In this document: positions 1-64,000 of the stretch, in pieces
Position numbering within the stretch: position 1 is the first letter of the stretch
How the letters are laid out: each line of letters begins with the position of its first letter
Assembly (NCBI RefSeq): GCF_030704305.1
Contig: NZ_CP131935.1
Location: forward strand, 992,001-1,056,000
Length of the DNA stretch: 64,000 nt
Direction: 5' to 3'
From: Massilia sp. R2A-15
Lineage (GTDB): Bacteria; Pseudomonadota; Gammaproteobacteria; Burkholderiales; Burkholderiaceae_D
Program-made: the position numbers and the translations under genes
The notes under the pieces: generated by a model
Told to the model about the DNA's origin: nothing
The model's input: only the letters and a program-made list of their open reading frames with translations
Databases searched by the model: none

Positions 1-331
1 CGCGCACGGCTTCGAGAAGGCCGATTCGGACCATTTCGCCGCCTTGCTGTACGGCGCGATCAAGGATTCGGTGTCGCTGCGCGAAGCGCTGGCGCCGCTG
101 ATCGACCGCGGCGTGTCCGAGCTGTCGCCGATCGAGCACGGCGTGCTGCTGATCGGCGCCTACGAGCTGAAGAACAACCTGGAGATTCCGTACCGCGTCG
201 TGATCAACGAGGCGGTCGAGCTGACCAAGTCGTTCGGCGGCATCGACGGGCACAAGTATGTCAATGGCGTGCTCGACAAGCTGGCGCCGAAGTTCCGCGC
301 CGATGAAGTGGCGGCCGATACGCGCCGTTGA
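1..331 (+). CDS. nusB: Transcription antitermination protein NusB (C-terminal part, 5' end outside window)
   Basis: The reading frame is open from base 2 to a TGA at 329-331, giving the last ~109 residues. The segment [13 protein letters not shown], the helix [15 protein letters not shown] and the ending [13 protein letters not shown]...[11 protein letters not shown] are the classic helical C-terminal half of NusB, which binds BoxA RNA with NusE/S10 in rRNA antitermination complexes. The [11 protein letters not shown] segment is the family's most conserved tail. The gene is followed by two back-to-back terminators. Only the start is missing because of the window edge. Confidence 0.93.
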
Positions 332-395
332 TTTGACAGTGACACCTGGGTCTGCCCCGCGGGACTCGGCGTCCCCGTCAGACCCCGACACCGAA

Positions 396-426
396 AGCCA
401 CCGCAGCGATGCCGGTGGTTTTTTTA
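396..426. terminator. Rho-independent terminator 1 after nusB
   Basis: Stem CCACCG/CGGTGG with a 9-nt loop is followed by a run of seven T, directly downstream of nusB. Confidence 0.75.
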
Positions 427-440
427 CGACCCCAACAACG

Positions 441-475
441 AAAAAGCCACCGCGGAAATGCCGGTGGCTTTTTTA
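441..475. terminator. Bidirectional terminator 2 between nusB and the transglycosylase gene
   Basis: An A-tract (441-445) precedes stem AGCCACCG/CGGTGGCT, followed by a T-tract. It can act on both the rightward nusB transcript and the leftward transglycosylase transcript. It is nearly identical to the preceding terminator, so it looks like a tandem duplication. Confidence 0.75.
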
Positions 476-480
476 GTATC

Positions 481-507
481 GGGGTCTGGTCCTGCGGACC
501 TGACCCC
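481..507. repeat. Family I intergenic palindrome (27 bp)
   Basis: Arms GGGGTC/GACCCC and GGTCC/GGACC are separated by a T-T mismatch and closed by a TGC loop. Same family as the copies at 3434, 18687, 35830, 35914, 42803, 42884, 42978, 44663, 58145 and 58254. It lies at the 3' end of the leftward transglycosylase gene. Confidence 0.9.
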
Positions 508-516
508 ATTTTCAGC

Positions 517-1413
517 TTACAGCCCGGCGATTGCCTCGGCAGGATGGACCACGTCGTCAGCCTTCTTCTCGGCCTTGGCGACCTGCTGCGCCGGCGCTGC
601 CGGGGTCACGGTCGGCACGTTCTTGCCGGTCGCAACCTGCTTCAGGCGGCGATATTCCGCCAGCACCTTCGAGCCGTAGCCCGAGTCGGTCTCGAACGCT
701 GCCGCACCGACGTAGGTCTTCAGGCCGGCTTCCACCGAGCCGCCGCGCTGCACGTAATCCTTGAGGATCAGCGCGCCGACACGGATGTTGGCCACCGGAT
801 TGAGCGCTGCCTGCACGCCGCCCATCTGCTGGAACTTGTCATGGTGGACCTTGGACATCACCTGCATCAGGCCCTGCGCGCCGACCGGGCTTTCGGCGAA
901 CGGGTTCAGGCCCGATTCGATCGCCATCACCGCCAGGATCAGCAGCGGGTCGAGCTTGATGTCGTGCGCCGTCATGTAGGCGGTCGACACCAGCATGTTG
1001 GCGGCGTCGCCGGCAACACGGTAGCGCTTCGACAGCCAGGAGGTGACGAACTTCTGCTGCTTCTGGTTGCCCAGCATGGCCTTTTCTTCGGCGCTGACAA
1101 CTGCAGGCGCTTCTTTCGCAGGAGCCGGCGCCGGATGCGATTCCATCAGGGTTGCCAGCGCGGGCGCGGGTGCGGCGGCCACAGGCGCCACGACCGCAGC
1201 CGGTGCGATGAACTGGGAAACCTGTTTCGCGACGTCCGGGCGGGCATACAGCACGGCGGCGATGGTGACTGCGGACAGACCAAATACGGTCAGGGTGTGC
1301 TGCGCGGTGGTGGCAAGGCCACGTGCCGTTTTCGTTACGGAAGCCCACGTAACTGGCTGGCTGGCCATGGTTTGGGCGAGCTTTGCTGTCGCCCCGTTGA
1401 AACGATTACTCAT
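517..1413 (-). CDS. Membrane-anchored lytic transglycosylase (SLT domain)
   Basis: Starting at the ATG at 1413 (MSNRFNGATAKLAQ), which has an AAGGGGAA ribosome site just upstream, this gives 298 residues; an upstream in-frame start at 1467 has no such support. One hydrophobic segment (about residues 40-57) is followed by an Ala/Pro-rich linker and then a soluble-transglycosylase fold. The fold has the catalytic-Glu motif AVMAIESGLNPFAESPVG, then AQGLMQVM and NPVANIRVGALIL. It would cleave peptidoglycan glycan strands in the periplasm while anchored to the inner membrane. The C-terminal ~50 residues are low-complexity Ala/Lys. It is monocistronic and converges on nusB across two terminators. 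Confidence 0.88.
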   Translation of the reverse strand: MSNRFNGATAKLAQTMASQPVTWASVTKTARGLATTAQHTLTVFGLSAVTIAAVLYARPDVAKQVSQFIAPAAVVAPVAAAPAPALATLMESHPAPAPAKEAPAVVSAEEKAMLGNQKQQKFVTSWLSKRYRVAGDAANMLVSTAYMTAHDIKLDPLLILAVMAIESGLNPFAESPVGAQGLMQVMSKVHHDKFQQMGGVQAALNPVANIRVGALILKDYVQRGGSVEAGLKTYVGAAAFETDSGYGSKVLAEYRRLKQVATGKNVPTVTPAAPAQQVAKAEKKADDVVHPAEAIAGL

Positions 1414-1881
1414 CGAATTCCCCTTTGTCGCGGAAAATGCTGTCCCCACGGCGCTCACAGCGCACATCGGACCTCAAATGCCGTGCATCAGAAATATCGT
1501 CTATCGCCGCTGCTGCGTACGATCAAACGCCGTCATTGCTTGCTTCAGCTGGTCGTTCCCTGTGGTATTGAACCAGTGGCTAAACAACTTTTTTCGGGGG
1601 ATAAGGCAGACGCCTTTTGAAAACACTCCTTAAAAATGTCATTGGGGCCCCGACCCCGTGAATGTATGAGACAGGCTAGAATCACGTCATTGGACGCAGC
1701 TATCTCATCAAGTGAACAAATTGTAGAAGCTCGCATATATCAAGTCAATACTAGCACGAACGGCTCTTATTACTTTTAGATATAGCTTTTTATGCGGCAT
1801 TGCAGCAAATCCCTGTTAAATCAACCACTTGGGATGGCATATTCAACAACTCTGTCCTCAACAATAAAAAATTAAAAACCG
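1414..1881. other. Intergenic region between divergent transglycosylase and ubiD genes
   Basis: About 470 bases that become AT-rich towards ubiD, with several A/T tracts around 1740-1880. No supported reading frame, RNA gene or repeat was seen. It presumably carries the two divergent promoters, but I cannot assign confident boxes. Confidence 0.5.
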
Positions 1882-3366
1882 ATGAACTATTCAGATTTGC
1901 GTGATTTTATTTCCCAATTGCAAAAAATGGGCGAATTAAAGCACGTTTCCATGCCAGTTTCGCCACATTTGGAGATGACCGAAGTGTGCGACCGCGTGTT
2001 GCGCGCCGGCGGCCCGGCCTTGTTGTTCGAGCATCCCACCGGTTACGACATGCCGGTGCTGGGCAACCTGTTCGGCACGCCGCGCCGGGTGGCGCTGGGC
2101 ATGGGGGCGTCGGACGTGAGCGAACTGCGCAAGATCGGCCACGTGCTGGCGCGCCTGAAGGAGCCGGAGCCGCCCAAGGGCTTCAAGGACCTGATGGGGC
2201 TGGGCTCGCTGGTCAAGGCGGTGTGGGACATGTCGCCCAAGGAGGTGAAGGGCGCGCCTTGCCAGGACATCGTGTGGGAGGGCGCCGACGTCGACCTGGC
2301 GAAGCTGCCGATCCAGCACTGCTGGCCGGGCGACGCCGCGCCGCTGATCACCTGGGGTCTGGTGATCACCAAGGGGCCCAACAAGAAGCGCCAGAACTTG
2401 GGCATCTACCGTCAGCAGGTGATCGGGCCGAACAAGGTGATCATGCGCTGGCTGGCGCACCGCGGCGGGGCGCTCGACTTCCGCGAGCATGCGATCGCCA
2501 CCAAGGGGGCGCCGTATCCGGTGGCCGTCGCCCTGGGCGCCGACCCGGCCACTATATTAGGAGCGGTCACGCCGGTGCCCGACAGTCTGTCTGAGTACCA
2601 GTTCGCCGGCCTGCTGCGTGGGCAGCGCACGGTGCTGACCAAGGCCCTGGGCAGCGAGCTGCGGGTGCCGGCCTCGGCCGAGATTGTGCTGGAAGGGCAT
2701 ATCCTGGCCGACCCGAACCATCCGTCCGGCTACGAGCACGCGATGGAAGGGCCGTTCGGCGACCATACCGGCTATTACAACGAGCAGGACAGCTTCCCGG
2801 TGTTCACCATCGAGCGCATCACGATGCGGCGCGACCCGATCTATCACTCCACGTATACAGGCAAGCCCCCCGACGAGCCGGCGGTACTGGGCGTGGCGCT
2901 CAACGAAGTGTTCATCCCGCTGCTGCAGAAGCAGTTCAGCGAGATCACCGATTTCTACCTGCCGCCGGAAGGGTGCAGCTACCGGATGGCGGTGGTGCAG
3001 ATGAAGAAGCAGTACGCCGGCCACGCCAAGCGTGTGATGTTCGGGGTGTGGAGCTTCCTGCGCCAGTTCATGTATACCAAGTTCATCGTGGTGGTTGACG
3101 AGGACGTGAATATCCGCGACTGGAAAGAGGTGATCTGGGCGATCACGACGCGGGTCGATCCGATCCGCGACACCACGCTGGTGGACAACACGCCGATCGA
3201 TTATCTGGACTTCGCCTCGCCGGTGAGCGGGTTGGGCAGCAAGATGGGCATCGACGCGACCAACAAGTGGCCGGGCGAGACCAACCGGGAGTGGGGCACC
3301 ACAATCGAGATGACGCCGGAGGTGAAGGCGCGCATCGATAACATCTGGCAGGAACTGGGCATCTGA
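1882..3366 (+). CDS. ubiD: 4-hydroxy-3-polyprenylbenzoate decarboxylase UbiD
   Basis: 494 residues, the usual length for UbiD. It decarboxylates the polyprenyl-hydroxybenzoate intermediate of ubiquinone biosynthesis using prenylated FMN supplied by UbiX. It begins [20 protein letters not shown] as in the E. coli enzyme. Family blocks visible include [14 protein letters not shown], the metal/prFMN-binding [33 protein letters not shown], and [16 protein letters not shown] near the C-terminus. The ATG lacks an obvious Shine-Dalgarno; the upstream is A-rich (AATAAAAAATTAAAAACCG). It is monocistronic, with a family I palindrome downstream and the 4.5S RNA gene after that. Confidence 0.97.
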
Positions 3367-3433
3367 AAATGGGGGCCAGGCGTCCCCGTCGCTCCGCCGG
3401 ACCAGACCCCCGCTTCGTGACACGCCGCTGCAC

Positions 3434-3460
3434 GGGGTCTGGTCCTGCGGACCTGACCCC
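3434..3460. repeat. Family I intergenic palindrome
   Basis: Exact 27-bp copy of the element at 481, same orientation, between ubiD and the 4.5S RNA gene. A decayed half-copy (GGACCAGACCCC) lies just upstream at about 3399-3410. Confidence 0.9.
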
Positions 3461-3507
3461 ATCTTGATTGGTGCCAGTCGAGTTTCCCCCAAACGCGGCG
3501 GGTCGGT

Positions 3508-3513
3508 TATAAT
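3508..3513 (+). promoter_or_regulatory. -10 box of the 4.5S RNA promoter
   Basis: Perfect TATAAT ending 7 nt before the predicted RNA 5' end. The -35 region is not well conserved. Confidence 0.6.
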
Positions 3514-3519
3514 GCAGTC

Positions 3520-3617
3520 TGGCGGGCCCCTGCGCATCGTGGCATGGCTAACCTGGTCAGGTCGGGAACGAAGCAGCCACGGCTATTAACCATGAGTGCC
3601 GCAGATCAGGCTCGCCT
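3520..3617 (+). ncRNA. ffs: Signal recognition particle 4.5S RNA
   Basis: The universally conserved SRP domain IV apical region is present (GGTCAGGTCGGGAACGAAGC, with AGCAGCC closing), including the GGAA-type tetraloop side and the asymmetric internal loop. The ends pair: GGCGGGC at 3521 with GCTCGCC at 3610-3616. The ~100-nt size fits the small bacterial form. It forms the SRP with Ffh for co-translational membrane targeting. Position immediately upstream of dnaX is common in betaproteobacteria. Confidence 0.93.
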
Positions 3618-3726
3618 CCTTCGTTTTATCTCCCGCTGCACCCCCATTCCCTTACCGTCTTGCTACAATTGCTGCCCTCGCAGCATGATTCTTCGCTGCG
3701 CCCGCTATCTACGGTAAAATCCCAGC

Positions 3727-5856
3727 ATGTCCTATCAAGTACTCGCCCGCAAATACCGTCCCCGCAACTTTGAAACGCTGGTTGGCCAGGAGCACGTCGT
3801 GCGCGCCTTGTCGCACGCGCTGCAAACCGGCCGCCTTCACCACGCGTATCTGTTTACCGGCACGCGCGGCGTCGGCAAGACCACGCTGTCGCGGATCCTG
3901 GCCAAGTCGCTCAACTGCACCGGCCCGGACGGCAATGGCGGCATCACCGCCACCCCCTGCGGCGTGTGCGACGCCTGCACCGCGATCGACGCCGGCCGCT
4001 TCGTCGACTATATAGAGATGGACGCGGCGTCGAACCGCGGCGTCGACGAGATGGCTCAGCTGCTGGAGCAGGCGGTGTACGCCCCATCGAACGCGCGCTT
4101 CAAGGTCTATATGATCGACGAGGTGCACATGCTGACCAACCACGCCTTCAACTCGATGCTGAAGACGCTGGAGGAACCGCCCGAGCACGTCAAGTTCATC
4201 CTGGCGACCACCGACCCGCAAAAGATTCCCGTGACCGTGCTGTCGCGCTGCCTGCAGTTCAACCTCAAGCAGATGCCGCCCGGCCATATCATCAGCCACC
4301 TCGACAATATCCTCGGCCAGGAAGACATCACCTTCGACCAGCCGGCGCTGCGCCTGCTGGCGCAGGGCGCCCACGGTTCGATGCGCGACGCGCTGTCGCT
4401 GACCGACCAGGCGATCGCGTATGCCGCCGGCCAGGTGACACTCGAAGCGGTGCAGGGCATGCTCGGCGCGCTCGACCAGTCCTACCTGGTGCGCCTGCTC
4501 GACGCGCTGCTGGCGCAGGACGGCGCCGACCTGATGGCGGTGGCCGACGAGATGGCCAGCCGCAGCCTGTCGTACAACGGCGCGCTGCAGGACCTGGGCA
4601 CCTTGCTGCACCGGATCGCGCTGGCGCAGTCGGTGCCGGGCGCGGTGCCGCAGGACCTGCCGGAACTGGCCGACATCGTGCGCCTGGCCGCCGCCTTCGA
4701 TCCGCAGGAAGTGCAGCTGTTCTACCAGATCGCCGTGCACGGCCGCAACGAGATCGGCCTGGCGCCGGACGAGTACGCCGGCTTCACCATGACCCTGTTG
4801 CGTATGCTCGCGTTCCGCCCCGGCAAGGGCGGGGACGAGGGCGTGGCGCCAGCCGGCCCGGCAGCGGCCCGCGCCGCGGCGGCGCCCGCGCGTCCGGCCG
4901 CGACCGCGGCGCGCGCCGCCAGCGTGGCGGTGGCAAGCCATGCCGCGGTGACGCCGCCGCCGGCAGCACCGGTTCAGCAAGCGCGTCCGCCGGCACCGCC
5001 GGCACCGCCGGCGCCAGCCGCTCCGGCCGCGCCGGCACCGGCGATGAATTCGGCGCGCGCGGCAATCAACGCCGCGCTGGAAGCGGCGCGCGCGGCCAGC
5101 GGCGGACGCGCCGGCGCGGCCAAGCGGCCGACCGCGATGTCGAACCAGGCCGCTGCGGCAGCACAGCCAGCGCCCGCCGCGCCTGAACCAGCGCCTGCTC
5201 CGCCAGCCCCCGCCGCCGCACCGTCGACGCCGCCGCCATGGGACCAGCCGCAGGCGAAAGCCGTCGCGCCGGCCGTGCAGGCCGTTAAGCAGGAACCAGA
5301 GGATGACGACGGCCCGCCATCGTGGGTCACCGAATTTTCCGACGACACCGCAGTCGCCCAGCACGCGCCCGCAGCTGCCGCAGCGCCCGCCGCGGCGCCC
5401 GTCGCCACGCGCGTTCGCGTCCCCGCGCCGCCCTACGTGATCACGCCGGTCCCCGAAATCGAATGGGACGGCAACTGGCCGGCGCTGGCCGCGACCTTGC
5501 CGCTGCGCGGCGTCGCCCAGCAACTGGCGATGCAGACCGAGCTGGTCGAGTGCAGCAGCGACGGCCACCAGAGCACGTTCCGCCTGCGCGCGCCGATCGA
5601 CACGCTGCGCGCCAGCGGCAACACCGAAAAACTGTCGGCCGCGCTGCAGGACCGCTTCCCGCACACCCGCGTCGCCGTCGAGATCGACGTCGGCCAGGTC
5701 TGGTACACGGCCAGCGTCGAGTTGCAAGCCTACCGCGAGAAGTGTCTGGTCGAGGCCGAGCAGACCGTCGCCGCCGATCCGTGGGTGCAGGAGATGGCGC
5801 GCCAGCTGGGCGCCTTCGTCGTGCCCGGCTCGGTACGCCCGCCCGCGTTGAACTGA
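3727..5856 (+). CDS. dnaX: DNA polymerase III subunits gamma and tau
   Basis: 709 residues. The N-terminal AAA+ clamp-loader module begins MSYQVLARKYRPRNFETLVG. It has the Walker A GTRGVGKTT (about residue 45), a four-Cys zinc module (C-x-GVCDACTAI region), the DEVH-type Walker B (MIDEVHML) and sensor 1 (ILATTDPQKIP). Domain III is followed by a long Ala/Pro-rich linker (about residues 370-560), then the tau C-terminal domain that contacts DnaB helicase and the polymerase alpha subunit. Tau organises the replisome and loads the beta clamp. A gamma-producing frameshift site was not evident by eye. It is followed by ybaB and recR, the standard cluster. Confidence 0.97.
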   Translation: MSYQVLARKYRPRNFETLVGQEHVVRALSHALQTGRLHHAYLFTGTRGVGKTTLSRILAKSLNCTGPDGNGGITATPCGVCDACTAIDAGRFVDYIEMDAASNRGVDEMAQLLEQAVYAPSNARFKVYMIDEVHMLTNHAFNSMLKTLEEPPEHVKFILATTDPQKIPVTVLSRCLQFNLKQMPPGHIISHLDNILGQEDITFDQPALRLLAQGAHGSMRDALSLTDQAIAYAAGQVTLEAVQGMLGALDQSYLVRLLDALLAQDGADLMAVADEMASRSLSYNGALQDLGTLLHRIALAQSVPGAVPQDLPELADIVRLAAAFDPQEVQLFYQIAVHGRNEIGLAPDEYAGFTMTLLRMLAFRPGKGGDEGVAPAGPAAARAAAAPARPAATAARAASVAVASHAAVTPPPAAPVQQARPPAPPAPPAPAAPAAPAPAMNSARAAINAALEAARAASGGRAGAAKRPTAMSNQAAAAAQPAPAAPEPAPAPPAPAAAPSTPPPWDQPQAKAVAPAVQAVKQEPEDDDGPPSWVTEFSDDTAVAQHAPAAAAAPAAAPVATRVRVPAPPYVITPVPEIEWDGNWPALAATLPLRGVAQQLAMQTELVECSSDGHQSTFRLRAPIDTLRASGNTEKLSAALQDRFPHTRVAVEIDVGQVWYTASVELQAYREKCLVEAEQTVAADPWVQEMARQLGAFVVPGSVRPPALN

Positions 5857-5899
5857 TTTCCCCTTTCATTGAACAATTAGATTTTCGGAGAAGACCACC

Positions 5900-6226
5900 A
5901 TGATGAAGAACCAGCTCGCAGGCTTGATGAAGCAGGCCCAGGCCATGCAGGACAATATGAAAAAGGCGCAGGAAGCGCTGGCGCTGGTCGAAGTGGAAGG
6001 CCAGTCGGGCGCCGGCATGGTCAAAGTCGTGATGACCTGCAAGAACGACGTCAAGCGCGTGACGATCGACCCGTCGCTGCTGGCCGACGACAAGGACATG
6101 CTCGAAGACCTGGTCGCCGCCGCGTTCAACGATGCGGTGCGCAAGGCAGAAGCGACCTCGGCCGAAAAGATGAGCGGCCTGACCGCCGGCATGGCGCTGC
6201 CGCCAGGCTTCAAGATGCCGTTCTGA
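5900..6226 (+). CDS. ybaB: YbaB/EbfC family nucleoid-associated protein
   Basis: 108 residues, typical for the family. It opens [20 protein letters not shown] and has the [28 protein letters not shown] core and the ending [17 protein letters not shown] (Met/Gly/Pro-rich tail). YbaB dimers bind DNA and are co-encoded with dnaX and recR in most proteobacteria. Start ATG at 5900 is preceded by CGGAGAAG. It lies 43 bases after dnaX and directly before the YciI-like gene. Confidence 0.95.
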
Positions 6227-6227
6227 G

Positions 6228-6518
6228 ATGTTCATCATTTCGCTCAGCTACGTGGCGCCGCTCGATCAGGTTGACACCCACCTGGCGGCGCACCGCGCGT
6301 TCCTGCGCGAGCACTACGACAAGGGCGTGCTGCTGATGTCGGGACGCAAGGTGCCGCGCGACGGCGGCATCCTGATCGCCGACGCCGCCAGCCGCGCCGA
6401 GGTCGAGGCGCTGGTGCGGCGCGATCCGTTTCACGTCGCCGGCGTGGCCCGTTACGACATCACCGAGTTCGTGCCGAGCATGACCAGCGATGCGCTGGCC
6501 GCCTTGCGCCGGGACTGA
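6228..6518 (+). CDS. YciI family protein
   Basis: 96 residues of the small dimeric YciI ferredoxin-like fold. It shows the N-terminal [19 protein letters not shown], the [20 protein letters not shown] block with the family's conserved His, and a C-terminal [20 protein letters not shown] strand. YciI proteins have a putative His-Asp active site of unknown substrate. It starts one base after the ybaB stop and ends two bases before recR, so it is an operon member inserted between ybaB and recR. Confidence 0.88.
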
Positions 6519-6520
6519 TC

Positions 6521-7111
6521 ATGGCCAAGTCGCTCGATTTTCTGACCGAAGCCCTGCGCCGGCTGCCCGGCGTCGGTCCGAAGTCGGCGCAGCGCATGGC
6601 GTTTCACCTGCTGCAGCACGACCGCGAAGGCGCCGCGATGCTGTCGCGCGCGCTATACCAGGCGGTCGACACGGTGCACCACTGCGCGCTGTGCAATACG
6701 TTTTCCGAGACCGAGGTGTGCGAGCTGTGCCAGGACGACACGCGCGACCGCAGCTTGCTGTGCGTAGTGGAAACGCCGGCCGACCAGATCATGATCGAGC
6801 AGACCCTGACCTACAAGGGGCTGTACTTCGTGCTGATGGGCAGGCTGTCGCCGCTGGACGGCATCGGGCCGAAAGATATTCACCTTGAAAAGCTGATCGG
6901 ACGCGCGGCCGATGGCGTCGTCACCGAAGTGGTGCTAGCCACCAACTTCACCAACGAGGGCGAGGCGACCGCGCATTACATCAGCGAGATGCTCAAGGCG
7001 CGCGGCTTGCGCGTGTCGCGCCTGGCGCGCGGCGTGCCGGTGGGCGGCGAGCTCGAATACGTCGATGCGGGCACCATCGCCCGCGCCATGCTCGACCGGC
7101 GCGCTACGTAG
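6521..7111 (+). CDS. recR: Recombination mediator protein RecR
   Basis: 196 residues. It has an N-terminal helix-hairpin-helix ([20 protein letters not shown]), a four-Cys zinc finger ([19 protein letters not shown]), then a Toprim domain ([22 protein letters not shown]) and a C-terminal Walker-B-like segment. With RecO it loads RecA on SSB-coated gaps. It is the last gene of dnaX-ybaB-yciI-recR; the stop is followed within 5 bases by a family II cruciform element that could serve as an operon end. Confidence 0.97.
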
Positions 7112-7115
7112 GTTT

Positions 7116-7203
7116 GTCGTACCAGCGGAGGCTGGTACCCATGCTGAGCGTGCGAGATGGCAAAACGTACTCAGTATAGGCACCTGCCTTCGCAGGTGCG
7201 ACA
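7116..7203. repeat. Family II three-armed cruciform element, copy A
   Basis: Outer GTCG/CGAC ends enclose arm 1 (ACCAGC/GCTGGT), a central arm whose base is ATGCTGAG/CTCAGTAT, and arm 3 (CACCTGC/GCAGGTG). Related copies are at 48667 and 52323, with different arm sequences that keep pairing. It sits directly after recR. Confidence 0.85.
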
Positions 7204-7319
7204 GCAGAATATTTCCGTCCAATCGGCGTAAAATCACCCTGTTAGTATCCGTTTGAGTGTGCGCAATCGCTGGCGGCGGCGCGCTGCTATTGTTGGGCTC
7301 ACCCAGGGGGCCTACCAGC

Positions 7320-8453
7320 ATGCATCTCGTCGATATCACGATGTTCTACGCCCCCGAGGGTGGCGGCGTCAACACCTACCTGAACGCCAAATCGCGCTGG
7401 CTGGCCAGTCGCAGCCGCATCCATCACACCATCGTCAGCCCGAGCGTGCGCAGCGGCGATACGCTGCCGGCCCTGGTCTCGATCCCGTCCATGCAGGTTC
7501 CCGGCTTGAACGGCTATCGCATGCCGCGCTCGATCGGCGGCGCCGCGCGCATCCTGGCCGCGCTGCGGCCGGACCTGGTCGAGGCGGGCGACGCCGGCCC
7601 CTGCGCGTGGGCCGCATTGCGCGCCAAGGACCAGCTCGGCATTCCCGCCGTGGCGTTCTACCATTCCGACTTGCAGCGTCTGTTGGCGAACCGGTTTGGC
7701 CCGCTCGTGCTGCCTGGCGCGCGCCGCTACCTGGCCCAGCTGTACCGCCGCTTCGACATGGTGATGGCGCCGAGCCGGCTGATGGTGCAGCAGCTCGGCC
7801 AGCTGGGCATCGCCGATGCGGTGCACCAGCCGCTGGGCATCGATACCGGCGTGTTCAGCCCGCAGCGGCGCATCTCGACCTTGCGCCAGCACCTGCGGCT
7901 GGCGCCCGGCGCGCGCCTGCTGGTGTACGCAGGCCGCTTCACGCCCGAAAAGAAACTCGCGGTGTTGATCGAGGCGGTGCGCAAGCTGGGGCCGCCTTAC
8001 CACCTGGTCCTGGTCGGCGGCGGCGCCACGCTGCCGGCCTTTCCGCAGCTCACCTGCATCCCGTTCCGGCGCGACCAGCGCGTGCTGGCGCGCCTGCTGG
8101 CCAGCTGCGACGTGCTGGTCCATCCGGGCGACTGCGAAACCTTCGGCCTGATCGCGCTCGAGGCGATGGCCTGCGGCCTGCCCGTGGTGGCCACCGGCGG
8201 CGGCGTGGCCGAACTGGTGGACGAGCATACCGGGCTGGTGGTGCGGCCGGACAGCGTCGACAGCCTGGCCGAGGGCATCGCCGCGATCTTCCGCCAGGAC
8301 CTGGCGGCGCTGGGCGCGAACGCGCGCCGCAAGGCCAGCGAGCTGTACGACTGGAACCTGATCATGCCGCAATTGCTGAACCGCTATGCCGGACTGCTGG
8401 CCAGCGGCCAGCGCGCGGCCTTCGACGCCGAGCGTGTCTGTGCCACCGACTGA
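7320..8453 (+). CDS. Glycosyltransferase family 4 (GT-B) protein
   Basis: 377 residues from the ATG at 7320 (MHLVDITMFYAPEGGGVNTY); an upstream in-frame GTG at 7257 would add a segment unlike the family. Typical GT4 features are the N-terminal GGVNTYL motif, a linker with VMAPSRLMVQQL, then the C-terminal donor domain RLLVYAGRFTPEKKLAVLIEA. The E-x7-E nucleotide-sugar motif CETFGLIALEAMACGLPVVA comes next. It probably transfers a hexose to a lipid or polysaccharide. Its stop overlaps the downstream deacetylase-like gene, so the two are likely co-transcribed and act on the same glycan. Substrate unknown. Confidence 0.85.
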   Translation: MHLVDITMFYAPEGGGVNTYLNAKSRWLASRSRIHHTIVSPSVRSGDTLPALVSIPSMQVPGLNGYRMPRSIGGAARILAALRPDLVEAGDAGPCAWAALRAKDQLGIPAVAFYHSDLQRLLANRFGPLVLPGARRYLAQLYRRFDMVMAPSRLMVQQLGQLGIADAVHQPLGIDTGVFSPQRRISTLRQHLRLAPGARLLVYAGRFTPEKKLAVLIEAVRKLGPPYHLVLVGGGATLPAFPQLTCIPFRRDQRVLARLLASCDVLVHPGDCETFGLIALEAMACGLPVVATGGGVAELVDEHTGLVVRPDSVDSLAEGIAAIFRQDLAALGANARRKASELYDWNLIMPQLLNRYAGLLASGQRAAFDAERVCATD

Positions 8454-9267
8454 GCCCAGGGCGCTGTGCGTCTCGATCCACGACGTCGCGCCCGAGACGT
8501 GGCCGGACTGCGCCTGCCTGCAGCGCGCGATCGAGGCGGTGGCCGACATTCCGCTGACCTGGCTGGTGGTGCCGCGCTACCACGGCAGCGCGGTCGCCGC
8601 CCCGGCGATGGAGCGCACGCTCGACGCCATGCTGGCGCAGGGGCACGAACTGGCGCTGCACGGCTACACACATCTCGACAGCGCGGCGCCCGGCGGCGGC
8701 TGGCGCGGCCGCTTCCTGCGCAATGTGTACACCACCGGCGAGGGCGAGTTCGCCGCCATCGACGCGGCCGAGGCGCGCCAGCGCATCGCGCTCGGGCTGG
8801 CCTGGTTCTCCGAGCGCGGCTGGCCGGCGCACGGCTTCGTGCCGCCGGCGTGGCTGCTGAGCGGCGGCGCGTGGAACGCGGTGCGCGAGGCCGGCTTCGA
8901 CTACACCACCACCTTCACGCGCTTCCATCTGCTCAAGGCCGGCGCATCGCTGTGGTCGCCCTCGCTGGTCTATACGGCGCGCAACACGGCGGGGCGGCTG
9001 GTCTCGCCGCGCATGGCCGATGCGCTGGCGGCCTGGCTGGCGGCGGCGCCGCTGGTGCGCCTGAGCCTGCATCCGGCCGACGCGCGCCACCCGGCGCTGG
9101 TGCGCCATGCGCAGCGGCTGGTGGCGCGCTTGCTGGCCGACCGGCAGCCGCTCACCAAGGCCGGCTTCGCCGCCGCGTTCGGCGCTACGGTCCCCATACG
9201 CCGCCGCCTCCCCAGTGCGACCGACCCCAGCCTCCATAAAAGCGGGTGGAGTAACCAGAGCGAATGA
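8434..9267 (+). CDS. Polysaccharide deacetylase-like (DUF2334) protein
   Basis: About 277 residues from a GTG at 8434 (another GTG at 8440), overlapping the glycosyltransferase stop. It shows the deacetylase-type SIHDVAPETW near the N-terminus, ELALHGYTH (metal-binding His pair), and FVPPAWLLSGGAWNAVREAGFDYTTTF, all of the DUF2334/NodB-like barrel. It would remove acyl groups from a sugar, plausibly the product of the preceding glycosyltransferase. The last ~27 codons run antisense through the 3' end of the convergent lipoprotein gene and have basic low-complexity sequence, so the natural stop may have been lost. Confidence 0.75.
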   Translation: MSVPPTEPRALCVSIHDVAPETWPDCACLQRAIEAVADIPLTWLVVPRYHGSAVAAPAMERTLDAMLAQGHELALHGYTHLDSAAPGGGWRGRFLRNVYTTGEGEFAAIDAAEARQRIALGLAWFSERGWPAHGFVPPAWLLSGGAWNAVREAGFDYTTTFTRFHLLKAGASLWSPSLVYTARNTAGRLVSPRMADALAAWLAAAPLVRLSLHPADARHPALVRHAQRLVARLLADRQPLTKAGFAAAFGATVPIRRRLPSATDPSLHKSGWSNQSE

Positions 9268-9466
9268 TTTCGTCGTTGGTGTTCAGCTGCAGCAGGCAGT
9301 TGCGCCAGGCGTCGGAGTTGGTCTGGTAGCCGAGCCGAGAGCAGGCCGGGCCGTACTCGACGATGACGCGGTCCATGTCGGCCTGCATTCGCGCGGCGCG
9401 CTCCTGCGGGGTGGTGCAGCCGGCCAGCAGGAGCGTGCTGGCGGCGAGAACGATGAACGGGCGCAT
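9185..9466 (-). CDS. Small outer-membrane lipoprotein, unknown function
   Basis: 93 residues from the ATG at 9466. The signal peptide MRPFIVLAASTLLLAGC has a clear lipobox LLAGC. The mature part has a helix rich in Arg/Met (ERAARMQADMDRVI), two further Cys residues (GPACSRLGY...WRNCLLQL) that may form a disulfide, and a Gly/Trp-rich tail GGWGRSHWGGGGVWGP. A GGAAAGGAAT ribosome site precedes the ATG. The 3' end overlaps the convergent deacetylase gene by 83 bases. Function unknown. Confidence 0.75.
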   Translation of the reverse strand: MRPFIVLAASTLLLAGCTTPQERAARMQADMDRVIVEYGPACSRLGYQTNSDAWRNCLLQLNTNDEIIRSGYSTRFYGGWGRSHWGGGGVWGP

Positions 9467-9662
9467 GTCGATTCCTTTCCGCAGAACTTGGACAGGCGCG
9501 GCAGGGCAGCGCCCTTTGATCCAGCTTAAGAGTGCGCCTCTTGAGAACACTGATCCGTATCAATCTGGCGCCGGGAACCAAATGCAGAGTCGCCGCGCCA
9601 AAAAATCCCGAAAATAGTATTTTTCTGGCACTATTTGCCCCACATCGACTCGGGGAAAATGC

Positions 9663-11984
9663 ATGCGTGATCGTCGCTTGAAAACCCTGGCGGCGCGGAT
9701 CCTGTTCGCGCTGCTGGCGCTGCTCGCATTGGCGCTGCTGGCAGGCTGGCTGTACCTGCGCGCCAGCCTGCCCCAGCTTGACGGCACCCGCCGCGTGGGC
9801 GGACTGGCGGGCGCCGTTACGGTCGCGCGCGACGAGCGCGGCGTGCCGCTGCTGCAGGGCGCCGACCGGCTCGACCTGGCCTACGCCACCGGCTTCATTC
9901 ACGCCCAGGACCGGTTTTTCCAGATGGACCTGCTGCGCCGCGTCGGCGCCGGCGAGCTGGCCGAACTGTTCGGCGAAAAGGCGCTGCCGGCCGACCGCGC
10001 GCATCGCCTGCATCGTTTTCGCGCGCGCGCCGCGCAAGTGCTGGCGGCGATGCCCGCTGCCGAACGCCGGCTGCTCGACCGCTACGTCGCCGGCGTCAAC
10101 GATGGCGTCAACGCGCTCGGCGCGCGGCCGTTCGAATATGTGCTGACCGGGACTTCGCCTCGCGCGTGGACCGCCGCCGATTCGCTGCTGGTGGTGTGGG
10201 CCATGTTCTTCGACCTGCAGGGCAGCCAGGAGACGCGGGCACTGGCGCGCGGGTGGATCGCCGAGCACAGCGACGCGGCGCAACGCGCCTTCCTGCTGCC
10301 GGAATCGACGCGATGGGACGCGCCGCTCGACGGGGCTGCGGGCGGCGCGCCGGAAGCGCCGATCCCGCCGTCCGCGCCCGCTTGGTGGGGCGGGCACGGC
10401 TCGGGCGCGTTGAAGGTATATGCCTTGAACGAATTCGCCGATTCGGTCGGCAGCAACAACTGGGCGGTCGCAGGCAGCCGCACGCGCGACGGCGCCGCCA
10501 TCGTGAGCGACGACATGCATCTGGGGATGCAACTGCCGACCACGTGGTATCGGCTGGCGCTGCAGTTCCCCGATGGCCGCGGCGGATCCCGGCGCATGGC
10601 GGGCGTCACCTTGCCGGGGGCGCCGCTGCTGATCGTCGGCAGCAACGGCCACGTCGCATGGGGCTACACCAACAGCAACGGCAAGTACCTCGACCTGGTC
10701 CCGCTGGATGCGGACGCTGCGCTGACCAGTCACGAGGAGACCATCCTGGTCAAGGGCCGTCCGGCATACAGGATGGTGGTGCGCGACAGCGCGTTCGGGC
10801 CTGTGCGGCAGGTCGGCGAGCGCGCTTACGCGGTCCACTGGATCGCGCACGATCCGGCCGCGGTGAACCTGCGGCAGATCGAACTGGAGCGCGCCGACAC
10901 GGTGGCGGACGCACTGACGATCGCGGCCACGATTGGCATCCCGGCCCAGAATTTCGTCGCCGGCGACGACAAGGGCAGCATCGGCTGGACCATCACGGGC
11001 GCGCTGCCCAGGCAGGGCGCGACGGGCTGGAACGGGGTGCTGGCGCCGGCCGATTATCCGAAAGTGATCAATCCGGCCGGCGGCCAGTTATGGACTGCGA
11101 ACTCGCGCCAGTTGATGGGCGCCGGCGCGGAACTGATCGGCGACGGCGGGTTCGACCTGGGCGCGCGAACCCGCCAGGTGCGCGACGACCTGCTGGCGCT
11201 GGGCCCGAAGACCGACCTGAAAAGCGTGTATGCGATCACGATGGACGACCGGGCGATATTCATGCAGTCATGGCGCGATCGCGCGATGGCCGCGCTGGAC
11301 GGCGCGGCGCTGAAGGACCGGCCGCAGCGCGCCGAATTCCTGCGTTTGCTGAAGGACGGCTGGAGCGGGCGCGCCAGCGTGGATTCGGCCGGCTACCGGC
11401 TGGCGCGCGCGTTCATGTGGGGACTGCAGGACATGCTGTTCGGCGTCGCCGCCACGGAGATGGCCGCGCTCGACGAGAAGGCCACCATGCATTCGGCGAG
11501 CACGCGCTGGCCGGCGGTACTGGCGCGCCTGCTCGATGCGAAGCCGGAGGGCTGGCTACCGGCCGGCTATTCGAACTGGCAGGACGTGCAGCTGGCCGCG
11601 ATCGACCAGGTGATCCTGGAACTGACCAAGGACGGCAAGCCGCTGGCGGCGGCGACCTGGGGCGCGCGCAATACCGCCGCCATCGCCCATCCGATCAGCA
11701 TGGCGGTGCCGGCGCTGCGGCCCTGGCTGTCGGCGCCGCCCGACATGCTGGCCGGCGACGCCAACATGCCGCGCGTGGCGGGCGCCAGATTCGGCCAGTC
11801 GGAGCGGATGACGGTGGCGCCGGGGCGCGAGGAGCAGGGAGTCTTCAACATGCCGGGCGGGCAGAGCGGGCATCCGCTGTCGCCGTTTTTCCTGCGCGGG
11901 CACGCAGACTGGGTGGCGGGGAGGCCCGGCCCGCTGCTGCCCGGGCCGGCCATCCACACGCTGCGCTTCGAGAAGCCTATTTAG
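9663..11984 (+). CDS. Penicillin acylase family Ntn-hydrolase
   Basis: 773 residues. An N-terminal hydrophobic anchor or signal (about residues 10-32) is followed by the alpha-subunit part with VTVARDERGVPLL and GFIHAQDRFFQMDLLRR. The autocleavage site is VGSNNWAVAGS; Ser264 would become the N-terminal nucleophile of the beta subunit. Later blocks are LTPGAPL-type substrate segments and the C-terminal GQSGHPLSPFF. Such enzymes sit in the periplasm and hydrolyse amide bonds of beta-lactams or acyl-homoserine lactones; which substrate is used here cannot be told. It converges with the GGDEF/EAL gene, overlapping by 8 bases. Confidence 0.92.
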   Translation: MRDRRLKTLAARILFALLALLALALLAGWLYLRASLPQLDGTRRVGGLAGAVTVARDERGVPLLQGADRLDLAYATGFIHAQDRFFQMDLLRRVGAGELAELFGEKALPADRAHRLHRFRARAAQVLAAMPAAERRLLDRYVAGVNDGVNALGARPFEYVLTGTSPRAWTAADSLLVVWAMFFDLQGSQETRALARGWIAEHSDAAQRAFLLPESTRWDAPLDGAAGGAPEAPIPPSAPAWWGGHGSGALKVYALNEFADSVGSNNWAVAGSRTRDGAAIVSDDMHLGMQLPTTWYRLALQFPDGRGGSRRMAGVTLPGAPLLIVGSNGHVAWGYTNSNGKYLDLVPLDADAALTSHEETILVKGRPAYRMVVRDSAFGPVRQVGERAYAVHWIAHDPAAVNLRQIELERADTVADALTIAATIGIPAQNFVAGDDKGSIGWTITGALPRQGATGWNGVLAPADYPKVINPAGGQLWTANSRQLMGAGAELIGDGGFDLGARTRQVRDDLLALGPKTDLKSVYAITMDDRAIFMQSWRDRAMAALDGAALKDRPQRAEFLRLLKDGWSGRASVDSAGYRLARAFMWGLQDMLFGVAATEMAALDEKATMHSASTRWPAVLARLLDAKPEGWLPAGYSNWQDVQLAAIDQVILELTKDGKPLAAATWGARNTAAIAHPISMAVPALRPWLSAPPDMLAGDANMPRVAGARFGQSERMTVAPGREEQGVFNMPGGQSGHPLSPFFLRGHADWVAGRPGPLLPGPAIHTLRFEKPI

Positions 11985-14118
11985 CCGGCGCCGGATCGAC
12001 CACCGGATGCAGCAGCAGCTGGGTGATGGCGTCGTGCGGCAGCGGGTGGCCCAGGTAGAAGCCCTGCACCATGTCGCAGCCGTACTGCTGGAGCATCACC
12101 AGCTGCTCGTCGGTCTCGACGCCTTCGGCCACCACCACCATCTTCAGGCCATGCGCCATCGCGATGATGGCGCGCGTGATGGCGGCGTTCTCGGAGTCCT
12201 GCGGCAGGCCGCTGATGAAGCTCTTGTCGATCTTGAGCGCGCGCACGTCGAAGCGCTTGAGGTAGTTCATCGACGAATAGCCGGTGCCGAAGTCGTCGAT
12301 CGACAGGTAGACGCCGATGCCGCGCAGCTGCTCGAGCGTCGACATGGTGGCGCGCGCGTCGTCCATCAGCGTGCCCTCGGTCAGCTCGAGCTCGAGCAGC
12401 TTCGGATCGAGCCCGGTCTCGTGCAGCGCCGACACCACGATCTGGGTCAGGTTCTCGTCCTTGAACTGCTTGGCCGACAGGTTCACCGCCATGCGCAGCG
12501 AGCGCTTGGCGAGGCGCTGCCACGCGCGCGCCTGGTTGCAGGCGGTGCGGATCACCCATTCGCCGATCGGCACGATCAGCCCGGTCTCCTCGGCCAGCGG
12601 GATGAATTCGGTCGGCGAGATGATGCCGCGCTCGGGATGGCGCCAGCGCACCAGCGCCTCGACGCCGACGATCTGGCCGCTGCGCACCTCGATCTGCGGC
12701 TGGTACAGCAGGTACAGTTCCTGGTTCTTGAGCGCCTTGCGCAGGCCCACTTCGAGCTTCACATGGCTCATGATCTGCATCGTCAGCGAGGACGAGTACA
12801 GCTTGGCGTTGTTCTTGCCGCAGTTCTTCGCATGGTACATCGCGGTGTCGGCGAATTTGAGCAGTGAATTGCAGTCGTCGCCGTCTTCCGGGAACAGCGA
12901 GATGCCGATGCTGGCGGTGACGAAGATCTCGTTGCCTTCAATGAGGAAGGGACGGCGCATCGCTTCCTTGACGCGCTGCGCCACGTTCATCGCGTGGTCG
13001 ACGCGTTCCAGGTCGGGGATCAGGATGGTGAACTCGTCGCCGCCCAGGCGCGCCAGGTTGTGCGACTGGTCGCCGCGCGAGGACTGGTCGCCGCGCGAGA
13101 CCAGGTCGCTCGGGCGGATGGTCTCGCGCAGCCGCTCGGAGACCACCTTCAGCAGGTTGTCGCCGACGTTGTGGCCGAGCGTGTCGTTGATGCGCTTGAA
13201 GGCGTCGAGATCCATGAACAGCACGGCGAACTTCTTGTTGCCGGCTTTCGAGCGGTGCAGTTCGCGTTCCAGCGTTTCAAGGAAAGCCTGGCGGTTCGGG
13301 ATGCCGGTCAGGCTGTCGCAATAGGCCAGCCGGCGGATCTGTTCCTCGGTGCGTTTGCGCTCGCTGATGTCGCGCACCAGTCCCAGCACCTCGCTCGCGC
13401 CGGTGGCCACCAGGCGCGCTTCGAAGTGATGCACGGCGCCGAAGCGCACCAGCTCGTAGTCGACCGAGCGGATATGCTGGGTGTCGAGCACGGCGCGCAT
13501 CTGTTCGAGCAGCCGCTCGGCGATCTCGCGCGGCAGCACTTCGGTGATGTGCTTGCCGATGCAGGTCTCGGTGGGGAAGGGCGCGCTGGCGTCGCGGCCA
13601 TGGCGCTCGTGGCCAGGCTCGTAATCGAGGTAGAAGCCGTCGCGGTTGAGGCGGAAGAAGGTGTCGGGGATCGCCGCCAGCACCGCGCGGTTGTGGGCGT
13701 CGGCCATGCGCAGGCGCACGATGGCGTCGGAGGCGCGCAGCACGTACAGCACGCGGTGGCCGAGGATCGGCCAGTTGATCGGCTTGGAGACGAAATCGGT
13801 GGCGCCCACTTCGTAGGCGTGGGTGACCGCCTCGATGTCGTCGCCGCCGGTGACCATGATGATCGGCACCGGCGCGCCCGTTTCGATGCGGCGGATCTCG
13901 CGGCAGGCCGAGAAGCCGTCCATGTTGGGCATCTCGACGTCGAGCAGGATCAGGTCCGGCGCCATGCCCTGGAAGGTGGCGACGGCCTGCTCGCCATCCT
14001 CCGCTTCGATGCCGTCCAGGCCGACCTGGCCCAGCATTTCCAGCATCAACAGGCGCATCACCGGGTCGTCGTCTGCGACCAGGACCACGCCGCGCTTGGT
14101 GGGATTGGGGGAAGCCAT
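11977..14118 (-). CDS. Response regulator with PAS-like, GGDEF and EAL domains
   Basis: 713 residues. The receiver domain (VLVADDDPVMRLLML...LILLDVEMPNMDGFSACREI, phospho-Asp in LLDVE) is followed by a PAS-like region, then a diguanylate cyclase GGDEF domain with intact RLGGDEF, and an EAL phosphodiesterase domain ([29 protein letters not shown]). It should make and/or degrade c-di-GMP under control of phosphorylation. It starts one base after the stop of the hybrid kinase, its probable partner. A 14-residue insertion, SRGDQSSRGDQSHN, encoded by a perfect 18-bp tandem repeat at 13064-13099, separates an RPSD putative I-site from GGDEF. Confidence 0.93.
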   Translation of the reverse strand: MASPNPTKRGVVLVADDDPVMRLLMLEMLGQVGLDGIEAEDGEQAVATFQGMAPDLILLDVEMPNMDGFSACREIRRIETGAPVPIIMVTGGDDIEAVTHAYEVGATDFVSKPINWPILGHRVLYVLRASDAIVRLRMADAHNRAVLAAIPDTFFRLNRDGFYLDYEPGHERHGRDASAPFPTETCIGKHITEVLPREIAERLLEQMRAVLDTQHIRSVDYELVRFGAVHHFEARLVATGASEVLGLVRDISERKRTEEQIRRLAYCDSLTGIPNRQAFLETLERELHRSKAGNKKFAVLFMDLDAFKRINDTLGHNVGDNLLKVVSERLRETIRPSDLVSRGDQSSRGDQSHNLARLGGDEFTILIPDLERVDHAMNVAQRVKEAMRRPFLIEGNEIFVTASIGISLFPEDGDDCNSLLKFADTAMYHAKNCGKNNAKLYSSSLTMQIMSHVKLEVGLRKALKNQELYLLYQPQIEVRSGQIVGVEALVRWRHPERGIISPTEFIPLAEETGLIVPIGEWVIRTACNQARAWQRLAKRSLRMAVNLSAKQFKDENLTQIVVSALHETGLDPKLLELELTEGTLMDDARATMSTLEQLRGIGVYLSIDDFGTGYSSMNYLKRFDVRALKIDKSFISGLPQDSENAAITRAIIAMAHGLKMVVVAEGVETDEQLVMLQQYGCDMVQGFYLGHPLPHDAITQLLLHPVVDPAPAK
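13064..13099. repeat. Perfect 18-bp tandem duplication inside the GGDEF coding region
   Basis: Two identical 18-base units, 13064-13081 and 13082-13099, beginning GACTGGTCG. They encode the repeated SRGDQ motif between the I-site and the GGDEF signature. Confidence 0.9.
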
Positions 14119-14119
14119 G

Positions 14120-17023
14120 TCAAGTTTCCTTCTCTAGGATGGCACTGAGCGAATGCCGGACTGCCTGGAATTCATGCTCCATGTCGGTGAGGATGCCGGC
14201 CGCGCCTTCGGTGCTGTCGTTGCGGCCGAGGATCTCCAGGTCCTTGCACATCTGCGCCAGCGTTTCGGCGCCGACGTTGGCACTGCTCGACTTCAGGCTG
14301 TGCGCGACCTTGCGCACGCTGGTCGTATCGAGGCCGGCGATGGCCTGGCGCAGCTTGTCGAGGTGTTGCGGCGTGTCGTCCACGTAGGCGTTGATGACGC
14401 GCTGGACCAGCGCGCCGCCGCGGTCGGCCGACAGCGCGCGGATGTTCTCCAGCGCGTGCAGGTTGATCACGTCGCGGGCGATCTGCTCGCGCGCCGCGGC
14501 AGGCAGCACCGGGCGCTCGTCGTCGTGGTGGACCATGGCCACCAGCGGCTCGGACGCGCGCGGCGCCTCCCGCGGCTCCGGCTCATACGGCGCCTCCTGC
14601 GGCGCTGCGCCGGCCAGCGGCAGCGCGATCCAGCGCCCGAGCAGGGCGGCCAGCTGCTGCTGCGTGAACGGCTTGCTCAGGTAATCGTCCATGCCGGCGG
14701 CCAGGCAGGACTCGCGGTCGCCCTGCAGCGCATTGGCGGTGATGGCGATCACCGGCAGCTTGCGCGCGCGCCCGCCTTCGCGCTCGTGGCGGCGGATCTC
14801 CTTGGTCGCGGCAAAGCCGTCCATCACCGGCATCTGGCAGTCCATCAGCACGATGTCGTACTGGCCGCCCTCGCGCACCGCCTGCAGCGCTTCCTCGCCG
14901 TTGCGCGCGCAGCTCACGGCCAGGCCCAGGCTGTCGAGCATTGCGGTCGCCACTTCGACGTTCACCGGATTGTCCTCGGCCAGCAGCACCTTGCGCTGCC
15001 GCGCCGCGCCGGGGTCGGCGGCGGGAGCGCGCACCGGCGCCGGCGCCTCTGTCGGCACGGGCGCGGCGATGGGCTTGCGGCGGCGCGCGGCGATGCATTC
15101 GAACAGGTCGCCGGCGCGCACCGGCTTGATCAGCTGGTAGGCGACGCCGGCCTCGCGCCGCTGCACCGGATCGGCCGCCAGGCGCTCTTCGCTCAGCAGC
15201 AGGATGCGGGTGGCGCGGCTGGCCGGATCGGCCTTGATCTGCGCCGCCAGCGACAGGCCGCTGGTGCGCTCGAGCTCCATGTCGAGGATGGCGACGTCGT
15301 AGGGCTGGCCGGCGCGCGCGGCCGACAGCAGCCGCTCGGAAGCCTGCAGGGCCGATGCGACGCTGTCGCAGTCCAGGTTCCACGCGAGGATCTGGCGCTC
15401 CAGTTCTTCCCGGCTGGACGGATGTTCGTCGACGATCAGCACGCGTTGTCCCTCGATGGCGGTCAGTGAGAATCCGGGCTCGTCGGGGGCGACGCGCCGC
15501 TTGTCGAAACTTACCGTGAACCAGAAGATCGAGCCTTGCGTTGAAGCATTGTCCACACCAATCTTGCCGCCCATCAGTTCGACCAGCTGTTTCGAGATCG
15601 CCAGGCCCAGGCCGGTGCCGCCGTACTTGCGCGTGGTCGAGCCGTCGGCCTGCGAGAAGGCCTCGAAGATGCGGCCGCGCGCCTCGCGCGAGACGCCGAT
15701 GCCGGTGTCGTGCACCTCGAAGCGCAGCGCCACGGCCTGGGCGTCCTCCTGGTTGACCTGCACGCGCGCCATGATGCGGCCCTGGTCGGTGAACTTGAGG
15801 GCGTTGCCGAGCAGGTTGGCCATGATCTGGCGCAGCCGGTTCGGGTCGCCGCAGATCGACACCGGAATGTTGCTGGCAATATCGAAGTCGAGGGCGATGC
15901 CCTTGCCCTGGGCTTGCGGCGTGTACACGTTGTTGATGTCGTCGAGCAGGTCCCACAGGTTGAAATTGATGTACTCGACCGACAGCTTGCCCGCCTCGAT
16001 CTTGGAAAAGTCGAGGATGTCGTTGATGATCACCAGCAGGTGCTCGCCAGAACTCTTGACCAGCTTGGTGTACTTGCGCTGGGTCTCGGACAGGCTGGTG
16101 CCCAGCAGCATTTCGGTCATGCCCAGCACGCCGTTCATCGGCGTGCGGATCTCGTGGCTCATGGTAGCGAGGAAGGCGCTCTTCGCGCGGCTGGCGGCCT
16201 CGGCTGCGTTCTTGGCCTTCTCCAGCTGCTCGGTGCGCACGCTGACCTGGCGTTCGAGTTCGTCGCGATGGTGGGTGAGGGCGGCGCCGCGGCCTTCGAT
16301 CTGGGCCAGCATGTCGTTGAAGCTGTCGATCAGGGTGCCCAGCTCGTCGGTGCGCTCGTGCGCGATGCGCAAGGTGTAGTTCTGGCTGGCCGACACTTTC
16401 TGCGCCGCGTTGATGAGCTTGGTGACGGGATCGGCGATGCTGCTCTTGAAGCGGCTGGCGAGCATCATCGCCACCAGCAGCGAGGCGCCCATCGCGGCGG
16501 CGATCACGCCCAGGCTCTTGAAGATGTCGAGCCACATATTGGTCAGGTCCGCTTCGATCATCACCACGCCGACCTGGTGGCTGTTGCCCGTCACCTCGCG
16601 GTACAGGCGCATGCGCGTGCTCCAGAACGAGCGGCCTTGGGCGTTGGCCTCGGCCAGCGCGTCCTCGCCGGGACCGACCGGATCGACGTTGGCGAACACC
16701 TCCTCGGCGCGGCCGGGCGCGACGTAGCGCGCGAACACCTTGCCGTTGCGGTCGAACAGGGTCGCGTTCGAGATTTCCTCTTTCGCCTTCAGGGCCGACA
16801 GCGTGTTCTGGGCGCCGTTGCGGTCGTTGAAGACGAGCGCGTCCACGCTGTTGGCGCCGATCACGCCGGCGAACGACGACAGCTGCATGCCCTCGTCCTT
16901 GCGGTGGTTCAGCACCGACGTCACCGCGAAAGCGAGGAACACCGACAGCAAGGCGGTGCCCGTCGACAGGAACGAGATGATCGTCAGTTTCTGGTTGAGG
17001 CTGGAACGCTCGAAGTTCAGCAT
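14120..17023 (-). CDS. Hybrid sensor histidine kinase (CHASE8-like, HAMP, HisKA, HATPase, REC, REC, HPt)
   Basis: 967 residues from the ATG at 17023 (MLNFERSSLNQKLTIISFL). Two membrane helices (about 13-36 and 160-185) bracket a CHASE8-like periplasmic domain (NSVDALVFNDRNGAQNTLSAL). Next come a HAMP, the HisKA box FLATMSHEIRTPMNGVLGM, and an ATPase with GTGLGLAISKQLVELMGG. REC1 has IVDEHP and ILDME, REC2 has LAEDNPVN and LMDCQMPVMDGF, and the C-terminal HPt has KVAHSLKSSSANVGA. A full phosphorelay could run through one protein to the adjacent REC-GGDEF-EAL regulator. The signal is unknown. An IS3 element lies about 330 bp upstream. Confidence 0.93.
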   Translation of the reverse strand: MLNFERSSLNQKLTIISFLSTGTALLSVFLAFAVTSVLNHRKDEGMQLSSFAGVIGANSVDALVFNDRNGAQNTLSALKAKEEISNATLFDRNGKVFARYVAPGRAEEVFANVDPVGPGEDALAEANAQGRSFWSTRMRLYREVTGNSHQVGVVMIEADLTNMWLDIFKSLGVIAAAMGASLLVAMMLASRFKSSIADPVTKLINAAQKVSASQNYTLRIAHERTDELGTLIDSFNDMLAQIEGRGAALTHHRDELERQVSVRTEQLEKAKNAAEAASRAKSAFLATMSHEIRTPMNGVLGMTEMLLGTSLSETQRKYTKLVKSSGEHLLVIINDILDFSKIEAGKLSVEYINFNLWDLLDDINNVYTPQAQGKGIALDFDIASNIPVSICGDPNRLRQIMANLLGNALKFTDQGRIMARVQVNQEDAQAVALRFEVHDTGIGVSREARGRIFEAFSQADGSTTRKYGGTGLGLAISKQLVELMGGKIGVDNASTQGSIFWFTVSFDKRRVAPDEPGFSLTAIEGQRVLIVDEHPSSREELERQILAWNLDCDSVASALQASERLLSAARAGQPYDVAILDMELERTSGLSLAAQIKADPASRATRILLLSEERLAADPVQRREAGVAYQLIKPVRAGDLFECIAARRRKPIAAPVPTEAPAPVRAPAADPGAARQRKVLLAEDNPVNVEVATAMLDSLGLAVSCARNGEEALQAVREGGQYDIVLMDCQMPVMDGFAATKEIRRHEREGGRARKLPVIAITANALQGDRESCLAAGMDDYLSKPFTQQQLAALLGRWIALPLAGAAPQEAPYEPEPREAPRASEPLVAMVHHDDERPVLPAAAREQIARDVINLHALENIRALSADRGGALVQRVINAYVDDTPQHLDKLRQAIAGLDTTSVRKVAHSLKSSSANVGAETLAQMCKDLEILGRNDSTEGAAGILTDMEHEFQAVRHSLSAILEKET

Positions 17024-17336
17024 GGCTAACCCGGCGGCGGAACACGGTTGAAAAGCGAAAGGACGACGCGCTGCACGGAAGAATGCAAATTCCGATTGGA
17101 AAAATATACGAGGAAAGATCCGGCGCGCGCTTGATGTGTCGCAAAAGAGGCCGGGCCGCTGGGAAACAGATAGGATTTCACTGCGGAAAAACGAATGGAG
17201 CGCAGCGGGATGCGGCGCGCTCATGCATACGGCGGCCGCAAGGGAAATGGGGCGCGTCCTCGTCGATCCGTTGGCCCAGCCTCCGACTGGTTGGCTGCAG
17301 CGGCCGCGCTTGTCCGGCGCCGCGTCACGAAGTGGC
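17024..17336. other. Upstream region of the hybrid kinase
   Basis: About 310 bases up to the repeat that carries the IS. No supported gene; it presumably holds the leftward kinase promoter. Confidence 0.4.
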
Positions 17337-17356
17337 GGGGTCTGGTCCTGCGGACC
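17337..17356. repeat. Left part of a family I palindrome split by the IS
   Basis: Bases 17337-17356 are the first 20 bases of the 27-bp palindrome and end in GACC. The rest resumes after the IS at 18614 with GACC duplicated, so removing the IS plus one GACC restores an intact element. Confidence 0.9.
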
Positions 17357-17405
17357 TGAGATGTACCGAGTTTGGTGGACATCCAAATAGGGGACAATAC
17401 GTTCC

Positions 17406-17717
17406 ATGGATACCAAACTCGTAAAATCATCTGAAAACCAGGTCTTTAGCCCGGAGTTCAAGCTCCAAGCGGTTGAACGTCTGAAGCAATGCGATAACGC
17501 CGCGGCGCTGGCGCGAGAGCTCGGCGTGCGTCGAAATCAGCTTTATAAATGGGCGAAGCGGGTCGACTTGGTCGGCCCGGACTTGGCGTTTCGACCGCCT
17601 GGGCGCCCGCCAGCTGGCGAGGAAGACGAGCTGACTCGGCTTCGCAAGGAGAATCTTCGCCTGGCACTGGAGCTCGAAATTCTAAAAAAAGCCGAGGCGT
17701 ACTTCATGCGCCGATAG
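17406..17717 (+). CDS. IS3-family transposase OrfA (helix-turn-helix)
   Basis: 103 residues: FSPEFKLQAVERLKQ, the helix-turn-helix AALARELGVRRNQLYKWAKR, and the leucine-zipper-like helix DELTRLRKENLRLALELEILKK. This is the standard OrfA, which binds the IS ends. A run of seven A (17684-17690) followed by G, in the frame A-AAA-AAA-G near the 3' end, is the expected -1 slippage site to make the OrfAB transposase. Confidence 0.93.
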   Translation: MDTKLVKSSENQVFSPEFKLQAVERLKQCDNAAALARELGVRRNQLYKWAKRVDLVGPDLAFRPPGRPPAGEEDELTRLRKENLRLALELEILKKAEAYFMRR

Positions 17718-18583
17718 CGCTGAGGTACGCCTTCATTCGCGAGCATGCCGAGATGTATCCGGTCGGGCTGATGTGCCGCTTACTTGGCGTAAGCCGAAGC
17801 GGCTACCATGCCTCGCGCTGTCGCCCTATGAGCCCGCGCGATAGCGCGGACATCGCCTTGATTGCGAGGCTTCACGAGATCGACGCGGAACACCGGCGCG
17901 CTGCAGGCGTCATCAAGATGTGGCGGGTGCTACGCGCGGAAAAAAATCCATGCGGGCGAAATCGAGTGGCACGTCTACGACGTTGCGCCGGCATTCAGAC
18001 GCTTCGAACCCAACGACTGCAAAGCAAACCAGCACCGCAACAAAAAGAACCGCCAGCCCCGAATCTGGTGAACCGGAAATTCAAGGTCGCCGTTCCAAAC
18101 CGCGTGTGGGTGGGCGACATGACGCAAATCACCACGCGGACGGGGATAAGCCATCTGTCGATATTCCTGGATTTGTCCACGCACGCTGTCATTGGCTGGG
18201 CGATGGGAACGAGCCAGACCGCCGCCCTGGCCGTGCAGACGATCGAAGCGGCCATGGAGCGATATCGCCCGCCGCCAGGGCTCGTTTGCCACACGGATCA
18301 GGGATCGCCTTACGGCTCGAAGAAGTTTCGCGACTACCTCGAGTCGAAGGGCGCAATTGCGAGCATGAGCCGCAAAGGGAACTGTCACGATAACGCGGTT
18401 GCGGAGAGCTTCTTCTCGAACCTGAAGAACGAGTTGACGCATCACTTCGTGTATGAAGATCACGCTGCCGCAGTTGCCGCCGTCAAAGATCATATTGAGG
18501 TGTACTACAATACAATCCGACTTCATCAATCGCTCGGCTACAAAACGCCGGCGCAGGTCCAGGCGCAGCACATGTGTTGCTAA
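17690..18583 (+). CDS. IS3-family transposase OrfB (rve integrase domain), expressed as OrfAB by -1 frameshift
   Basis: Frame -1 relative to orfA. The domain begins at the slippery site and ends at 18583. It shows an HTH_21-type segment (EMYPVGLMCRLLGVSRSGY) and the DDE catalytic core: first Asp in RVWVGDMTQI, second in CHTDQGSPY, Glu in NCHDNAVAESFFSNLKNE, then YYNTIRLHQSLGYKTP. No stop or frameshift damage is seen, so the element may be active. Confidence 0.9.
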   Translation, partial: SRGVLHAPIALRYAFIREHAEMYPVGLMCRLLGVSRSGYHASRCRPMSPRDSADIALIARLHEIDAEHRRAAGVIKMWRVLRAEKNPCGRNRVARLRRCAGIQTLRTQRLQSKPAPQQKEPPAPNLVNRKFKVAVPNRVWVGDMTQITTRTGISHLSIFLDLSTHAVIGWAMGTSQTAALAVQTIEAAMERYRPPPGLVCHTDQGSPYGSKKFRDYLESKGAIASMSRKGNCHDNAVAESFFSNLKNELTHHFVYEDHAAAVAAVKDHIEVYYNTIRLHQSLGYKTPAQVQAQHMCC

Positions 18584-18613
18584 TTAACCTGTCCACCAAA
18601 CCGGTGCATCTCA

Positions 18614-18713
18614 GACCTGACCCCATTTTTGTCGGCGCCAGCAAATCAGTCCGATCGCCGATGTGGTACGCGTCCGCGTCCAAAACGGGGTCAGGTCCGC
18701 AGGACCAGACCCC
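18614..18713. repeat. Right remainder of the split family I palindrome plus an inverted full copy
   Basis: Bases 18614-18624 complete the element broken by the IS. An intact 27-bp copy in inverted orientation lies at 18687-18713. The pair spacing matches that seen at 35830/35914. Confidence 0.85.
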
Positions 18714-18838
18714 AGGAGCAGCGAGCGCCGCCGACGTGGTTTTTTGACCTGATTGCGCGCTCGCGGAGTAATAAAATGTTGCTTTCCGTCAATTGCTGAA
18801 CTAGTATTGGCGGTATTCCTACCTTCTTTCAAACCACC

Positions 18839-20008
18839 GTGTTGCAAACCCTCCCGTTCCCGTTGGTTGACATGCAAGCTGCTGCCAATGCGGGCAACCA
18901 ATGGGTTGCATTGACCTTGCGCATCGACGCCAGCCAGGCGGAAGATGACGAGGCCGCCGCCTGGCACGCCGTGTTCGCCTCCGGCGACCTGCTGTCGGCA
19001 ATGGCCCCGCTCGACTGCCTGCTGCTGATATCGACGCCAACCCTGCTCACCCCGGCGCTGCTGGCCCTGATGCCGTCCACCCGCGTGATGTTCGCGATCG
19101 ACGCCGCGGCGATGGCCGGCCAGGCCGAGCGCCAGGCCGCCGCGGCGCTGCAGCAGCAGGGCTACCGGGTCCTGCTCGACGGCGCCGACCGCGACGGCGT
19201 GACAGATGCGCCAACGCTGCGCGCCATCTCCCTCGATTGCAGCGCCGCGGCGCCGGCCCCCGGCACGCTGGCGCCGCTGTTCGGCCCGCACCTGGCGCGC
19301 GGCGTCGACAGTGCCGAGCGCCGCGACGAATGCGCGCGCGCCGGCTTCAGCTGGTTTTGCGGCGACTACCCGATCCGTCCGCCGCAATCGGACGAGCAGG
19401 ACGACGGCAGTTCGCGCAAGCGCCTGCTGAACCTGCTGGGCTTGCTGGCGGACGACGCCGACACGCGCGAGGTCGAAGCGCTGCTCAAGCAAGACCCGAC
19501 ACTGTCCTACCATCTGCTCAAGCTGGTCAATTCCGCCGCCTTCGCCCCCAGCACCCCGATCAGCAGTTTCAGCCAGGCCATCGGCCTGCTGGGCCGGCGC
19601 CAGCTGCAACGCTGGCTGCAATTGCTGCTGTACGTGCGCCAGCGGGCGGACGGTCTGCCCAATCCCTTGCTCCCGGTGGCCGCCTTGCGCGCGGCCCAGA
19701 TGGAGTCGCTGTGCAAGCAGCGCGGCGGCGACCGCGAAACGCAGGACCTGGCGTTCATGGTGGGCGTGTTCTCGCTGCTCGACGTATTGCTCGGCATTTC
19801 GATGCAAGAGATCGCCGACGCCCTGCGCCTGGCGCCCGATCCGGCCGCGGCGCTGATTGCGCGCGACGGCTCGATGGGCCGCCTGCTGGCGCTGGTCGAG
19901 GCGCCATCGCGCGACGCGCTGCTGGCCGCCGGGGTCACGCCGGCGCACTGGTGGCAGAGCCAATTGCACGCCTACCACTGGGCGATCCAGGTCAGCAGGA
20001 ACCTATAG
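18839..20008 (+). CDS. HDOD domain signalling protein with degenerate N-terminal (EAL-like) half
   Basis: 389 residues from a GTG. The C-terminal half is an HDOD domain: LLNLLGLLADDADTREVEALLKQD, then LSYHLLKLVNSAAF and SFSQAIGLLGRRQLQRWLQLL. The N-terminal half resembles a degraded EAL barrel of the YuxH type and lacks catalytic residues. HDOD proteins act as non-enzymatic regulators in chemotaxis, motility and c-di-GMP circuits. The stop is immediately followed by the ATG of the PAS-GGDEF-EAL gene (20009), so the two are co-transcribed. Confidence 0.82.
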   Translation: MLQTLPFPLVDMQAAANAGNQWVALTLRIDASQAEDDEAAAWHAVFASGDLLSAMAPLDCLLLISTPTLLTPALLALMPSTRVMFAIDAAAMAGQAERQAAAALQQQGYRVLLDGADRDGVTDAPTLRAISLDCSAAAPAPGTLAPLFGPHLARGVDSAERRDECARAGFSWFCGDYPIRPPQSDEQDDGSSRKRLLNLLGLLADDADTREVEALLKQDPTLSYHLLKLVNSAAFAPSTPISSFSQAIGLLGRRQLQRWLQLLLYVRQRADGLPNPLLPVAALRAAQMESLCKQRGGDRETQDLAFMVGVFSLLDVLLGISMQEIADALRLAPDPAAALIARDGSMGRLLALVEAPSRDALLAAGVTPAHWWQSQLHAYHWAIQVSRNL

Positions 20009-22042
20009 ATGCGCGCGCAGCCAGTGTCCGATTTCATCACCAGCAGCGACGCCTTGTGCGACGCGGTGATGCGGCTGCGCGGCAAGGTATTGCACGAAGA
20101 ACTGGGCCGCATCGCGCGCACCCTGCTGGGCTGCCCGTACGGCGTGTTCGAGGCAGGCGACGGCGAGCACGAATCGTTTGCGCCGATCGGCGAACAGTTG
20201 CGCCAGGAAGTCGCGAGCGACGGCCACCGCTTCGGCAGCTACCGCGTGTTCGGCCGGCTCGGCTACAACGCGGAAGACCGCCATCACCTCGCCAGCCTGG
20301 CGCGGCTGACGGCCAGCCTGATGCAGGTGCATTCGCTGGCGCAGCGCTCGACGCACGCCTTCGTGCAGGTGGAGGCGCAGCTTGCGCACCAGCTGCAGGT
20401 GCTCGACCAGATTCAGGAGTCGGTGCTCACGCTCGACCGGACCGGCTACATCACCAGCTGGAACAAGGGCGCCGAGCGGCTGTTCGGCTACAGCGCGGTG
20501 GAAGCGATCGGCAATCACATCCTGTTCCTGTATGTGGACGAGGACGAAAATTTTCACGACAGCTTTGCCGAGCAGGGCGGGCGCCTGATGGAAGTGCGGC
20601 GCCGCAAGAAATCCGGCGAAGTGTTCTGGGCCAGCATGACCCTGACGCCGCTGGTGGACCTCGACGAGCGCCCGATCGGCCTGATCGCCTACCTGAGCGA
20701 CATCACCGAGCGCAAGCAGGCAGAGGAACGCCTGCACCATTTGGCCTATTACGACGCGCTGACCGGCCTGCCGAACCGCACGCTGCTGACCAAGCTGCTG
20801 GACCAGGCGCTGATGGTGGCGCAGCGCAACGAGGCGACCGGCTGCGTGCTGTTCATCGACCTCGACCGCTTCAAGTGGATCAACGACACGCTCGGGCGGC
20901 GCATCGGCGACGAACTGCTGCGGCAGGTGTCGCTGCGTTTCCGCGACGCGCTGCGCGAGGAAGACATCGTGGCGCGGCTGTCGGGCGACGAATTCGTCGT
21001 CGGCCTGTTCGACATCCGCCAGCATTTCGAGGCGACCACGGTGGCGCAGAAGCTGCAGGCGTCGCTCGGGAGGCCGTTCCTGATCGAAGGACACGACCTG
21101 CGCGTGGGCGCCAGCGTTGGCATCAGCGTGTATCCGCAGGACGGCGGCGATGCCGAAACCCTGCTGCGGCTGGCCGACATCGCGATGGCGCGCGCCAAGC
21201 AGGGCCATCACGATAATCCCGAGGACAGCGTGGCGTTTTACAGCCTCGACATGAACCAAGGCATGCATGAGCGCATGCGGATCGAGTCGGGCCTGCGCCA
21301 TGCGCTGGGGCACGGCGAACTGCTGCTGCACTTCCAGCCGAAGTTCCAGATCGACGGCCATCGCATCATCGGCGCCGAGGCGCTGGTGCGCTGGATGCAT
21401 CCGGAGCGCGGCCTGGTGCCGCCGGCCGAGTTCATTCCGCTGGCCGAAACGACCGGCCTGATCGTGCAGGTGGGCGAGTGGGTGCTGGAAGCGGCGTGCG
21501 CGCAGGCGGCGATCTGGCAGAGGGCGGGGCTGCCGCCGCTGCGGATTGCGATCAATGTGTCGGCGCGCGAATTTACCGCAACCTTGCCGGGGCGGCTGGC
21601 GGCGACCTTGAGGCGCTATGAGCTGGCGCCAAGCTGGTTGGAGCTGGAAATTACCGAGAGCGCGCTGATGCACGACATCGAGCGCGTGATCGACATCATG
21701 GGCGAGATCAACGCGCTGGGCGTGACCTTGTCGCTGGACGATTTCGGCACCGGCTATTCGAGCCTGTCGTACCTGAAGCGCTTTCCGATTCACACGCTGA
21801 AGATCGACCGCTCGTTCACCACCGGTGTGCCGAATGACGCCAGCGATTGCGCGATTGCCACCACCATCATCGGCATGGCCCAGAAGCTGGGGCACCAGGT
21901 GATTGCGGAAGGGGTGGAGACGGTCGAGCAGCTGGAATTCCTGCGCGCATCGGGTTGTGATGAAGTGCAGGGGTATCTGTTCTCGCGGCCGCTGGCGGCG
22001 GGGGCGTTCGAGACGGCGCTGCGGGAGAACTGGCTGCTGTGA
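20009..22042 (+). CDS. PAS-GGDEF-EAL cyclic-di-GMP turnover protein
   Basis: 677 residues. The N-terminal region (1-130) may be a GAF-like fold. Next is a PAS domain with [19 protein letters not shown] and [13 protein letters not shown], then a GGDEF domain with the signature SGDEF in RLSGDEFVV and the I-site REED five residues upstream. It ends in an EAL domain ([40 protein letters not shown]). The Ser variant of GGDEF can still be active. EAL catalytic residues look intact, so a phosphodiesterase role is likely. No membrane segment; cytosolic. It is directly downstream of the HDOD gene. Confidence 0.92.
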
Positions 22043-22080
22043 TGGCGGGCCCTGCGCTACCGGCGGGGAGGTGATTTATG

Positions 22081-22086
22081 TATAAT
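22081..22086 (+). promoter_or_regulatory. -10 box of the tRNA-Ser promoter
   Basis: Perfect TATAAT starting 18 bases before the tRNA 5' end. Confidence 0.6.
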
Positions 22087-22098
22087 GCGGGTCTTGCA

Positions 22099-22188
22099 GG
22101 AAGCGTGGCCGAGCGGTTGAAGGCACCAGTCTTGAAAACTGGCGACGGGGGAACCTGTTCGTGAGTTCGAATCTCACCGCTTCCGCCA
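22099..22188 (+). tRNA. tRNA-Ser (anticodon TGA)
   Basis: Class II tRNA of 90 nt including an encoded CCA. Acceptor GGAAGCG pairs with CGCTTCC, the anticodon loop CTTGAAA carries TGA, there is a long variable arm (CGACGGGGGAACCTGTTCG), and the T-loop is TTCGAAT. Its 3' end is the attachment-like sequence of the adjacent low-GC island. Confidence 0.96.
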
Positions 22189-22200
22189 AGAAATAAATGA

Positions 22201-22220
22201 GCCCCGAATGGGGCTTTTTT
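22201..22220 (+). terminator. Terminator of tRNA-Ser
   Basis: GCCCC-GAAT-GGGGC stem-loop followed by six T, 13 nt after the CCA end. Confidence 0.85.
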
Positions 22221-22226
22221 ATTTTT

Positions 22227-22338
22227 TGGCGGAAGCGAGTGAGCCACCTGCGTGGCTCACGGGTGAGATTCGAAGGCCATCCGCGTACTCGCGGTGGAGC
22301 GGCCTGCCGAAGGTAGGCGAATCTCACCGCTTCCGCCA
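22227..22338. repeat. Inverted and direct copies of the tRNA-Ser 3' end (attachment-site-like)
   Basis: Bases 22318-22338 repeat exactly the last 21 bases of the tRNA gene (22168-22188). Bases 22227-22237 plus 22263-22272 are the same sequence inverted, interrupted by a perfect 9-bp hairpin (GTGAGCCAC/GTGGCTCAC). Together they form a large foldback. Duplication of a tRNA 3' end is the usual mark of site-specific integration. No integrase gene is present nearby. Confidence 0.75.
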
Positions 22339-22351
22339 GCAGCATATCGGT

Positions 22352-22374
22352 GCTCCCTGACGGGAGCTTTTTTT
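22352..22374 (+). terminator. Terminator after the second tRNA 3'-end copy
   Basis: GCTCCC-TGAC-GGGAGC followed by seven T. Confidence 0.75.
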
Positions 22375-22434
22375 CGCCTCTTCATCGGGATAATGTGCGC
22401 GGATGTCCTCCACTGTTCACGAGGAGAGTACCGA

Positions 22435-24180
22435 TCAAACCTGCTCGATGATGCTGGCCCTGGGGCCTCTCAGCGTGGCCGTCGGTGTAGGCTCCCATGG
22501 CCGCAGTCCCTGATCTTTGGAGAGACGGATGCGGTGCATCTTCATCGCATCGATGATATCCGCCGGCGCCGGGTGTTCTATCAGGAGGGGCAGAGTTTGT
22601 GCGGCTTCAAGATAAAAGCAATGTTTGGAGGTTTGACCGTCGGCTAAGAATGCGTCTTCCCACCAGTTGGTGATGTAATCACTCGCGCGCTCAAGTGCAC
22701 CCTGCGTAATGAGGCGGTTCGACTTTTGATTGTTGATTTGTTTTGACGCGGGCATCAGGTTCCATGCGTCGCCACAAGGCCAGGCTGCAAACGGAAAGCA
22801 GTGGTCAATATCGAAGTCGTCACGCAATCGCTGGCCGGACCACACGCAGTAGACAGCCTTCCCCGCCGAACGGAGACGCACAACGGCTTCGCGCGCGATT
22901 CGGGTGTCGCGCTCAGGATCTGACCATGCCAACTTTGTTTGGGCTAGTTGACGTGCGTTCGGCTGGCCGCTCCCCGCATAGACTTCTATCAGCCTGACCC
23001 ACTCAGATATGAGGACTGGTTCAATCCAAACGTTGTAGCGAGTGAGGGCCAGCCAGATCTGGGGAGGCACGCGTAGTTCGCCGAAGCTCCAGAGGAAGGG
23101 CGCGTCAATCGAGAGCGGCGATGGGGTAGTGGTGCGTCGGCCAGATTGAATTTCGAATATGGGCTGGTCACTCGCCGGCCAGCGCAAATAGGTGGCCGGC
23201 ATCCGGCGAATTAATTGCGAGATCTCGGAAAGACTGCGTTGGAGATGCTTCGCCGTGTCGCCACTGAAGGTTGCCCCCACACGCAGTTCGAAGGGATTGA
23301 TGATCCGTAGGGCGTTGAAGCTGTCCGTGACAAAGCCAGGTCGTGTGCCTAAGCGCGTACGCGGCATCTGCGGCAGATCGCTTTCGATCAGGGGCTTGTA
23401 CATGCGCATCCAGAACAGTGCGACCATGCCCATGGGGACGGCGACGAAATCGGATTCGTGGCGTGCCGTACCGTTCGCAGTGTCCGCGATCCGAGCCAGT
23501 ATGCGTAATAGGGCGATTTTATATGTGGAAGATTTGTCGTCCACCAGAACCAGGTTGCGGAGAAGAGGCAAGGCGCCGAGTCCGTCGTCAGGCAGCCCAA
23601 GGACCGCAGTGGTCCAAGAAATGCCGACGCGGCCCAATCGATCGGCGCTTTCGCTCGCGTGAACCACTCTGAGTCCGAACTGCTGCGAGAGTGACGATAG
23701 TTCCTGCAGCGAGACTTCGTGCATCTCGCGTTCGCGATCAGGCGCACCAAGTCTGAGAGTGATGGCAATGCGGCCGCCAGGCGCCAACATCGTGGCGAGC
23801 TTTCTCAGGGCTCGCGCACGAGACGCCGGAGGAATGTGCATCCATACCGCGGACAGGAGAATGAGGTCGAAGGTCAGTCCAAGGCGCCGTACCTGGGAGA
23901 GCTCGGGAAGGCTGTCAGACAACCAGTGAATTTGGGATGACGGGTGCAACGTCCGTCCCCTTTGCAGCATTGCGTCGGACGGTTCGACCGCAACGACATC
24001 GTATCCATTGGCCGCAAACCAGGCAGCGTCGCGACCGGAGCCGGCGCCAATGTCCAGAATAGTGGCGCCAGGCTGGGGCAGCAGATTGAGTAGCGCCGCA
24101 TGCACGTCCTCGAACGCCAACGATTCATATTGAGTCACCAGTGCTGGTGCGTTCTGATCGTAGTAGGGGATCGGCGTCAT
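22435..24180 (-). CDS. Fusion of SAM-dependent methyltransferase and HNH nuclease
   Basis: 581 residues from the ATG at 24180 (MTPIPYYDQNAPALVTQYES); longer in-frame extensions exist and no strong ribosome site decides. The N-terminal ~200 residues are a class I methyltransferase with motif I ILDIGAGSGRDAAWFAANG, VVAVEPSDAM, and motif IV-like FDLILLSAVWMHIP. A middle region without recognised domain follows. The C-terminal third contains an HNH-type motif: CVWSGQRL, DIDHCFPFAAW and WNLMPASKQINNQKSNRL (about residues 440-495). Such a fusion fits a self-contained nucleic-acid modification and cleavage defence protein. Composition is lower in GC than the flanks; it lies in the tRNA-Ser island, divergent from the membrane operon. 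Confidence 0.8.
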   Translation of the reverse strand: MTPIPYYDQNAPALVTQYESLAFEDVHAALLNLLPQPGATILDIGAGSGRDAAWFAANGYDVVAVEPSDAMLQRGRTLHPSSQIHWLSDSLPELSQVRRLGLTFDLILLSAVWMHIPPASRARALRKLATMLAPGGRIAITLRLGAPDREREMHEVSLQELSSLSQQFGLRVVHASESADRLGRVGISWTTAVLGLPDDGLGALPLLRNLVLVDDKSSTYKIALLRILARIADTANGTARHESDFVAVPMGMVALFWMRMYKPLIESDLPQMPRTRLGTRPGFVTDSFNALRIINPFELRVGATFSGDTAKHLQRSLSEISQLIRRMPATYLRWPASDQPIFEIQSGRRTTTPSPLSIDAPFLWSFGELRVPPQIWLALTRYNVWIEPVLISEWVRLIEVYAGSGQPNARQLAQTKLAWSDPERDTRIAREAVVRLRSAGKAVYCVWSGQRLRDDFDIDHCFPFAAWPCGDAWNLMPASKQINNQKSNRLITQGALERASDYITNWWEDAFLADGQTSKHCFYLEAAQTLPLLIEHPAPADIIDAMKMHRIRLSKDQGLRPWEPTPTATLRGPRASIIEQV

Positions 24181-24206
24181 TCGACTATGTTGCCATTTTT
24201 CTGTCT

Positions 24207-24452
24207 TTATTGAAACATTCGTTTCGCTATCTGGTGCAACAGCACGCGGATGTCGGTGATCGGCGCCGGCTTCACGCACGATGCTACATCGCTCTCAGCC
24301 GGGAAAAGCGTTACATGATTCTGTCCCGAGCACGCAAATTCATCCCACGCGGCTTTGACAGTATCAAGTAAAAGCAGAGTCGCCAACGTAATGCGGGATA
24401 GGCTGGCGCCGGAGAACGTGCTCCGCGCAAGGCTAACTTTAATTGGACGCAT
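24207..24452 (-). CDS. Possible small protein upstream of the methyltransferase-HNH gene
   Basis: 81 codons (MRPIKVSLARSTFSGASLSR...), ending 27 bases before the methyltransferase-HNH start and on the same strand. I recognise no family, and no ribosome site stands out. It could be a real small partner, part of a leader, or a chance frame. Confidence 0.25.
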   Translation of the reverse strand: MRPIKVSLARSTFSGASLSRITLATLLLLDTVKAAWDEFACSGQNHVTLFPAESDVASCVKPAPITDIRVLLHQIAKRMFQ

Positions 24453-25092
24453 TTATCGATTTAACTACGGCGCGACACCCCCATGGGCGCTATTTTCCGG
24501 TTGAACGGAGTGAGCATCGACCTGGACGCTTACACGCGGCCCGCGCATAACCCTGCAAGGCGCTCTCGATCAACCCCCCGACGAAGCGCTGCTTAGCATC
24601 TTCGCGACGCTCGTCGAAGGAGTTGGCGCTCCGGCGGCGCCGCCCGTGGAAGCGACCGCATGCACAAAAATATCTGTGCGCCCCGTGTGACGAAATCCTA
24701 ACTTGTCTGAGGACGCTGGCCGCAGGCGGAAGCAGTCCTCATCTTGCAAGCGCGGCGCCCCATCTAGATGGCACCTCGCTCATTGAAGAAATGTAGCACT
24801 GCGTTACAGGCTGTGTTTCGATTACGCCGCAGCAGTAGCCGAGCCTGGGACGCATCGGTACGTGTCCGCAGAACGTTGCGCTTCTACTCAAGATAGCGCA
24901 CCACATTCGTCTTTCGTTAGCGAGACATAAGCGGGAACGGCGAGGAGTTTGCAGTTGAATGCTGTGTTAGCTCCATTGATATCAAACAAGATGATGCTAA
25001 AAGATAAACCAACCGTTATAATAAATTGCACGCAGGAACAGTTGCCCAAGTGCGATAAGTTGCCAATCGATCAACACCAGAGATATTCATAA
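24453..25092. other. Non-coding gap between divergent island genes
   Basis: About 640 bases. The part near 24480-24700 is GC-rich and may be a gene remnant, with only short disrupted frames. From about 24900 the sequence turns AT-rich, with a perfect TATAAT at 25017-25022, a candidate -10 about 70 bases before the operon start. No recognisable -35. Confidence 0.45.
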
Positions 25093-26565
25093 ATGCCTAC
25101 CTACACGAATTATGCCGGCGAACTTTCCACCGAGCTCGATGCCTACCGAAAACGCGGCGAAAAGGAGGCGGCTCACCATAGACCGCCTGGTGACGCGTTA
25201 CAGATGGACCAGAATGAGACGACGCTGCAAGCGGAGGCGGAAAAATGGATCGGGTCTGAACAGCGATTATTCGATGCAGTGTTGACGGAATCCTCTCGCG
25301 CGATTGCGGAATCGGGGCAAAAAGTGGTAGAGCTCCAAGGTCGGGCAGATCAGCTACTACTTGACACAACACTATTGGCGACAATCGAGGCCGACATGTC
25401 GGCAGAGCGGGACGCATTAGTATTGTTGACCGAAAATCGAATGAAAACGGAAGTGGACTGGCGCCACCTTCGTGCAATTAATGGTATCACAATTCAAGCC
25501 AGTTATCCGGAGAGTGTGATATGGCATCTGGCCTTAATTTTCGCTCTCGCTCTTATTGAAACCATTGTTAATGCATTTTTCTACGAAAATTCTCAAGGGT
25601 TATTGGGGGGATTTACTGTAGCGCTGGGCGTTTCATTTATTAATATGGTAGGCGCGTTGATCTTGGGTTATGGTTTTCGATATAAAAATCTATCAAAGAT
25701 CGATTATCGGTTTGTGGGTTACGGATGTTTAATTGCTTTTCTGGTTCTGGCTATCTATTGCAACGCACTATTTGCGGCGTTTCGTTCAGAATATCAATTA
25801 ATATTGGATCCGTCTGATGGAATTCAGATGAGGCACGGGTTTGCAATTGCCGCTGCCGAAGCAAAAAAGATATTCTATTTGGGAATGGGCTTTTCTGATT
25901 TAACAAGTTTTGTTCTGTTCGGGCTTGGTTTAGTTTTAAGTTTTTTGGCGTTTTATAAAGGCTATACACTGGACGATAAATTTCCAGGATACGGTGCGCT
26001 GGATCGAACGCGCAAGGAGGCGTTAAAATCCGAAGCCGTGCAACAAGAGATGCTTCGACAAAAAATAAAAGAATATTTGCACCACAGAAAAGCAGAAACG
26101 CAAGCCATTCTTCACGAACCGGCGCAGATTATTAATCTCGCGTCGCGTCGAATATCAGATTTGCAGATCGCCAAATCTACATTGATTAATCAAGCGCAGG
26201 CCATTCAACGAGATTTTGCACTGGTTTTAAGCACGTATCGCAACGCAAATGCATCGATCCGCGCGACAGCTGTGCCGGGTTATTTTAAAATCATCCCGGA
26301 TTTGATTGCGAAAATTGATGTCTCTCCGGCCACACCGTTCCTCGATCAACTCGCACGGCTTCAGACGGATGTCAAAATCTGGCGTGACGAAAATCAAGAC
26401 GCGTTAAATCTAAAATTGCAGGCGTTACAGAGCGATTCGGCAAAAATCTTGAGTTTTACATTTTCGGCTTTCTTGCGTGACGTGGAGAACGAAGCCAAGG
26501 AACGAATCAACCGAGCAGTGGCAACTGTTCATCGCGACAATCTGGAAATGACGACCAATGCTTAG
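25093..26565 (+). CDS. Four-TM membrane protein with flanking helical domains (first gene of the stator-like operon)
   Basis: 490 residues, no recognised family. The N-terminal ~135 residues are charged and helical. Four predicted membrane helices lie near 142-164 (VIWHLALIFALALIETIVNA), 170-194, 207-230 and 264-291. The C-terminal ~190 residues are predominantly helical, with coiled-coil character (QEMLRQKIKEYLHHRKAETQ). The last 8 bases overlap the next gene, implying translational coupling. Codon use and AT content differ from the chromosome. Given the company of MotA/MotB-like proteins, it may be a scaffold or sensor in the same membrane complex; that is inference. Confidence 0.8.
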   Translation: MPTYTNYAGELSTELDAYRKRGEKEAAHHRPPGDALQMDQNETTLQAEAEKWIGSEQRLFDAVLTESSRAIAESGQKVVELQGRADQLLLDTTLLATIEADMSAERDALVLLTENRMKTEVDWRHLRAINGITIQASYPESVIWHLALIFALALIETIVNAFFYENSQGLLGGFTVALGVSFINMVGALILGYGFRYKNLSKIDYRFVGYGCLIAFLVLAIYCNALFAAFRSEYQLILDPSDGIQMRHGFAIAAAEAKKIFYLGMGFSDLTSFVLFGLGLVLSFLAFYKGYTLDDKFPGYGALDRTRKEALKSEAVQQEMLRQKIKEYLHHRKAETQAILHEPAQIINLASRRISDLQIAKSTLINQAQAIQRDFALVLSTYRNANASIRATAVPGYFKIIPDLIAKIDVSPATPFLDQLARLQTDVKIWRDENQDALNLKLQALQSDSAKILSFTFSAFLRDVENEAKERINRAVATVHRDNLEMTTNA

Positions 26566-27373
26566 CCGAAAAGATAAGAAAGGGATTTGGCTGATCGCTG
26601 CGGTCTCTGCAATTTTCATTGTCATTTTTGCGGTAAAAATTGCTTTCGATAAGCACGCAAAGCCGGGGGGCGACAATTGTGTGGGTACGCCGGTAGGAAA
26701 TACAGTGATTGTTCTGGATTATTCAGAAGAGATACCTGAGCAGACAAAGAGTGAAATTGCCGCACGTGCGATGGCTCGGATAATAGGGGAAGTAAAGGTC
26801 AATGAACGTGTTTCGATCTTTACTGTTTCGGATGATTCGCAGCGCGCACTGAGACCCGTACTCTCGGTTTGCAAACCGCCTAATGATGGAAATAGAATGG
26901 TCGAGGGAATCCAAACAATTCAGAAGCGGTTCCACGCAACTTTTGAAAAGCCTCTCCGAGAGATATTGCAAAAGAACCCAGCCGAAAGCAAAGAATCTCC
27001 AATTGCGCAGACGCTAACTGATATTGCCCTCAGTGAATATTTAGCAGGCGATCGAAGCACTTTATTAATCTTTTCAGATATGTTGGAAAATACGGAGAAG
27101 TTCACGATGTATGGTTGCGAATCATCGGCAAATATCATAGATCGTTACCGCCTATCGCGTCACGGTGCCATGGAACGGCCGAAGTTTTCAAATGCGCGAA
27201 TCGATATTAACCTGATCCCAAGGCTCGGGCAAACTGCGGGAACGTTAAAATGCAGAGATAAATTCTGGCCATGGTTTTTTGGTGACAATCCTGGCGCTGA
27301 CGCGGCACTTTCAATCCGTTACCTTCCCGGCGGAGCCGGCCACGCTCAGCTTATTCCTAGGCATTCCAAATGA
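26558..27373 (+). CDS. Membrane-anchored vWA-like protein
   Basis: 271 residues. A single N-terminal membrane helix (about residues 10-30) precedes a domain resembling von Willebrand factor A. A strand ends in IVLDYSEE (Asp54-x-Ser56 as the MIDAS start), a Ser/Thr region follows (SPIAQTLTDIA, around 147-154), and then strand TLLIFSDMLENTE (Asp174). Spacing and order match metal-dependent adhesion sites, although the canonical DxSxS is DYSEE here. The domain would face the periplasm if the helix is a start-anchor. It overlaps both neighbours (ATG inside the upstream gene; ATGA with the downstream one). Its likely role is a protein-interaction module of the complex. Confidence 0.72.
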   Translation: MLSRKDKKGIWLIAAVSAIFIVIFAVKIAFDKHAKPGGDNCVGTPVGNTVIVLDYSEEIPEQTKSEIAARAMARIIGEVKVNERVSIFTVSDDSQRALRPVLSVCKPPNDGNRMVEGIQTIQKRFHATFEKPLREILQKNPAESKESPIAQTLTDIALSEYLAGDRSTLLIFSDMLENTEKFTMYGCESSANIIDRYRLSRHGAMERPKFSNARIDINLIPRLGQTAGTLKCRDKFWPWFFGDNPGADAALSIRYLPGGAGHAQLIPRHSK

Positions 27374-29010
27374 ATCGCAACTATTTCTTAACGCTATTCA
27401 AGTGTATCGTCGTTTCTATTGTTGTGCTTGCTAGTAGCACTTTTTTCCGTCTACCGCCCTGGGTGGCTATGTTGGGCGGTATTCTGCCGTTGGTTTACTA
27501 TCATTTATTATTTTTATGGCCTCAGGCTTCGAAGGGGCTCAGTGGGACGGCGATCGATAGCGTCTATTACTTTGGATTCTTGGTCACGGTGTCGGCTTTG
27601 GGAATTAGCGCGATTTCAATTGCATTTCGAGGGTCCGAGGGAAATTTAAACACGGTTATCTATCAATTCGGAGTGGGATTATTCGCGACTGGTTACGCGG
27701 TGGTAGCCCGTATGCATCTTACTAGCTCTGCATCAATGGTGGATGAGGCTAGTCCAGAAGCTCTCATGGACCGATACGTGAAACGCTCCGTCGAATTGGT
27801 GAGCAATGTCGAAATGGCGTCTAGTCAGCTCGCTGAGTTCTCGAAGGACATTATTAGACGAACCGTAGAGATGACGGAATCAACGAGGAGTTCTTCCGAA
27901 CGAATGATGATGGATGCGGCAAGAGCGTTCGACGCAGAAATGAAAAATACTCTGGCATCGGCTCGGGATAGTCTTGCGGAAATACGTGGACTTGTTTCCG
28001 AAACCTCTTTCGTAGCTGAACGGGAAGAGTTGGCGCGTAGCCTCAAATCGACTTCAGAAGCAACTTCACTCTTGAATGCAGCCCTTACCGATCTGGCATC
28101 AAAGGCGCGGGTGAGCGCACAATCGACTCAGGAATCAGTCGTCGCGACAGATGGGTTTCAGGAGACCGTGCGAACTTTGGCCGCTCAAATTGATGCACTA
28201 GGTGGCGACGATGGAGCCTTTATCAAGTCTGCGGAAACGCTTAAGGAAGCTACGGCTAGCATGTCCGAATGCAACACAACGATGTCTGTCGCCGCAGAGG
28301 GCTTGAGCCAAATGGTCAGCACTGTGAGCGATACCGGGCCGACCTTCAAGCAAATGCGAACGCTTACCAAGAAGGCCACGGAACAGCTTGAAGCGTTAGC
28401 CGAGGCTTCTGGAAGAATTAATACTTCCTTAGACCAGATCGCAAGTGCTGCAGTAGCTTCCGATTCATTAGCCGTTGGGATGTCGAAGGTTACTTCTGCC
28501 ATGGAACCATTAGCATCCGGCTCTAATATTCTTGCGTTACGGTTCACTGAAATAACGAAAATCTCAAGTGAATTTGATAGGAGTATCGGCGATTTGCCTG
28601 CACGCACGGCGCTTCTTCACGACACAGCGAATGAAATCGCGGCGGGCCTTCAACGAATTTTCGAGGTTATTGAGGTAGCTGCCACGCACAGTGAAAGACT
28701 ATCCGAAAATTCCGTGCGGACCGCTAAAACAGTGGAAGGTGCAACAAAACTTCTTGAAACAGCGGATGGATTGCAGAAGTTAATTGAGCATCTTCACAGG
28801 GATTTCCATGGCTTTACTAACTCACTCCAACTCGCCCAAGACGCAATTTTAACATCCTCGACTGGCATAAAAACTGCGATTCATGGATCGACCCTTGCTC
28901 TCGAAGGGGATATCAAACGCTCTGCGGAAGCTGCTTCAATGTTCACTGAAAGGCTTTCGCAGGTCGCACAAAATATCATCGATAGAACTAAACCGGAGCC
29001 GGTCCGATGA
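27370..29010 (+). CDS. MotA/ZorA-like membrane protein with long helical tail
   Basis: 546 residues. Four membrane helices sit in the first 116 residues (about 4-26, 29-50, 63-86, 96-115). The last one (YQFGVGLFATGYAVVARM) resembles TM4 of MotA/TolQ/ExbB-type channel subunits. Residues ~120-546 form a continuous, Ser/Thr/Ala/Glu-rich helical region (DSLAEIRGLVSETSF, KSTSEATSLLNAALTDL), like the long intracellular tail of Zorya ZorA. It overlaps its neighbours by ATGA at both ends. I infer an ion-driven stator subunit paired with the next gene. Overall similarity to ZorA is architectural; sequence homology needs a profile search. Confidence 0.68.
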   Translation: MNRNYFLTLFKCIVVSIVVLASSTFFRLPPWVAMLGGILPLVYYHLLFLWPQASKGLSGTAIDSVYYFGFLVTVSALGISAISIAFRGSEGNLNTVIYQFGVGLFATGYAVVARMHLTSSASMVDEASPEALMDRYVKRSVELVSNVEMASSQLAEFSKDIIRRTVEMTESTRSSSERMMMDAARAFDAEMKNTLASARDSLAEIRGLVSETSFVAEREELARSLKSTSEATSLLNAALTDLASKARVSAQSTQESVVATDGFQETVRTLAAQIDALGGDDGAFIKSAETLKEATASMSECNTTMSVAAEGLSQMVSTVSDTGPTFKQMRTLTKKATEQLEALAEASGRINTSLDQIASAAVASDSLAVGMSKVTSAMEPLASGSNILALRFTEITKISSEFDRSIGDLPARTALLHDTANEIAAGLQRIFEVIEVAATHSERLSENSVRTAKTVEGATKLLETADGLQKLIEHLHRDFHGFTNSLQLAQDAILTSSTGIKTAIHGSTLALEGDIKRSAEAASMFTERLSQVAQNIIDRTKPEPVR

Positions 29011-29687
29011 AAAGGTCTGATGACGTCTTTTTCTTCACTTTAATTGATTTTTTGGTTCAGGTCTTTTTCTTTGGATTGGTTCTATATGTTTTGGGCCAGT
29101 CCACCCAAGCAAACAAAGAGCGTGAACAGAAAGAAGTTGCCGACCAGATAAAGAAGTTGCTTGACGCAACAGGGGTTTCGACAATCACAGAATTGACTGA
29201 TGATTTGACAAATATGGCTCCCATTGACCAGCTTAAGGGAATGGCCGATTTTATTAACCGGAATGGAGGGGTATCTGCGATTAAAAATGCTAACGAAGTA
29301 GTTCGCGACGCCGGCGGGATGCAAAATTTGAAGGCGGGCTTGATGCGCTTAAAAAAATTGGAGGATGGATTAGGGAAGCCGCCTTGCCTTTTCGACGTCG
29401 TGGGGGAAAAGAAGGTGGTTAAACCCCTTGCCACCGTGGTTGCTACTGACACTACAATTGAGTTTCAGAGTGAGGGGGATGAGCTAAGGAAAGTTCTCGA
29501 GCTGCTAAATGTCAGATTTTCGGCTGTCAGAGAGCTTTCACTAAGCGATTTCCGAAGGACCTTTTCTCCCATAATTCAACATAAATCGGATTGTCGTTAC
29601 ACTCTCCGTTTTTTAGAGAGAACTCGAATTGTAGACGCCCGCGATGCAGCGCGGTTTGCTTTTTATTTGAACATTGAGAAGCCATAA
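29007..29687 (+). CDS. MotB/ExbD/ZorB-like single-pass protein
   Basis: 226 residues. A short cytosolic start is followed by one membrane helix (about 8-30). An Asp stands near its beginning (Asp14 in FFFTLIDFLVQVFFF), the hallmark proton-carrying residue position of MotB, ExbD, TolR and ZorB. A charged linker (residues 32-115) follows, then a ~110-residue C-terminal domain with two Cys (KPPCLF, SDCRYTL) that could form a periplasmic disulfide. No clear OmpA peptidoglycan motif is visible by eye. It overlaps the MotA-like gene by ATGA, as stator pairs usually do. Confidence 0.7.
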   Translation: MKRSDDVFFFTLIDFLVQVFFFGLVLYVLGQSTQANKEREQKEVADQIKKLLDATGVSTITELTDDLTNMAPIDQLKGMADFINRNGGVSAIKNANEVVRDAGGMQNLKAGLMRLKKLEDGLGKPPCLFDVVGEKKVVKPLATVVATDTTIEFQSEGDELRKVLELLNVRFSAVRELSLSDFRRTFSPIIQHKSDCRYTLRFLERTRIVDARDAARFAFYLNIEKP

Positions 29688-29899
29688 TGCCCCAATCGAT
29701 CGATCCTAGACTTGCGTCGCTTTGCAACAAGCTTGATGAAATGACGGTTCATATTTCGAAAATTCATCAGAGTAAGGGGGAGGTTGACGCGAAGGAAGCG
29801 AGCAGCGCTCCATTGCGTTCGAGCGTATCAGAACATCAAATGCCCGTTGCAGGGACACTGCGCGAATTTTTCGCAAGACTCCTCCGTGGCAACAGCTAA
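29687..29899 (+). CDS. Small hypothetical protein of the stator-like operon
   Basis: 70 residues (MPQSIDPRLASLCNKLDEMT...). Its ATG overlaps the preceding TAA (TAATG), which supports real translation by coupling. There is no membrane segment. The first half is a likely helix (SLCNKLDEMTVHISKIHQ) and the end is basic (FFARLLRGNS). No family recognised. Confidence 0.55.
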   Translation: MPQSIDPRLASLCNKLDEMTVHISKIHQSKGEVDAKEASSAPLRSSVSEHQMPVAGTLREFFARLLRGNS

Positions 29900-29965
29900 A
29901 AGTAGATGGGATACTGCTATGAATGGATGGGTGTTTTTTTGTTTTTCCTTGGAAGCGACTTTGAA

Positions 29966-30559
29966 ATGGTAATGAAACGCCTCTGTGCTAGCCTTCTTTT
30001 ATTGTTTACACTTCTTCCGGCGCACGGTGGGTCACCACATCCGATAAACGCCCTCGCGTCTGGCATGAAAAACCCAGGTGTTAAGGTTCAGGGGCAAGGC
30101 GTTATCGAGACAGCATTCTCTCCAAATGGAGGAAGTGAGGAATTGGTTGTGAAGGTAATCGATTCCTCTGAAAAAAGGCTTCGTTTGGCTGCCTATTCGT
30201 TCACTTCGCCGGCAATTGTTAGCGCCTTAATTGCTGCCAAGAGGCGGGGAGTCGATGTCCAAGTAGTGGTTGACGAAAAGGGAAATAAAGGTAAGGCGAG
30301 CATCGCGGCGCTCAACCTTCTTGTGAACTCGAATATACCGGCGCGAACTATTTCCGCGTACCCGATTCATCATGACAAATTCATAGTTTGCGACGATAGA
30401 ACGGTGCAAAATGGTAGTTTTAACTATAGTCGTGCGGCCGCTAAGTCTAATAGTGAAAATGTTCTAGTCGTTTGGAATAATTCGCCATTGGCAAATTCCT
30501 TTTTAAGCCACTGGCAGTCGAGGTGGGATAAAGGTACGGATGTGAGATCTACATATTAA
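29966..30559 (+). CDS. Secreted phospholipase-D-family nuclease (Nuc type, single HKD motif)
   Basis: 197 residues from the ATG at 29966, with GGAAG eight bases upstream. The signal peptide MVMKRLCASLLLLFTLLPAH is followed by the PLD fold: VIDSSEKRLRLAAYSFTSPAI, KRRGVDVQVVVDEKGNKG, and one HxK-x4-D motif in IHHDKFIVCDDRTVQNGSFN. Single-motif members such as the plasmid Nuc endonuclease act as dimers on DNA without strong specificity. It lies 66 bases after the small gene in the same orientation, so probably the operon's last gene and, by inference, its periplasmic effector that would cut incoming DNA. Confidence 0.82.
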   Translation: MVMKRLCASLLLLFTLLPAHGGSPHPINALASGMKNPGVKVQGQGVIETAFSPNGGSEELVVKVIDSSEKRLRLAAYSFTSPAIVSALIAAKRRGVDVQVVVDEKGNKGKASIAALNLLVNSNIPARTISAYPIHHDKFIVCDDRTVQNGSFNYSRAAAKSNSENVLVVWNNSPLANSFLSHWQSRWDKGTDVRSTY

Positions 30560-30837
30560 GTCGACTATTCGAGAACGGCTGTCGATGTGTGGACATCTTC
30601 ACTATGAGTTGTAAATATTGACTCATATATTTGTTAAGTATGGCCCTAAACGGCCATAGTCTCTCTTTGCGACAAACATGGGTAGAAAGCTGGGTAGATG
30701 ATTTATGAGGCGCTTTTTTCATAGGAGGATTCTATTGACACCGCTTCCGGCGTCAGCACATCAGTAAGCTCCCCTTCCATCGAGTGGGAAGAAGAGAGGC
30801 GGTTAGCAATTGTTCATGTTTGCCGCCTTTGCTGCCC
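30560..30837. other. Right-hand end of the low-GC island
   Basis: About 280 bases without a gene. A decayed resemblance to the tRNA-Ser 3' end and its flank occurs at 30739-30749 (CACCGCTTCCG), followed by CAGCACATCAGT, which resembles the CAGCATATCGGT after the second att copy at 22338. This could be a degenerate right attachment site. Confidence 0.35.
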
Positions 30838-31146
30838 CTATTTGAGTCCCCTGGTAATTAATGATGCCTTTTGATTTACTTCGAAGTCCACCGAAGAAAC
30901 GTTGATCACGAACGGTCGGCTCACGACTGCTTTGACAAGATCGGAATGCATAAAGTCTTCCATTGCAGTCTTGCTTTCCCACAAGTAGAAACCTCCAAAA
31001 GTATTCTTCTCTTCATCCGCCAGCCAAACTTTTGAAATCAAACCAGGTACTTTGGCCAGCACTGGGGCGTCTGGCTCTACCATTTGTTTAAAATATTCTG
31101 CTTGCGAGATATCTTTTAAATGATAGGTGATAAGTTGCGCTTGCAT
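30838..31146 (-). CDS. YdhR-like putative monooxygenase (dimeric alpha-beta barrel)
   Basis: 102 residues from the ATG at 31146, which has a strong GGAGGAATT ribosome site; an upstream in-frame start at 31191 is less likely. The sequence MQAQLITYHLKDISQAEY, VPGLISKVWLADEEKNTFGGFYLW and FMHSDLVKAV matches the YdhR/antibiotic-biosynthesis-monooxygenase fold. Substrate unknown. It is monocistronic at the island's right border. Confidence 0.82.
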   Translation of the reverse strand: MQAQLITYHLKDISQAEYFKQMVEPDAPVLAKVPGLISKVWLADEEKNTFGGFYLWESKTAMEDFMHSDLVKAVVSRPFVINVSSVDFEVNQKASLITRGLK

Positions 31147-31304
31147 AATTCCTCCGTGAGAGGTGGCTCGACGGTGAACCTCGAGCCGCATGCCTGGATT
31201 AGCGATTACTGAATAAATGTTGAGATGCGACGAAGGGTTATTCCCGCTGCCGCTCCCAGCCCCTTCTGTTGGGCTGGAGGCGGCGCGGGAGATAGCCCGC
31301 TTTC

Positions 31305-31412
31305 ATGCTACGCCGCCTTCGTTGGTGTGTCGAATCCGTTGCGCTGCTCGGCCTCGGCCTGCTCGGCGTGGTTGCGTCGCGGCGCAAATCGGCGAAGAAT
31401 AAGCGCGCCTGA
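31305..31412 (+). pseudogene. Remnant of a PEP-CTERM sorted protein (C-terminal tail only)
   Basis: Reading 31305-31412 gives 35 residues ending ESVALLGLGLLGVVASRRK plus a basic tail, the hydrophobic helix and Arg cluster of PEP-CTERM/exosortase sorting signals. The Pro-Glu-Pro motif is reduced to VES and nothing upstream resembles a secreted protein. A terminator follows 26 bases later. It is best read as the surviving 3' end of a deleted gene. Confidence 0.6.
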
Positions 31413-31437
31413 TTGGCAAGCCAGCAAACTGTTTGAA

Positions 31438-31461
31438 AGCCCGCACGCAGCGGGCTTTTTT
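31438..31461 (+). terminator. Terminator after the PEP-CTERM remnant
   Basis: Stem AGCCCG/CGGGCT with a short loop followed by six T. Confidence 0.75.
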
Positions 31462-31541
31462 CATGCCCGTCACCAAGCCGGGCGCGAATGGCGTCGACGC
31501 GCGCCCCACGGCCGGTCAGATCAGACGTTCTTCTTATCGCC

Positions 31542-33737
31542 TCATTGCACACACATCGCCGGCATGTGGTTGATCGTGTTGTTTACCCGTCTCATGCGCA
31601 AATCATCGGGAATGCGCGCATCCGGTTCGGCCAGCAAGAGCAACTGCTGGCCGATGCCTTGGCAGCCGGGATGGCGATTCATGGACTGCGTGATCTGGAA
31701 GGCGTACTCGTAAACCTCGTCCTTGCGCAGTCTTGCGACGCGCTCCTTCTCAGCCGCCGCCTGTTCGCGCGCCAGCTTTTCCTCTTCAGCTTTGATGCGG
31801 TCGCGTTCAGCATTCATGCGCGCGACAAAATCCTGGCGCCAGCGTTGGGCTGTCGCTTCGTTCATTTCGAGCGGCAGCGTGCGGTTGAGCGTCTGGAAGG
31901 CGATCGAATTTTTAGTTACCAGTGCAACACCAGTAATCGACAGCCGCTCGTTCTTGTATTTCAACAGGATAACTGGCTCGGCCTTCGTTATTTCGTCCGG
32001 ACTGATCAGTTCGCTCGGCACCAGCCATTGCATGCGGAACGGACTTGCGGATGTTCCGATAGTGACCCGCCACGGGCCGTCGCCTTCCACGCCGACATTC
32101 GCCACCTTGAGTTCGCCCACCGTGGTCCGCAAATTTTGTGCGATGGCGTCGTTTGGCTTCTGGTCGCCGTCTCGCGCTGCGTTAAGCGCATTGAAGGCGT
32201 CGTCGAGACGCTCATATTCGTCACCCTCGTTGGGCCGCACAGGCGTGCCCGGCAGCCGCTGGCGCCAGACGATGGTCGTGGGATCTGCCTTGAGCGTCTG
32301 GAGCAGCGCGCTGTTGCGAGCCAGTTCTGCTTCGAAAGTGGTACGCGCAACTGGCGCCGACAGCGCATCGGCCATCTGGAGCAACGCAATGGCAGGCACG
32401 CGCATGGGGCCGTAAACACCCGAGGTGTCGGCTTGAATTGCCTGCCGCACGCGGTTAAGCCGATAGGAGACATCGGACGCAGGAACCCGCGAATCGGCCA
32501 GGGTCCTGGTACTCGCCACCCAGTGCGCCAACCATAATACGTCGCAAACAATGTCACGGGAGGCGATGCGGGCCGCGTCGGTTGGCGTATCCGCCAGACG
32601 CGCGCTGACCGCATCCGCGCCAGCGAAAAGCGACGGCGCAAGCGTCGCAAATGCGACCGGGGCCGGTCGCGCGGTTGCGGACGCAATCTGCCGCGCGTCG
32701 GCCTCGAGCGCGGGACCATAGGTGCCGAGGCGGCCGACCAGCGCGACCTTGATCTCATCTACCAGGCTCGGCAGACGCTGAAAATCGGCATTCGCCTGGC
32801 TGTCAGGCAATTCGGGATTTCCCTGCCAAGTGTTGTCGTAGTGCGCAGTCACCCACTCCGGGCGGAACCCCTGAAGGGCAGACAGGCCCGTATGTAAAGC
32901 CGCAAGCTGCTTCCTGGCGTCATCTGCCGCGTCAGGAGTAGCGGCCGCGACACTCAGCGCCAGGGAGGCGTGCAGCCTCGCGACGCGATAAGGAAACAGA
33001 AACGCTTCATGGACGAAGTCGGCGTTGGCGGCCTTCGCGGGCACCTGCGCGAACAGTGCCGACAGGTTTGCGGCAGCGACGCGGTCTTCACTAACCGCAG
33101 GCTCGCTCAGCACACCCGCAAGTGCGCGCGGCGAATTCGGAGCCCACAGCCATGCCAGAGACACAGGCTGGGCAAGCAGTTCTTGCAGGCCAGTTTCGGC
33201 AGCGACAACCTGGACATTGCGCCAGGCCCGATAACCATAGCTCGCGCCGGCGCCGGCGCCGCCTGCGACGATGAGGGCTGCGGCGAGCAGGAACAGCGGC
33301 GTGCGAAAACGTCGGGCCGGCGCCGGTGACGGGGGAACAGTGGCGGAAGGAGCTGGGGCAGGCTGTTCGCAACTTGCTTCGTGATCGGTATTATTTTCTG
33401 CCGGTGCTTCGGTCGCCGGCTCCGGGTTGGCCGACAATTCGCGGCGCTCCACGTGCTCAGCACTTGTCTCCGGCGCCAGTTTGTTGAGCGCCTCAAGCGC
33501 CGCGGCATGACCATTTTCAGCAGCGAGCGTCAGCCATTGCCGCGCACCGACCGCATCTGCGGGGCCGCCCAATGCACGCTGCAGCATCAGCGCGAGGTTG
33601 AACTGGGCACGTCCGTGTCCCCGCTCGGCTGCCCGTGAAAACAATGCACGGGCGGCGACCGCATCGCCATCGTTCGCTCGTAAATGAAGGACCGCAGCGC
33701 GGAAGTCGTCTTCGGCAGTCGGGGCAGGCAAGGTCAT
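31542..33737 (-). CDS. Sel1-repeat membrane protein with large unrecognised C-terminal domain
   Basis: 731 residues. The N-terminal Sel1/TPR-like repeats (ARALFSRAAERGHGRAQFNLALM, RQWLTLAAENGHAAALEALN) are followed by a Pro/Glu linker and one membrane helix (about 150-172, FLLAAALIVAGGAGAGASYG). The remaining ~560 residues form a large, probably periplasmic part without recognised domains, with VTIGTSASPFRMQWLVPSEL and a charged helix near the C-terminus (RMNAERDRIKAEEEKLAREQ). GC and codon use match the core genome more than the island. It ends ahead of the PEP-CTERM remnant. Function unknown. Confidence 0.72.
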   Translation of the reverse strand: MTLPAPTAEDDFRAAVLHLRANDGDAVAARALFSRAAERGHGRAQFNLALMLQRALGGPADAVGARQWLTLAAENGHAAALEALNKLAPETSAEHVERRELSANPEPATEAPAENNTDHEASCEQPAPAPSATVPPSPAPARRFRTPLFLLAAALIVAGGAGAGASYGYRAWRNVQVVAAETGLQELLAQPVSLAWLWAPNSPRALAGVLSEPAVSEDRVAAANLSALFAQVPAKAANADFVHEAFLFPYRVARLHASLALSVAAATPDAADDARKQLAALHTGLSALQGFRPEWVTAHYDNTWQGNPELPDSQANADFQRLPSLVDEIKVALVGRLGTYGPALEADARQIASATARPAPVAFATLAPSLFAGADAVSARLADTPTDAARIASRDIVCDVLWLAHWVASTRTLADSRVPASDVSYRLNRVRQAIQADTSGVYGPMRVPAIALLQMADALSAPVARTTFEAELARNSALLQTLKADPTTIVWRQRLPGTPVRPNEGDEYERLDDAFNALNAARDGDQKPNDAIAQNLRTTVGELKVANVGVEGDGPWRVTIGTSASPFRMQWLVPSELISPDEITKAEPVILLKYKNERLSITGVALVTKNSIAFQTLNRTLPLEMNEATAQRWRQDFVARMNAERDRIKAEEEKLAREQAAAEKERVARLRKDEVYEYAFQITQSMNRHPGCQGIGQQLLLLAEPDARIPDDLRMRRVNNTINHMPAMCVQ

Positions 33738-33940
33738 CGGTGAACGAGAGGGTGAAAGACAATCGACTCTAACACACTATGTCCACACGGAAACATTAAT
33801 AATTGGCCAATGCGAATAAGGGCGGTAGGCTCGCTGATATGTTGAGCGACTCACAGATGCCTGAAACGCATATTGGACATATCAATGATAACTTGGCACC
33901 CTTGGGTTCTTAATTCTTTCGCAGCACTCAGGAGATACAC

Positions 33941-35803
33941 ATGCCCACCTACCGTTCCCACACCACCACCCAAGGCCGCAACATGGCGGGCGCACGCGCA
34001 CTGTGGCGCGCCACCGGCATGAAGGACGGCGACTTCGACAAGCCGATCGTCGCGGTGGTGAACTCGTTCACGCAGTTCGTGCCGGGCCACGTGCACCTGA
34101 AGGACCTGGGCCAGCTGGTGGCGCGCGAGATCGAAGCATCGGGCGGTGTGGCGAAAGAATTCAACACGATCGCGGTCGACGATGGCATCGCGATGGGCCA
34201 CGGCGGCATGCTGTACTCGCTGCCGTCGCGCGACCTGATCGCCGACTCGGTCGAGTACATGGTCAACGCCCACTGCGCCGATGCGATGGTGTGCATCTCG
34301 AACTGCGACAAGATCACGCCAGGCATGCTGATGGCCGCCATGCGCCTGAATATCCCCGTGGTGTTCGTGTCCGGCGGGCCGATGGAGGCGGGCAAGGTGG
34401 TCAAGGTCGTCAACGGCGACAAGAAGATCATCAAGCTGGACCTGATCGACGCGATGATCAAGGCCGGCGACAGCACCGTGTCGGATGCGGACGTGGCGGA
34501 GATCGAGCGCTCGGCATGCCCCACCTGCGGCTCCTGCTCCGGCATGTTCACCGCGAATTCGATGAACTGCCTGACCGAGGCGCTGGGCCTGGCGCTGCCG
34601 GGCAACGGCACCATCGTCGCCACCCACGCCGACCGCAAGGAGCTGTTCCTGGGCGCCGGCCGGCTGATCGTCGAACTGGCCAAGCGCCATTACGAGCAGG
34701 ACGATTATTCCGTCCTCCCGCGCAGCATCGCCACCAAGGCGGCGTTCGAAAACGCGATGGTGCTGGATGTGTCGATGGGCGGCTCCACCAACACGGTGCT
34801 GCACCTGCTGGCCGCGGCGCACGAGGCGCAGGTGGAATTTACGATGGCCGACATCGACCGCATCTCGCGCAAGGTGCCGTGCCTGTGCAAAGTGGCGCCG
34901 ATGACGGACAAGTACCACATCGAGGACGTGCATCGCGCCGGCGGCATCATCGCGATCCTGGGCGAACTGGCGCGCGCCGGCCTGCTCGACACCTCGTTGC
35001 CGACGGTGCACAGCAAGTCGATGGGCGAGGCGATCGAGAAGTACGACATCCGCCGCAGCGACGATCCCGCGGTCCACAAGCTGTTCCGCGCGGCGCCGGG
35101 CGGCGTGGCGTCGCAGGTGGCATTCTCGCAGGCGGCGCGTTATGAGGCGAACGATATCGACCGCAAGACCGGCTGCATCCGCGATCGCGAGCACGCATAT
35201 TCGCAGGACGGCGGCCTGGCGGTCCTGTACGGGAACATCGCGGAGAAGGGCTGCATTGTGAAGACAGCCGGCGTGGACGAGAGCATCCTCACATTCTCCG
35301 GCAAGGCGCGCGTGTTCGAGAGCCAGGACGCGGCGGTGGACGCGATCCTGGGCGACGCGGTGCAGGCCGGCGACGTCGTCATCATCCGCTATGAAGGACC
35401 GAAGGGCGGGCCGGGCATGCAGGAGATGCTGTACCCGACCTCGTACATCAAGTCGAAGGGCCTCGGCAAGGCGTGCGCGCTGTTCACGGACGGGCGCTTC
35501 TCCGGCGGTTCGTCCGGGCTGGTGATCGGCCACGCATCGCCTGAAGCGGCGGAGGGCGGCGCGATCGGGCTGGTGGAGGAGGGCGACATGATCGACATCG
35601 ACATCCCGTCGCGCACGATCAACTTGCGCGTGTCGCCCGAAGACCTGGCGCATCGCCGCGCGGCGATGGAAGCGCGCGGCCACGACGCGTGGCGGCCGGT
35701 GAACCGCCAGCGCTTCGTTTCGCAGGCGCTGCAGGCATATGCGGCGCTGACCACTTCCGCCGACCGCGGCGCCGTGCGCGATCTGTCGCAGTTGAAGCGG
35801 TAG
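33941..35803 (+). CDS. ilvD: Dihydroxy-acid dehydratase
   Basis: 620 residues, the long E. coli-like form. It dehydrates 2,3-dihydroxy-isovalerate and -methylvalerate in branched-chain amino-acid synthesis. The Fe-S and Mg ligands are visible: [10 protein letters not shown] (Cys122), [13 protein letters not shown] (Cys193/196/199), [12 protein letters not shown], and the C-terminal [14 protein letters not shown]. The ATG at 33941 is preceded by AGGAGATACAC. It is monocistronic, followed by a pair of inverted family I palindromes. Confidence 0.97.
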
Positions 35804-35829
35804 GCGGCTAGCAGCGGAACAGCGGGTTT

Positions 35830-35856
35830 GGGGTCTGGTCCTGCGGACCTGACCCC
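35830..35856. repeat. Family I palindrome, first of an inverted pair
   Basis: Exact 27-bp copy, forward orientation, 27 bases after ilvD. Confidence 0.9.
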
Positions 35857-35913
35857 GTTTTTTGTCGCAGGTATGGATGCAGCAGCGGTCAGTTCAGAGG
35901 CCCGGAGCAAAAT

Positions 35914-35940
35914 GGGGTCAGGTCCGCAGGACCAGACCCC
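35914..35940. repeat. Family I palindrome, second of an inverted pair
   Basis: Exact copy in reverse orientation, 84 bases after the first, just before a candidate TATAAT (35955-35960) of the rhodanese gene. Confidence 0.9.
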
Positions 35941-36006
35941 TCGATGGACACCGGTATAATCCGCCGTCCACAGGCGAATTCTGCCGTTTCCTATCTGTCC
36001 ACGCAT

Positions 36007-36963
36007 TTGAACACCACCGCCACCATCGCGCCCTTCGGCTTCCGCCGCGACCTGCATCGCTGGCGGCAGCTGGTCACGCCTGCCTGGCTGGCCGGACTGG
36101 TCGCGGGCGCGCCAATCACCGCGGCGCCGGCTGGCGAGTGGCGCCTGTTCGAAATCGGATTCGGCGAGGCGGACGCGTTCGCCGCCGGCCATATCCCCGG
36201 CGCCGGCTACATCGACACCGCGCAGCTTGAACATGGCCCGCTGTGGAACAAGGTGTCCGACCGCGAACTGCTTCAGCTGCTGCTGAACGAAGGCATTCGC
36301 CACGATGTCACCGTGGTGCTGTACGGCCGCAATTCTTTGGCGGCTGCGCGCGCCGCGCACCTGCTGCTGTATGCCGGCGTTACCGACGTGCGCTTGCTCG
36401 ATGGCGGCTTCGCTGGGTGGAACAGAGCAGGGCTGGCAGTCTCGCAAGGGCTTCCGCGGCGCTATCCGGCAGCTGCGGATTTCGGCACGGACTTTCCCGC
36501 GCGTCCCGAGTACCTGTTCGACATGGCGCAGGCGCGCAGCCTGCTGGAGCAGCCTGATGGCGCACTGGTCAGCACCCGCACCTGGAACGAATACATCGGC
36601 AAGACATCAGGCTACAGCTACATCGACGCCAGGGGCGACATCGCCGGCGCCCTGTGGGGCCGCGCCGGCGATGACGACGACGTCAATAGCATGACCGAGT
36701 TCCACCATGACGATGGCCGCATGAAACCGGCGGCGGACATCAGCCGGATGTGGCACGCCGCCGGCATCCATGCCGATCGCCAGACGGTGTTCTATTGCGG
36801 CACCGGCTGGCGCGCTTCGCTGGCGTTCTTTTATGCGTGGCTGATGAACTGGGACCGCATCGCGGTTTATGACGGCGGCTGGTGCGAATGGAGTCGCGAT
36901 GAAGGCAATCCAGCACTGTGCCGGATCGATTCAGGCCCGACCCTTTCCACTGCAAAGCGTTGA
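36007..36963 (+). CDS. Thiosulfate/3-mercaptopyruvate sulfurtransferase (two rhodanese domains)
   Basis: About 318 residues if started at the TTG at 36007; an in-frame ATG at 35944 exists, but a perfect TATAAT at 35955-35960 would place the transcript start after it. The two rhodanese domains each end in a DGG-x-W segment (LLDGGFAGWNRAG, VYDGGWCEWSRD). The second has an active-site loop FYCGTGWRAS with the catalytic Cys; the first has YGRNSLAA, without Cys, as in true sulfurtransferases. It moves sulfane sulfur to a thiophilic acceptor. The gene is monocistronic. Confidence 0.85.
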   Translation: MNTTATIAPFGFRRDLHRWRQLVTPAWLAGLVAGAPITAAPAGEWRLFEIGFGEADAFAAGHIPGAGYIDTAQLEHGPLWNKVSDRELLQLLLNEGIRHDVTVVLYGRNSLAAARAAHLLLYAGVTDVRLLDGGFAGWNRAGLAVSQGLPRRYPAAADFGTDFPARPEYLFDMAQARSLLEQPDGALVSTRTWNEYIGKTSGYSYIDARGDIAGALWGRAGDDDDVNSMTEFHHDDGRMKPAADISRMWHAAGIHADRQTVFYCGTGWRASLAFFYAWLMNWDRIAVYDGGWCEWSRDEGNPALCRIDSGPTLSTAKR

Positions 36964-37110
36964 CCGCGCGTCGGCGCGAATGATCACGGTTCGTTTCTTT
37001 CGAGCGAAATGTTCCTTCATTTTTGGATGCGCGGTTTGTATCTGTATGGTAACTTTGTCAGCAATGCGGCGGGGCGATAGGCTGGGCCGGTTATTCATTG
37101 CGGAGACGGG

Positions 37111-37479
37111 ATGTTTTTTAATAATTGTGTGAACCGGGACCATCAGAAGCTGTTCGGGCCGGGTGCATTTTTTGACCTGGAGGCAAGGGGTTCGCAAGCC
37201 GCACTCGCGCTGGAGCTGCAGCCGGGCGATATCTGCATTGTGGCTCGATACGGCGACAAGGAACGGACCGTCGTCGATTTCTCCTGGTACAGCTTCACCG
37301 AGGAGACGAACCAGCTCGACGAAAAGGGCACTCCCGCGCGCGTTTTGCGCGGCGTACTGAACAAGTCGGAATCGTTGTCCAAGATCGAGGCGGCGTGCGA
37401 CGCGAGATATCAGCATATGTTCGACAAGAACGGCAATTTCAAAAGACCGTCGGTGCTGAAACGCCCGACGGCTGCCTGA
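37111..37479 (+). CDS. Hypothetical protein upstream of the DUF262 gene
   Basis: 122 residues (MFFNNCVNRDHQKLFGPGAF). A mixed alpha/beta protein with strands ALALELQPGDICIVARYG and RTVVDFSWYSF; it may be a small PUA/EVE- or YTH-like beta fold, but I cannot confirm. The ATG is preceded by GGAGACGGG. It lies 90 bases before the GmrSD-like gene in the same direction, so it may belong to that defence locus. Family not recognised. Confidence 0.55.
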   Translation: MFFNNCVNRDHQKLFGPGAFFDLEARGSQAALALELQPGDICIVARYGDKERTVVDFSWYSFTEETNQLDEKGTPARVLRGVLNKSESLSKIEAACDARYQHMFDKNGNFKRPSVLKRPTAA

Positions 37480-37569
37480 TCCTGCAGAAAATTCGACGCG
37501 AAAAAAATCTTCCGGGACCCGGGCTCATTCGCAAGCGCGCGGCCTTTAGCTTTCAACGAGAAAAACCAA

Positions 37570-39576
37570 TTGCAACCCGATAAAACCTCAGCCATTAATC
37601 TTTTTAGCGCACCTCGCCAATACCTGATTCCGGTGTTCCAACGCGGATACGTCTGGACACTCGAAAAACAAGTAGCGCCGCTTTGGGCGGATATCGAAGA
37701 GCGGGCCACGGCCTGGCTCGAGCGCCAGGAGCTGTTGAAATCTTCGAGCCCATCTCAGCTGGCGCCGCTCCGGAAGCACTTTCTGGGCTCCGTGGTGCTC
37801 ACGCCCATTACCAGCGCTTTCGGCAGGGTCAACGCTTACGAGGTGATTGACGGCCAACAGCGGACCACGACCTTGCACCTGCTGTTGCTGGCGTTTCGTC
37901 ACGCGGCTGAACAGCTGGGGAGCGTTCAAATTTCGCAGATGTTGTCGGGGCTGGTACGTAATTCGGGACCGTTCGCCGTTGAGTCCGACTTTCACAAAGT
38001 ATGGCCTACCAAGGCTGGCCGTGACGAAATGGGTTTCCTGAACCAGGCAGCAGGGGCCGACGCCGTTTGCGCGGAATTTCCTGTGAAAGCGGGTAAACAG
38101 AAGTTCGATCGGCCCTTGATGGTGCAGGCTTACCTCTACTTGCACCAGGCGATCGTCGCTTTCCTGGCCGGGGTTCCGCTGGATGACCTGATGGATGCTG
38201 AAGGCGACGATACTTTGTCCGACGCGGTCATTCACATCATCCGCCGCGAGAACGCGCCGCGGCTCCCGGTCGCCGATCTTCCGCCGTTGTCTGCCGAGCG
38301 GGCCCAGGCGCTGTACATGGCGCTGCTCGAAGCGGTGCAGATCATGACGCTGACACTCGAGGGCGACGACGATCCGCAGGTCATCTTTGAAACGCTGAAC
38401 GCGCGCGGGGAGCCTTTGTTAGCGTCCGACCTGGTGCGGAACTTCGTCTTCCTCGATGCCGCCCGCCGCGAATTGGACGTGGGGAGGCTCTACGAGAAAT
38501 TCTGGAAAGGCTTTGACGAGCAACGCGACCAGAACGACAAGGTGACGGCCAACAAGTACTGGAGAGAGAAACAGACGCAGGGTCGCATCACTCATCCGCG
38601 CATCGACCTGTTTTTCTTCCACTATACGGTGCTTCGTCGGAAGCAGGAAACCAAGGTGAGTCATGTATTCCAGGCATTCAAGGAATGGTGGCAGTCGTCG
38701 CGCTGCGACATCGACACCGCGTTGGCGCAGATCGTCACTACCAGCAGGTACTTCAGCGAGTTAATTTCGCCCGAGGGAGGCGGTTACCTGGCTGAATTCG
38801 CCCGGCTGGTGAAGGTGCTGGACGTGAGCACCTTAACCCCTGTTTACTTATTCTTGCGCGAGCACTACGCCGCGGACGATCCTGAGCTCGAGCAGGCGGT
38901 GAAGGATTTGGCTTCCTATCTGACCCGTCGTTATGTCTGCGGATTTACGGCGAAAGGGTATAACCGAATCTTTCTTCGCATGCTCGAGGTAATCTCGCAG
39001 CCTGGAACCAATCGCCCGGCCCAGGCATTGCGAACCTATTTGACCGGTTTGCAGGGACACAGCGGGAGCTGGCCGACCGACGCCGAATTTCGCGACAGCT
39101 GGATGCGCCGACCGGTATACAAGGAGCTGCGACCTGCGAAGACCGCAGCCATCCTGCGCGCGCTCGAAGTCGCCGGCCGCACCAGCAGAACCGAGTCCAT
39201 ACTTGTCCCGACCGTGGACAAGCTCACCGTCGAACACATCTTGCCGCAGGGCTGGGCGGGCACGGCCCACTACCCATTGCTGATCGATTCAGATGACGAG
39301 CTGGCGCGGCGAAATCACGTGCTCCAATGTTTTGGAAATCTGACCTTGCTCACGCAAGAGTTGAATAGCTCGGTCAGCAATGGCCCCTTCCTGGATGTGC
39401 CGGCGACCGCGGACGCTAAGTTCGTTGAAGGGAAGCGATCCCAAATAGGCAAGCACAGCCTATTGAATTTGAATTGGTATTTGCAAAGCAAGGAAAAATG
39501 GACTGAAGCAGAAATAACCGAGCGGGCCGAAATCTTGTTTGGACAGGCGCTCAACTTGTGGCCCTTGCCATCGTGA
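37570..39576 (+). CDS. GmrSD-like DUF262/DUF1524 protein (type IV restriction-like)
   Basis: 668 residues from a TTG (no ATG fits closely). The N-terminal DUF262 (ParB/GmrS-like NTP-binding) has YLIPVFQRGYVW and YEVIDGQQRTTTLHLL (DGQQR about residue 94). A central helical region includes QVIFETLNARGEPLLASDLVRNF. The C-terminal DUF1524 HNH-like nuclease has KLTVEHILPQGW (His near residue 557) and GNLTLLTQELNSSVSN. Single-chain proteins of this type cut modified (for example glucosylated hydroxymethyl-cytosine) phage DNA. It stands alone except for the small upstream gene. Confidence 0.88.
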   Translation: MQPDKTSAINLFSAPRQYLIPVFQRGYVWTLEKQVAPLWADIEERATAWLERQELLKSSSPSQLAPLRKHFLGSVVLTPITSAFGRVNAYEVIDGQQRTTTLHLLLLAFRHAAEQLGSVQISQMLSGLVRNSGPFAVESDFHKVWPTKAGRDEMGFLNQAAGADAVCAEFPVKAGKQKFDRPLMVQAYLYLHQAIVAFLAGVPLDDLMDAEGDDTLSDAVIHIIRRENAPRLPVADLPPLSAERAQALYMALLEAVQIMTLTLEGDDDPQVIFETLNARGEPLLASDLVRNFVFLDAARRELDVGRLYEKFWKGFDEQRDQNDKVTANKYWREKQTQGRITHPRIDLFFFHYTVLRRKQETKVSHVFQAFKEWWQSSRCDIDTALAQIVTTSRYFSELISPEGGGYLAEFARLVKVLDVSTLTPVYLFLREHYAADDPELEQAVKDLASYLTRRYVCGFTAKGYNRIFLRMLEVISQPGTNRPAQALRTYLTGLQGHSGSWPTDAEFRDSWMRRPVYKELRPAKTAAILRALEVAGRTSRTESILVPTVDKLTVEHILPQGWAGTAHYPLLIDSDDELARRNHVLQCFGNLTLLTQELNSSVSNGPFLDVPATADAKFVEGKRSQIGKHSLLNLNWYLQSKEKWTEAEITERAEILFGQALNLWPLPS

Positions 39577-39780
39577 TGCACGGGAAATTATTCGCGCGGC
39601 CGGCGCCGAAGCTGTCGATCGGAGGTCCGGCGGCGGCAACAAGCTGTATCCGGCCTTTTGCATTGCCGATGTCGAGGCGAGCGTCAGCAAGCGGGTTTTT
39701 GCAGAGGTGATCGCCTTGGTTTACGCGATCCTGGCCGTGTTGCCACCGCCTCGTATGTGAGCGCGGGAACGTCGTCGTAC

Positions 39781-40542
39781 TCACCCTTGCCAAAGAAAAC
39801 TTCGCAGATCCACCTTGGCCCGTTCAATCTGAACGCCTTCGGCAGTGAGCTTTTCTGCCTGATTTGGAAGGTAGGCGAGCAACTGGCCGTTGGCGTTGAC
39901 GATTCGGTGCATGGGCAAACCCTGGTGGATATTCCTTTTGATGTATCCAGGCATTGCACGCACGAAGCTGTGCGCCACTCCCATTCCGACCGCTATGTCG
40001 GCATAGCGAACAACTGTTCCCGGCGGAATTGCGGCGACAAAATCCCGGAACCGTCGAGTGGGCGACTCGGGTAACAGGGCGTACCGATCCGGAAGCAGCG
40101 TGAAGAGATCGCCGGCGCTGATCGAGCCGCCTTTTGCAATCGTACCGAGAATGCCGCGGCGCTGAACGAGGTCGCGAAGCTTGGGAATCAAATGAGAGAT
40201 GCGACTGCATGGTTCGCAGTACATGGTCAGCCGGATCTCGACACCACGGTCGGTGAGGATTGCGGCGCCGGGCCGAAACATGTGTTCCGGCGTAAGTGAC
40301 ACCACCATGTTTTCGTGCAGCGAGCCGGGCGCAATCGCGAATTTTTCCAAGTCGGACGCGAGCGCGATCAGAATTTGCCGCGGGCTCAAGCGGTTGGCGT
40401 GTACATCCCCTTCGATGCCCCAGCCTTGGACGCACAGCAAAGATTCGCCGCCAGATAATTCGCTCGCTTCCCGGCCATGGAAAGTTTTAACAAAGAGGTG
40501 TCGAACCTTTCCGTGAGCGCGGGGCGAACCCGGGGCAGTCAA
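39781..40542 (-). CDS. MOSC domain fused to an alkyltransferase-like (ATL) domain
   Basis: 253 residues from a TTG that overlaps the upstream stop (TTGA). The N-terminal ~150 residues are a MOSC domain: GWGIEGDVHANRLSPRQILI, GSLHENMVV and MYCEPCSRI with its Cys. The C-terminal ~90 residues are the DNA-binding domain of O6-alkylguanine-DNA alkyltransferase: FRDFVAAIPPGTVVRYADIA and GLPMHRIVNANGQL. The acceptor Cys of the PCHR motif is replaced by Met (PMHR), so it cannot transfer alkyl groups itself but could flag lesions as ATL proteins do. The fusion is unusual. The downstream region carries no clear gene. Confidence 0.78.
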   Translation of the reverse strand: MTAPGSPRAHGKVRHLFVKTFHGREASELSGGESLLCVQGWGIEGDVHANRLSPRQILIALASDLEKFAIAPGSLHENMVVSLTPEHMFRPGAAILTDRGVEIRLTMYCEPCSRISHLIPKLRDLVQRRGILGTIAKGGSISAGDLFTLLPDRYALLPESPTRRFRDFVAAIPPGTVVRYADIAVGMGVAHSFVRAMPGYIKRNIHQGLPMHRIVNANGQLLAYLPNQAEKLTAEGVQIERAKVDLRSFLWQG

Positions 40543-40928
40543 TCGAACATCTCGCCGGTGGTTTTGGCGAAGGTCTTGGCGAACAGGTTGAACAGTTCGA
40601 CGCCCTGGTTCGATTCCAGGTACTTGTGCGCGCGCTGCGCCACATCCGTCAGGGTTTCACCCTCGCTCAGGAATTGGTCCCAGTGATCGGCGCGCATCTG
40701 GCCCTCCAGCCAGCCGACCGTCGCCGACATCGTTTCCTTGATGACGTGCTCGAGCAGCAGTGCAGCCTTGTCGGTGCTGACCGGGCGCTGCATCTGCAAA
40801 GCCGCGACGAACGCCGTCAGTTCGGTGTCGCCTTCGTCGCGCGTAATTTCCTTCGCCTCGCTCCTGGTGAGGTGGGCTTTGTCGTCGTCCGGGCTGGCCG
40901 CGCCGATGGTGGACGGGTCGGTTGTCAT
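40539..40928 (-). CDS. Hypothetical protein co-transcribed with MOSC-ATL
   Basis: 129 residues from the ATG at 40928, which has an AAAGGAGAAG ribosome site; the frame is open further upstream without support. An acidic N-terminus (SPDDDKAHLTRSEAKEITRDEGD) is followed by a helical body (ALLLEHVIKETMSATVGWLEGQ, HKYLESNQGVELFNLFAKTF). No family recognised. Its stop overlaps the start of MOSC-ATL, so the two are translationally coupled. Confidence 0.7.
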   Translation of the reverse strand: MTTDPSTIGAASPDDDKAHLTRSEAKEITRDEGDTELTAFVAALQMQRPVSTDKAALLLEHVIKETMSATVGWLEGQMRADHWDQFLSEGETLTDVAQRAHKYLESNQGVELFNLFAKTFAKTTGEMFD

Positions 40929-41186
40929 CGATTGCTTCTCCTTTGGATCTATGCGAACAGCATGCGGCCACGCGTCCCCATGGTCTGTGCGGCAGCTAAC
41001 GTGTAGGCGCGGGCGCCAGAGGCGCATCGAACCGGGAGAGTTTTTGAGGAGCAATAGTGTCAGACAAGGCCGACATCTTTACAGGAAAGCTTGAGGCTGC
41101 TATGTGGTCTGGGCGACAGATGGGGGGACAATAAAAGCGGATATTGCAAGCGTACAGGCAACTTTGCCTGGTTTTGGAGCATACGC

Positions 41187-42263
41187 ATGAAACAATCCGC
41201 CCTTGTTGCCGCCCTGCTTGGCGCTAGCCTTGGCAGCGCGTGGGCTCAAAGTTCGCCGCCGACCGTGTACGGCGTGCTCGACGCCGGCGTGGTCAGCGAA
41301 CGCGGCTGCAACGGCGGCTGTACGACCCGCATCGACGGCGGTATCGCGACCGAATCGCGCATCGGAGTGCGCGGCAGCGAACAGATCAGCGACGGCCTGT
41401 CGGCAATTTACACCCTCGAAGCGGGCGTCCAGCCCGACACCGGCCGCTCCGGCCCGGACGGCAGGCTGCTGCGCCAGGCGTTCGTTGGCCTGAAGGGCAA
41501 GGCGGGCACCGTGACGCTGGGCCGCCAGGATAATCTGGAGCACGCGGCGCTGACCGATGTCGGCGATCCGTTCAAGGGCGGCACAGCCGGCAGCGCGACC
41601 AACCTGATCGGCACCTCCGGGCGCCGCGACGACAACAGCATCCACTACTACACCAACCAGGTGCACGGCGTGTCCGCCGCGGCCTCGTATGGCTTCGGCG
41701 AGGTGGTGGGCGATCCGTCCGGCAATCGCGCGTGGGGCGTGTCGATCGGGCTCGAGCGGGGACCGTTGACGCTGCGCGCGGCGCACCAGAACCGCAACTT
41801 CACCAAGATCGCGCCGTCCACGCCGATGGGCAACAACATGGACGCGAAAAATTCGATCATCGCCGCCAACCTGCGCGTGGGGATCGCCACCGCCTACGCC
41901 GCGTACAGCATCAGCCGCGGGACCGGCAGTTCGCCGCTGTGGAATCCGGACAATCCCTACAGTGCCGCGATCGCATCGGTACCGTCGACCGACAGCCGCG
42001 ACGTGCTGGTCGGCCTGGCGGTGCCCGTCGGCGCGACCACCTTCCTCGCGTCGTACATTCGCAAGAACGACCGCGATCCGGCCAACCTCGACGCCAACCA
42101 GGTCGCCTTCGGCGCCAGCTATGCGATGTCGCGCCGCACCGATTTCTATGCCGCGTATTCGCGCATCACCAACCGCAACGGCGCCGGCTATACGGTCGGC
42201 AACGCCTCGTCGCACGGCAATGGATCATCGGCGCTGAACGTGGGCATGCGGCACGCGTTCTGA
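41187..42263 (+). CDS. Gram-negative trimeric porin
   Basis: 358 residues from the ATG at 41187 with signal peptide MKQSALVAALLGASLGSAWA. The mature part opens with the porin strand PPTVYGVLDAGVV. Further blocks are SRIGVRGSEQISDGLSAIYTLE, GRLLRQAFVGLKGKAGTVTLGRQ, and the terminal Phe strand ALNVGMRHAF required for outer-membrane insertion. It is the Burkholderiales OmpC-like 16-strand family and forms general diffusion channels. TTGGAGCA precedes the start. Confidence 0.93.
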   Translation: MKQSALVAALLGASLGSAWAQSSPPTVYGVLDAGVVSERGCNGGCTTRIDGGIATESRIGVRGSEQISDGLSAIYTLEAGVQPDTGRSGPDGRLLRQAFVGLKGKAGTVTLGRQDNLEHAALTDVGDPFKGGTAGSATNLIGTSGRRDDNSIHYYTNQVHGVSAAASYGFGEVVGDPSGNRAWGVSIGLERGPLTLRAAHQNRNFTKIAPSTPMGNNMDAKNSIIAANLRVGIATAYAAYSISRGTGSSPLWNPDNPYSAAIASVPSTDSRDVLVGLAVPVGATTFLASYIRKNDRDPANLDANQVAFGASYAMSRRTDFYAAYSRITNRNGAGYTVGNASSHGNGSSALNVGMRHAF

Positions 42264-42348
42264 GCGCGGCGGACGTGTGGAGCGCGCCGCGAAAATGGAA
42301 ATTTCGTTAAGCTCCCATCATGATTTGTCTAACCTTTCGGGAGTTCCT

Positions 42349-42795
42349 ATGAGTGGCAGCAGCACATTAGATCCGGACAATTTTCCGGAACCGCCGGACC
42401 GCAGCCTGGGCAAGGGGCACGGCACCGATGCGCTCGGACCGAGCGACAATTCCGATTCGGGCAGCGATGTCGTTGGCGGACCGGGCTTCGCGCTGGGCGT
42501 CGATGACGACCTGCTGCCGGACCTGGACCGCGGCACCAGCGAGGACAGCGAACGCGGCCACGGCACCGACAGCGCCGGCCCGGACATGGGCGACGCCAAC
42601 CTCGACAGCGACAGCGATTCGGGCGGCACGGGCGAGCGCGCCAGTGCGGGACGCGATTCGTCAACGCGCGACGGCGCCGACATCGACACTGATTCGATTC
42701 AGTCGTTCGAGGACGTGCCGCTGAGCGACGAGGACATCGACTTCATGCAAACCAATCCGCCGGACAAGGCAGAGAAGGCGCCACGCGGCAAGTAG
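42349..42795 (+). CDS. Highly acidic, probably disordered hypothetical protein
   Basis: 148 residues from the ATG at 42349 (TCGGGAGTTCCT upstream). Dominated by Asp, Ser, Gly and Pro. It has two related segments, GKGHGTDALGPSDNSDSGSD and ERGHGTDSAGPDMGDANLD, and a tail SFEDVPLSDEDIDFMQTNP. No signal peptide or membrane helix. Likely an intrinsically disordered cytosolic protein; function unknown. The repeated GHGTD unit is its only recognisable internal structure. Confidence 0.65.
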   Translation: MSGSSTLDPDNFPEPPDRSLGKGHGTDALGPSDNSDSGSDVVGGPGFALGVDDDLLPDLDRGTSEDSERGHGTDSAGPDMGDANLDSDSDSGGTGERASAGRDSSTRDGADIDTDSIQSFEDVPLSDEDIDFMQTNPPDKAEKAPRGK

Positions 42796-42802
42796 CGGCG
42801 CT

Positions 42803-42829
42803 GGGGTCTGGTCCTGCGGACCTGACCCC
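42803..42829. repeat. Family I palindrome, first of three
   Basis: Exact forward copy right after the acidic-protein gene. Confidence 0.9.
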
Positions 42830-42883
42830 ATTTTCAATGGCTCGGTCAGCGTGAAGTGGGGAACGCGCCGCAGCCCAAGGGCT

Positions 42884-42910
42884 GGGGTCAGGTCCGACGG
42901 ACCCGACCCC
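42884..42910. repeat. Family I palindrome, diverged middle copy
   Basis: Inverted orientation; the centre reads GGTCCGACGGACCC, so the loop and the mismatch position have changed while the outer stem GGGGTC/GACCCC is kept. Confidence 0.85.
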
Positions 42911-42977
42911 GGGTTTGTTGGCGCTGCGTGATTTTTCCTGTAGCGCCTTCGCACCGTGGCGCCCGAACATCGAAGAT

Positions 42978-43004
42978 GGGGTCAGGTCCGCAGGACCAGA
43001 CCCC
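42978..43004. repeat. Family I palindrome, third of three
   Basis: Exact inverted copy ahead of the 3' end of the dienelactone hydrolase gene. Confidence 0.9.
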
Positions 43005-43025
43005 GATGACTTGCTCCGCCGCCGT

Positions 43026-43916
43026 TCAGCCGGCCAGCTTCGCCTTGAAGAAGTCGACGGTGCGCTGCCACGCCAGCTTCGCGGCGGCCTCGTCGTAGCG
43101 CGGCGTGGTGTCGTTGTTGAAGCCGTGCTCGGCTCCCGCGTACACGAAGTACTGGTAATTCACGCCTGCCGCTTTCAGCGCCGCCTCGTAGGCCGGCCAT
43201 CCCGCCCGCACCCGCTCATCCTTTTCCGCGTCGTGGATCATCAGCGGCGCCTTGATTTTCGGGACTTCCGAAGCCGGCGCCTGCTGGCCGTAGAACGGCA
43301 CCGACGCGGCCAGGTCGGGTACGGCAGTGGCCAGAAAATTGGCGATGCCTCCGCCCCAGCAGAAGCCGACCACGCCGACCTTGCCGTTACTGTTCGGCAG
43401 GGACTTGGCGACGTGCGCCGCTTCGACGAAATCGGCGCGGGTTTTGGTTTGGTCGAGCTTGGCAAACAGCGCGCGCGCCTTGTCTTCGTCGCCCGGATAG
43501 CCGCCCAACGTGAACAGGGCGTCCGGCGCGAAGGCGATGAATCCGTCCACCGCCAGGCGGCGCGCGATGTCTTCGATGTGCGGGTTGAGGCCGCGGTTCT
43601 CGTGCACCACCAGCACCACCGGTAACTTGCCTTTGACGTGGGCTGGCTGCACCAGGTAGCCGCGCAACTTGCCGTAACCATTCGGCGACGGGTACTCGGC
43701 ATACGTCGCCTTGATGCGCGGATCGGCCGGCGCCACGATTTGCGCTGCGAAGGTCGGCGACAGCGCGGAAAGCAGGCTGGCCGCGGTGGCGCCGCCGACG
43801 GCGTAGCGGCCGGCCTGCGCCAGGAAGCCGCGACGGTCGAGCTGGCCATGCACATACTGGTCGAACAGTTTCAGCACTTCTGGGTCAAAGTCTTTGGCGG
43901 TCAGGCGTTTCGTCAT
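43026..43916 (-). CDS. Dienelactone hydrolase family protein with Tat-like signal
   Basis: 296 residues. The N-terminus contains LDRRGFLAQAGRYAVGG, a twin-arginine-type signal, so the protein may be exported folded. The alpha/beta-hydrolase core shows LPVVLVVHENRGLNPHIEDIARRLA, the nucleophile elbow GVVGFCWGGG (Cys), and a C-terminal His in YAGAEHGFNND; an Asp sits in MIHDAEKDERV. This is the Cys-Asp-His triad of dienelactone hydrolases. Natural substrate unknown. It is monocistronic. Confidence 0.9.
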   Translation of the reverse strand: MTKRLTAKDFDPEVLKLFDQYVHGQLDRRGFLAQAGRYAVGGATAASLLSALSPTFAAQIVAPADPRIKATYAEYPSPNGYGKLRGYLVQPAHVKGKLPVVLVVHENRGLNPHIEDIARRLAVDGFIAFAPDALFTLGGYPGDEDKARALFAKLDQTKTRADFVEAAHVAKSLPNSNGKVGVVGFCWGGGIANFLATAVPDLAASVPFYGQQAPASEVPKIKAPLMIHDAEKDERVRAGWPAYEAALKAAGVNYQYFVYAGAEHGFNNDTTPRYDEAAAKLAWQRTVDFFKAKLAG

Positions 43917-44070
43917 CGCGTCGGGCTCCTGGGGTTGGTTGGTTGTATTGACGGCGTCGCGCTCGCCTGCGAGAGCGCGGTGGCATGATGATAACCCGGT
44001 TGCGGACGGGTTGGGCAGGGCGAAAAAACTTTGTGATTGCTAACCTCACGACCGCGAGAAAGGGCGTGAA

Positions 44071-44643
44071 ATGCAGGATCGCATTGCAGTGCTGGAACGG
44101 GATGTCGCCACTATCAAGTCCGAACTTGAGGTAATCAGACGCGAGTGCGCCGACGCTGCCGATCTGACGGCGCGCACGTCGCGCATGGAATTGGACATAG
44201 CCATTTTGAAGGGCGATGTTGCGCAACTGCAGAAGGATGTTACGCAGTTGCAGAAGGACGTGGCGCAATTGAAGATCGACGTTGCGGAACTGAAAATCGA
44301 CGTGGCGATTCTGAAGGAAGATGTCGCGCTATTGAAAATCGCGGTAGCGACCCTTCAGAGCGATTTGACGAAACTTAAGGAAGAGTTCGGATTGTTTCGC
44401 AGTGAAATGACACGTATGAACACCGAACTGTCGCACTGTGCAAAGAAAGAAGATCTGAAGGAGCTGAAGGCGGAGATGAAGGCGATGGAATCGAACCTCA
44501 AGGGTTGGATGCTAGTCATCGCCATTGCCCTTTTGAGCGCTCAACTGGCGATGTTTTCCTACATGAGGTCGATAGGGCCTGCGATTCATGCAAGCGCGGA
44601 TCAGCTTGATTCAACATTGTCCGCGTCGCGCGTGGCGAAATAA
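44071..44643 (+). CDS. Heptad-repeat coiled-coil protein with C-terminal membrane anchor
   Basis: 190 residues. Residues ~55-115 contain eight consecutive near-perfect heptads of pattern V-x-x-L-x-x-D (VAQLQKD, VTQLQKD, VAQLKID, VAELKID, VAILKED...). The underlying DNA is a run of 21-bp imperfect repeats. One membrane helix lies near residues 149-165 (MLVIAIALLSAQLAMFS), with a short tail outside. It resembles Bdr/CCDC90-like coiled-coil membrane proteins. Function unknown. GAAAGGGCGTGAA precedes the ATG. Confidence 0.72.
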   Translation: MQDRIAVLERDVATIKSELEVIRRECADAADLTARTSRMELDIAILKGDVAQLQKDVTQLQKDVAQLKIDVAELKIDVAILKEDVALLKIAVATLQSDLTKLKEEFGLFRSEMTRMNTELSHCAKKEDLKELKAEMKAMESNLKGWMLVIAIALLSAQLAMFSYMRSIGPAIHASADQLDSTLSASRVAK

Positions 44644-44662
44644 ATCAGCGACACTTAAAGAT

Positions 44663-44689
44663 GGGGTCAGGTCCGCAGGACCAGACCCC
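44663..44689. repeat. Family I palindrome
   Basis: Exact inverted copy between the coiled-coil gene and the convergent sulfate-binding protein gene. Confidence 0.9.
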
Positions 44690-44722
44690 GGTGCTGTTGG
44701 CGCCGCAAGTCATACGGCGAGA

Positions 44723-45730
44723 TTATTTGCGGCCGGGCTGGTAGATCTGGTCGAACACGCCGCCGTCAGCAAAGTGCGCTTTTTGGGCCTTGGTCCAGCC
44801 GCCGGCCACTTCCTCGATCGTGAACAGTTTCAATTTCGGGAACTGTGCCGCGTGCTTTTTCGCGAACTTGTCGACCGCCGGACGGTAGTAGTGCTTCGCG
44901 GCGATTTCCTGGCCTTCGTCGCTGTACAAATATTCCAGGTAGGCCTGCGCCACCTTGCGCGTGCCGCGCTTGTCGACCACCTTGTCGACCACCGACACGG
45001 GCGGTTCGGCCAGGATGCTGACCGACGGCGCCACGATCTCGACCTTGTCCGGGCCCAGTTCCTTGATGGCCAGGAAGGCTTCGTTTTCCCATGCGATCAG
45101 CACGTCGCCGATGCCGCGCTCGACAAACGTCGTGGTGGCGCCGCGCGCGCCGGAGTCGAGCACCGGCACGTTGCGGTACAGCTTGCCGATGAAGTCGCGC
45201 GCGGTGGCTTCGGAGCCGCCGGGCTGGCGCAGCGCATAGCCCCATGCCGCCAAATGGTTCCAGCGCGCGCCGCCCGAGGTCTTGGGGTTGGGCGTGATCA
45301 CCGCCACGCCGGGCTTGACCAGGTCGCCCCAGTCCTTGATGCCTTTGGGGTTGCCTTTGCGGACCAGGAAGACGATGGTCGAGGTGTAGGGCGATGCGTT
45401 ATGCGGCAAGCGCTTTTGCCAGTCGTGCGCGAGCAGGCCGCGTTCGCTGATAGCATCGAGGTCGCTGGCGAGCGCGAGCGTGACGACGTCGGCCTCGAGT
45501 CCGTCGATGACCGAGCGCGCCTGCTTGCCGGAGCCGCCGTGCGATTGCTTGACGGTGACGCTGTCGCCGGTCTTTGCTTTCCACTGGCGCGCGAACGCCG
45601 CATTGAAATCCTGGTACAGCTCGCGCGTCGGATCGTAGGACACATTGAGCAGGGTGATGTCGGCGGCCGATGCGGCCTGCGCCAACAGCACGAGCGCGAC
45701 CAGCGCCTGGCTTATTTTTTTGAGCAACAT
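44723..45730 (-). CDS. Sulfate/thiosulfate ABC transporter substrate-binding protein
   Basis: 335 residues with signal peptide [22 protein letters not shown]. Family marks are [39 protein letters not shown] (oxyanion-binding), [38 protein letters not shown] and [16 protein letters not shown]. It is the periplasmic Sbp/CysP receptor. The permease and ATPase genes are not adjacent, so it is an orphan copy that would feed a transporter encoded elsewhere. Confidence 0.94.
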
Positions 45731-45843
45731 CTGATTTCTTTCGATGGGGAGGAAGCTCTAGCCTAAAACGGCCTCATCGGAAAGGGAACGAAGGAAATCA
45801 GTTGTCGATATGCGATTTTTAAAGAACGGTGCAAGCGAGGCGC

Positions 45844-46056
45844 TTAGTGCGCCTTGGACAGGATGAGCAACCAGCGGCGCATCAGCAGCACTTCAACATG
45901 GCCAGGCTCGACGCCGGTATCGCATTCGATCACCGGGTTGACCGCATAGAAGCGCTTGCGGAAGTCGCGGGTTACCAGCACTTCGCGGCGGCCGAGGCGC
46001 AGCATGAAAGGGGTGGGAGCGTATTCCATGCCGAAAGAGCTGTTCAAGGTGGTCAT
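45844..46056 (-). CDS. Small hypothetical protein with two LexA-type boxes upstream
   Basis: 70 residues (MTTLNSSFGMEYAPTPFMLR...). A TAAGGAAATCGTC ribosome site precedes the ATG at 46056, so it is probably real. Composition is mixed, with Arg-rich segments (RLGRREVLVTRDFRKRFYAV) and a hydrophobic end (VEVLLMRRWLLILSK). I recognise no family. Two perfect CTGT-N8-ACAG boxes lie 56-90 bases upstream, implying induction by DNA damage. Small SOS proteins are often division inhibitors, but nothing in the sequence proves that here. Confidence 0.6.
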   Translation of the reverse strand: MTTLNSSFGMEYAPTPFMLRLGRREVLVTRDFRKRFYAVNPVIECDTGVEPGHVEVLLMRRWLLILSKAH

Positions 46057-46111
46057 GACGATTTCCTTAATGTTGTTGTGTTGGTCCAGAGATTCCAGAA
46101 TAGCACAACTA

Positions 46112-46127
46112 CTGTATAAATCTACAG
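46112..46127. promoter_or_regulatory. Putative LexA (SOS) box 1
   Basis: CTGTATAAATCTACAG fits the CTGT-N8-ACAG operator exactly. In the intergenic region between the divergent 70-residue gene and the PAP2 gene. Confidence 0.75.
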
Positions 46128-46130
46128 TTA

Positions 46131-46146
46131 CTGTACGAATTCACAG
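46131..46146. promoter_or_regulatory. Putative LexA (SOS) box 2
   Basis: CTGTACGAATTCACAG, a second perfect CTGT-N8-ACAG, starting 19 bases after the first (about two helical turns), which would allow co-operative binding on one face. Confidence 0.75.
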
Positions 46147-46183
46147 TATTTTTTAGAAGTGTGGTTTTTTCACCAAGGTGCCC

Positions 46184-46918
46184 ATGTCGACGTCTTCTTT
46201 TCCCCGCCTGCGGCGTTTTCTCGCGGCTCGTCTGTCGCCCGAAGGGCAAACCGGCCTGCACCTGACCGTCGGCGTGCTGCTGATGGTGGCGGCCGCCTGG
46301 CTGTTCGGCGACATCGCCGAGGATGTGGTCCACAACGAGTCGATCACCTTGCTCGACGTGCGGCTGGCGCACTGGTTCCACGTCAACGCCACCGCGTCGA
46401 TGACCCGCTTCATGCTGCTCATTTCGAACTGGCACGGGATGGTGGGCGCGCCGATCATGGCGGCGCTGCTGGCGCTGTTTTTCTACAGGAGGCGGCAGCA
46501 TTACTGGATGATGGCGCTGTTCGCTGTCGTGCCGGGCGGCATGTTGCTAAATGTGCTGCTAAAGTATGTTTTCCATCGCGCGCGGCCTAGTTTCGACGAT
46601 CCGCTGCTGAGCCTGACGACCTACAGTTTTCCGAGCGGGCACACGGCGAACGCGGCCTTGCTGTACGGGCTGGTGGCGTGCTGGCTGTGGGTGCACCATC
46701 GCAGCATCGGCGCGCGTGCGGCCTGTGTGGCAGGCGCCTGCACGATGGTGGCGCTGGTCGGCATCAGCCGCATGTATTTGGGGGTACATTATCTGAGCGA
46801 CGTGCTGGCGGCGGCGGCGGAAGGCTGCGCGTGGCTGGCGGTTTGCATCACCGCGATTTCGACCTTGCGCCGGCGCCGGCAGGGCCATTCGCTGAATCAA
46901 CCCGGGAGAGACACCTGA
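46184..46918 (+). CDS. PAP2 family phosphatase (membrane)
   Basis: 244 residues from the ATG at 46184 (AAGGTG upstream; a GTG at 46178 is also in frame). Multi-pass membrane protein with the three PAP2 signature motifs: KYVFHRARP, SFPSGHTANA and SRMYLGVHYLSDVL. It dephosphorylates lipid phosphates such as phosphatidate or undecaprenyl pyrophosphate at the membrane. Its stop overlaps the start of the diacylglycerol-kinase-like gene, so the pair handles lipid phosphate in opposite directions. Two SOS boxes lie upstream. Confidence 0.92.
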   Translation: MSTSSFPRLRRFLAARLSPEGQTGLHLTVGVLLMVAAAWLFGDIAEDVVHNESITLLDVRLAHWFHVNATASMTRFMLLISNWHGMVGAPIMAALLALFFYRRRQHYWMMALFAVVPGGMLLNVLLKYVFHRARPSFDDPLLSLTTYSFPSGHTANAALLYGLVACWLWVHHRSIGARAACVAGACTMVALVGISRMYLGVHYLSDVLAAAAEGCAWLAVCITAISTLRRRRQGHSLNQPGRDT

Positions 46919-47805
46919 AGCGCATCGAAGTGATCATCAATGGCGGGGCCGGCAGCGGCCACGACGACCAGGCCGCCAGCGACCTGCGCAACAAGTTCGC
47001 CGCGCATGGCTGCGAGGCGTCGGTGACCCTGGCGAAAAGCGGCGCGGAGATGATCGACGCCGCGCGCCGGGCGGTGCGGGAGGGCGTCGATGCCGTGGTG
47101 GCCGGCGGCGGCGACGGCACCATCAATGCGGTGGCGTCTGTGCTGGCGGACAGCGGCGTGGCCTTCGGCGTGCTGCCGATGGGCACGCTGAATCACTTTG
47201 CCAAGGATGTCGGGGTGCCGCTCGATCTTGACGAAGCGGTGCGCACCGTCGCCAAAGGCAAGCGCCAGCAGGTGGACGTGGGCGAGGTGAACGGCAAGAT
47301 TTTCCTGAACAACTCGAGCCTCGGCCTGTATCCGGACATCGTGCGCGACCGCGAGAGGCAGCAGCACCGTCTCGGCCGCGGCAAGTGGCCGGCGGCCGTG
47401 TGGGCGACCGTGGCGGCGCTGCGCCGTTATCCGTTTCTCCACGTGAACCTGTGCGTGGATGGCAAGGAGCTGGCACGCAGCACGCCGTTCGTTTTTATCG
47501 GCAACAACGAGTACACCATGCAAGGCCTGTCGATCGGCGAGCGCGCCAGCCTGGCCGACGGCAAGCTGAGCCTGTACGTGGCCCAGCGTCCGGGCCGGCT
47601 GGGCCTGATCCGCTTCGCCTGGCGCGCGCTGTTCGGGCGGCTGGCGCAGGAGCGCGATTTCGATGCGATGCTGTCGGACCGGTTCGACATCGAAACGCGC
47701 CATCAGCGCCTGCGCGTGGCCACCGACGGGGAAGTCAACATCATGGCGACGCCGCTGCGCTACCGGATCCGTCCGGGCGCGCTGACGGTGATCGTGCCGC
47801 AATAA
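46915..47805 (+). CDS. Diacylglycerol kinase catalytic domain protein (likely CTG start)
   Basis: About 296 residues. The expected family N-terminus (KRIEVIINGGAGSG) is reached only with a CTG at 46915, preceded at the right distance by GGGAGAG and overlapping the PAP2 TGA; the next in-frame candidate, GTG at 46930, cuts into the first strand. Motifs are AVVAGGGDGTINAVASVL (nucleotide-binding GGGDGT), FGVLPMGTLNHFAKD, and NNSSLGLYPDIV. This fold phosphorylates lipids or sphingoid bases. Translationally coupled to the PAP2 gene and followed by a phosphodiesterase gene. Confidence 0.85.
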   Translation: MKRIEVIINGGAGSGHDDQAASDLRNKFAAHGCEASVTLAKSGAEMIDAARRAVREGVDAVVAGGGDGTINAVASVLADSGVAFGVLPMGTLNHFAKDVGVPLDLDEAVRTVAKGKRQQVDVGEVNGKIFLNNSSLGLYPDIVRDRERQQHRLGRGKWPAAVWATVAALRRYPFLHVNLCVDGKELARSTPFVFIGNNEYTMQGLSIGERASLADGKLSLYVAQRPGRLGLIRFAWRALFGRLAQERDFDAMLSDRFDIETRHQRLRVATDGEVNIMATPLRYRIRPGALTVIVPQ

Positions 47806-47821
47806 GCATCGAGGAGACATC

Positions 47822-48658
47822 ATGCGCACAGTAGTTCATTTATCCGACCTGCATTTCGGCCGCGTCGACGACGTCTTGCTGGCGCCATTGCGCGAGACCG
47901 TCGAACGCATCGCGCCGGACGTGGTGGTGGTGTCGGGCGACCTGACCCAGCGCGCCAAGAGCGAGCAGTTCGAGCAGGCGCGCGCCTGGCTCGACACCTT
48001 GCCGGGACCGCAGATCATCGTGCCGGGCAACCACGACATTTCGCTGTACAACGTGTTTCGCCGCTTCGTCAAACCGCTCGAGCGCTACCAGCGCTACATC
48101 ACGGACGACCTCGATCCGATCCACGTGGACGAGGAGATCGCGGTGCTGGGGATTAACACGGCGCGCTCGCTGACGTGGAAGGATGGGCGGATCAACGAGG
48201 AGCAGGTAGCGAAGATGAAGGAAGAATTCGCCGGCCTTGCCCCGCACGTCACGCGCATCGTGGTGACGCATCATCCGTTCGACCTGCCGCAATCCGCCGA
48301 CGAGGACGACCTGGTCGATCGCGCGCCGATGGCGATGAAGGCGTTCGCCGAAGTGGGCGTCGACCTGCTGCTGGCGGGCCACCTGCACACCAGCCACGCC
48401 GACACGACCGAGGAACGCTACGGGATGTCCGAGTACGCGGCGCTGGTGGTGCAGGCCGGCACGGCGACGTCCACGCGCGGGCGCGGCGAGGTCAATTCGT
48501 TCAATGTGCTGCGCGTGGAGCACGACCGGATCGAAGTGGACCGTTATGGGTGGGATGTGCTCAGCTCAGCGTTCTCGCTGATGACGACGGAGGCGTTCAT
48601 GCGCAGCGGCGACGTGTGGGCGGCGCATAACGACGGGATGCTGGCCGCGGGCATCTAA
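47822..48658 (+). CDS. Calcineurin-like metallophosphoesterase (CpdA-type)
   Basis: 278 residues. All metallophosphoesterase motifs are present: VVHLSDLHFG, VVVSGDLTQRA, PGNHDI, VTHHPF and AGHLHTS. CpdA-like members hydrolyse cyclic AMP; others hydrolyse phospholipid or UDP-linked phosphodiesters. It follows the lipid-kinase gene by 16 bases (GAGGAGACATC ribosome site), so it is the third member of the PAP2-kinase-phosphodiesterase operon and could act in lipid phosphate metabolism instead. Confidence 0.9.
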   Translation: MRTVVHLSDLHFGRVDDVLLAPLRETVERIAPDVVVVSGDLTQRAKSEQFEQARAWLDTLPGPQIIVPGNHDISLYNVFRRFVKPLERYQRYITDDLDPIHVDEEIAVLGINTARSLTWKDGRINEEQVAKMKEEFAGLAPHVTRIVVTHHPFDLPQSADEDDLVDRAPMAMKAFAEVGVDLLLAGHLHTSHADTTEERYGMSEYAALVVQAGTATSTRGRGEVNSFNVLRVEHDRIEVDRYGWDVLSSAFSLMTTEAFMRSGDVWAAHNDGMLAAGI

Positions 48659-48666
48659 AGGCGGGT

Positions 48667-48754
48667 GTCGTTCCTGCGGAGGCAGGAACCTATGCTGAGC
48701 GTGCAGCTCGATGAACTCAAGCTCAGTATGGGTTCCTGCCTCCGCAGGAACGAC
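48667..48754. repeat. Family II three-armed cruciform element, copy B
   Basis: GTCG/CGAC ends; arms TTCCTGC/GCAGGAA (twice) and a central arm ATGCTGAG/CTCAGTAT. It separates the phosphodiesterase gene from the convergent PLD gene. Confidence 0.88.
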
Positions 48755-48762
48755 AAGCTAGG

Positions 48763-50151
48763 TCAGATCCAGTATTCGGTCAGCCGCGACGCCCATTCCT
48801 TGATGCGGTCGGCGAATGGCCGGTGTCGCCATTCTTCGCGGGTCACTTCCTTCGAGTCGCGCAAATCCTCATTGAAGGCGTTCTCCATGTCCTGCCCGAA
48901 GGCCGGGTCGAGCACGATCACATTCAGCTCGTAGTTGTGAATGAAGCTGCGGCGGTCGATATTGGCCGAGCCGATGGTGGACCACGTGCCGTCGATCACC
49001 GCGGTCTTGGCGTGCAGTACCGCGACCTGCAGGTGGAAGATCTTGACGCCGCCGGCCAGCAGCTGGTCGTAGAACGCGCGGCCGGCGTGCATCACCAGGC
49101 CATGGTCGGTCACGCCGGGCAGCACCAGGCGCACGTCCACGCCGCGCCTGGCGGCGGCCACCAGCGCGTCGACGATCTGCGGATCGGGCACGAAATAGGC
49201 CGAGGTGATGTGGATGGTCTTCTTCGCTTCCTGGATCGCCAGCACCAGCGACTTGTAGATCTCGAAGCCCTTCTCGGGATCGCTGGCGAGCACGCGTACG
49301 ATCTTGTCGCCGGCCGGCGCCAACGGCGGGAAGTAGTTCGCCTCGGGCAGTTCGCCCGCCTCCTGGCGCACCCAGTTGTTGACGAAGGACCACTGCAGCG
49401 CCGATACCGCCGGCCCTTCGATCTTGATGTGGGTGTCGCGCCAGCCGACCTTTTTCTTCTCGGCCGGATTGGGCTTGCGGCGCGAACCGAAGAAGGAGCT
49501 GTTGGCGTAGTCGCTGCTGATGTTGATGCCGCCGGTGAAGGCGACCTTGCCGTCGACGACCATCAGCTTGCGGTGGTCGCGGTTGTTGACCTCCCATTTT
49601 CCCGTGGCCTTGGCCGGGTTGACCGGGTTGAACGCGACCAGCGTGATGCCGGCTTGCTTCATGTGGTCGAAGAAGGCCTGCGGCGTGCCGATGGTGCCGA
49701 CGCTGTCGTACAGCACGTTGACGGTCACGCCCTGGCGGCGCTTTTCGATCAGCAGCTCGGCGAACTCCATGCCGACCGGATCCTGGTCGAAGATGTAGGT
49801 TTCGAGGTTGATGGTCGATTTGGCGTCGCGCGCGGCGGCGATCATTTCCTTCATCGTGGCCGGGCCGTCGATCAGCAAGGTGACCTTGTTGCCGGCGATG
49901 AGGGGCACGCCGGTGGCCGCTTCTTCCTGCACCGCCAGCGCCTTCATGTCGGGCGTCGCGTGCGCCCAGCGCTTGGCCAGCAGGGCGGCGGCCTGCTTCG
50001 ACTGCAGCGTGCCGTTCGGCGTGGCGACGGTCGGCGTGGCCTTCGCGGACGCCGCGCCGCCAGCGCCGACGTCGGGCAGGCTGGCGCACGAGGCTACCGC
50101 CAGGGACAGCACCATCGGGAGCCACCATTTGCCGCTGCGCGTTCTTGTCAT
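48763..50151 (-). CDS. Phospholipase D-family lipoprotein (cardiolipin-synthase-like)
   Basis: 462 residues with a lipoprotein-type signal (LSLAVASC). Two HKD motifs are seen: NRDHRKLMVVDGKVAFTGGI and VLHAKTAVIDGTWSTIGSANID, plus KSTINLETYIFDQDPVGMEF. The architecture is that of ClsB/ClsC-type transphosphatidylases, which make cardiolipin from two phosphatidylglycerols or related lipids. An envelope location is implied by the signal. Its start overlaps the end of the upstream COG4389 gene (ATGA), so the two are coupled. Confidence 0.9.
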   Translation of the reverse strand: MTRTRSGKWWLPMVLSLAVASCASLPDVGAGGAASAKATPTVATPNGTLQSKQAAALLAKRWAHATPDMKALAVQEEAATGVPLIAGNKVTLLIDGPATMKEMIAAARDAKSTINLETYIFDQDPVGMEFAELLIEKRRQGVTVNVLYDSVGTIGTPQAFFDHMKQAGITLVAFNPVNPAKATGKWEVNNRDHRKLMVVDGKVAFTGGINISSDYANSSFFGSRRKPNPAEKKKVGWRDTHIKIEGPAVSALQWSFVNNWVRQEAGELPEANYFPPLAPAGDKIVRVLASDPEKGFEIYKSLVLAIQEAKKTIHITSAYFVPDPQIVDALVAAARRGVDVRLVLPGVTDHGLVMHAGRAFYDQLLAGGVKIFHLQVAVLHAKTAVIDGTWSTIGSANIDRRSFIHNYELNVIVLDPAFGQDMENAFNEDLRDSKEVTREEWRHRPFADRIKEWASRLTEYWI

Positions 50152-52238
50152 GTCATTCCTTTGGGTAGTTCAACGGTGGGCTGGTCGGATGGCAGATCCT
50201 TGGGCCCGATAAAAAAGTCGAGCGGGGCGGCAATGAAACGCCGTCCCAGCGCGCGCAGCAGGCGGATGCCGTGCTCGAAGCGGATATTGCGCGCCCGCAG
50301 CGCGACCCATAGCGCCAGCGAGAAGCTGACCAGCAGGTTGACCGCGCCGATGGCCAGGAAGCCGGCTATGGATGTGGCCGCCAGTTGCCAGCTTACCCGA
50401 TGATCGAGGGCGACCAGCGCCGTGGAGAAATTGGCGGCGGAAAAGGTCACGTGGCGGATGTCGAGCGGCAATCCCAGCAGGTAGCCGAGGGTGCCCATGC
50501 AGCCGAGCAGGATGCCGAAGTAGAAGTTGCCCATCAGGCCGCCGAGGTTGTTTTCCAGGTACACCGACAGGCGCGCCAGGCGCTCCTGCCCGAGCCAGCG
50601 GCCCAGGCCGCGCAGCTGGCGCACCCGCTGGGCCATCCGGGTGTAGAGCGCCTTGTTGTCGTAGTAGCCGGAAATGAGGCCGGCGACGAACAGGCAGACG
50701 CCGGCAATGGCCGCATACATCAGCGCCAGGCTGTGGAACGGGTCGATGTCGTGCAGCAGGTGCATCGCCTTGGCCGGGTTCACCAGGTGGGCGCCGCTGA
50801 CGCTCTTCCACACCATCGCGATGGCCCACGCCGTCGGCAGCACGGTGGCCAGGTTGCCCAGCACGGCGACGCACTGGGTGCGAAACACCTTGTTGATCAG
50901 CTCGGCCATGTTGTCGAGGTCGATGTGGCGCCCGTCCTTCGACGACAGGCCGGAGGCGATGCGCGCGGCCGTCATCGCCGGCTGCTTGGTCGCGACTGTG
51001 AAATGCAGCAGGTGGATCAGCATGAAGCCGAACGAGTAGTTCATGCTGAACAGAAAGGCTTCAACCAACGGCGCGCTGCGCAACCAGGCCAGCAGGATCT
51101 TGATCATGGCCATGAAGCCGACGATGAGGCCAGCGCCGGCCGAGGACAGGAACATGCCGCGCAGCTCGGCGCGCGTCTCGGCGATGTAGTGCTCGCCGGT
51201 GCGGCTGGCGTTTTCCGTCACGTTGCGCGCCAGCAGGTCGACGTTGTCGGCCAGCAGGCCGCGGATTTCGTACTTGGCGTTGTGGGCCTCGATCAGTTCC
51301 TCGGCCAGCGCGATGGCGCCGGCGCGGCGCAGGCTGGTGGGCGGCTCGGCCGGCGGCGTGGCCTCGGCGGCGACGGCCTCCAGGTCCACCGTGGGCGCGC
51401 TCGGCAATTCGCCGCTGACGTCCACCAGGAACAGCAGCTTGCGCAGGCGGTCGATGCTTTGCGCCAGCGCCACCAGCAGGTAGGTTAGCGCCACGCTGGT
51501 GCCTTGCGCGGCGGCGTTCTTGCGGATCTTGCCGAGCGCCGCCTCGCACTGGTCGAGCATCACCAGCAGGTGCCTGGCGTCTTCCGGCGCGGCCTCGCCC
51601 TCGGTGAGCATGCGCGCGTAGCCGTCGAGGTAGTCGTTGACCTCGATGTTTTGCATGAGGAAGGGCGAGTCGAAGGTCTCGATGTCGGGATTGCTGCGGA
51701 TCAGGCGCGGCTCCAGGCCCAGCGCGCAGACGCGGCAGGACAGGGTGCGGATCGCGTCCAGCATGCCGAGCAGGGTGGTGCGGCGGGCCGCGGCGGCGTG
51801 TTCGCGCGGCGTGGCTGCGGCGATCGCGTCGAACAGCGCGAGCCAGTCGGCGGTCGGCACGGCGTTGATCCAGCGCCAGTCGGTTTCCAGGTACAGCACT
51901 TCGTCGATGGCGTCGGCCAGGTAGCTGTCGTCCAGCGCCGGCGGCAGGAAACGGTAGGCGATGCGACGCTTCAGTTCGACGACGAAGCCGTCGTTCGACA
52001 GGATGCCGATGTCGGTGTACAGGCTGGTGTGGCGGCGCTGTTCGAGCAGGGTGCACAGCGCGGCGCCGAGGCGCGCGGCGTGGTCCGGGTGGGACGCCAG
52101 CAGGCGGGTCAGGGCGCGCACGTTGGCGCTGGCAACCTCGCCCTGGCTCGGATGGGGCGGGCGCAACTTGTCCACCAGCTCGACGAGCAGGTCGATCCGT
52201 CCGGTGTCGGGAGCGATGCGCTCTAGCGTGGGAAGCAT
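50148..52238 (-). CDS. COG4389 multi-pass membrane protein (often named site-specific recombinase)
   Basis: 696 residues from the ATG at 52238 (MLPTLERIAPDTGRIDLL); an upstream in-frame frame start is unsupported. The N-terminal ~360 residues are soluble and helical. From about residue 365 several membrane helices follow (AGLIVGFMAMIKILLAWL, SFGFMLIHLLHFTVAT, MGNFYFGILLGCMGTLGYLL, IAGFLAIGAVNLLVSFSLAL). The family is called site-specific recombinase in many databases, but no recombinase catalytic residues are visible; a membrane role is more credible. Coupled to the PLD-family gene. Confidence 0.75.
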   Translation of the reverse strand: MLPTLERIAPDTGRIDLLVELVDKLRPPHPSQGEVASANVRALTRLLASHPDHAARLGAALCTLLEQRRHTSLYTDIGILSNDGFVVELKRRIAYRFLPPALDDSYLADAIDEVLYLETDWRWINAVPTADWLALFDAIAAATPREHAAAARRTTLLGMLDAIRTLSCRVCALGLEPRLIRSNPDIETFDSPFLMQNIEVNDYLDGYARMLTEGEAAPEDARHLLVMLDQCEAALGKIRKNAAAQGTSVALTYLLVALAQSIDRLRKLLFLVDVSGELPSAPTVDLEAVAAEATPPAEPPTSLRRAGAIALAEELIEAHNAKYEIRGLLADNVDLLARNVTENASRTGEHYIAETRAELRGMFLSSAGAGLIVGFMAMIKILLAWLRSAPLVEAFLFSMNYSFGFMLIHLLHFTVATKQPAMTAARIASGLSSKDGRHIDLDNMAELINKVFRTQCVAVLGNLATVLPTAWAIAMVWKSVSGAHLVNPAKAMHLLHDIDPFHSLALMYAAIAGVCLFVAGLISGYYDNKALYTRMAQRVRQLRGLGRWLGQERLARLSVYLENNLGGLMGNFYFGILLGCMGTLGYLLGLPLDIRHVTFSAANFSTALVALDHRVSWQLAATSIAGFLAIGAVNLLVSFSLALWVALRARNIRFEHGIRLLRALGRRFIAAPLDFFIGPKDLPSDQPTVELPKGMT

Positions 52239-52322
52239 GGAAATATTGGTGCTGGTACAAAAGGACAGTGTACCGGGCGCATGCCAATATTCTTTGTACG
52301 CTAGCGTACGAACAGCTTGGTT

Positions 52323-52410
52323 GTCGTACCTGCGAAGGCAGGTACCCATGCTGAGCGTGCGTTAGCTGTCCGGCATCCTCAGTATAGGTTCCTGCCTTCG
52401 CAGGAACGAC
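52323..52410. repeat. Family II three-armed cruciform element, copy C
   Basis: GTCG/CGAC ends; arm 1 TACCTGC/GCAGGTA, arm 3 TTCCTGC/GCAGGAA, central arm ATGCTGAG/CTCAGTAT. It lies between two leftward genes and its right half is duplicated downstream (52472-52512). Confidence 0.88.
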
Positions 52411-52565
52411 AGGCGATTACTGTGGCGGACGGACGGCGCCGCAATCGGCGGCCAGCCAGCGGCCGCCTGTTCGGCATCCTCAGCATAGGTTCCTGCCTTC
52501 GGAGGAACGACAGGCGATTACTGTGGCGGACGGACGGCGCCGCAGTCGGCGGCCAGCCAGCGGCC
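52371..52565. repeat. Tandem duplication (101-bp unit) covering a DUF3617 gene end and half a family II element
   Basis: 52371-52464 and 52472-52565 are almost identical. The second copy contains the true 3' end of the DUF3617 gene; the first is a ghost of its last ~15 codons. A few point differences (for example CAATCGG versus CAGTCGG) show it is not brand new. Confidence 0.85.
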
Positions 52566-53051
52566 GGTCGATTCGACGCTGACCGTTTCGCTGGCGCCGG
52601 TCGCGGTGGTGGTCATGCGCGTGCTGGAAGTGTAGGCAGTCGGACTGGTGAAGGTGGCGCTGCCTTCCCCGCGGCCATCGGGATTAGTGCAGGTGAACGA
52701 GTAGTGCATGGTCTTGCCCGTCATCGGCGAATTCTGGAAGCTGCAGTTGCCGCGCTGCTGCACCGGCAGTTGCTGTTTCGCCGCCATTTCCTTCGTGATG
52801 CAGACCTTGGCGACGACGCCGTCGTTGTTCAACACCACGCCCTGGCGCGCCATCATGCCTTCGATCTTCGCGCGCTGCTCGGGATTCATGCTGGCCAGCT
52901 GCTGCTGCGCCATGGCCATCGCATCCTTGAGCTTGCCGTTGCCGGAGTTGATCTTGTTATTGGTTTCCCACAAGCCGGGCTTGATGATCTCGGCCGCGTG
53001 GGCGCTGACGGCGAGGACGGCGAAGGGCAGGGCCAGATAGTGCAATTTCAT
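52518..53051 (-). CDS. DUF3617 periplasmic protein
   Basis: 177 residues from the ATG at 53051 (GGAGCGACC upstream) with signal peptide MKLHYLALPFAVLAVSAHA. The mature start EIIKPGLWETNNKI, the segment KVCITKEMAAKQQLPVQQRG and the Cys pair in GNCSFQNSP...SFTCTNPDGRGEG match DUF3617. Function unknown. The 3' end lies in a 101-bp tandem duplication. Confidence 0.88.
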   Translation of the reverse strand: MKLHYLALPFAVLAVSAHAAEIIKPGLWETNNKINSGNGKLKDAMAMAQQQLASMNPEQRAKIEGMMARQGVVLNNDGVVAKVCITKEMAAKQQLPVQQRGNCSFQNSPMTGKTMHYSFTCTNPDGRGEGSATFTSPTAYTSSTRMTTTATGASETVSVESTGRWLAADCGAVRPPQ

Positions 53052-53211
53052 GGTCGCTCCGGGTTTTGATGGGCTCGGGCAAGAGCATAAACCAAAACGC
53101 CGCGCCCAAGCGTTCCGCAGCGGCCTGGCCGCATGACGATTGTCACTGGCGCCCGACTTGGCGCGCATGGTAGCGTTCGGGGTGCGACTCATCGATTATC
53201 GGGAAAACCAT

Positions 53212-54336
53212 ATGCTCATCAATTCGTTGCAGCGGCTGCGGCAACTGGCCGGCCGGCCCTGGATACCGCCGCGCCGCGGCAAGGCGCCTTACCTGTGGCT
53301 CCTGATGCTGTCTTTCCTGTTCTGGAAGTACATGGTCGTGGCTCCGACCTGGATCGAAATCGGATTGCTGGCCGCGACGGCGCTGCTGTTCGTTCCGGTG
53401 TATTTCGCCAGCTACTGGTGTCTGGGCTCCGCGCAGGCGCTGGTGATTGCGCTGACCTGCCTGTTCGGCGTCGTGTGGGCGCCGTTCAATTTCGGCGCCA
53501 GCACCTTTTTCATTTTTGCCTGCGCGATGGCCGCGGCCATCAAGACCCCGCGCAATGCCTATTGCACCGTGCTGGCGATCGTGGCGCTGGCCGTCGCCAC
53601 CGCCTGGCGCCTGCCCGGCGCCGGCTTCAATTTCCTGGTGCCGGTGCTGATCGTCGGTACCACGCTTGGCTTCAGCGGCGTGATGGAGGCGCAACTGCGG
53701 CGCTCGCGCGACCAGCTGCTGCGCAAGCAGGAAGAGGTCGAGCAGATGGCCACCATCGCCGAACGCGAGCGCATCTCGCGCGACCTGCATGATCTGCTGG
53801 GGCACACGCTGTCGCTGATCACGCTCAAGGCCGAACTGGCCGGCAAGCTGTTCGAGCGCGACCCGGATGCGTGCCGGCGCGAGATCGGCGACATCGAGCA
53901 CAGCGCGCGCGCGGCGCTGTCGGAGGTGCGCAGCGCGGTCAGCGGCTATCGCCAGACCGGCTTCGCCCACGAGCTGACCGGCGCGCGCGCCAGCCTGGCG
54001 GCGGCCGGGATCGCGCTGCGCGCTGAGGTGCAGGCGTTTGCGCTGCCGCCCGCTTGCGAGAACGTGATGTCGCTGGCGCTGCGCGAAGCGGTCACCAACA
54101 TCGTGCGCCACGCCGGCGCCACCGAATGCGCGCTCAGCCTGGCGCTGGAGGACGGCATGATCGTGCTGCGCGTGGCCGACAACGGCGCGCGGCTGGCCGA
54201 CGGCGCGGCGGTCAGGCCCGGCAACGGCCTGACCGGCATGCAGGAGCGCATCGCCGCGCTGGGCGGCAAGCTGGCGCTGCGGGTCGAGCGCGGACTCGCG
54301 CTGGAGCTGCGCCTGCCGGCGGGAGCGGCGGCGTGA
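53212..54336 (+). CDS. Sensor histidine kinase, DesK/NarL-type (HisKA_3)
   Basis: 374 residues from the ATG at 53212. Several membrane helices lie in the first ~150 residues (APYLWLLMLSFLFW, IGLLAATALLFVPVYFASYW, CTVLAIVALAVATAW). A coiled linker is followed by the HisKA_3 box ERERISRDLHDLLGHTLSLI with the phospho-His, and an HATPase with ADNGARL and GNGLTGMQERIAALGG. The architecture matches membrane-fluidity sensors such as DesK. Its stop overlaps the GTG of the response regulator (GTGA). Confidence 0.92.
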   Translation: MLINSLQRLRQLAGRPWIPPRRGKAPYLWLLMLSFLFWKYMVVAPTWIEIGLLAATALLFVPVYFASYWCLGSAQALVIALTCLFGVVWAPFNFGASTFFIFACAMAAAIKTPRNAYCTVLAIVALAVATAWRLPGAGFNFLVPVLIVGTTLGFSGVMEAQLRRSRDQLLRKQEEVEQMATIAERERISRDLHDLLGHTLSLITLKAELAGKLFERDPDACRREIGDIEHSARAALSEVRSAVSGYRQTGFAHELTGARASLAAAGIALRAEVQAFALPPACENVMSLALREAVTNIVRHAGATECALSLALEDGMIVLRVADNGARLADGAAVRPGNGLTGMQERIAALGGKLALRVERGLALELRLPAGAAA

Positions 54337-54938
54337 TCCGCGTGCTGATCGCCGAGGACCAGGCGCTGGTGCTCGGCGCGCTGGCGGCGCTGCTCAAGCT
54401 TGAGCCGGACCTGGACGTGGTCGGCTGCGCCCGCAACGGGCGCGAGGCGCTGGACCTGTGCGTGTCGCTGGCGCCGGACATCGTGCTGACCGATATCGAA
54501 ATGCCGCAGATGACGGGGCTGGAGCTGGCGGCGGCGCTGGCGGCGCAGAAGCTGGCGTGCAGGGTCATCATCGTGACCACGTTCGCGCGCTCGGGTTATT
54601 TGAGGCGCGCGCTGGACGCCGGGGTGCGCGGCTACTTGCTGAAGGATGCGCCGGCCGACGCGCTGGCGGCGGCGATCCGCAGCGTGCATGCGGGCGGGCG
54701 CGCGGTGGCGCCGGAGCTGGCGCTGGAAGACTGGCGCGGGCGCGTCGATCCGCTCACGGAGCGCGAACGCCAGGTGCTGCGGCTGGCGGGCGAGGGCAAG
54801 AGTTCGGCGGAGATCGCGAAGTCGATCCACTTGTCGGAAGGGACGGTGCGCAATTATCTGTCGGAGGCGATCAGCAAGTGCGATGCGGCGAACCGGATCG
54901 ACGCGTTCCGGCTGGCGCGCGACGCGGGGTGGCTGTAA
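54333..54938 (+). CDS. LuxR/NarL-family response regulator (DesR-like)
   Basis: 201 residues from a GTG overlapping the kinase stop. Receiver domain VLIAEDQALVLGAL...IVLTDIEMPQMTG with phospho-Asp in LTDIE, then the C-terminal LuxR helix-turn-helix LTERERQVLRLAGEGKSSAEIAKSIHLSEGTVRNYLSE (positions about 138-175). Cognate partner of the adjacent kinase. Targets unknown; in DesK/DesR systems they are lipid desaturase or transporter genes. Confidence 0.93.
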   Translation: MIRVLIAEDQALVLGALAALLKLEPDLDVVGCARNGREALDLCVSLAPDIVLTDIEMPQMTGLELAAALAAQKLACRVIIVTTFARSGYLRRALDAGVRGYLLKDAPADALAAAIRSVHAGGRAVAPELALEDWRGRVDPLTERERQVLRLAGEGKSSAEIAKSIHLSEGTVRNYLSEAISKCDAANRIDAFRLARDAGWL

Positions 54939-54955
54939 GGAAGTTAGGCGTTAAA

Positions 54956-54980
54956 GGGTCTGACCTGCGGGGTCAGACCC
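54956..54980. terminator. Perfect 10-bp inverted repeat after the response regulator
   Basis: GGGTCTGACC pairs with GGTCAGACCC around a TGCGG loop. No T-tract follows, so the terminator role is uncertain; it resembles the family I palindrome. Confidence 0.5.
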
Positions 54981-55009
54981 AGGTGTAGCGGTTCGCAAAC
55001 CGCCGCCAT

Positions 55010-55687
55010 TTAGCCGCGAGGATCGCGCTCCGCCACGAAGATCTCGACGCGGCGGTTGCGTGCGCGACCCGACGGATCGTCGTTCGAGGCAATCGGCTCG
55101 CGGTCGGCGCGCCCGTCGATGGCGATGCGGCTCGGCGACACGCCGCGCGTGGTCAGGTAGTCGCGCGTATGCGCCGCGCGGTCGACTGACAGCGGCTGGT
55201 TGACGGCGCTGCTGCCGGTGCTGTCGGTGTGCCCGATGATGGTCACGGTGGTGCCCGGATTTTCGTTCAGCGTGCCGGCAAAGCGTTCGAGCACGGGACG
55301 GAAATTCGGCTTGATGTCCGAGCGCCCGGTATCGAACGACACGTCGCTCGGAATTTCGAGCTTGAGGCGGTTGTCCTGGGTCTGGCTGACCTGGACGCCG
55401 GTGCCGCGCGTGGCCTGTTCCATCTGCTGCTTCTGCTGCTCCATGCGCTTGGACCAGACGTTGCCGATCAGCGCGCCCGCGGCGCCGCCGATGACCGCGC
55501 CTTTGGCCGCACGGTCACCGCCGCCGCCGCCGGTGCTGGCGCCGAGGATCGCGCCCAGGCCCGCGCCGATGCCGGCCCCTTGCGCCGTGCCGCGCTGGGT
55601 CGGGCTCATGTCCGCGCAGCCGCTCGCTGCCAGCGCCACGATGGCGGCGCCGATGACGGAACGGGTGAGTTTGTTGATTTTGTTCAT
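55010..55687 (-). CDS. OmpA-family lipoprotein with glycine-zipper domain
   Basis: 225 residues from the ATG at 55687 (GAGGAGACAGAAC upstream). Lipobox region VALAASGC, then a glycine-zipper (GAGIGAGLGAILGASTGG...AVIGGAAGALIG). A C-terminal OmpA peptidoglycan-binding domain follows: SDVSFDTGRSDIKPNF, TTVTIIGHTDSTGSSAVNQPLS, ASNDDPSGRARNRRVEI. It tethers the outer membrane to peptidoglycan. Member of the stress/envelope cluster; no clear dyad operator was found just upstream of it. Confidence 0.92.
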   Translation of the reverse strand: MNKINKLTRSVIGAAIVALAASGCADMSPTQRGTAQGAGIGAGLGAILGASTGGGGGDRAAKGAVIGGAAGALIGNVWSKRMEQQKQQMEQATRGTGVQVSQTQDNRLKLEIPSDVSFDTGRSDIKPNFRPVLERFAGTLNENPGTTVTIIGHTDSTGSSAVNQPLSVDRAAHTRDYLTTRGVSPSRIAIDGRADREPIASNDDPSGRARNRRVEIFVAERDPRG

Positions 55688-55797
55688 GTTCTGTCTCCTC
55701 AATTGAAAAAAATCCGTTTCGTAGTCGCATCCGTCAAAACGGGAGCGACCGCGAAACGGATCGGGCATCAGTGCGGATGTCCGAGTGCAGTGACGTG

Positions 55798-55944
55798 CTA
55801 AATGCCTCGACCGCTGATCAGCTTGACCAGGATCATGATGACGGCGACGACCAGCAGAATGTGAATGAAGCCGCCTACAGTGTAGGAGGTTACCAGGCCA
55901 AGCACCCACAAGATCAGGAGAATAATTGCGATGGTATAGAGCAT
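55798..55944 (-). CDS. Lmo0937-family small membrane protein
   Basis: 48 residues read from the minus strand: MLYTIAIILLILWVLGLV...VGGFIHILLVVAVIMILVKLI, two hydrophobic helices joined by a TSYTVGG turn. This is the Lmo0937/DUF5670 family, found near stress-response genes. A GAGGACACATC ribosome site precedes the ATG. A 14-bp GTACG-N4-CGTAC dyad lies 76 bases upstream with GATACT at the -10 position. Confidence 0.85.
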   Translation of the reverse strand: MLYTIAIILLILWVLGLVTSYTVGGFIHILLVVAVIMILVKLISGRGI

Positions 55945-56019
55945 GATGTGTCCTCATTTAGTTGTGATAGCGACAGGTTCGTCGTGAATTCAGTATCCCC
56001 AATTGACCGTCATCGATCC

Positions 56020-56033
56020 GTACGGTGCCGTAC
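56020..56033 (-). promoter_or_regulatory. Candidate Crp/Fnr-family operator, upstream of the Lmo0937 gene
   Basis: Perfect dyad GTACG-GTGC-CGTAC. In the leftward direction GATACT starts 22 nt after it, placing the dyad centre at about -41.5. Confidence 0.6.
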
Positions 56034-56034
56034 A

Positions 56035-56250
56035 TTAAGAATAACTTTTTTGCTCAGTTCGCAATCCAGGAATCCAGCCCGCAAAGCCCATCAGCCCGAC
56101 CAGGCCGATCAGGCAGGTGACCAGGCCGCCGGCGATCAGCAACATCACATCCTGCGGCGGCGCGGAATCCCCGGCGCCTGCTCCGGTTAGACCGCAGCCA
56201 GCGACAAAAAGTCCCCAAATGATGATGCCGATCCAGTGCAAGCTGTTCAT
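56035..56250 (-). CDS. Small membrane lipoprotein-like hypothetical
   Basis: 71 residues from the ATG at 56250, with GGAGATTCGC just upstream. The N-terminal helix (MNSLHWIGIIIWGLFVAGC) resembles a lipoprotein signal, with Cys at the expected site. A second hydrophobic helix follows (DVMLLIAGGLVTCLIGLVGLMGFAG). No family recognised. A candidate operator (56320-56333) lies 70 bases upstream. Confidence 0.65.
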   Translation of the reverse strand: MNSLHWIGIIIWGLFVAGCGLTGAGAGDSAPPQDVMLLIAGGLVTCLIGLVGLMGFAGWIPGLRTEQKSYS

Positions 56251-56319
56251 GCGAATCTCCTGATGGCCGCCCGATGTTGGGCACGCAATCATTCTGTCGC
56301 CGAGCTCATCAGTAGCTCT

Positions 56320-56333
56320 GTTCGCCAGCGCAC
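56320..56333 (-). promoter_or_regulatory. Candidate Crp/Fnr-family operator, upstream of the 71-residue gene
   Basis: GTTCG-CCAG-CGCAC. Leftward, CAGAAT starts 23 nt after it, as a -10-like hexamer. Confidence 0.55.
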
Positions 56334-56342
56334 GTTGCACAA

Positions 56343-56384
56343 AAGAAAAACGCCATGCGGCATTTGCCGGCATGGCGTTCTTTT
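56343..56384. terminator. Bidirectional terminator downstream of the glycine-zipper gene
   Basis: 10-bp stem AACGCCATGC/GCATGGCGTT with A-tract before and T-tract after, at the 3' end of the leftward glycine-zipper gene (56416). Confidence 0.8.
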
Positions 56385-56415
56385 GACCGGTCCAGCGGGG
56401 CGAGCCCCGCCGCCG

Positions 56416-57156
56416 TCAGCGTACCGAGTGCAGGGCGCCGTTGACGACGCGCACGCGGTCGCCCTGGTGCCAGCCCGGCGAGGACTGGTGGAAGGTGCGG
56501 TATTTGCCGTTGTCCATGCGGACGCGGATCTCGTAGCTGTGGCTGGCCTTCATGTTGCCTTCGACCTGGTTGCCGACCACGGCGCCGCCGACCGCGCCGG
56601 CGACGGTGGCCAGCTGGCGGCCGTGGCCGCTGCCCACCTGGTTGCCCAGCAGGCCGCCGAGGATCGCGCCGCCGGCCGCGCCGACGCCGCTGCCCTGGGC
56701 GCGGGTGGTGATTTCGCGCACCGATTCGACGTTACCGCAGTTGTCGCACCAGTTCTTCGCGGGCGCCGCCGCGGCGACCTGGACGGGACGGTAATTGGCA
56801 TCGCGCATGCTTGGCGCCGGCGCTGGCATGGGTTCGGTGTAGCGCGGCGCCGGATCACGCAGCGGGCGCACCGGCTCGTCGGCGAAGCGCTGCTGCACCG
56901 GCTGGCTCACCGGCGCCTGCACGTAGGGCTGCTGGCCCGGCTGCAGGGCCTGGTTCGGCGCGTCCATCTTCATGGCCAGCGCGGCGCGGTCGGCTTCGGT
57001 CAGATCGCTGCGGGAGGCGGCACTGTTGCCGCCGATCGAAGACGGCAGCCAGCCCATGATGGCGGCGGTGCCGACCAGGCAGAACAGGATGATGGCGATC
57101 GCCGCGAGGATCATCATCGGGTGATGGCCGGTCTTGTGGGTGAGGGGAGTTTGCAT
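56416..57156 (-). CDS. Glycine-zipper 2TM-domain membrane protein
   Basis: 246 residues. One N-terminal membrane helix (MMILAAIAIILFCLVGTAAI), a Pro/Gln linker, a CxxC pair (NWCDNCGNV), then a glycine-zipper 2TM domain (GSGVGAAGGAILGGLLGNQV...AVGGAVVGNQVEG) and a C-terminal beta segment (IRVRMDNGKYRTF). Similar proteins are envelope stress or porin-like proteins of unknown role. Operator at 57227-57240, 71 bases upstream, with CAGAAT as -10. Confidence 0.85.
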   Translation of the reverse strand: MQTPLTHKTGHHPMMILAAIAIILFCLVGTAAIMGWLPSSIGGNSAASRSDLTEADRAALAMKMDAPNQALQPGQQPYVQAPVSQPVQQRFADEPVRPLRDPAPRYTEPMPAPAPSMRDANYRPVQVAAAAPAKNWCDNCGNVESVREITTRAQGSGVGAAGGAILGGLLGNQVGSGHGRQLATVAGAVGGAVVGNQVEGNMKASHSYEIRVRMDNGKYRTFHQSSPGWHQGDRVRVVNGALHSVR

Positions 57157-57226
57157 GGTGATTCCTTTTGGTTGTTATGGTCGTGCTCGATGTGAGTCAT
57201 TCTGTCTGGGAACATGCCCGTGTTCC

Positions 57227-57240
57227 GTGCGTCACCGTAC
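57227..57240. promoter_or_regulatory. Candidate Crp/Fnr-family operator between the glycine-zipper and regulator genes
   Basis: GTGCG-TCAC-CGTAC. Leftward CAGAAT begins 22 nt after it; rightward TACGCT begins 22 nt after it, 71 bases from the regulator's start, so autoregulation is possible. Confidence 0.6.
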
Positions 57241-57310
57241 ATACTTTCAGTTTTAGAGCCGTTACGCTGACTTAAATTGTTTGCAAATGTAAGCACGCAC
57301 CATTTAACAA

Positions 57311-58114
57311 ATGGCCTCTCCCAATGATCGCCACCAGACGAGAAAAATGTTTCAACACACGCCACCGAGCCGCGAGGGGCCGATGAATTTTGCGGCCGTC
57401 CAGACGGCGGCAGAACCGAACGGTAACTTGTTGCTGGCAGCCTTGCCGGAAGCCGACCTGGCCCGGCTTGCGGCGCTGCTCGAGCCGGTCCATGTCGAGG
57501 TCGGCGACGTGCTGTTCGAGCCGGGCGAGCAGATTCGCCAGATCTATTTCCCGCACGACTGCCTGGTGTCCCTGCTCGGCGTGGCCGAGGGCCGCATGAC
57601 GCTCGAAGTGGGGCTGGTGGGGCGCGAAGGCATGCTGGGCGCGACGGTTGCGCTCGGCCACGAGCAGGCCCAGGTGCGCGCGGTGGTGCAGCGCGCCGGC
57701 CGCGCCAGCCGCATCGACAGCGCCCTGTTTCGCGCCGAGTTCGCGCGCAACGCGGCCTTGCAGCGCGTGCTCTACCGCTACACCGACACCTTGCTTGCGC
57801 AGGCGATCCAGATCGCCGTGTGCAGCCGCTTCCATGTGCTCGAAGCGCGCCTGGCGCGGTCGCTGCTGATCACGCGCGACCGCCTGCAATCGGACAAGTT
57901 CCACCTGACCCACGAATTCCTCGCGCACGCGCTCGGAGTGCGGCGGGTCGGCGTGACCAAGGCCGCCAGCGCGCTGCAGCAGCAGGGGCTGATCAACTAC
58001 AGCCGCGGCAATATCGAGATCATCGACCTGCCGGGCCTGGTGGCGGCCTCGTGCAAGTGCTACGAGATCGTCAAGGAAGCGGGGGAGGCGGCGCTGGCGA
58101 CGGCGTTCGTTTGA
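57311..58114 (+). CDS. Crp/Fnr-family transcriptional regulator
   Basis: 267 residues from the ATG at 57311; ATG 57383 (GAGGGG upstream) would give 243 residues, closer to the usual length. The N-terminal cyclic-nucleotide-binding-like barrel has VGDVLFEPGEQIRQIYFPHDCLVSLL and VGLVGREGMLGATVALGH. A dimer helix follows, then a C-terminal winged HTH FLAHALGVRRVGVTKAASALQQQGLINYSRG. The Fe-S Cys pattern of FNR is absent. I infer that it controls the surrounding stress genes through GTNCG-N4-CGNAC dyads, of which one lies in its own upstream region. Confidence 0.9.
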   Translation: MASPNDRHQTRKMFQHTPPSREGPMNFAAVQTAAEPNGNLLLAALPEADLARLAALLEPVHVEVGDVLFEPGEQIRQIYFPHDCLVSLLGVAEGRMTLEVGLVGREGMLGATVALGHEQAQVRAVVQRAGRASRIDSALFRAEFARNAALQRVLYRYTDTLLAQAIQIAVCSRFHVLEARLARSLLITRDRLQSDKFHLTHEFLAHALGVRRVGVTKAASALQQQGLINYSRGNIEIIDLPGLVAASCKCYEIVKEAGEAALATAFV

Positions 58115-58144
58115 CGTCGTTTCATTACGCAACACATGCGCATC

Positions 58145-58171
58145 GGGGTCTGGTCCTGCGGACCTGACCCC
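58145..58171. repeat. Family I palindrome, first of an inverted pair
   Basis: Exact forward copy 31 bases after the regulator gene. Confidence 0.9.
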
Positions 58172-58253
58172 ATCTTTGCTTGCCAGGGCAGGATGGTCTC
58201 AATCAGGCGGCCGCGCGTTGGGTGCGGTCGACTCCCGCGGGAGCCAACAAGAT

Positions 58254-58280
58254 GGGGTCAGGTCCGCAGGACCAGACCCC
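58254..58280. repeat. Family I palindrome, second of an inverted pair
   Basis: Exact inverted copy 109 bases after the first. Confidence 0.9.
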
Positions 58281-58301
58281 ATTTTTCTTTGGTGCACACG
58301 C

Positions 58302-58327
58302 AAAAACGCCCCGGCAAGCGGGGCGTT
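58302..58327 (-). terminator. Terminator of the BON-glycine-zipper operon
   Basis: AACGCCCC/GGGGCGTT stem with an A-tract on its left (T-tract for leftward transcription), 20 bases after the small lipoprotein gene. Confidence 0.8.
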
Positions 58328-58347
58328 GCGTTTCGCGGAAGCGAGAA

Positions 58348-58569
58348 TTACTTGGTGGTCTTGACCTGGTTGCCGATCACGCCGCCGACAGCTGCGCCGC
58401 CAACGGTGCCGACGGTCGAGCCGCCCGTCAGGACGCTACCGGCTACCGCGCCGACGCCAGCGCCGATCGCGGTGTTCTTGTCTTGACCCGACATGCCGGC
58501 GCAGCCGGTCAGGCCCAGTGCAACGGTTGCCAGCGAAGCGGTAACGATCAGTTGTTTGATGGTTTTCAT
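58348..58569 (-). CDS. OsmB-like glycine-zipper lipoprotein
   Basis: 73 residues: signal and lipobox MKTIKQLIVTASLATVALGLTGC, then a glycine-zipper (GAGVGAVAGSVLTGGSTVG, GGAAVGGVIGNQV). Matches the OsmB/YMGG family of small osmotic-stress lipoproteins. It follows the BON gene by 25 bases and is probably co-transcribed with it. Confidence 0.88.
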   Translation of the reverse strand: MKTIKQLIVTASLATVALGLTGCAGMSGQDKNTAIGAGVGAVAGSVLTGGSTVGTVGGAAVGGVIGNQVKTTK

Positions 58570-58594
58570 GGTTGTATCTCCTATGGTGGTTGGG

Positions 58595-58912
58595 TTACTT
58601 CAGGCGCAGGTCGTTCTTGACCGATTTCACGCCGTTCACGGAACGCGCCACCGACGATGCGGTCGCGATGTTTTCGGCCGAGCTCACGAAGCCGCTCAGC
58701 TGCACAACGCCTTTGTAGGTCTCGACGTTGATTTCCGAAACTTTGAGCGTCGGGGCATTCAGGATTGCCGCCTTGACGCCGGTGGTGATGGCCGCATCGT
58801 CGATGTACTGGCCTGGGGTTTCATGCTTCTCGGTCGTGGTGGACGCGCAGCCGACCACGGTCGTCAGCATCAGCGCAGCCAGCAGGGTCGATACGATTTT
58901 CAGGTTCTTCAT
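58595..58912 (-). CDS. BON-domain periplasmic lipoprotein
   Basis: 105 residues: lipobox LTTVVGC, then one BON domain (ETPGQYIDDAAITTGVKAAI, INVETYKGVVQLSGFVSSAE, VNGVKSVKNDL). BON proteins bind phospholipid or the outer membrane and are commonly osmotic-stress induced (OsmY/DolP-like). First gene of the operon. A candidate operator is at 59018-59031, 106 bases upstream. Confidence 0.93.
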   Translation of the reverse strand: MKNLKIVSTLLAALMLTTVVGCASTTTEKHETPGQYIDDAAITTGVKAAILNAPTLKVSEINVETYKGVVQLSGFVSSAENIATASSVARSVNGVKSVKNDLRLK

Positions 58913-59017
58913 GTTGTTGTCCTCAGTGGTGGGCAGGTTATTGTTGTTGAGCTAGCCGGCAAAGCGTGATTGCCTCACCGATAAGTCACACAGTAAAGCG
59001 CCGCCCGTTTCTGGTCT

Positions 59018-59031
59018 GTTCGGCAACGCAC
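59018..59031 (-). promoter_or_regulatory. Candidate Crp/Fnr-family operator, upstream of the BON gene
   Basis: GTTCG-GCAA-CGCAC. Leftward, TACTGT begins 22 nt after it. Confidence 0.5.
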
Positions 59032-59072
59032 ACTTGTTGTGTGCAATACATTTCCTTACAAATTCCCCAAGA

Positions 59073-61148
59073 TCATCGCTTCGCGTGGGCCGGCGGCGGT
59101 GGGGCCACCGGCTTGACGCGCGCGGCCGCCAGCAGCTTGCCGCACTCGCTGTTCTCGCCAGGACCCGCGTTGATCAGGGGCAGCAGGGCGGCCGCCGGCG
59201 CGGCCACGGCCGCCAGCGCCACCGCGCCGCCGGCCTTGAGCGCGACGACGCCCTTGTCGATGCCCACGCGCGGCGCGTTGAACGGGCCGGTCACATGCAG
59301 CGGCGCGCGCAGCGAGAAGATGCGCAGGCTCTTGGTCTCCGGGCGCAAGGTCAGGTTCAGCTGCTCGTCTGCCAGGTTGATCGTGCCGTCGGCGGTGATC
59401 ACCGCTTCGTCGGTGTCGACCACGAAGGTGCGCGTCTGCATCAGTCCGTTTGTCACCGCAAAATCGGTGGCCATGCAGTTGAGCTTGACGTCCTTGTCGC
59501 CGAACATCTTGGTCAGGATGATGTTGCCCACGTTCAGGCCCATTTCTTCCAGCAGCAGCTTGCTCACCGAACCCTGGTTGATCAGGGTCTTGATTTCGCC
59601 GTTCGAGCCGGCCAGCAGGGTCGCCACCGAGCTGCCGGTCGAAGACAGCTGGGCGTCGCCATTCACTTCGCCGACGGTGGCCTGCATCTTCTCGATGGTC
59701 GGGAACAGCTGCTTGATCTGCAGGTGGCGCGCGGTGACCTTGGCGGTGGCCTTGATCGCATCCTTGCCTTCGCGCCCGCTGCCGTCGAGCTTGATGTTCG
59801 ACACCATATTGCCGCCGGCGACGGAGAAGTTCAGCGGGTTGAGCGTCAGCACGCCGGCATTCATCACCAGGTGGGTCGACAGCTTGGTGATCGGCAGCTG
59901 CTTGTCGCGGACGATCTGGTCGGCCGAATACTTGACGTCCACGTCCACCGTCTTCCAGCGGTCGGTGCGGAATTTTTCGACCGGCAGGACCTTGCCGGCC
60001 GGCTGCACCGGCGCCACGCCGCGCGCAGTCTTGCTGGCGTTCGAATCGGCGCCGATGATCGGGCCGAGGTCGGAGAAGCGCAGCAGGTGCGACACCACGT
60101 TACCGGTCAGCATGCCGCGCGGCTTGCCGGTCTGGAACTCGAGATGGCCGGCGATGTCGCTGCCGCCGACCTTGCCCTTGAACTTGTCGTAGGTCCAGCG
60201 GCTGCTTTTCGCGTCGAGCGTGCCGATCAGGCGCCCTTCGGTGGTGAACGCCGGGGTCTCCGGCAGCAGCACGCCGGTAAAGTTGTACAGCCGCGCCATG
60301 CTGGGCGCGCCCAGCTTGAGCCGCAGGTCGATCGCCGCCAGTTTCGCAGGACGCGTGACCGTGCCCTCGGCGCTGACGTGGGTGGCGCCGGAATGAAATT
60401 CGGCCTTGATCGGGAACGGCGTGTCCTGGTTTTTCAGCGACAGCACGGCGCCCGCCTTGCCGCCGCCGGCCACCGGCGCGTCCTTGAAGGTGCCGCGCAG
60501 CTTCCAGCTGACGCCGTACGTGGGATCGCTGTCGAGGGTGTCGATGTCGGCGGTGACGTCGGCTTTTTCCAGCGCGTCGGCCACATGCACCACGCCCTTG
60601 GTAAACACAACGCGCTCGAGGTCGAGCGTCCATGGCGACGGCTTTTCCTGGTGGTGGAAGGTCCAGTTGTTCGATCCGTCGGCCTTGCGCAGCAGGTCCA
60701 CCGCGGGCGACTGGAATTGCAGCACCGGCACCTGGATGGTGTGGCGCAGCAGCGCGAACGGGTTGAGCGAGAACGACAGCTCGCTGACGCTGGCGGTGTC
60801 GCGCGCCGGCATGCCTTCGGGATTGCTGACGTGGACATCCTTTGCGACCAGGTGCGGCCAGGGGATGTGGTCACGCCAGGTCGCGGCCGGGCCGGTGATC
60901 TGCTTTTCCCACGTGAGCGACAGGTCGCCATTGATGGCGAACGGGCGGCCGATCGCTTCGCTGGTGCGCGCGTTCAGCCAGGGGCGCGCCTTGTTCCAGT
61001 CGTAATTGAGCAGGATTACCAGCGCGATGGCCGGGATCGCAACCAGCAGGCCGATTACCCACAGGACGATTTTGGTGGTGCGGGCTTTGCGGCGCGGGCT
61101 GGCGGACGGATTGGGCGGGGCGCTGCGCTGCGCTTGGCTGTCGGGCAT
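59073..61148 (-). CDS. AsmA-family envelope protein
   Basis: 691 residues. One N-terminal membrane helix (TKIVLWVIGLLVAIPAIALVILL), the start of the AsmA repeat (LSLTWEKQITGPAATWRDH) and long beta-rich stretches. The C-terminal AsmA signature includes VGEVNGDAQLSSTGSSVATLLAGSNGEIK and INLADEQLNLTLRPETKSL. AsmA-like proteins bridge the periplasm and carry phospholipids or assist outer-membrane assembly. The extreme C-terminus is Ala/Pro/Lys-rich. Operator at 61210-61223, 62 bases upstream. Confidence 0.92.
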   Translation of the reverse strand: MPDSQAQRSAPPNPSASPRRKARTTKIVLWVIGLLVAIPAIALVILLNYDWNKARPWLNARTSEAIGRPFAINGDLSLTWEKQITGPAATWRDHIPWPHLVAKDVHVSNPEGMPARDTASVSELSFSLNPFALLRHTIQVPVLQFQSPAVDLLRKADGSNNWTFHHQEKPSPWTLDLERVVFTKGVVHVADALEKADVTADIDTLDSDPTYGVSWKLRGTFKDAPVAGGGKAGAVLSLKNQDTPFPIKAEFHSGATHVSAEGTVTRPAKLAAIDLRLKLGAPSMARLYNFTGVLLPETPAFTTEGRLIGTLDAKSSRWTYDKFKGKVGGSDIAGHLEFQTGKPRGMLTGNVVSHLLRFSDLGPIIGADSNASKTARGVAPVQPAGKVLPVEKFRTDRWKTVDVDVKYSADQIVRDKQLPITKLSTHLVMNAGVLTLNPLNFSVAGGNMVSNIKLDGSGREGKDAIKATAKVTARHLQIKQLFPTIEKMQATVGEVNGDAQLSSTGSSVATLLAGSNGEIKTLINQGSVSKLLLEEMGLNVGNIILTKMFGDKDVKLNCMATDFAVTNGLMQTRTFVVDTDEAVITADGTINLADEQLNLTLRPETKSLRIFSLRAPLHVTGPFNAPRVGIDKGVVALKAGGAVALAAVAAPAAALLPLINAGPGENSECGKLLAAARVKPVAPPPPAHAKR

Positions 61149-61209
61149 GGCCGATCCTTCTCTTCATATAAAGTAAGGGCCAGCCTAGCGCAAATGGCAA
61201 TGGTTTGAT

Positions 61210-61223
61210 GTGCGCTGACGCAC
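61210..61223 (-). promoter_or_regulatory. Candidate Crp/Fnr-family operator, upstream of asmA-like gene
   Basis: Perfect dyad GTGCG-CTGA-CGCAC. Leftward, TAGGCT begins 22 nt after it. It forms a divergent pair with the site at 61258. Confidence 0.55.
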
Positions 61224-61257
61224 CCAGCGCAAGCCGGGGCGGGGAACTTTTGCGTAT

Positions 61258-61271
61258 GTGCGTCAGCGTAC
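61258..61271 (+). promoter_or_regulatory. Candidate Crp/Fnr-family operator, upstream of the DUF4398 operon
   Basis: GTGCG-TCAG-CGTAC. Rightward, TATAAC (five of six of the consensus) begins exactly 22 nt later at 61294, 45 bases before the ATG. Confidence 0.65.
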
Positions 61272-61338
61272 CGAACTTGCCAAAGAATCAGCATATAACC
61301 TTATCACGACGTCATTTATTACGGAATGGAGAGAGCAC

Positions 61339-61725
61339 ATGAGCACGGAAACGAAACATCACCAGTCGATCAAAGTGGCCTGCGCCGCAGCCTTGCTGTC
61401 GTTGCTGGCTGCCTGCGGCACGTCGCAAAAAGCCCCCGCTACCGCCGACGTGGCCGTGTCCCGCAATGCTGTCGACAACGCCGTCAGCGCCGGCGCCGCC
61501 GACCTGGCGCCCGCTGAGATCACCGCGGCCCGCGCCAAGATGATGCGCGCCAACGAAGCGCTGGCCGCCAAGGATTATGTGCTGGCTCGCCAGCTGGCCA
61601 CCGAAGCCCAGGCAGACGCGAAGCTGGCCCAGAGCAAGGCCAACTCGGCCAAGGCCAACGCCGCCGCCAACGCGCTCGACGCCGACCTGCGCGTGCTGCG
61701 CGAGGAAGTCGACCGCGCCCGTTAA
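61339..61725 (+). CDS. DUF4398 lipoprotein
   Basis: 128 residues from the ATG at 61339 (GGAGAGAGCAC upstream). Signal with lipobox LLSLLAACG, then a helical DUF4398 domain (DLAPAEITAARAKMMRANEALAAKDYVLARQLATEA). First gene of the rightward operon DUF4398-OmpA-ferritin-like-DUF883-YqjE, preceded by a class II-positioned dyad. Function unknown; the helices probably sit in the periplasm with the next protein. Confidence 0.88.
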   Translation: MSTETKHHQSIKVACAAALLSLLAACGTSQKAPATADVAVSRNAVDNAVSAGAADLAPAEITAARAKMMRANEALAAKDYVLARQLATEAQADAKLAQSKANSAKANAAANALDADLRVLREEVDRAR

Positions 61726-61807
61726 GCGGCGCGGCCGGAGCTGCCCGATAACAATTCGAAATCGATCTCTGCGCGCCGCGCGCGCGCCACAAGAAAAAGG
61801 ATAGACC

Positions 61808-62722
61808 ATGAACACGAAATTCTTCCGCACCGCCGTCCTTGCCAGCGCCGTATTGCTGGCGGCGTGCAGCACCACGCCAACCACTACCTCGATGCTGGAC
61901 CAGGCGCGCGGCGACTTCGTTGCCGCCAACAACACGCCGGCGGTGTCGACCTACGCGCCGCTCGAATTCAAGCAGGCCAGCGACGCGCTCGACCAGGCCA
62001 ACGCCGCCGCGGCCAAGCGTGAGAGCCTCGACACGATCGACCGCCTGGCCTACATCGCCAAGCAGAAGATCGCGACGGCGCGCCAGGTGGCCAGCCAGAA
62101 GGCGGCCGAAGCCGACATCGCCAATTCGGGCCGCCAGCGCGACCGCCTGCAGCTCGAGGCGCGCACCATCGAGGCCAACAAAGCCAGGGACGAGGCCGAC
62201 CGCGCCAAGGCCGACGCCAATGCCGCCCAGGCCAGCGCCGAGGACGCCCAGCGCAAGGCGATGAACGCCGAGGCCCAGACCCGCGAAGCGCAGGCCCGCG
62301 CGGCCCAGCTCGAAGCCCAGATGGCCGACCTGCAGGCGAAGAAAACCGAGCGCGGCATGATCATCACGATCGGCGACGTGCTGTTCGATACCGACCAGGC
62401 GCGCCTGAAACCGAATGGCGTGGCCACCGTGCAGAAGCTGGCCGACGTATTGAATCAGAACCCGGCGCGCACCGTGCTGGTCGAAGGGTTTACCGACAGC
62501 ACCGGCACGGCCGCGCACAACCAGGACTTGTCCGAACGCCGCGCCGGCGCCGTCGCCAGCGCCTTGTCCGGCATGGGCATTGCGCGCGACCGCATCGCGA
62601 TGCGCGGCTACGGCCAGTCGTATCCGGTGGCCAGCAACGATTCGGCCAGCAACCGCCAGCTGAATCGCCGCGTGGAAATCGTGCTCTCGAACGAAGGTGC
62701 GGCAATTCCGCCGCGCCGTTAA
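61808..62722 (+). CDS. OmpA-family lipoprotein with N-terminal DUF4398-like coiled coil
   Basis: 304 residues. Lipobox VLLAAC, a long helical DUF4398-like segment (LDQARGDFVAANN...YAPLEFKQASDALDQAN), an Ala/Glu/Arg coiled coil, and a C-terminal OmpA domain: VLFDTDQARLKPNGV, LVEGFTDSTGTAAHNQDLSERRAGAV, NDSASNRQLNRRVEIVLS. Links outer membrane to peptidoglycan. Second gene of the operon. Confidence 0.92.
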   Translation: MNTKFFRTAVLASAVLLAACSTTPTTTSMLDQARGDFVAANNTPAVSTYAPLEFKQASDALDQANAAAAKRESLDTIDRLAYIAKQKIATARQVASQKAAEADIANSGRQRDRLQLEARTIEANKARDEADRAKADANAAQASAEDAQRKAMNAEAQTREAQARAAQLEAQMADLQAKKTERGMIITIGDVLFDTDQARLKPNGVATVQKLADVLNQNPARTVLVEGFTDSTGTAAHNQDLSERRAGAVASALSGMGIARDRIAMRGYGQSYPVASNDSASNRQLNRRVEIVLSNEGAAIPPRR

Positions 62723-62752
62723 AGGCTGAAGTTTTTGAACAAGGAAATCATC

Positions 62753-63292
62753 ATGGAACAGAATCAATCGAACCTGGCGCATGGCTTCGACAAAGAGGCT
62801 ATCCGGAAAGCCGCCGCCAACCTGGACGACGGCGCCGTCACCGACGGCTACCAGGCCGACCGCGAGGCGGTGATCCGCATGCTCAACGACGCGCTGGCCA
62901 CCGAGCTGGTGTGCGTGCTGCGCTACAAGCGTCACTACTTCACCGTCAGCGGTCGCGGCAACGGCCAGGTCAAGGCCGAATTCCTCGAGCACGCAACCCA
63001 GGAGCAGGAGCACGCCGACTGGCTGGCCGAGCGCATCGTCCAGCTCAATGGTTCGCCGGACTTCAATCCGGCCTCGCTGGTCGCGCGCAGTCATGCCGAA
63101 TATGACGATTCGGATGACGTCAACGCGATGATCCGCGCCAACCTGATCGCCGAGCGCGTGGCGATCGAATCGTACCGCCAGATGATCGCGGCGATCGGCG
63201 ACAAGGATCCGACCACGCGCAACCTGCTGATCGAAATCATGGCCGTCGAGGAAGAGCATGCCGACGACATGCGCGACCTGCTGCCGAAATAA
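62753..63292 (+). CDS. Ferritin-like/bacterioferritin protein
   Basis: 179 residues from the ATG at 62753 (AAGGAAATCATC upstream). A four-helix bundle with diiron ligands: Glu in LATELVCVLRYKRH, E-x-x-H in TQEQEHADWLAERI, and a second pair in MAVEEEHADDMRDLL. Bacterioferritin-type enzymes oxidise and store iron and lower Fenton stress. Third gene of the stress operon. Confidence 0.9.
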   Translation: MEQNQSNLAHGFDKEAIRKAAANLDDGAVTDGYQADREAVIRMLNDALATELVCVLRYKRHYFTVSGRGNGQVKAEFLEHATQEQEHADWLAERIVQLNGSPDFNPASLVARSHAEYDDSDDVNAMIRANLIAERVAIESYRQMIAAIGDKDPTTRNLLIEIMAVEEEHADDMRDLLPK

Positions 63293-63331
63293 TTGAACGA
63301 AACCCCACCACCCACCACAAGGAGAATCATC

Positions 63332-63688
63332 ATGATGGACAACACCACCCGCAATGCCACCAACGCCGCTTCGTCGGCCGCCTCGTCGGTGTCGAGCTCC
63401 CTGAGCGACGCCCAGACCGATGTCAAGACGCTGGTCAAGGACGCCCAGTCGCTGCTGACCGCGGCCGCCGCACTGACCGGCGAGAAAGCCGACGACCTGC
63501 GCAAGCGCGGCATGGAACTGCTGGACGTGGCAATGAAGAAGGCGGGCGAGGTGCAGGGCCAGGCGCTGGTCAAGGGCAAGGAACTGGCCAAGACCGCCGA
63601 CACCTACGTGCAGGACAACCCATGGCGCACCGTGGCCGCCGCTGCGGGCGTGGGCCTGCTGGTGGGCGTGATCCTGGGCCGCAAATAA
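63332..63688 (+). CDS. DUF883 (ElaB/YqjD) family membrane-anchored protein
   Basis: 118 residues from the ATG at 63332 (CAAGGAGAATCATC upstream). A Ser/Thr-rich helix with the DUF883 pattern (DAQTDVKTLVKDAQSLLTAA) and a C-terminal helix with the family end TVAAAAGVGLLVGVILGRK. The E. coli relatives bind ribosomes at the membrane in stationary phase. It precedes a YqjE homologue, as in E. coli yqjD-yqjE. Confidence 0.9.
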   Translation: MMDNTTRNATNAASSAASSVSSSLSDAQTDVKTLVKDAQSLLTAAAALTGEKADDLRKRGMELLDVAMKKAGEVQGQALVKGKELAKTADTYVQDNPWRTVAAAAGVGLLVGVILGRK

Positions 63689-63706
63689 ACCACGCCGGGA
63701 GCAGCC

Positions 63707-64000
63707 ATGGAAAAAGTTGAAACTATCGTTCATGGCCCCGGTCTCATGGGTGGCCTGACGGGCCTTGCGAAGAACCTGTTCGGCCTGCTGGTGTCGCGCG
63801 TCGAACTGGCGGCGCTCGAGCTGTCGGAGGTGCGCAACCACGTGATCGAACTGGTGGCGATCTTCGCCGGCGCCGCGCTGGCCGTCTGGTTCGCTCTCGC
63901 CTACGGCACCGCCACCATCGTGGCGCTGGCGTGGGAATCGATGGGATGGAAGATCCTGCTGATCATGTTCGGGGTGTTCGCCGTCATCACCGCCGGCCTG
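63707..64000 (+). CDS. YqjE-like phage-holin-family membrane protein (3' end outside window)
   Basis: 98 codons visible. It starts MEKVETIVHGPGLMGGLTGL, then LFGLLVSRVELAALELSEV, and two membrane helices (VAIFAGAALAVWFALAYGTA and the segment at the window edge). This is the YqjE pattern, named holin by database convention although it is a host stress protein. GGGAGCAGCC precedes the ATG. Confidence 0.88.
   Translation, partial: MEKVETIVHGPGLMGGLTGLAKNLFGLLVSRVELAALELSEVRNHVIELVAIFAGAALAVWFALAYGTATIVALAWESMGWKILLIMFGVFAVITAGL

Follow-up and report, generated by a model that had tools for sequence, protein, structure and literature searches.

Introduction

Zorya is the described defence system that comes closest to the locus analysed here, and its effectors are cytosolic. 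The structure of the Zorya motor ZorAB and mutants of it are reported in PMC11890865. Both Zorya and SNIPE are reported to act where DNA is injected (PMC12904381 and PMC13190303), and the exact mechanism of Zorya is said to remain unclear (PMC13190303). SNIPE, or PD-Lambda-1, combines DUF4041 with GIY-YIG and is a single protein with a cytoplasmic nuclease and no motor (PMC13190303). A different class, the vWA force transducers, comprises single-transmembrane (TM) vWA proteins encoded beside TolQ(R)-like motors (PMC12204202).

Here we analyse an operon of six genes, A to F, in a stretch of 64,000 nucleotides of DNA (the window). Its predicted products resemble Zorya in the two-gene layout of a 5:2 motor, an extended helical tail on the motor's A subunit (here protein C), the acidic TM residue of the stator subunit and the nuclease effector; in alphaproteobacterial relatives, the stator subunit also has an OmpA domain. 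Unlike Zorya, the system has two further conserved core genes, A and the vWA gene B, and its nuclease is predicted to be secreted or is fused on the periplasmic side. In addition, the window D lacks OmpA, and Glu replaces Asp in 11 relatives outside the window's subfamily. The proposed system shares with SNIPE a membrane-linked nuclease that would hit DNA during injection, and with the vWA force transducers a single-TM vWA protein encoded with a motor, but it has a separate stator subunit (D) and a nuclease partner. PADLOC yielded no system of motor, vWA protein and periplasmic nuclease, and a non-exhaustive full-text search of the literature found no paper describing an operon of this make-up. 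We call the operon a putative motor-based defence variant rather than a member of Zorya, with A and B as unnamed families.

A six-gene operon in a low-GC island beside tRNA-Ser

In the ORF list, the six frames occupy positions 25093-30559 of the plus strand. A and B overlap by 8 nt, B and C by 4, C and D by 4, and D and E by 1, and F starts 6 nt past the end of E, so the overlapping frames and sixth gene of the original prediction were confirmed. GC content is 0.45-0.50 across 25-31 kb, against ~0.65 in most of the window. The left edge of this low-GC island is tRNA-Ser(TGA) (22099..22188, plus strand), 2.9 kb from the operon, and homology with genomes of the same genus breaks off at the 3' end of the tRNA in three of the four compared. 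A methyltransferase/HNH-like gene (22435-24279, minus strand) is divergent from the operon. The island, the tRNA and this neighbour had all been predicted and were found as described, with an HNH_4 score for the neighbour under the Pfam cut-off. The methyltransferase part alone of this gene also matches PADLOC mad2 (E 1.3e-17). The 3' end of the tRNA has a perfect 21-nt repeat 150 bp downstream (22168-22188 and 22318-22338), and an imperfect copy of the same stretch lies at 30739-30765, directly after F. These repeats are possibly att-like scars of island insertion.

Proteins A, B, E and F

The predicted membrane topologies of A, B and D, with four, one and one TM helices, agree with hydropathy analysis. 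A (25093..26565, plus strand; 490 aa) belongs to an undescribed family with helical N- and C-terminal parts, both of which would be cytosolic given the even number of TM helices. It gave no match in Pfam, NCBIfam or PADLOC and insignificant matches in PHROGs. B (26558..27373, plus strand) was rightly predicted to be vWA-like, with a VWA_2 match (E 0.0015) that lies under the cut-off, and is predicted to be located in the periplasm. Four Cys are invariant across a five-sequence alignment of B (A8). The B sequence contains no SHLS motif, and its TM helix (12-30) is free of acidic residues. We rejected the vWA force transducer class for B on the absence of both SHLS and the transpore-helix Asp given for that class in PMC12204202. 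At two loci with B, C and D only, B has an extra N-terminal zinc-ribbon-like segment (L006 8200-9384 and L013 4822-5874). E (29687..29899, plus strand) encodes a small soluble protein of 70 aa without a TM helix by hydropathy.

F (29906..30559, plus strand) is a phospholipase D (PLD) nuclease of the Nuc/NucT type, predicted to be secreted. An alternative internal ATG at 29966 gives a cleaner signal-peptide-like start, judged by hydropathy only. F has a PLDc_2 domain (E 1.1e-23), matches PHROG_12711 (E 4.1e-34) and carries a single HKD motif, which is at residue 156 in the long form; its NucT match in NCBIfam (E 4.2e-13) is under the equivalog cut-off. The predicted signal-peptide Nuc-type nuclease is thus borne out. 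In fold and HKD motif F resembles DrmC of DISARM, and it matches the DrmC models of PADLOC (E 4.9e-12), but F is predicted to be secreted, and neither DrmA nor DrmB was matched by any of the operon's six proteins or by the product of the divergent methyltransferase-HNH gene. We rejected DISARM membership of F on the lack of these partners among the seven. A second PLD-like frame elsewhere in the window (48763-50151, minus strand) matches the profile of F (E 7e-9).

C and D resemble a MotAB/ZorAB-type motor

C (27370..29010, plus strand) is a putative MotA/ZorA/TolQ-like motor subunit. Hydropathy gave three TM helices, and a single-chain AlphaFold2 model (mean pLDDT 64.5) has four helices within residues 5-124 followed by an all-helical tail of ~420 residues, in line with the predicted four-TM protein with a long helical tail. 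All 18 C proteins compared keep two threonines, Thr73 and Thr107 in the numbering of the window protein. D (29007..29687, plus strand) is a MotB/ZorB-like stator subunit. The Asp predicted early in its TM helix, Asp14, is invariant in all 55 sequences of alignment A1, which includes the window D and covers 55 of the 120 homologues listed and 184 found. Cys127 and Cys196, in the domain after the TM helix, are invariant in the same alignment. In a broader comparison, in which the residue was placed by eye, an acidic residue is found early in the TM helix of 16/16 D proteins, Asp in five and Glu in the 11 outside the window's subfamily. In ZorAB and MotAB, a Ser/Thr ring is described as enclosing the stator aspartate (PMC11890865).

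By sequence and the single-chain model, C and D resemble the subunit pair of a MotAB/ZorAB-type motor. The ZorA/ZorB layout of the original prediction is supported, with the invariant Asp of D and the two invariant Thr of C, and corrected on one point, as ZorB has an OmpA domain and the window D has none: Pfam and PADLOC scans of this protein gave neither an OmpA nor a ZorB match. Among the relatives, D of L057, L058 and L026 matches the ZorB model (E ~1e-27) on its OmpA part, and D of L053, L055, L031 and L059 gives no ZorB-model match at 0.001. Across Pfam, PADLOC, NCBIfam and PHROGs, none of A, C and D scored above a curated cut-off or with a convincing E-value.

A-B-C-D is conserved in distant genomes and is rare

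At E up to 0.001, we found 157 homologues of A, 151 of C and 184 of D, with 120 of each listed; most of those listed are unnamed or called hypothetical. The order A-B-C-D is the same in Cupriavidus necator A5-1 (L004) and a Noviherbaspirillum genome (G018, L005), and recurs in Burkholderiales and Alphaproteobacteria on both chromosomes and plasmids. This shared order in distant genomes indicates that the operon is more than a chance arrangement. Profile comparison shows that A (E 8.7e-41), B (E 1.8e-18) and C (E 3.3e-14, membrane part) are homologous across the burkholderial-type and alphaproteobacterial lineages; for D, the comparison between the two lineages gave no match. A relative of E was found only in the Cupriavidus locus.

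Contigs also link the genes. With the window's own genome left out and the best 120 matches taken per protein, 41 of 65 contigs of at least 5 kb among the D matches listed reappear, equated by size, among the C or A matches listed; with sizes jittered by 3%, the number is 0.47 on average and at most 4. The genes are patchily distributed. C was present in 3/148 relatives. The D profile matched 4/392 genomes of the family, 2/399 of the order (one a weak partial match), 1/369 of the class (the window's own) and 1/74 and 1/15 in two genera. The A profile matched 12/398 genomes across the phylum: ten were read in stretches, one is the window's own and one is a weak match.

One genome, G082, has a B-C-D set and, ~7 kb away on the opposite strand, a second set that is divergent, comprises A-B-C-D and has an SNase gene behind it. 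D of the second set matches the window D profile in its periplasmic part (E 3e-5). Its C and A each have relatives in 24 plasmid records with an identical genus tally (Rhizobium, Sinorhizobium, Paracoccus, Microvirga and Tistrella); 11 of the records are typed as conjugative. The island on contig C4 of G082 (L006 and L019) holds the two motor sets with a Tubulin_2 protein carrying a GYF_2 domain, a JukB-like gene, Excalibur and Endonuclease_NS.

Partial sets also exist: L006 is B-C-D with an Excalibur gene, L013 is B-C-D alone, and L060-L062 are A-B pairs without C-D. Two of these pairs lie near tat-like genes and one adjoins a TraG/TraD-type coupling protein. In a Rhizobium johnstonii plasmid, C appears as two overlapping frames (L040 10251-11454). 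Upstream of the Sinorhizobium fredii operon, another hypothetical/OmpA-family pair with a similar overlap (L028 1-1238) is possibly part of a second set.

The operon is accompanied by an exchangeable nuclease

We scanned 29 A-B-C loci with SNase, Endonuclease_NS, PLD and Excalibur profiles seeded from these loci: the window, L004, L005, L018, L023-L040 (18 of the 24 matching plasmid records) and L053-L059. The partial sets above lie outside this sample. An intact nuclease was found within 2.3 kb of the operon or fused to it in 21/29 loci, a remnant in one and none of the families sought in seven, in a sample that contains many close relatives (such as L025, L033, L034, L036, L037 and L040, or L053 and L054) and so is not one of independent loci. 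The nuclease folds differ, with PLD in the window, SNase in most loci and Endonuclease_NS in one. SNase genes lie downstream in L004 and L018, and are also found in L053, L054 (1.2 kb away, past a DUF4236 gene), L055, L056 and L059. In L005, Endonuclease_NS lies 2.2 kb downstream of D, past an IS and an Excalibur gene. Ten of the 18 plasmid loci have an intact SNase and L034 has a short remnant; in L026, L027, L030, L031, L037, L038 and L039 the profile scan found none of the four families.

The position of the nuclease also varies. It is upstream on the same strand in L023, L032, L035, L055 and L056, downstream on the same strand in L004, L018, L024, L029 and L059, and downstream on the opposite strand in L025, L028, L033, L036, L040, L053 and L054. 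Searches of 17 of the 18 plasmids over the whole record found 0-3 SNases in each. In 9/17 records an SNase is no more than 1.5 kb from the operon, against 0.1 expected under uniform placement, a limit that was set after the loci were seen and applied to records related to one another. In one Paracoccus record (L038), three SNases are present and none is near the operon. Profile searches found no SNase in the window's own genome, G018 or G645. The DGDT/DADT and R-x-x-G-[IV]-D-x-P-E stretches are kept in 17/17 SNases checked. The third motif, an arginine in staphylococcal nuclease, was matched by a simple pattern in nine and not located in eight.

As judged from these loci, the conserved core is A-B-C-D plus an exchangeable nuclease. 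The prediction that the gene set is conserved as a unit holds for A-B-C-D, which recurs with a nuclease, and does not extend to the particular nuclease or to E.

Two nuclease folds are fused to the stator subunit

At two loci, the nuclease is part of D. D of L057 (588 aa, from a genome in one contig) has a TM helix, an OmpA domain at 307-417 (E 3.3e-6) and an SNase domain at 474-576 (E 2.3e-13). D of L058 (601 aa) has a TM helix, OmpA at 304-418 (E 1.7e-6) and, as a GmrSD-type HNH nuclease, GmrSD_C at 481-581 (E 2.3e-11), with HNH_4 reaching only 0.021 in the fused nuclease region. Each fusion occurs in one genome only, and no further A genes were found in 189 genomes of the family with the fusions. 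The peptidoglycan-binding domain of ZorB is periplasmic (PMC11890865). Since the fused nuclease lies behind the OmpA domain, it should also be periplasmic, from topology and homology to ZorB. The fusions tie motor and nuclease together. Of the evidence that the motor and the neighbouring secreted nucleases act together, the joining of two different folds to D at the same place is the strongest.

Discussion

We propose that the operon encodes a periplasmic counterpart of Zorya, in which an inner-membrane motor and a periplasmic nuclease cut DNA at entry; we regard this as probable. A, B, C and D would form one machine in the inner membrane. Five C subunits and two D subunits may build a 5:2 rotary motor driven by protons or sodium, with A as a membrane partner. 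D would extend into the periplasm, where the OmpA-type domain of its alphaproteobacterial relatives is probably peptidoglycan-binding, and B may act there as adaptor, sensor or force transducer. This machine would recruit or carry the nuclease: F in the window, and SNase, Endonuclease_NS or HNH elsewhere. An invader that disturbs the envelope might engage the motor, which would then bring the nuclease onto DNA crossing the periplasm. Phage or plasmid DNA would be cut before or during entry and the cell protected. A more specific version is tentative, and we give it slightly less than even chances: a motor driven by the proton-motive force and anchored in peptidoglycan swings the periplasmic nuclease onto DNA ahead of the cytoplasm, with self and non-self distinguished by compartment alone. 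If compartment alone separates them, any nuclease fold will do, which would explain the swapping among PLD, SNase, Endonuclease_NS and HNH.

Defence against incoming DNA, of phage or other foreign origin, is most likely the best explanation for the operon. The tRNA-linked low-GC island, the patchy spread, the occurrence on plasmids, the nuclease exchange and the neighbours favour it. These neighbours include a SNIPE gene (PD-Lambda-1, E 5.8e-170) 1.2 kb past the operon in S. fredii NXT3, a JukB-like gene in the island of G082 (E 2.1e-15) and, close to the operon of L056, a type II methyltransferase (E 8.2e-104). In the part of the neighbours scanned, those of GHKL, CHAT, zincin and PIN-like type had no match, and the SNIPE and JukB-like genes are the defence genes seen with relatives. 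The defence reading of the original prediction is still inferential. Sequence itself shows the operon and that it is conserved, as well as the signatures of motor subunits, the nuclease swapping and the stator fusions. The seven loci where the scan revealed none of the nuclease families, the B-C-D-only loci and the A-B-only loci count against it. The predicted difference from Zorya also proved correct: with E values of up to 1 allowed, PADLOC matched none of ZorC, ZorD and ZorE to the operon's six proteins or to the product of the divergent methyltransferase-HNH gene. We rejected Zorya membership of the window set because of these absent partners and the missing OmpA domain on D.

The motor might instead drive the binding or import of environmental DNA, with the periplasmic nuclease trimming or degrading it for transformation or nutrients. 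Secreted nucleases are known in DNA scavenging, and the two related A-B pairs beside tat-like genes indicate that A-B is not everywhere tied to defence genes. The annotated tables read showed no conspicuous genes for competence or phosphate uptake, however, and the patchy presence of the operon and the exchange and fusion of nucleases around an otherwise fixed core also speak against scavenging, which we consider unlikely. Less likely again is a plasmid- or island-borne system of entry exclusion directed at rival conjugative DNA instead of phages. The 24 plasmid records with relatives of C and A, 11 typed conjugative, and the A-B pair adjoining the coupling protein would fit it, but chromosomes or large contigs of genomes carry relatives too (L004, L005, L055 and L057), and conjugative DNA is not known to lie naked in the periplasm.

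A motor for envelope maintenance or motility, similar to Tol, Agl or T9SS, with the nuclease gene merely a neighbour, seems to us the most improbable of these readings. It would accommodate the 7/29 A-B-C loci in which no nuclease of these families turned up, and vWA proteins beside TolQ-like motors of unknown function are described in PMC12204202. Two different nucleases occur fused to the stator subunit, and nucleases repeatedly adjoin the operon in differing orientations; both observations argue against it.

The Zorya motor has been solved, and the L057 and L058 fusions make the coupling of motor rotation to nuclease action directly testable in one protein. If the proposed motor-nuclease defence is correct, it would represent immunity by compartment, as only foreign DNA is ever found in the periplasm, and marks of sequence or modification would not be needed. 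It would also give the A and B families a function.
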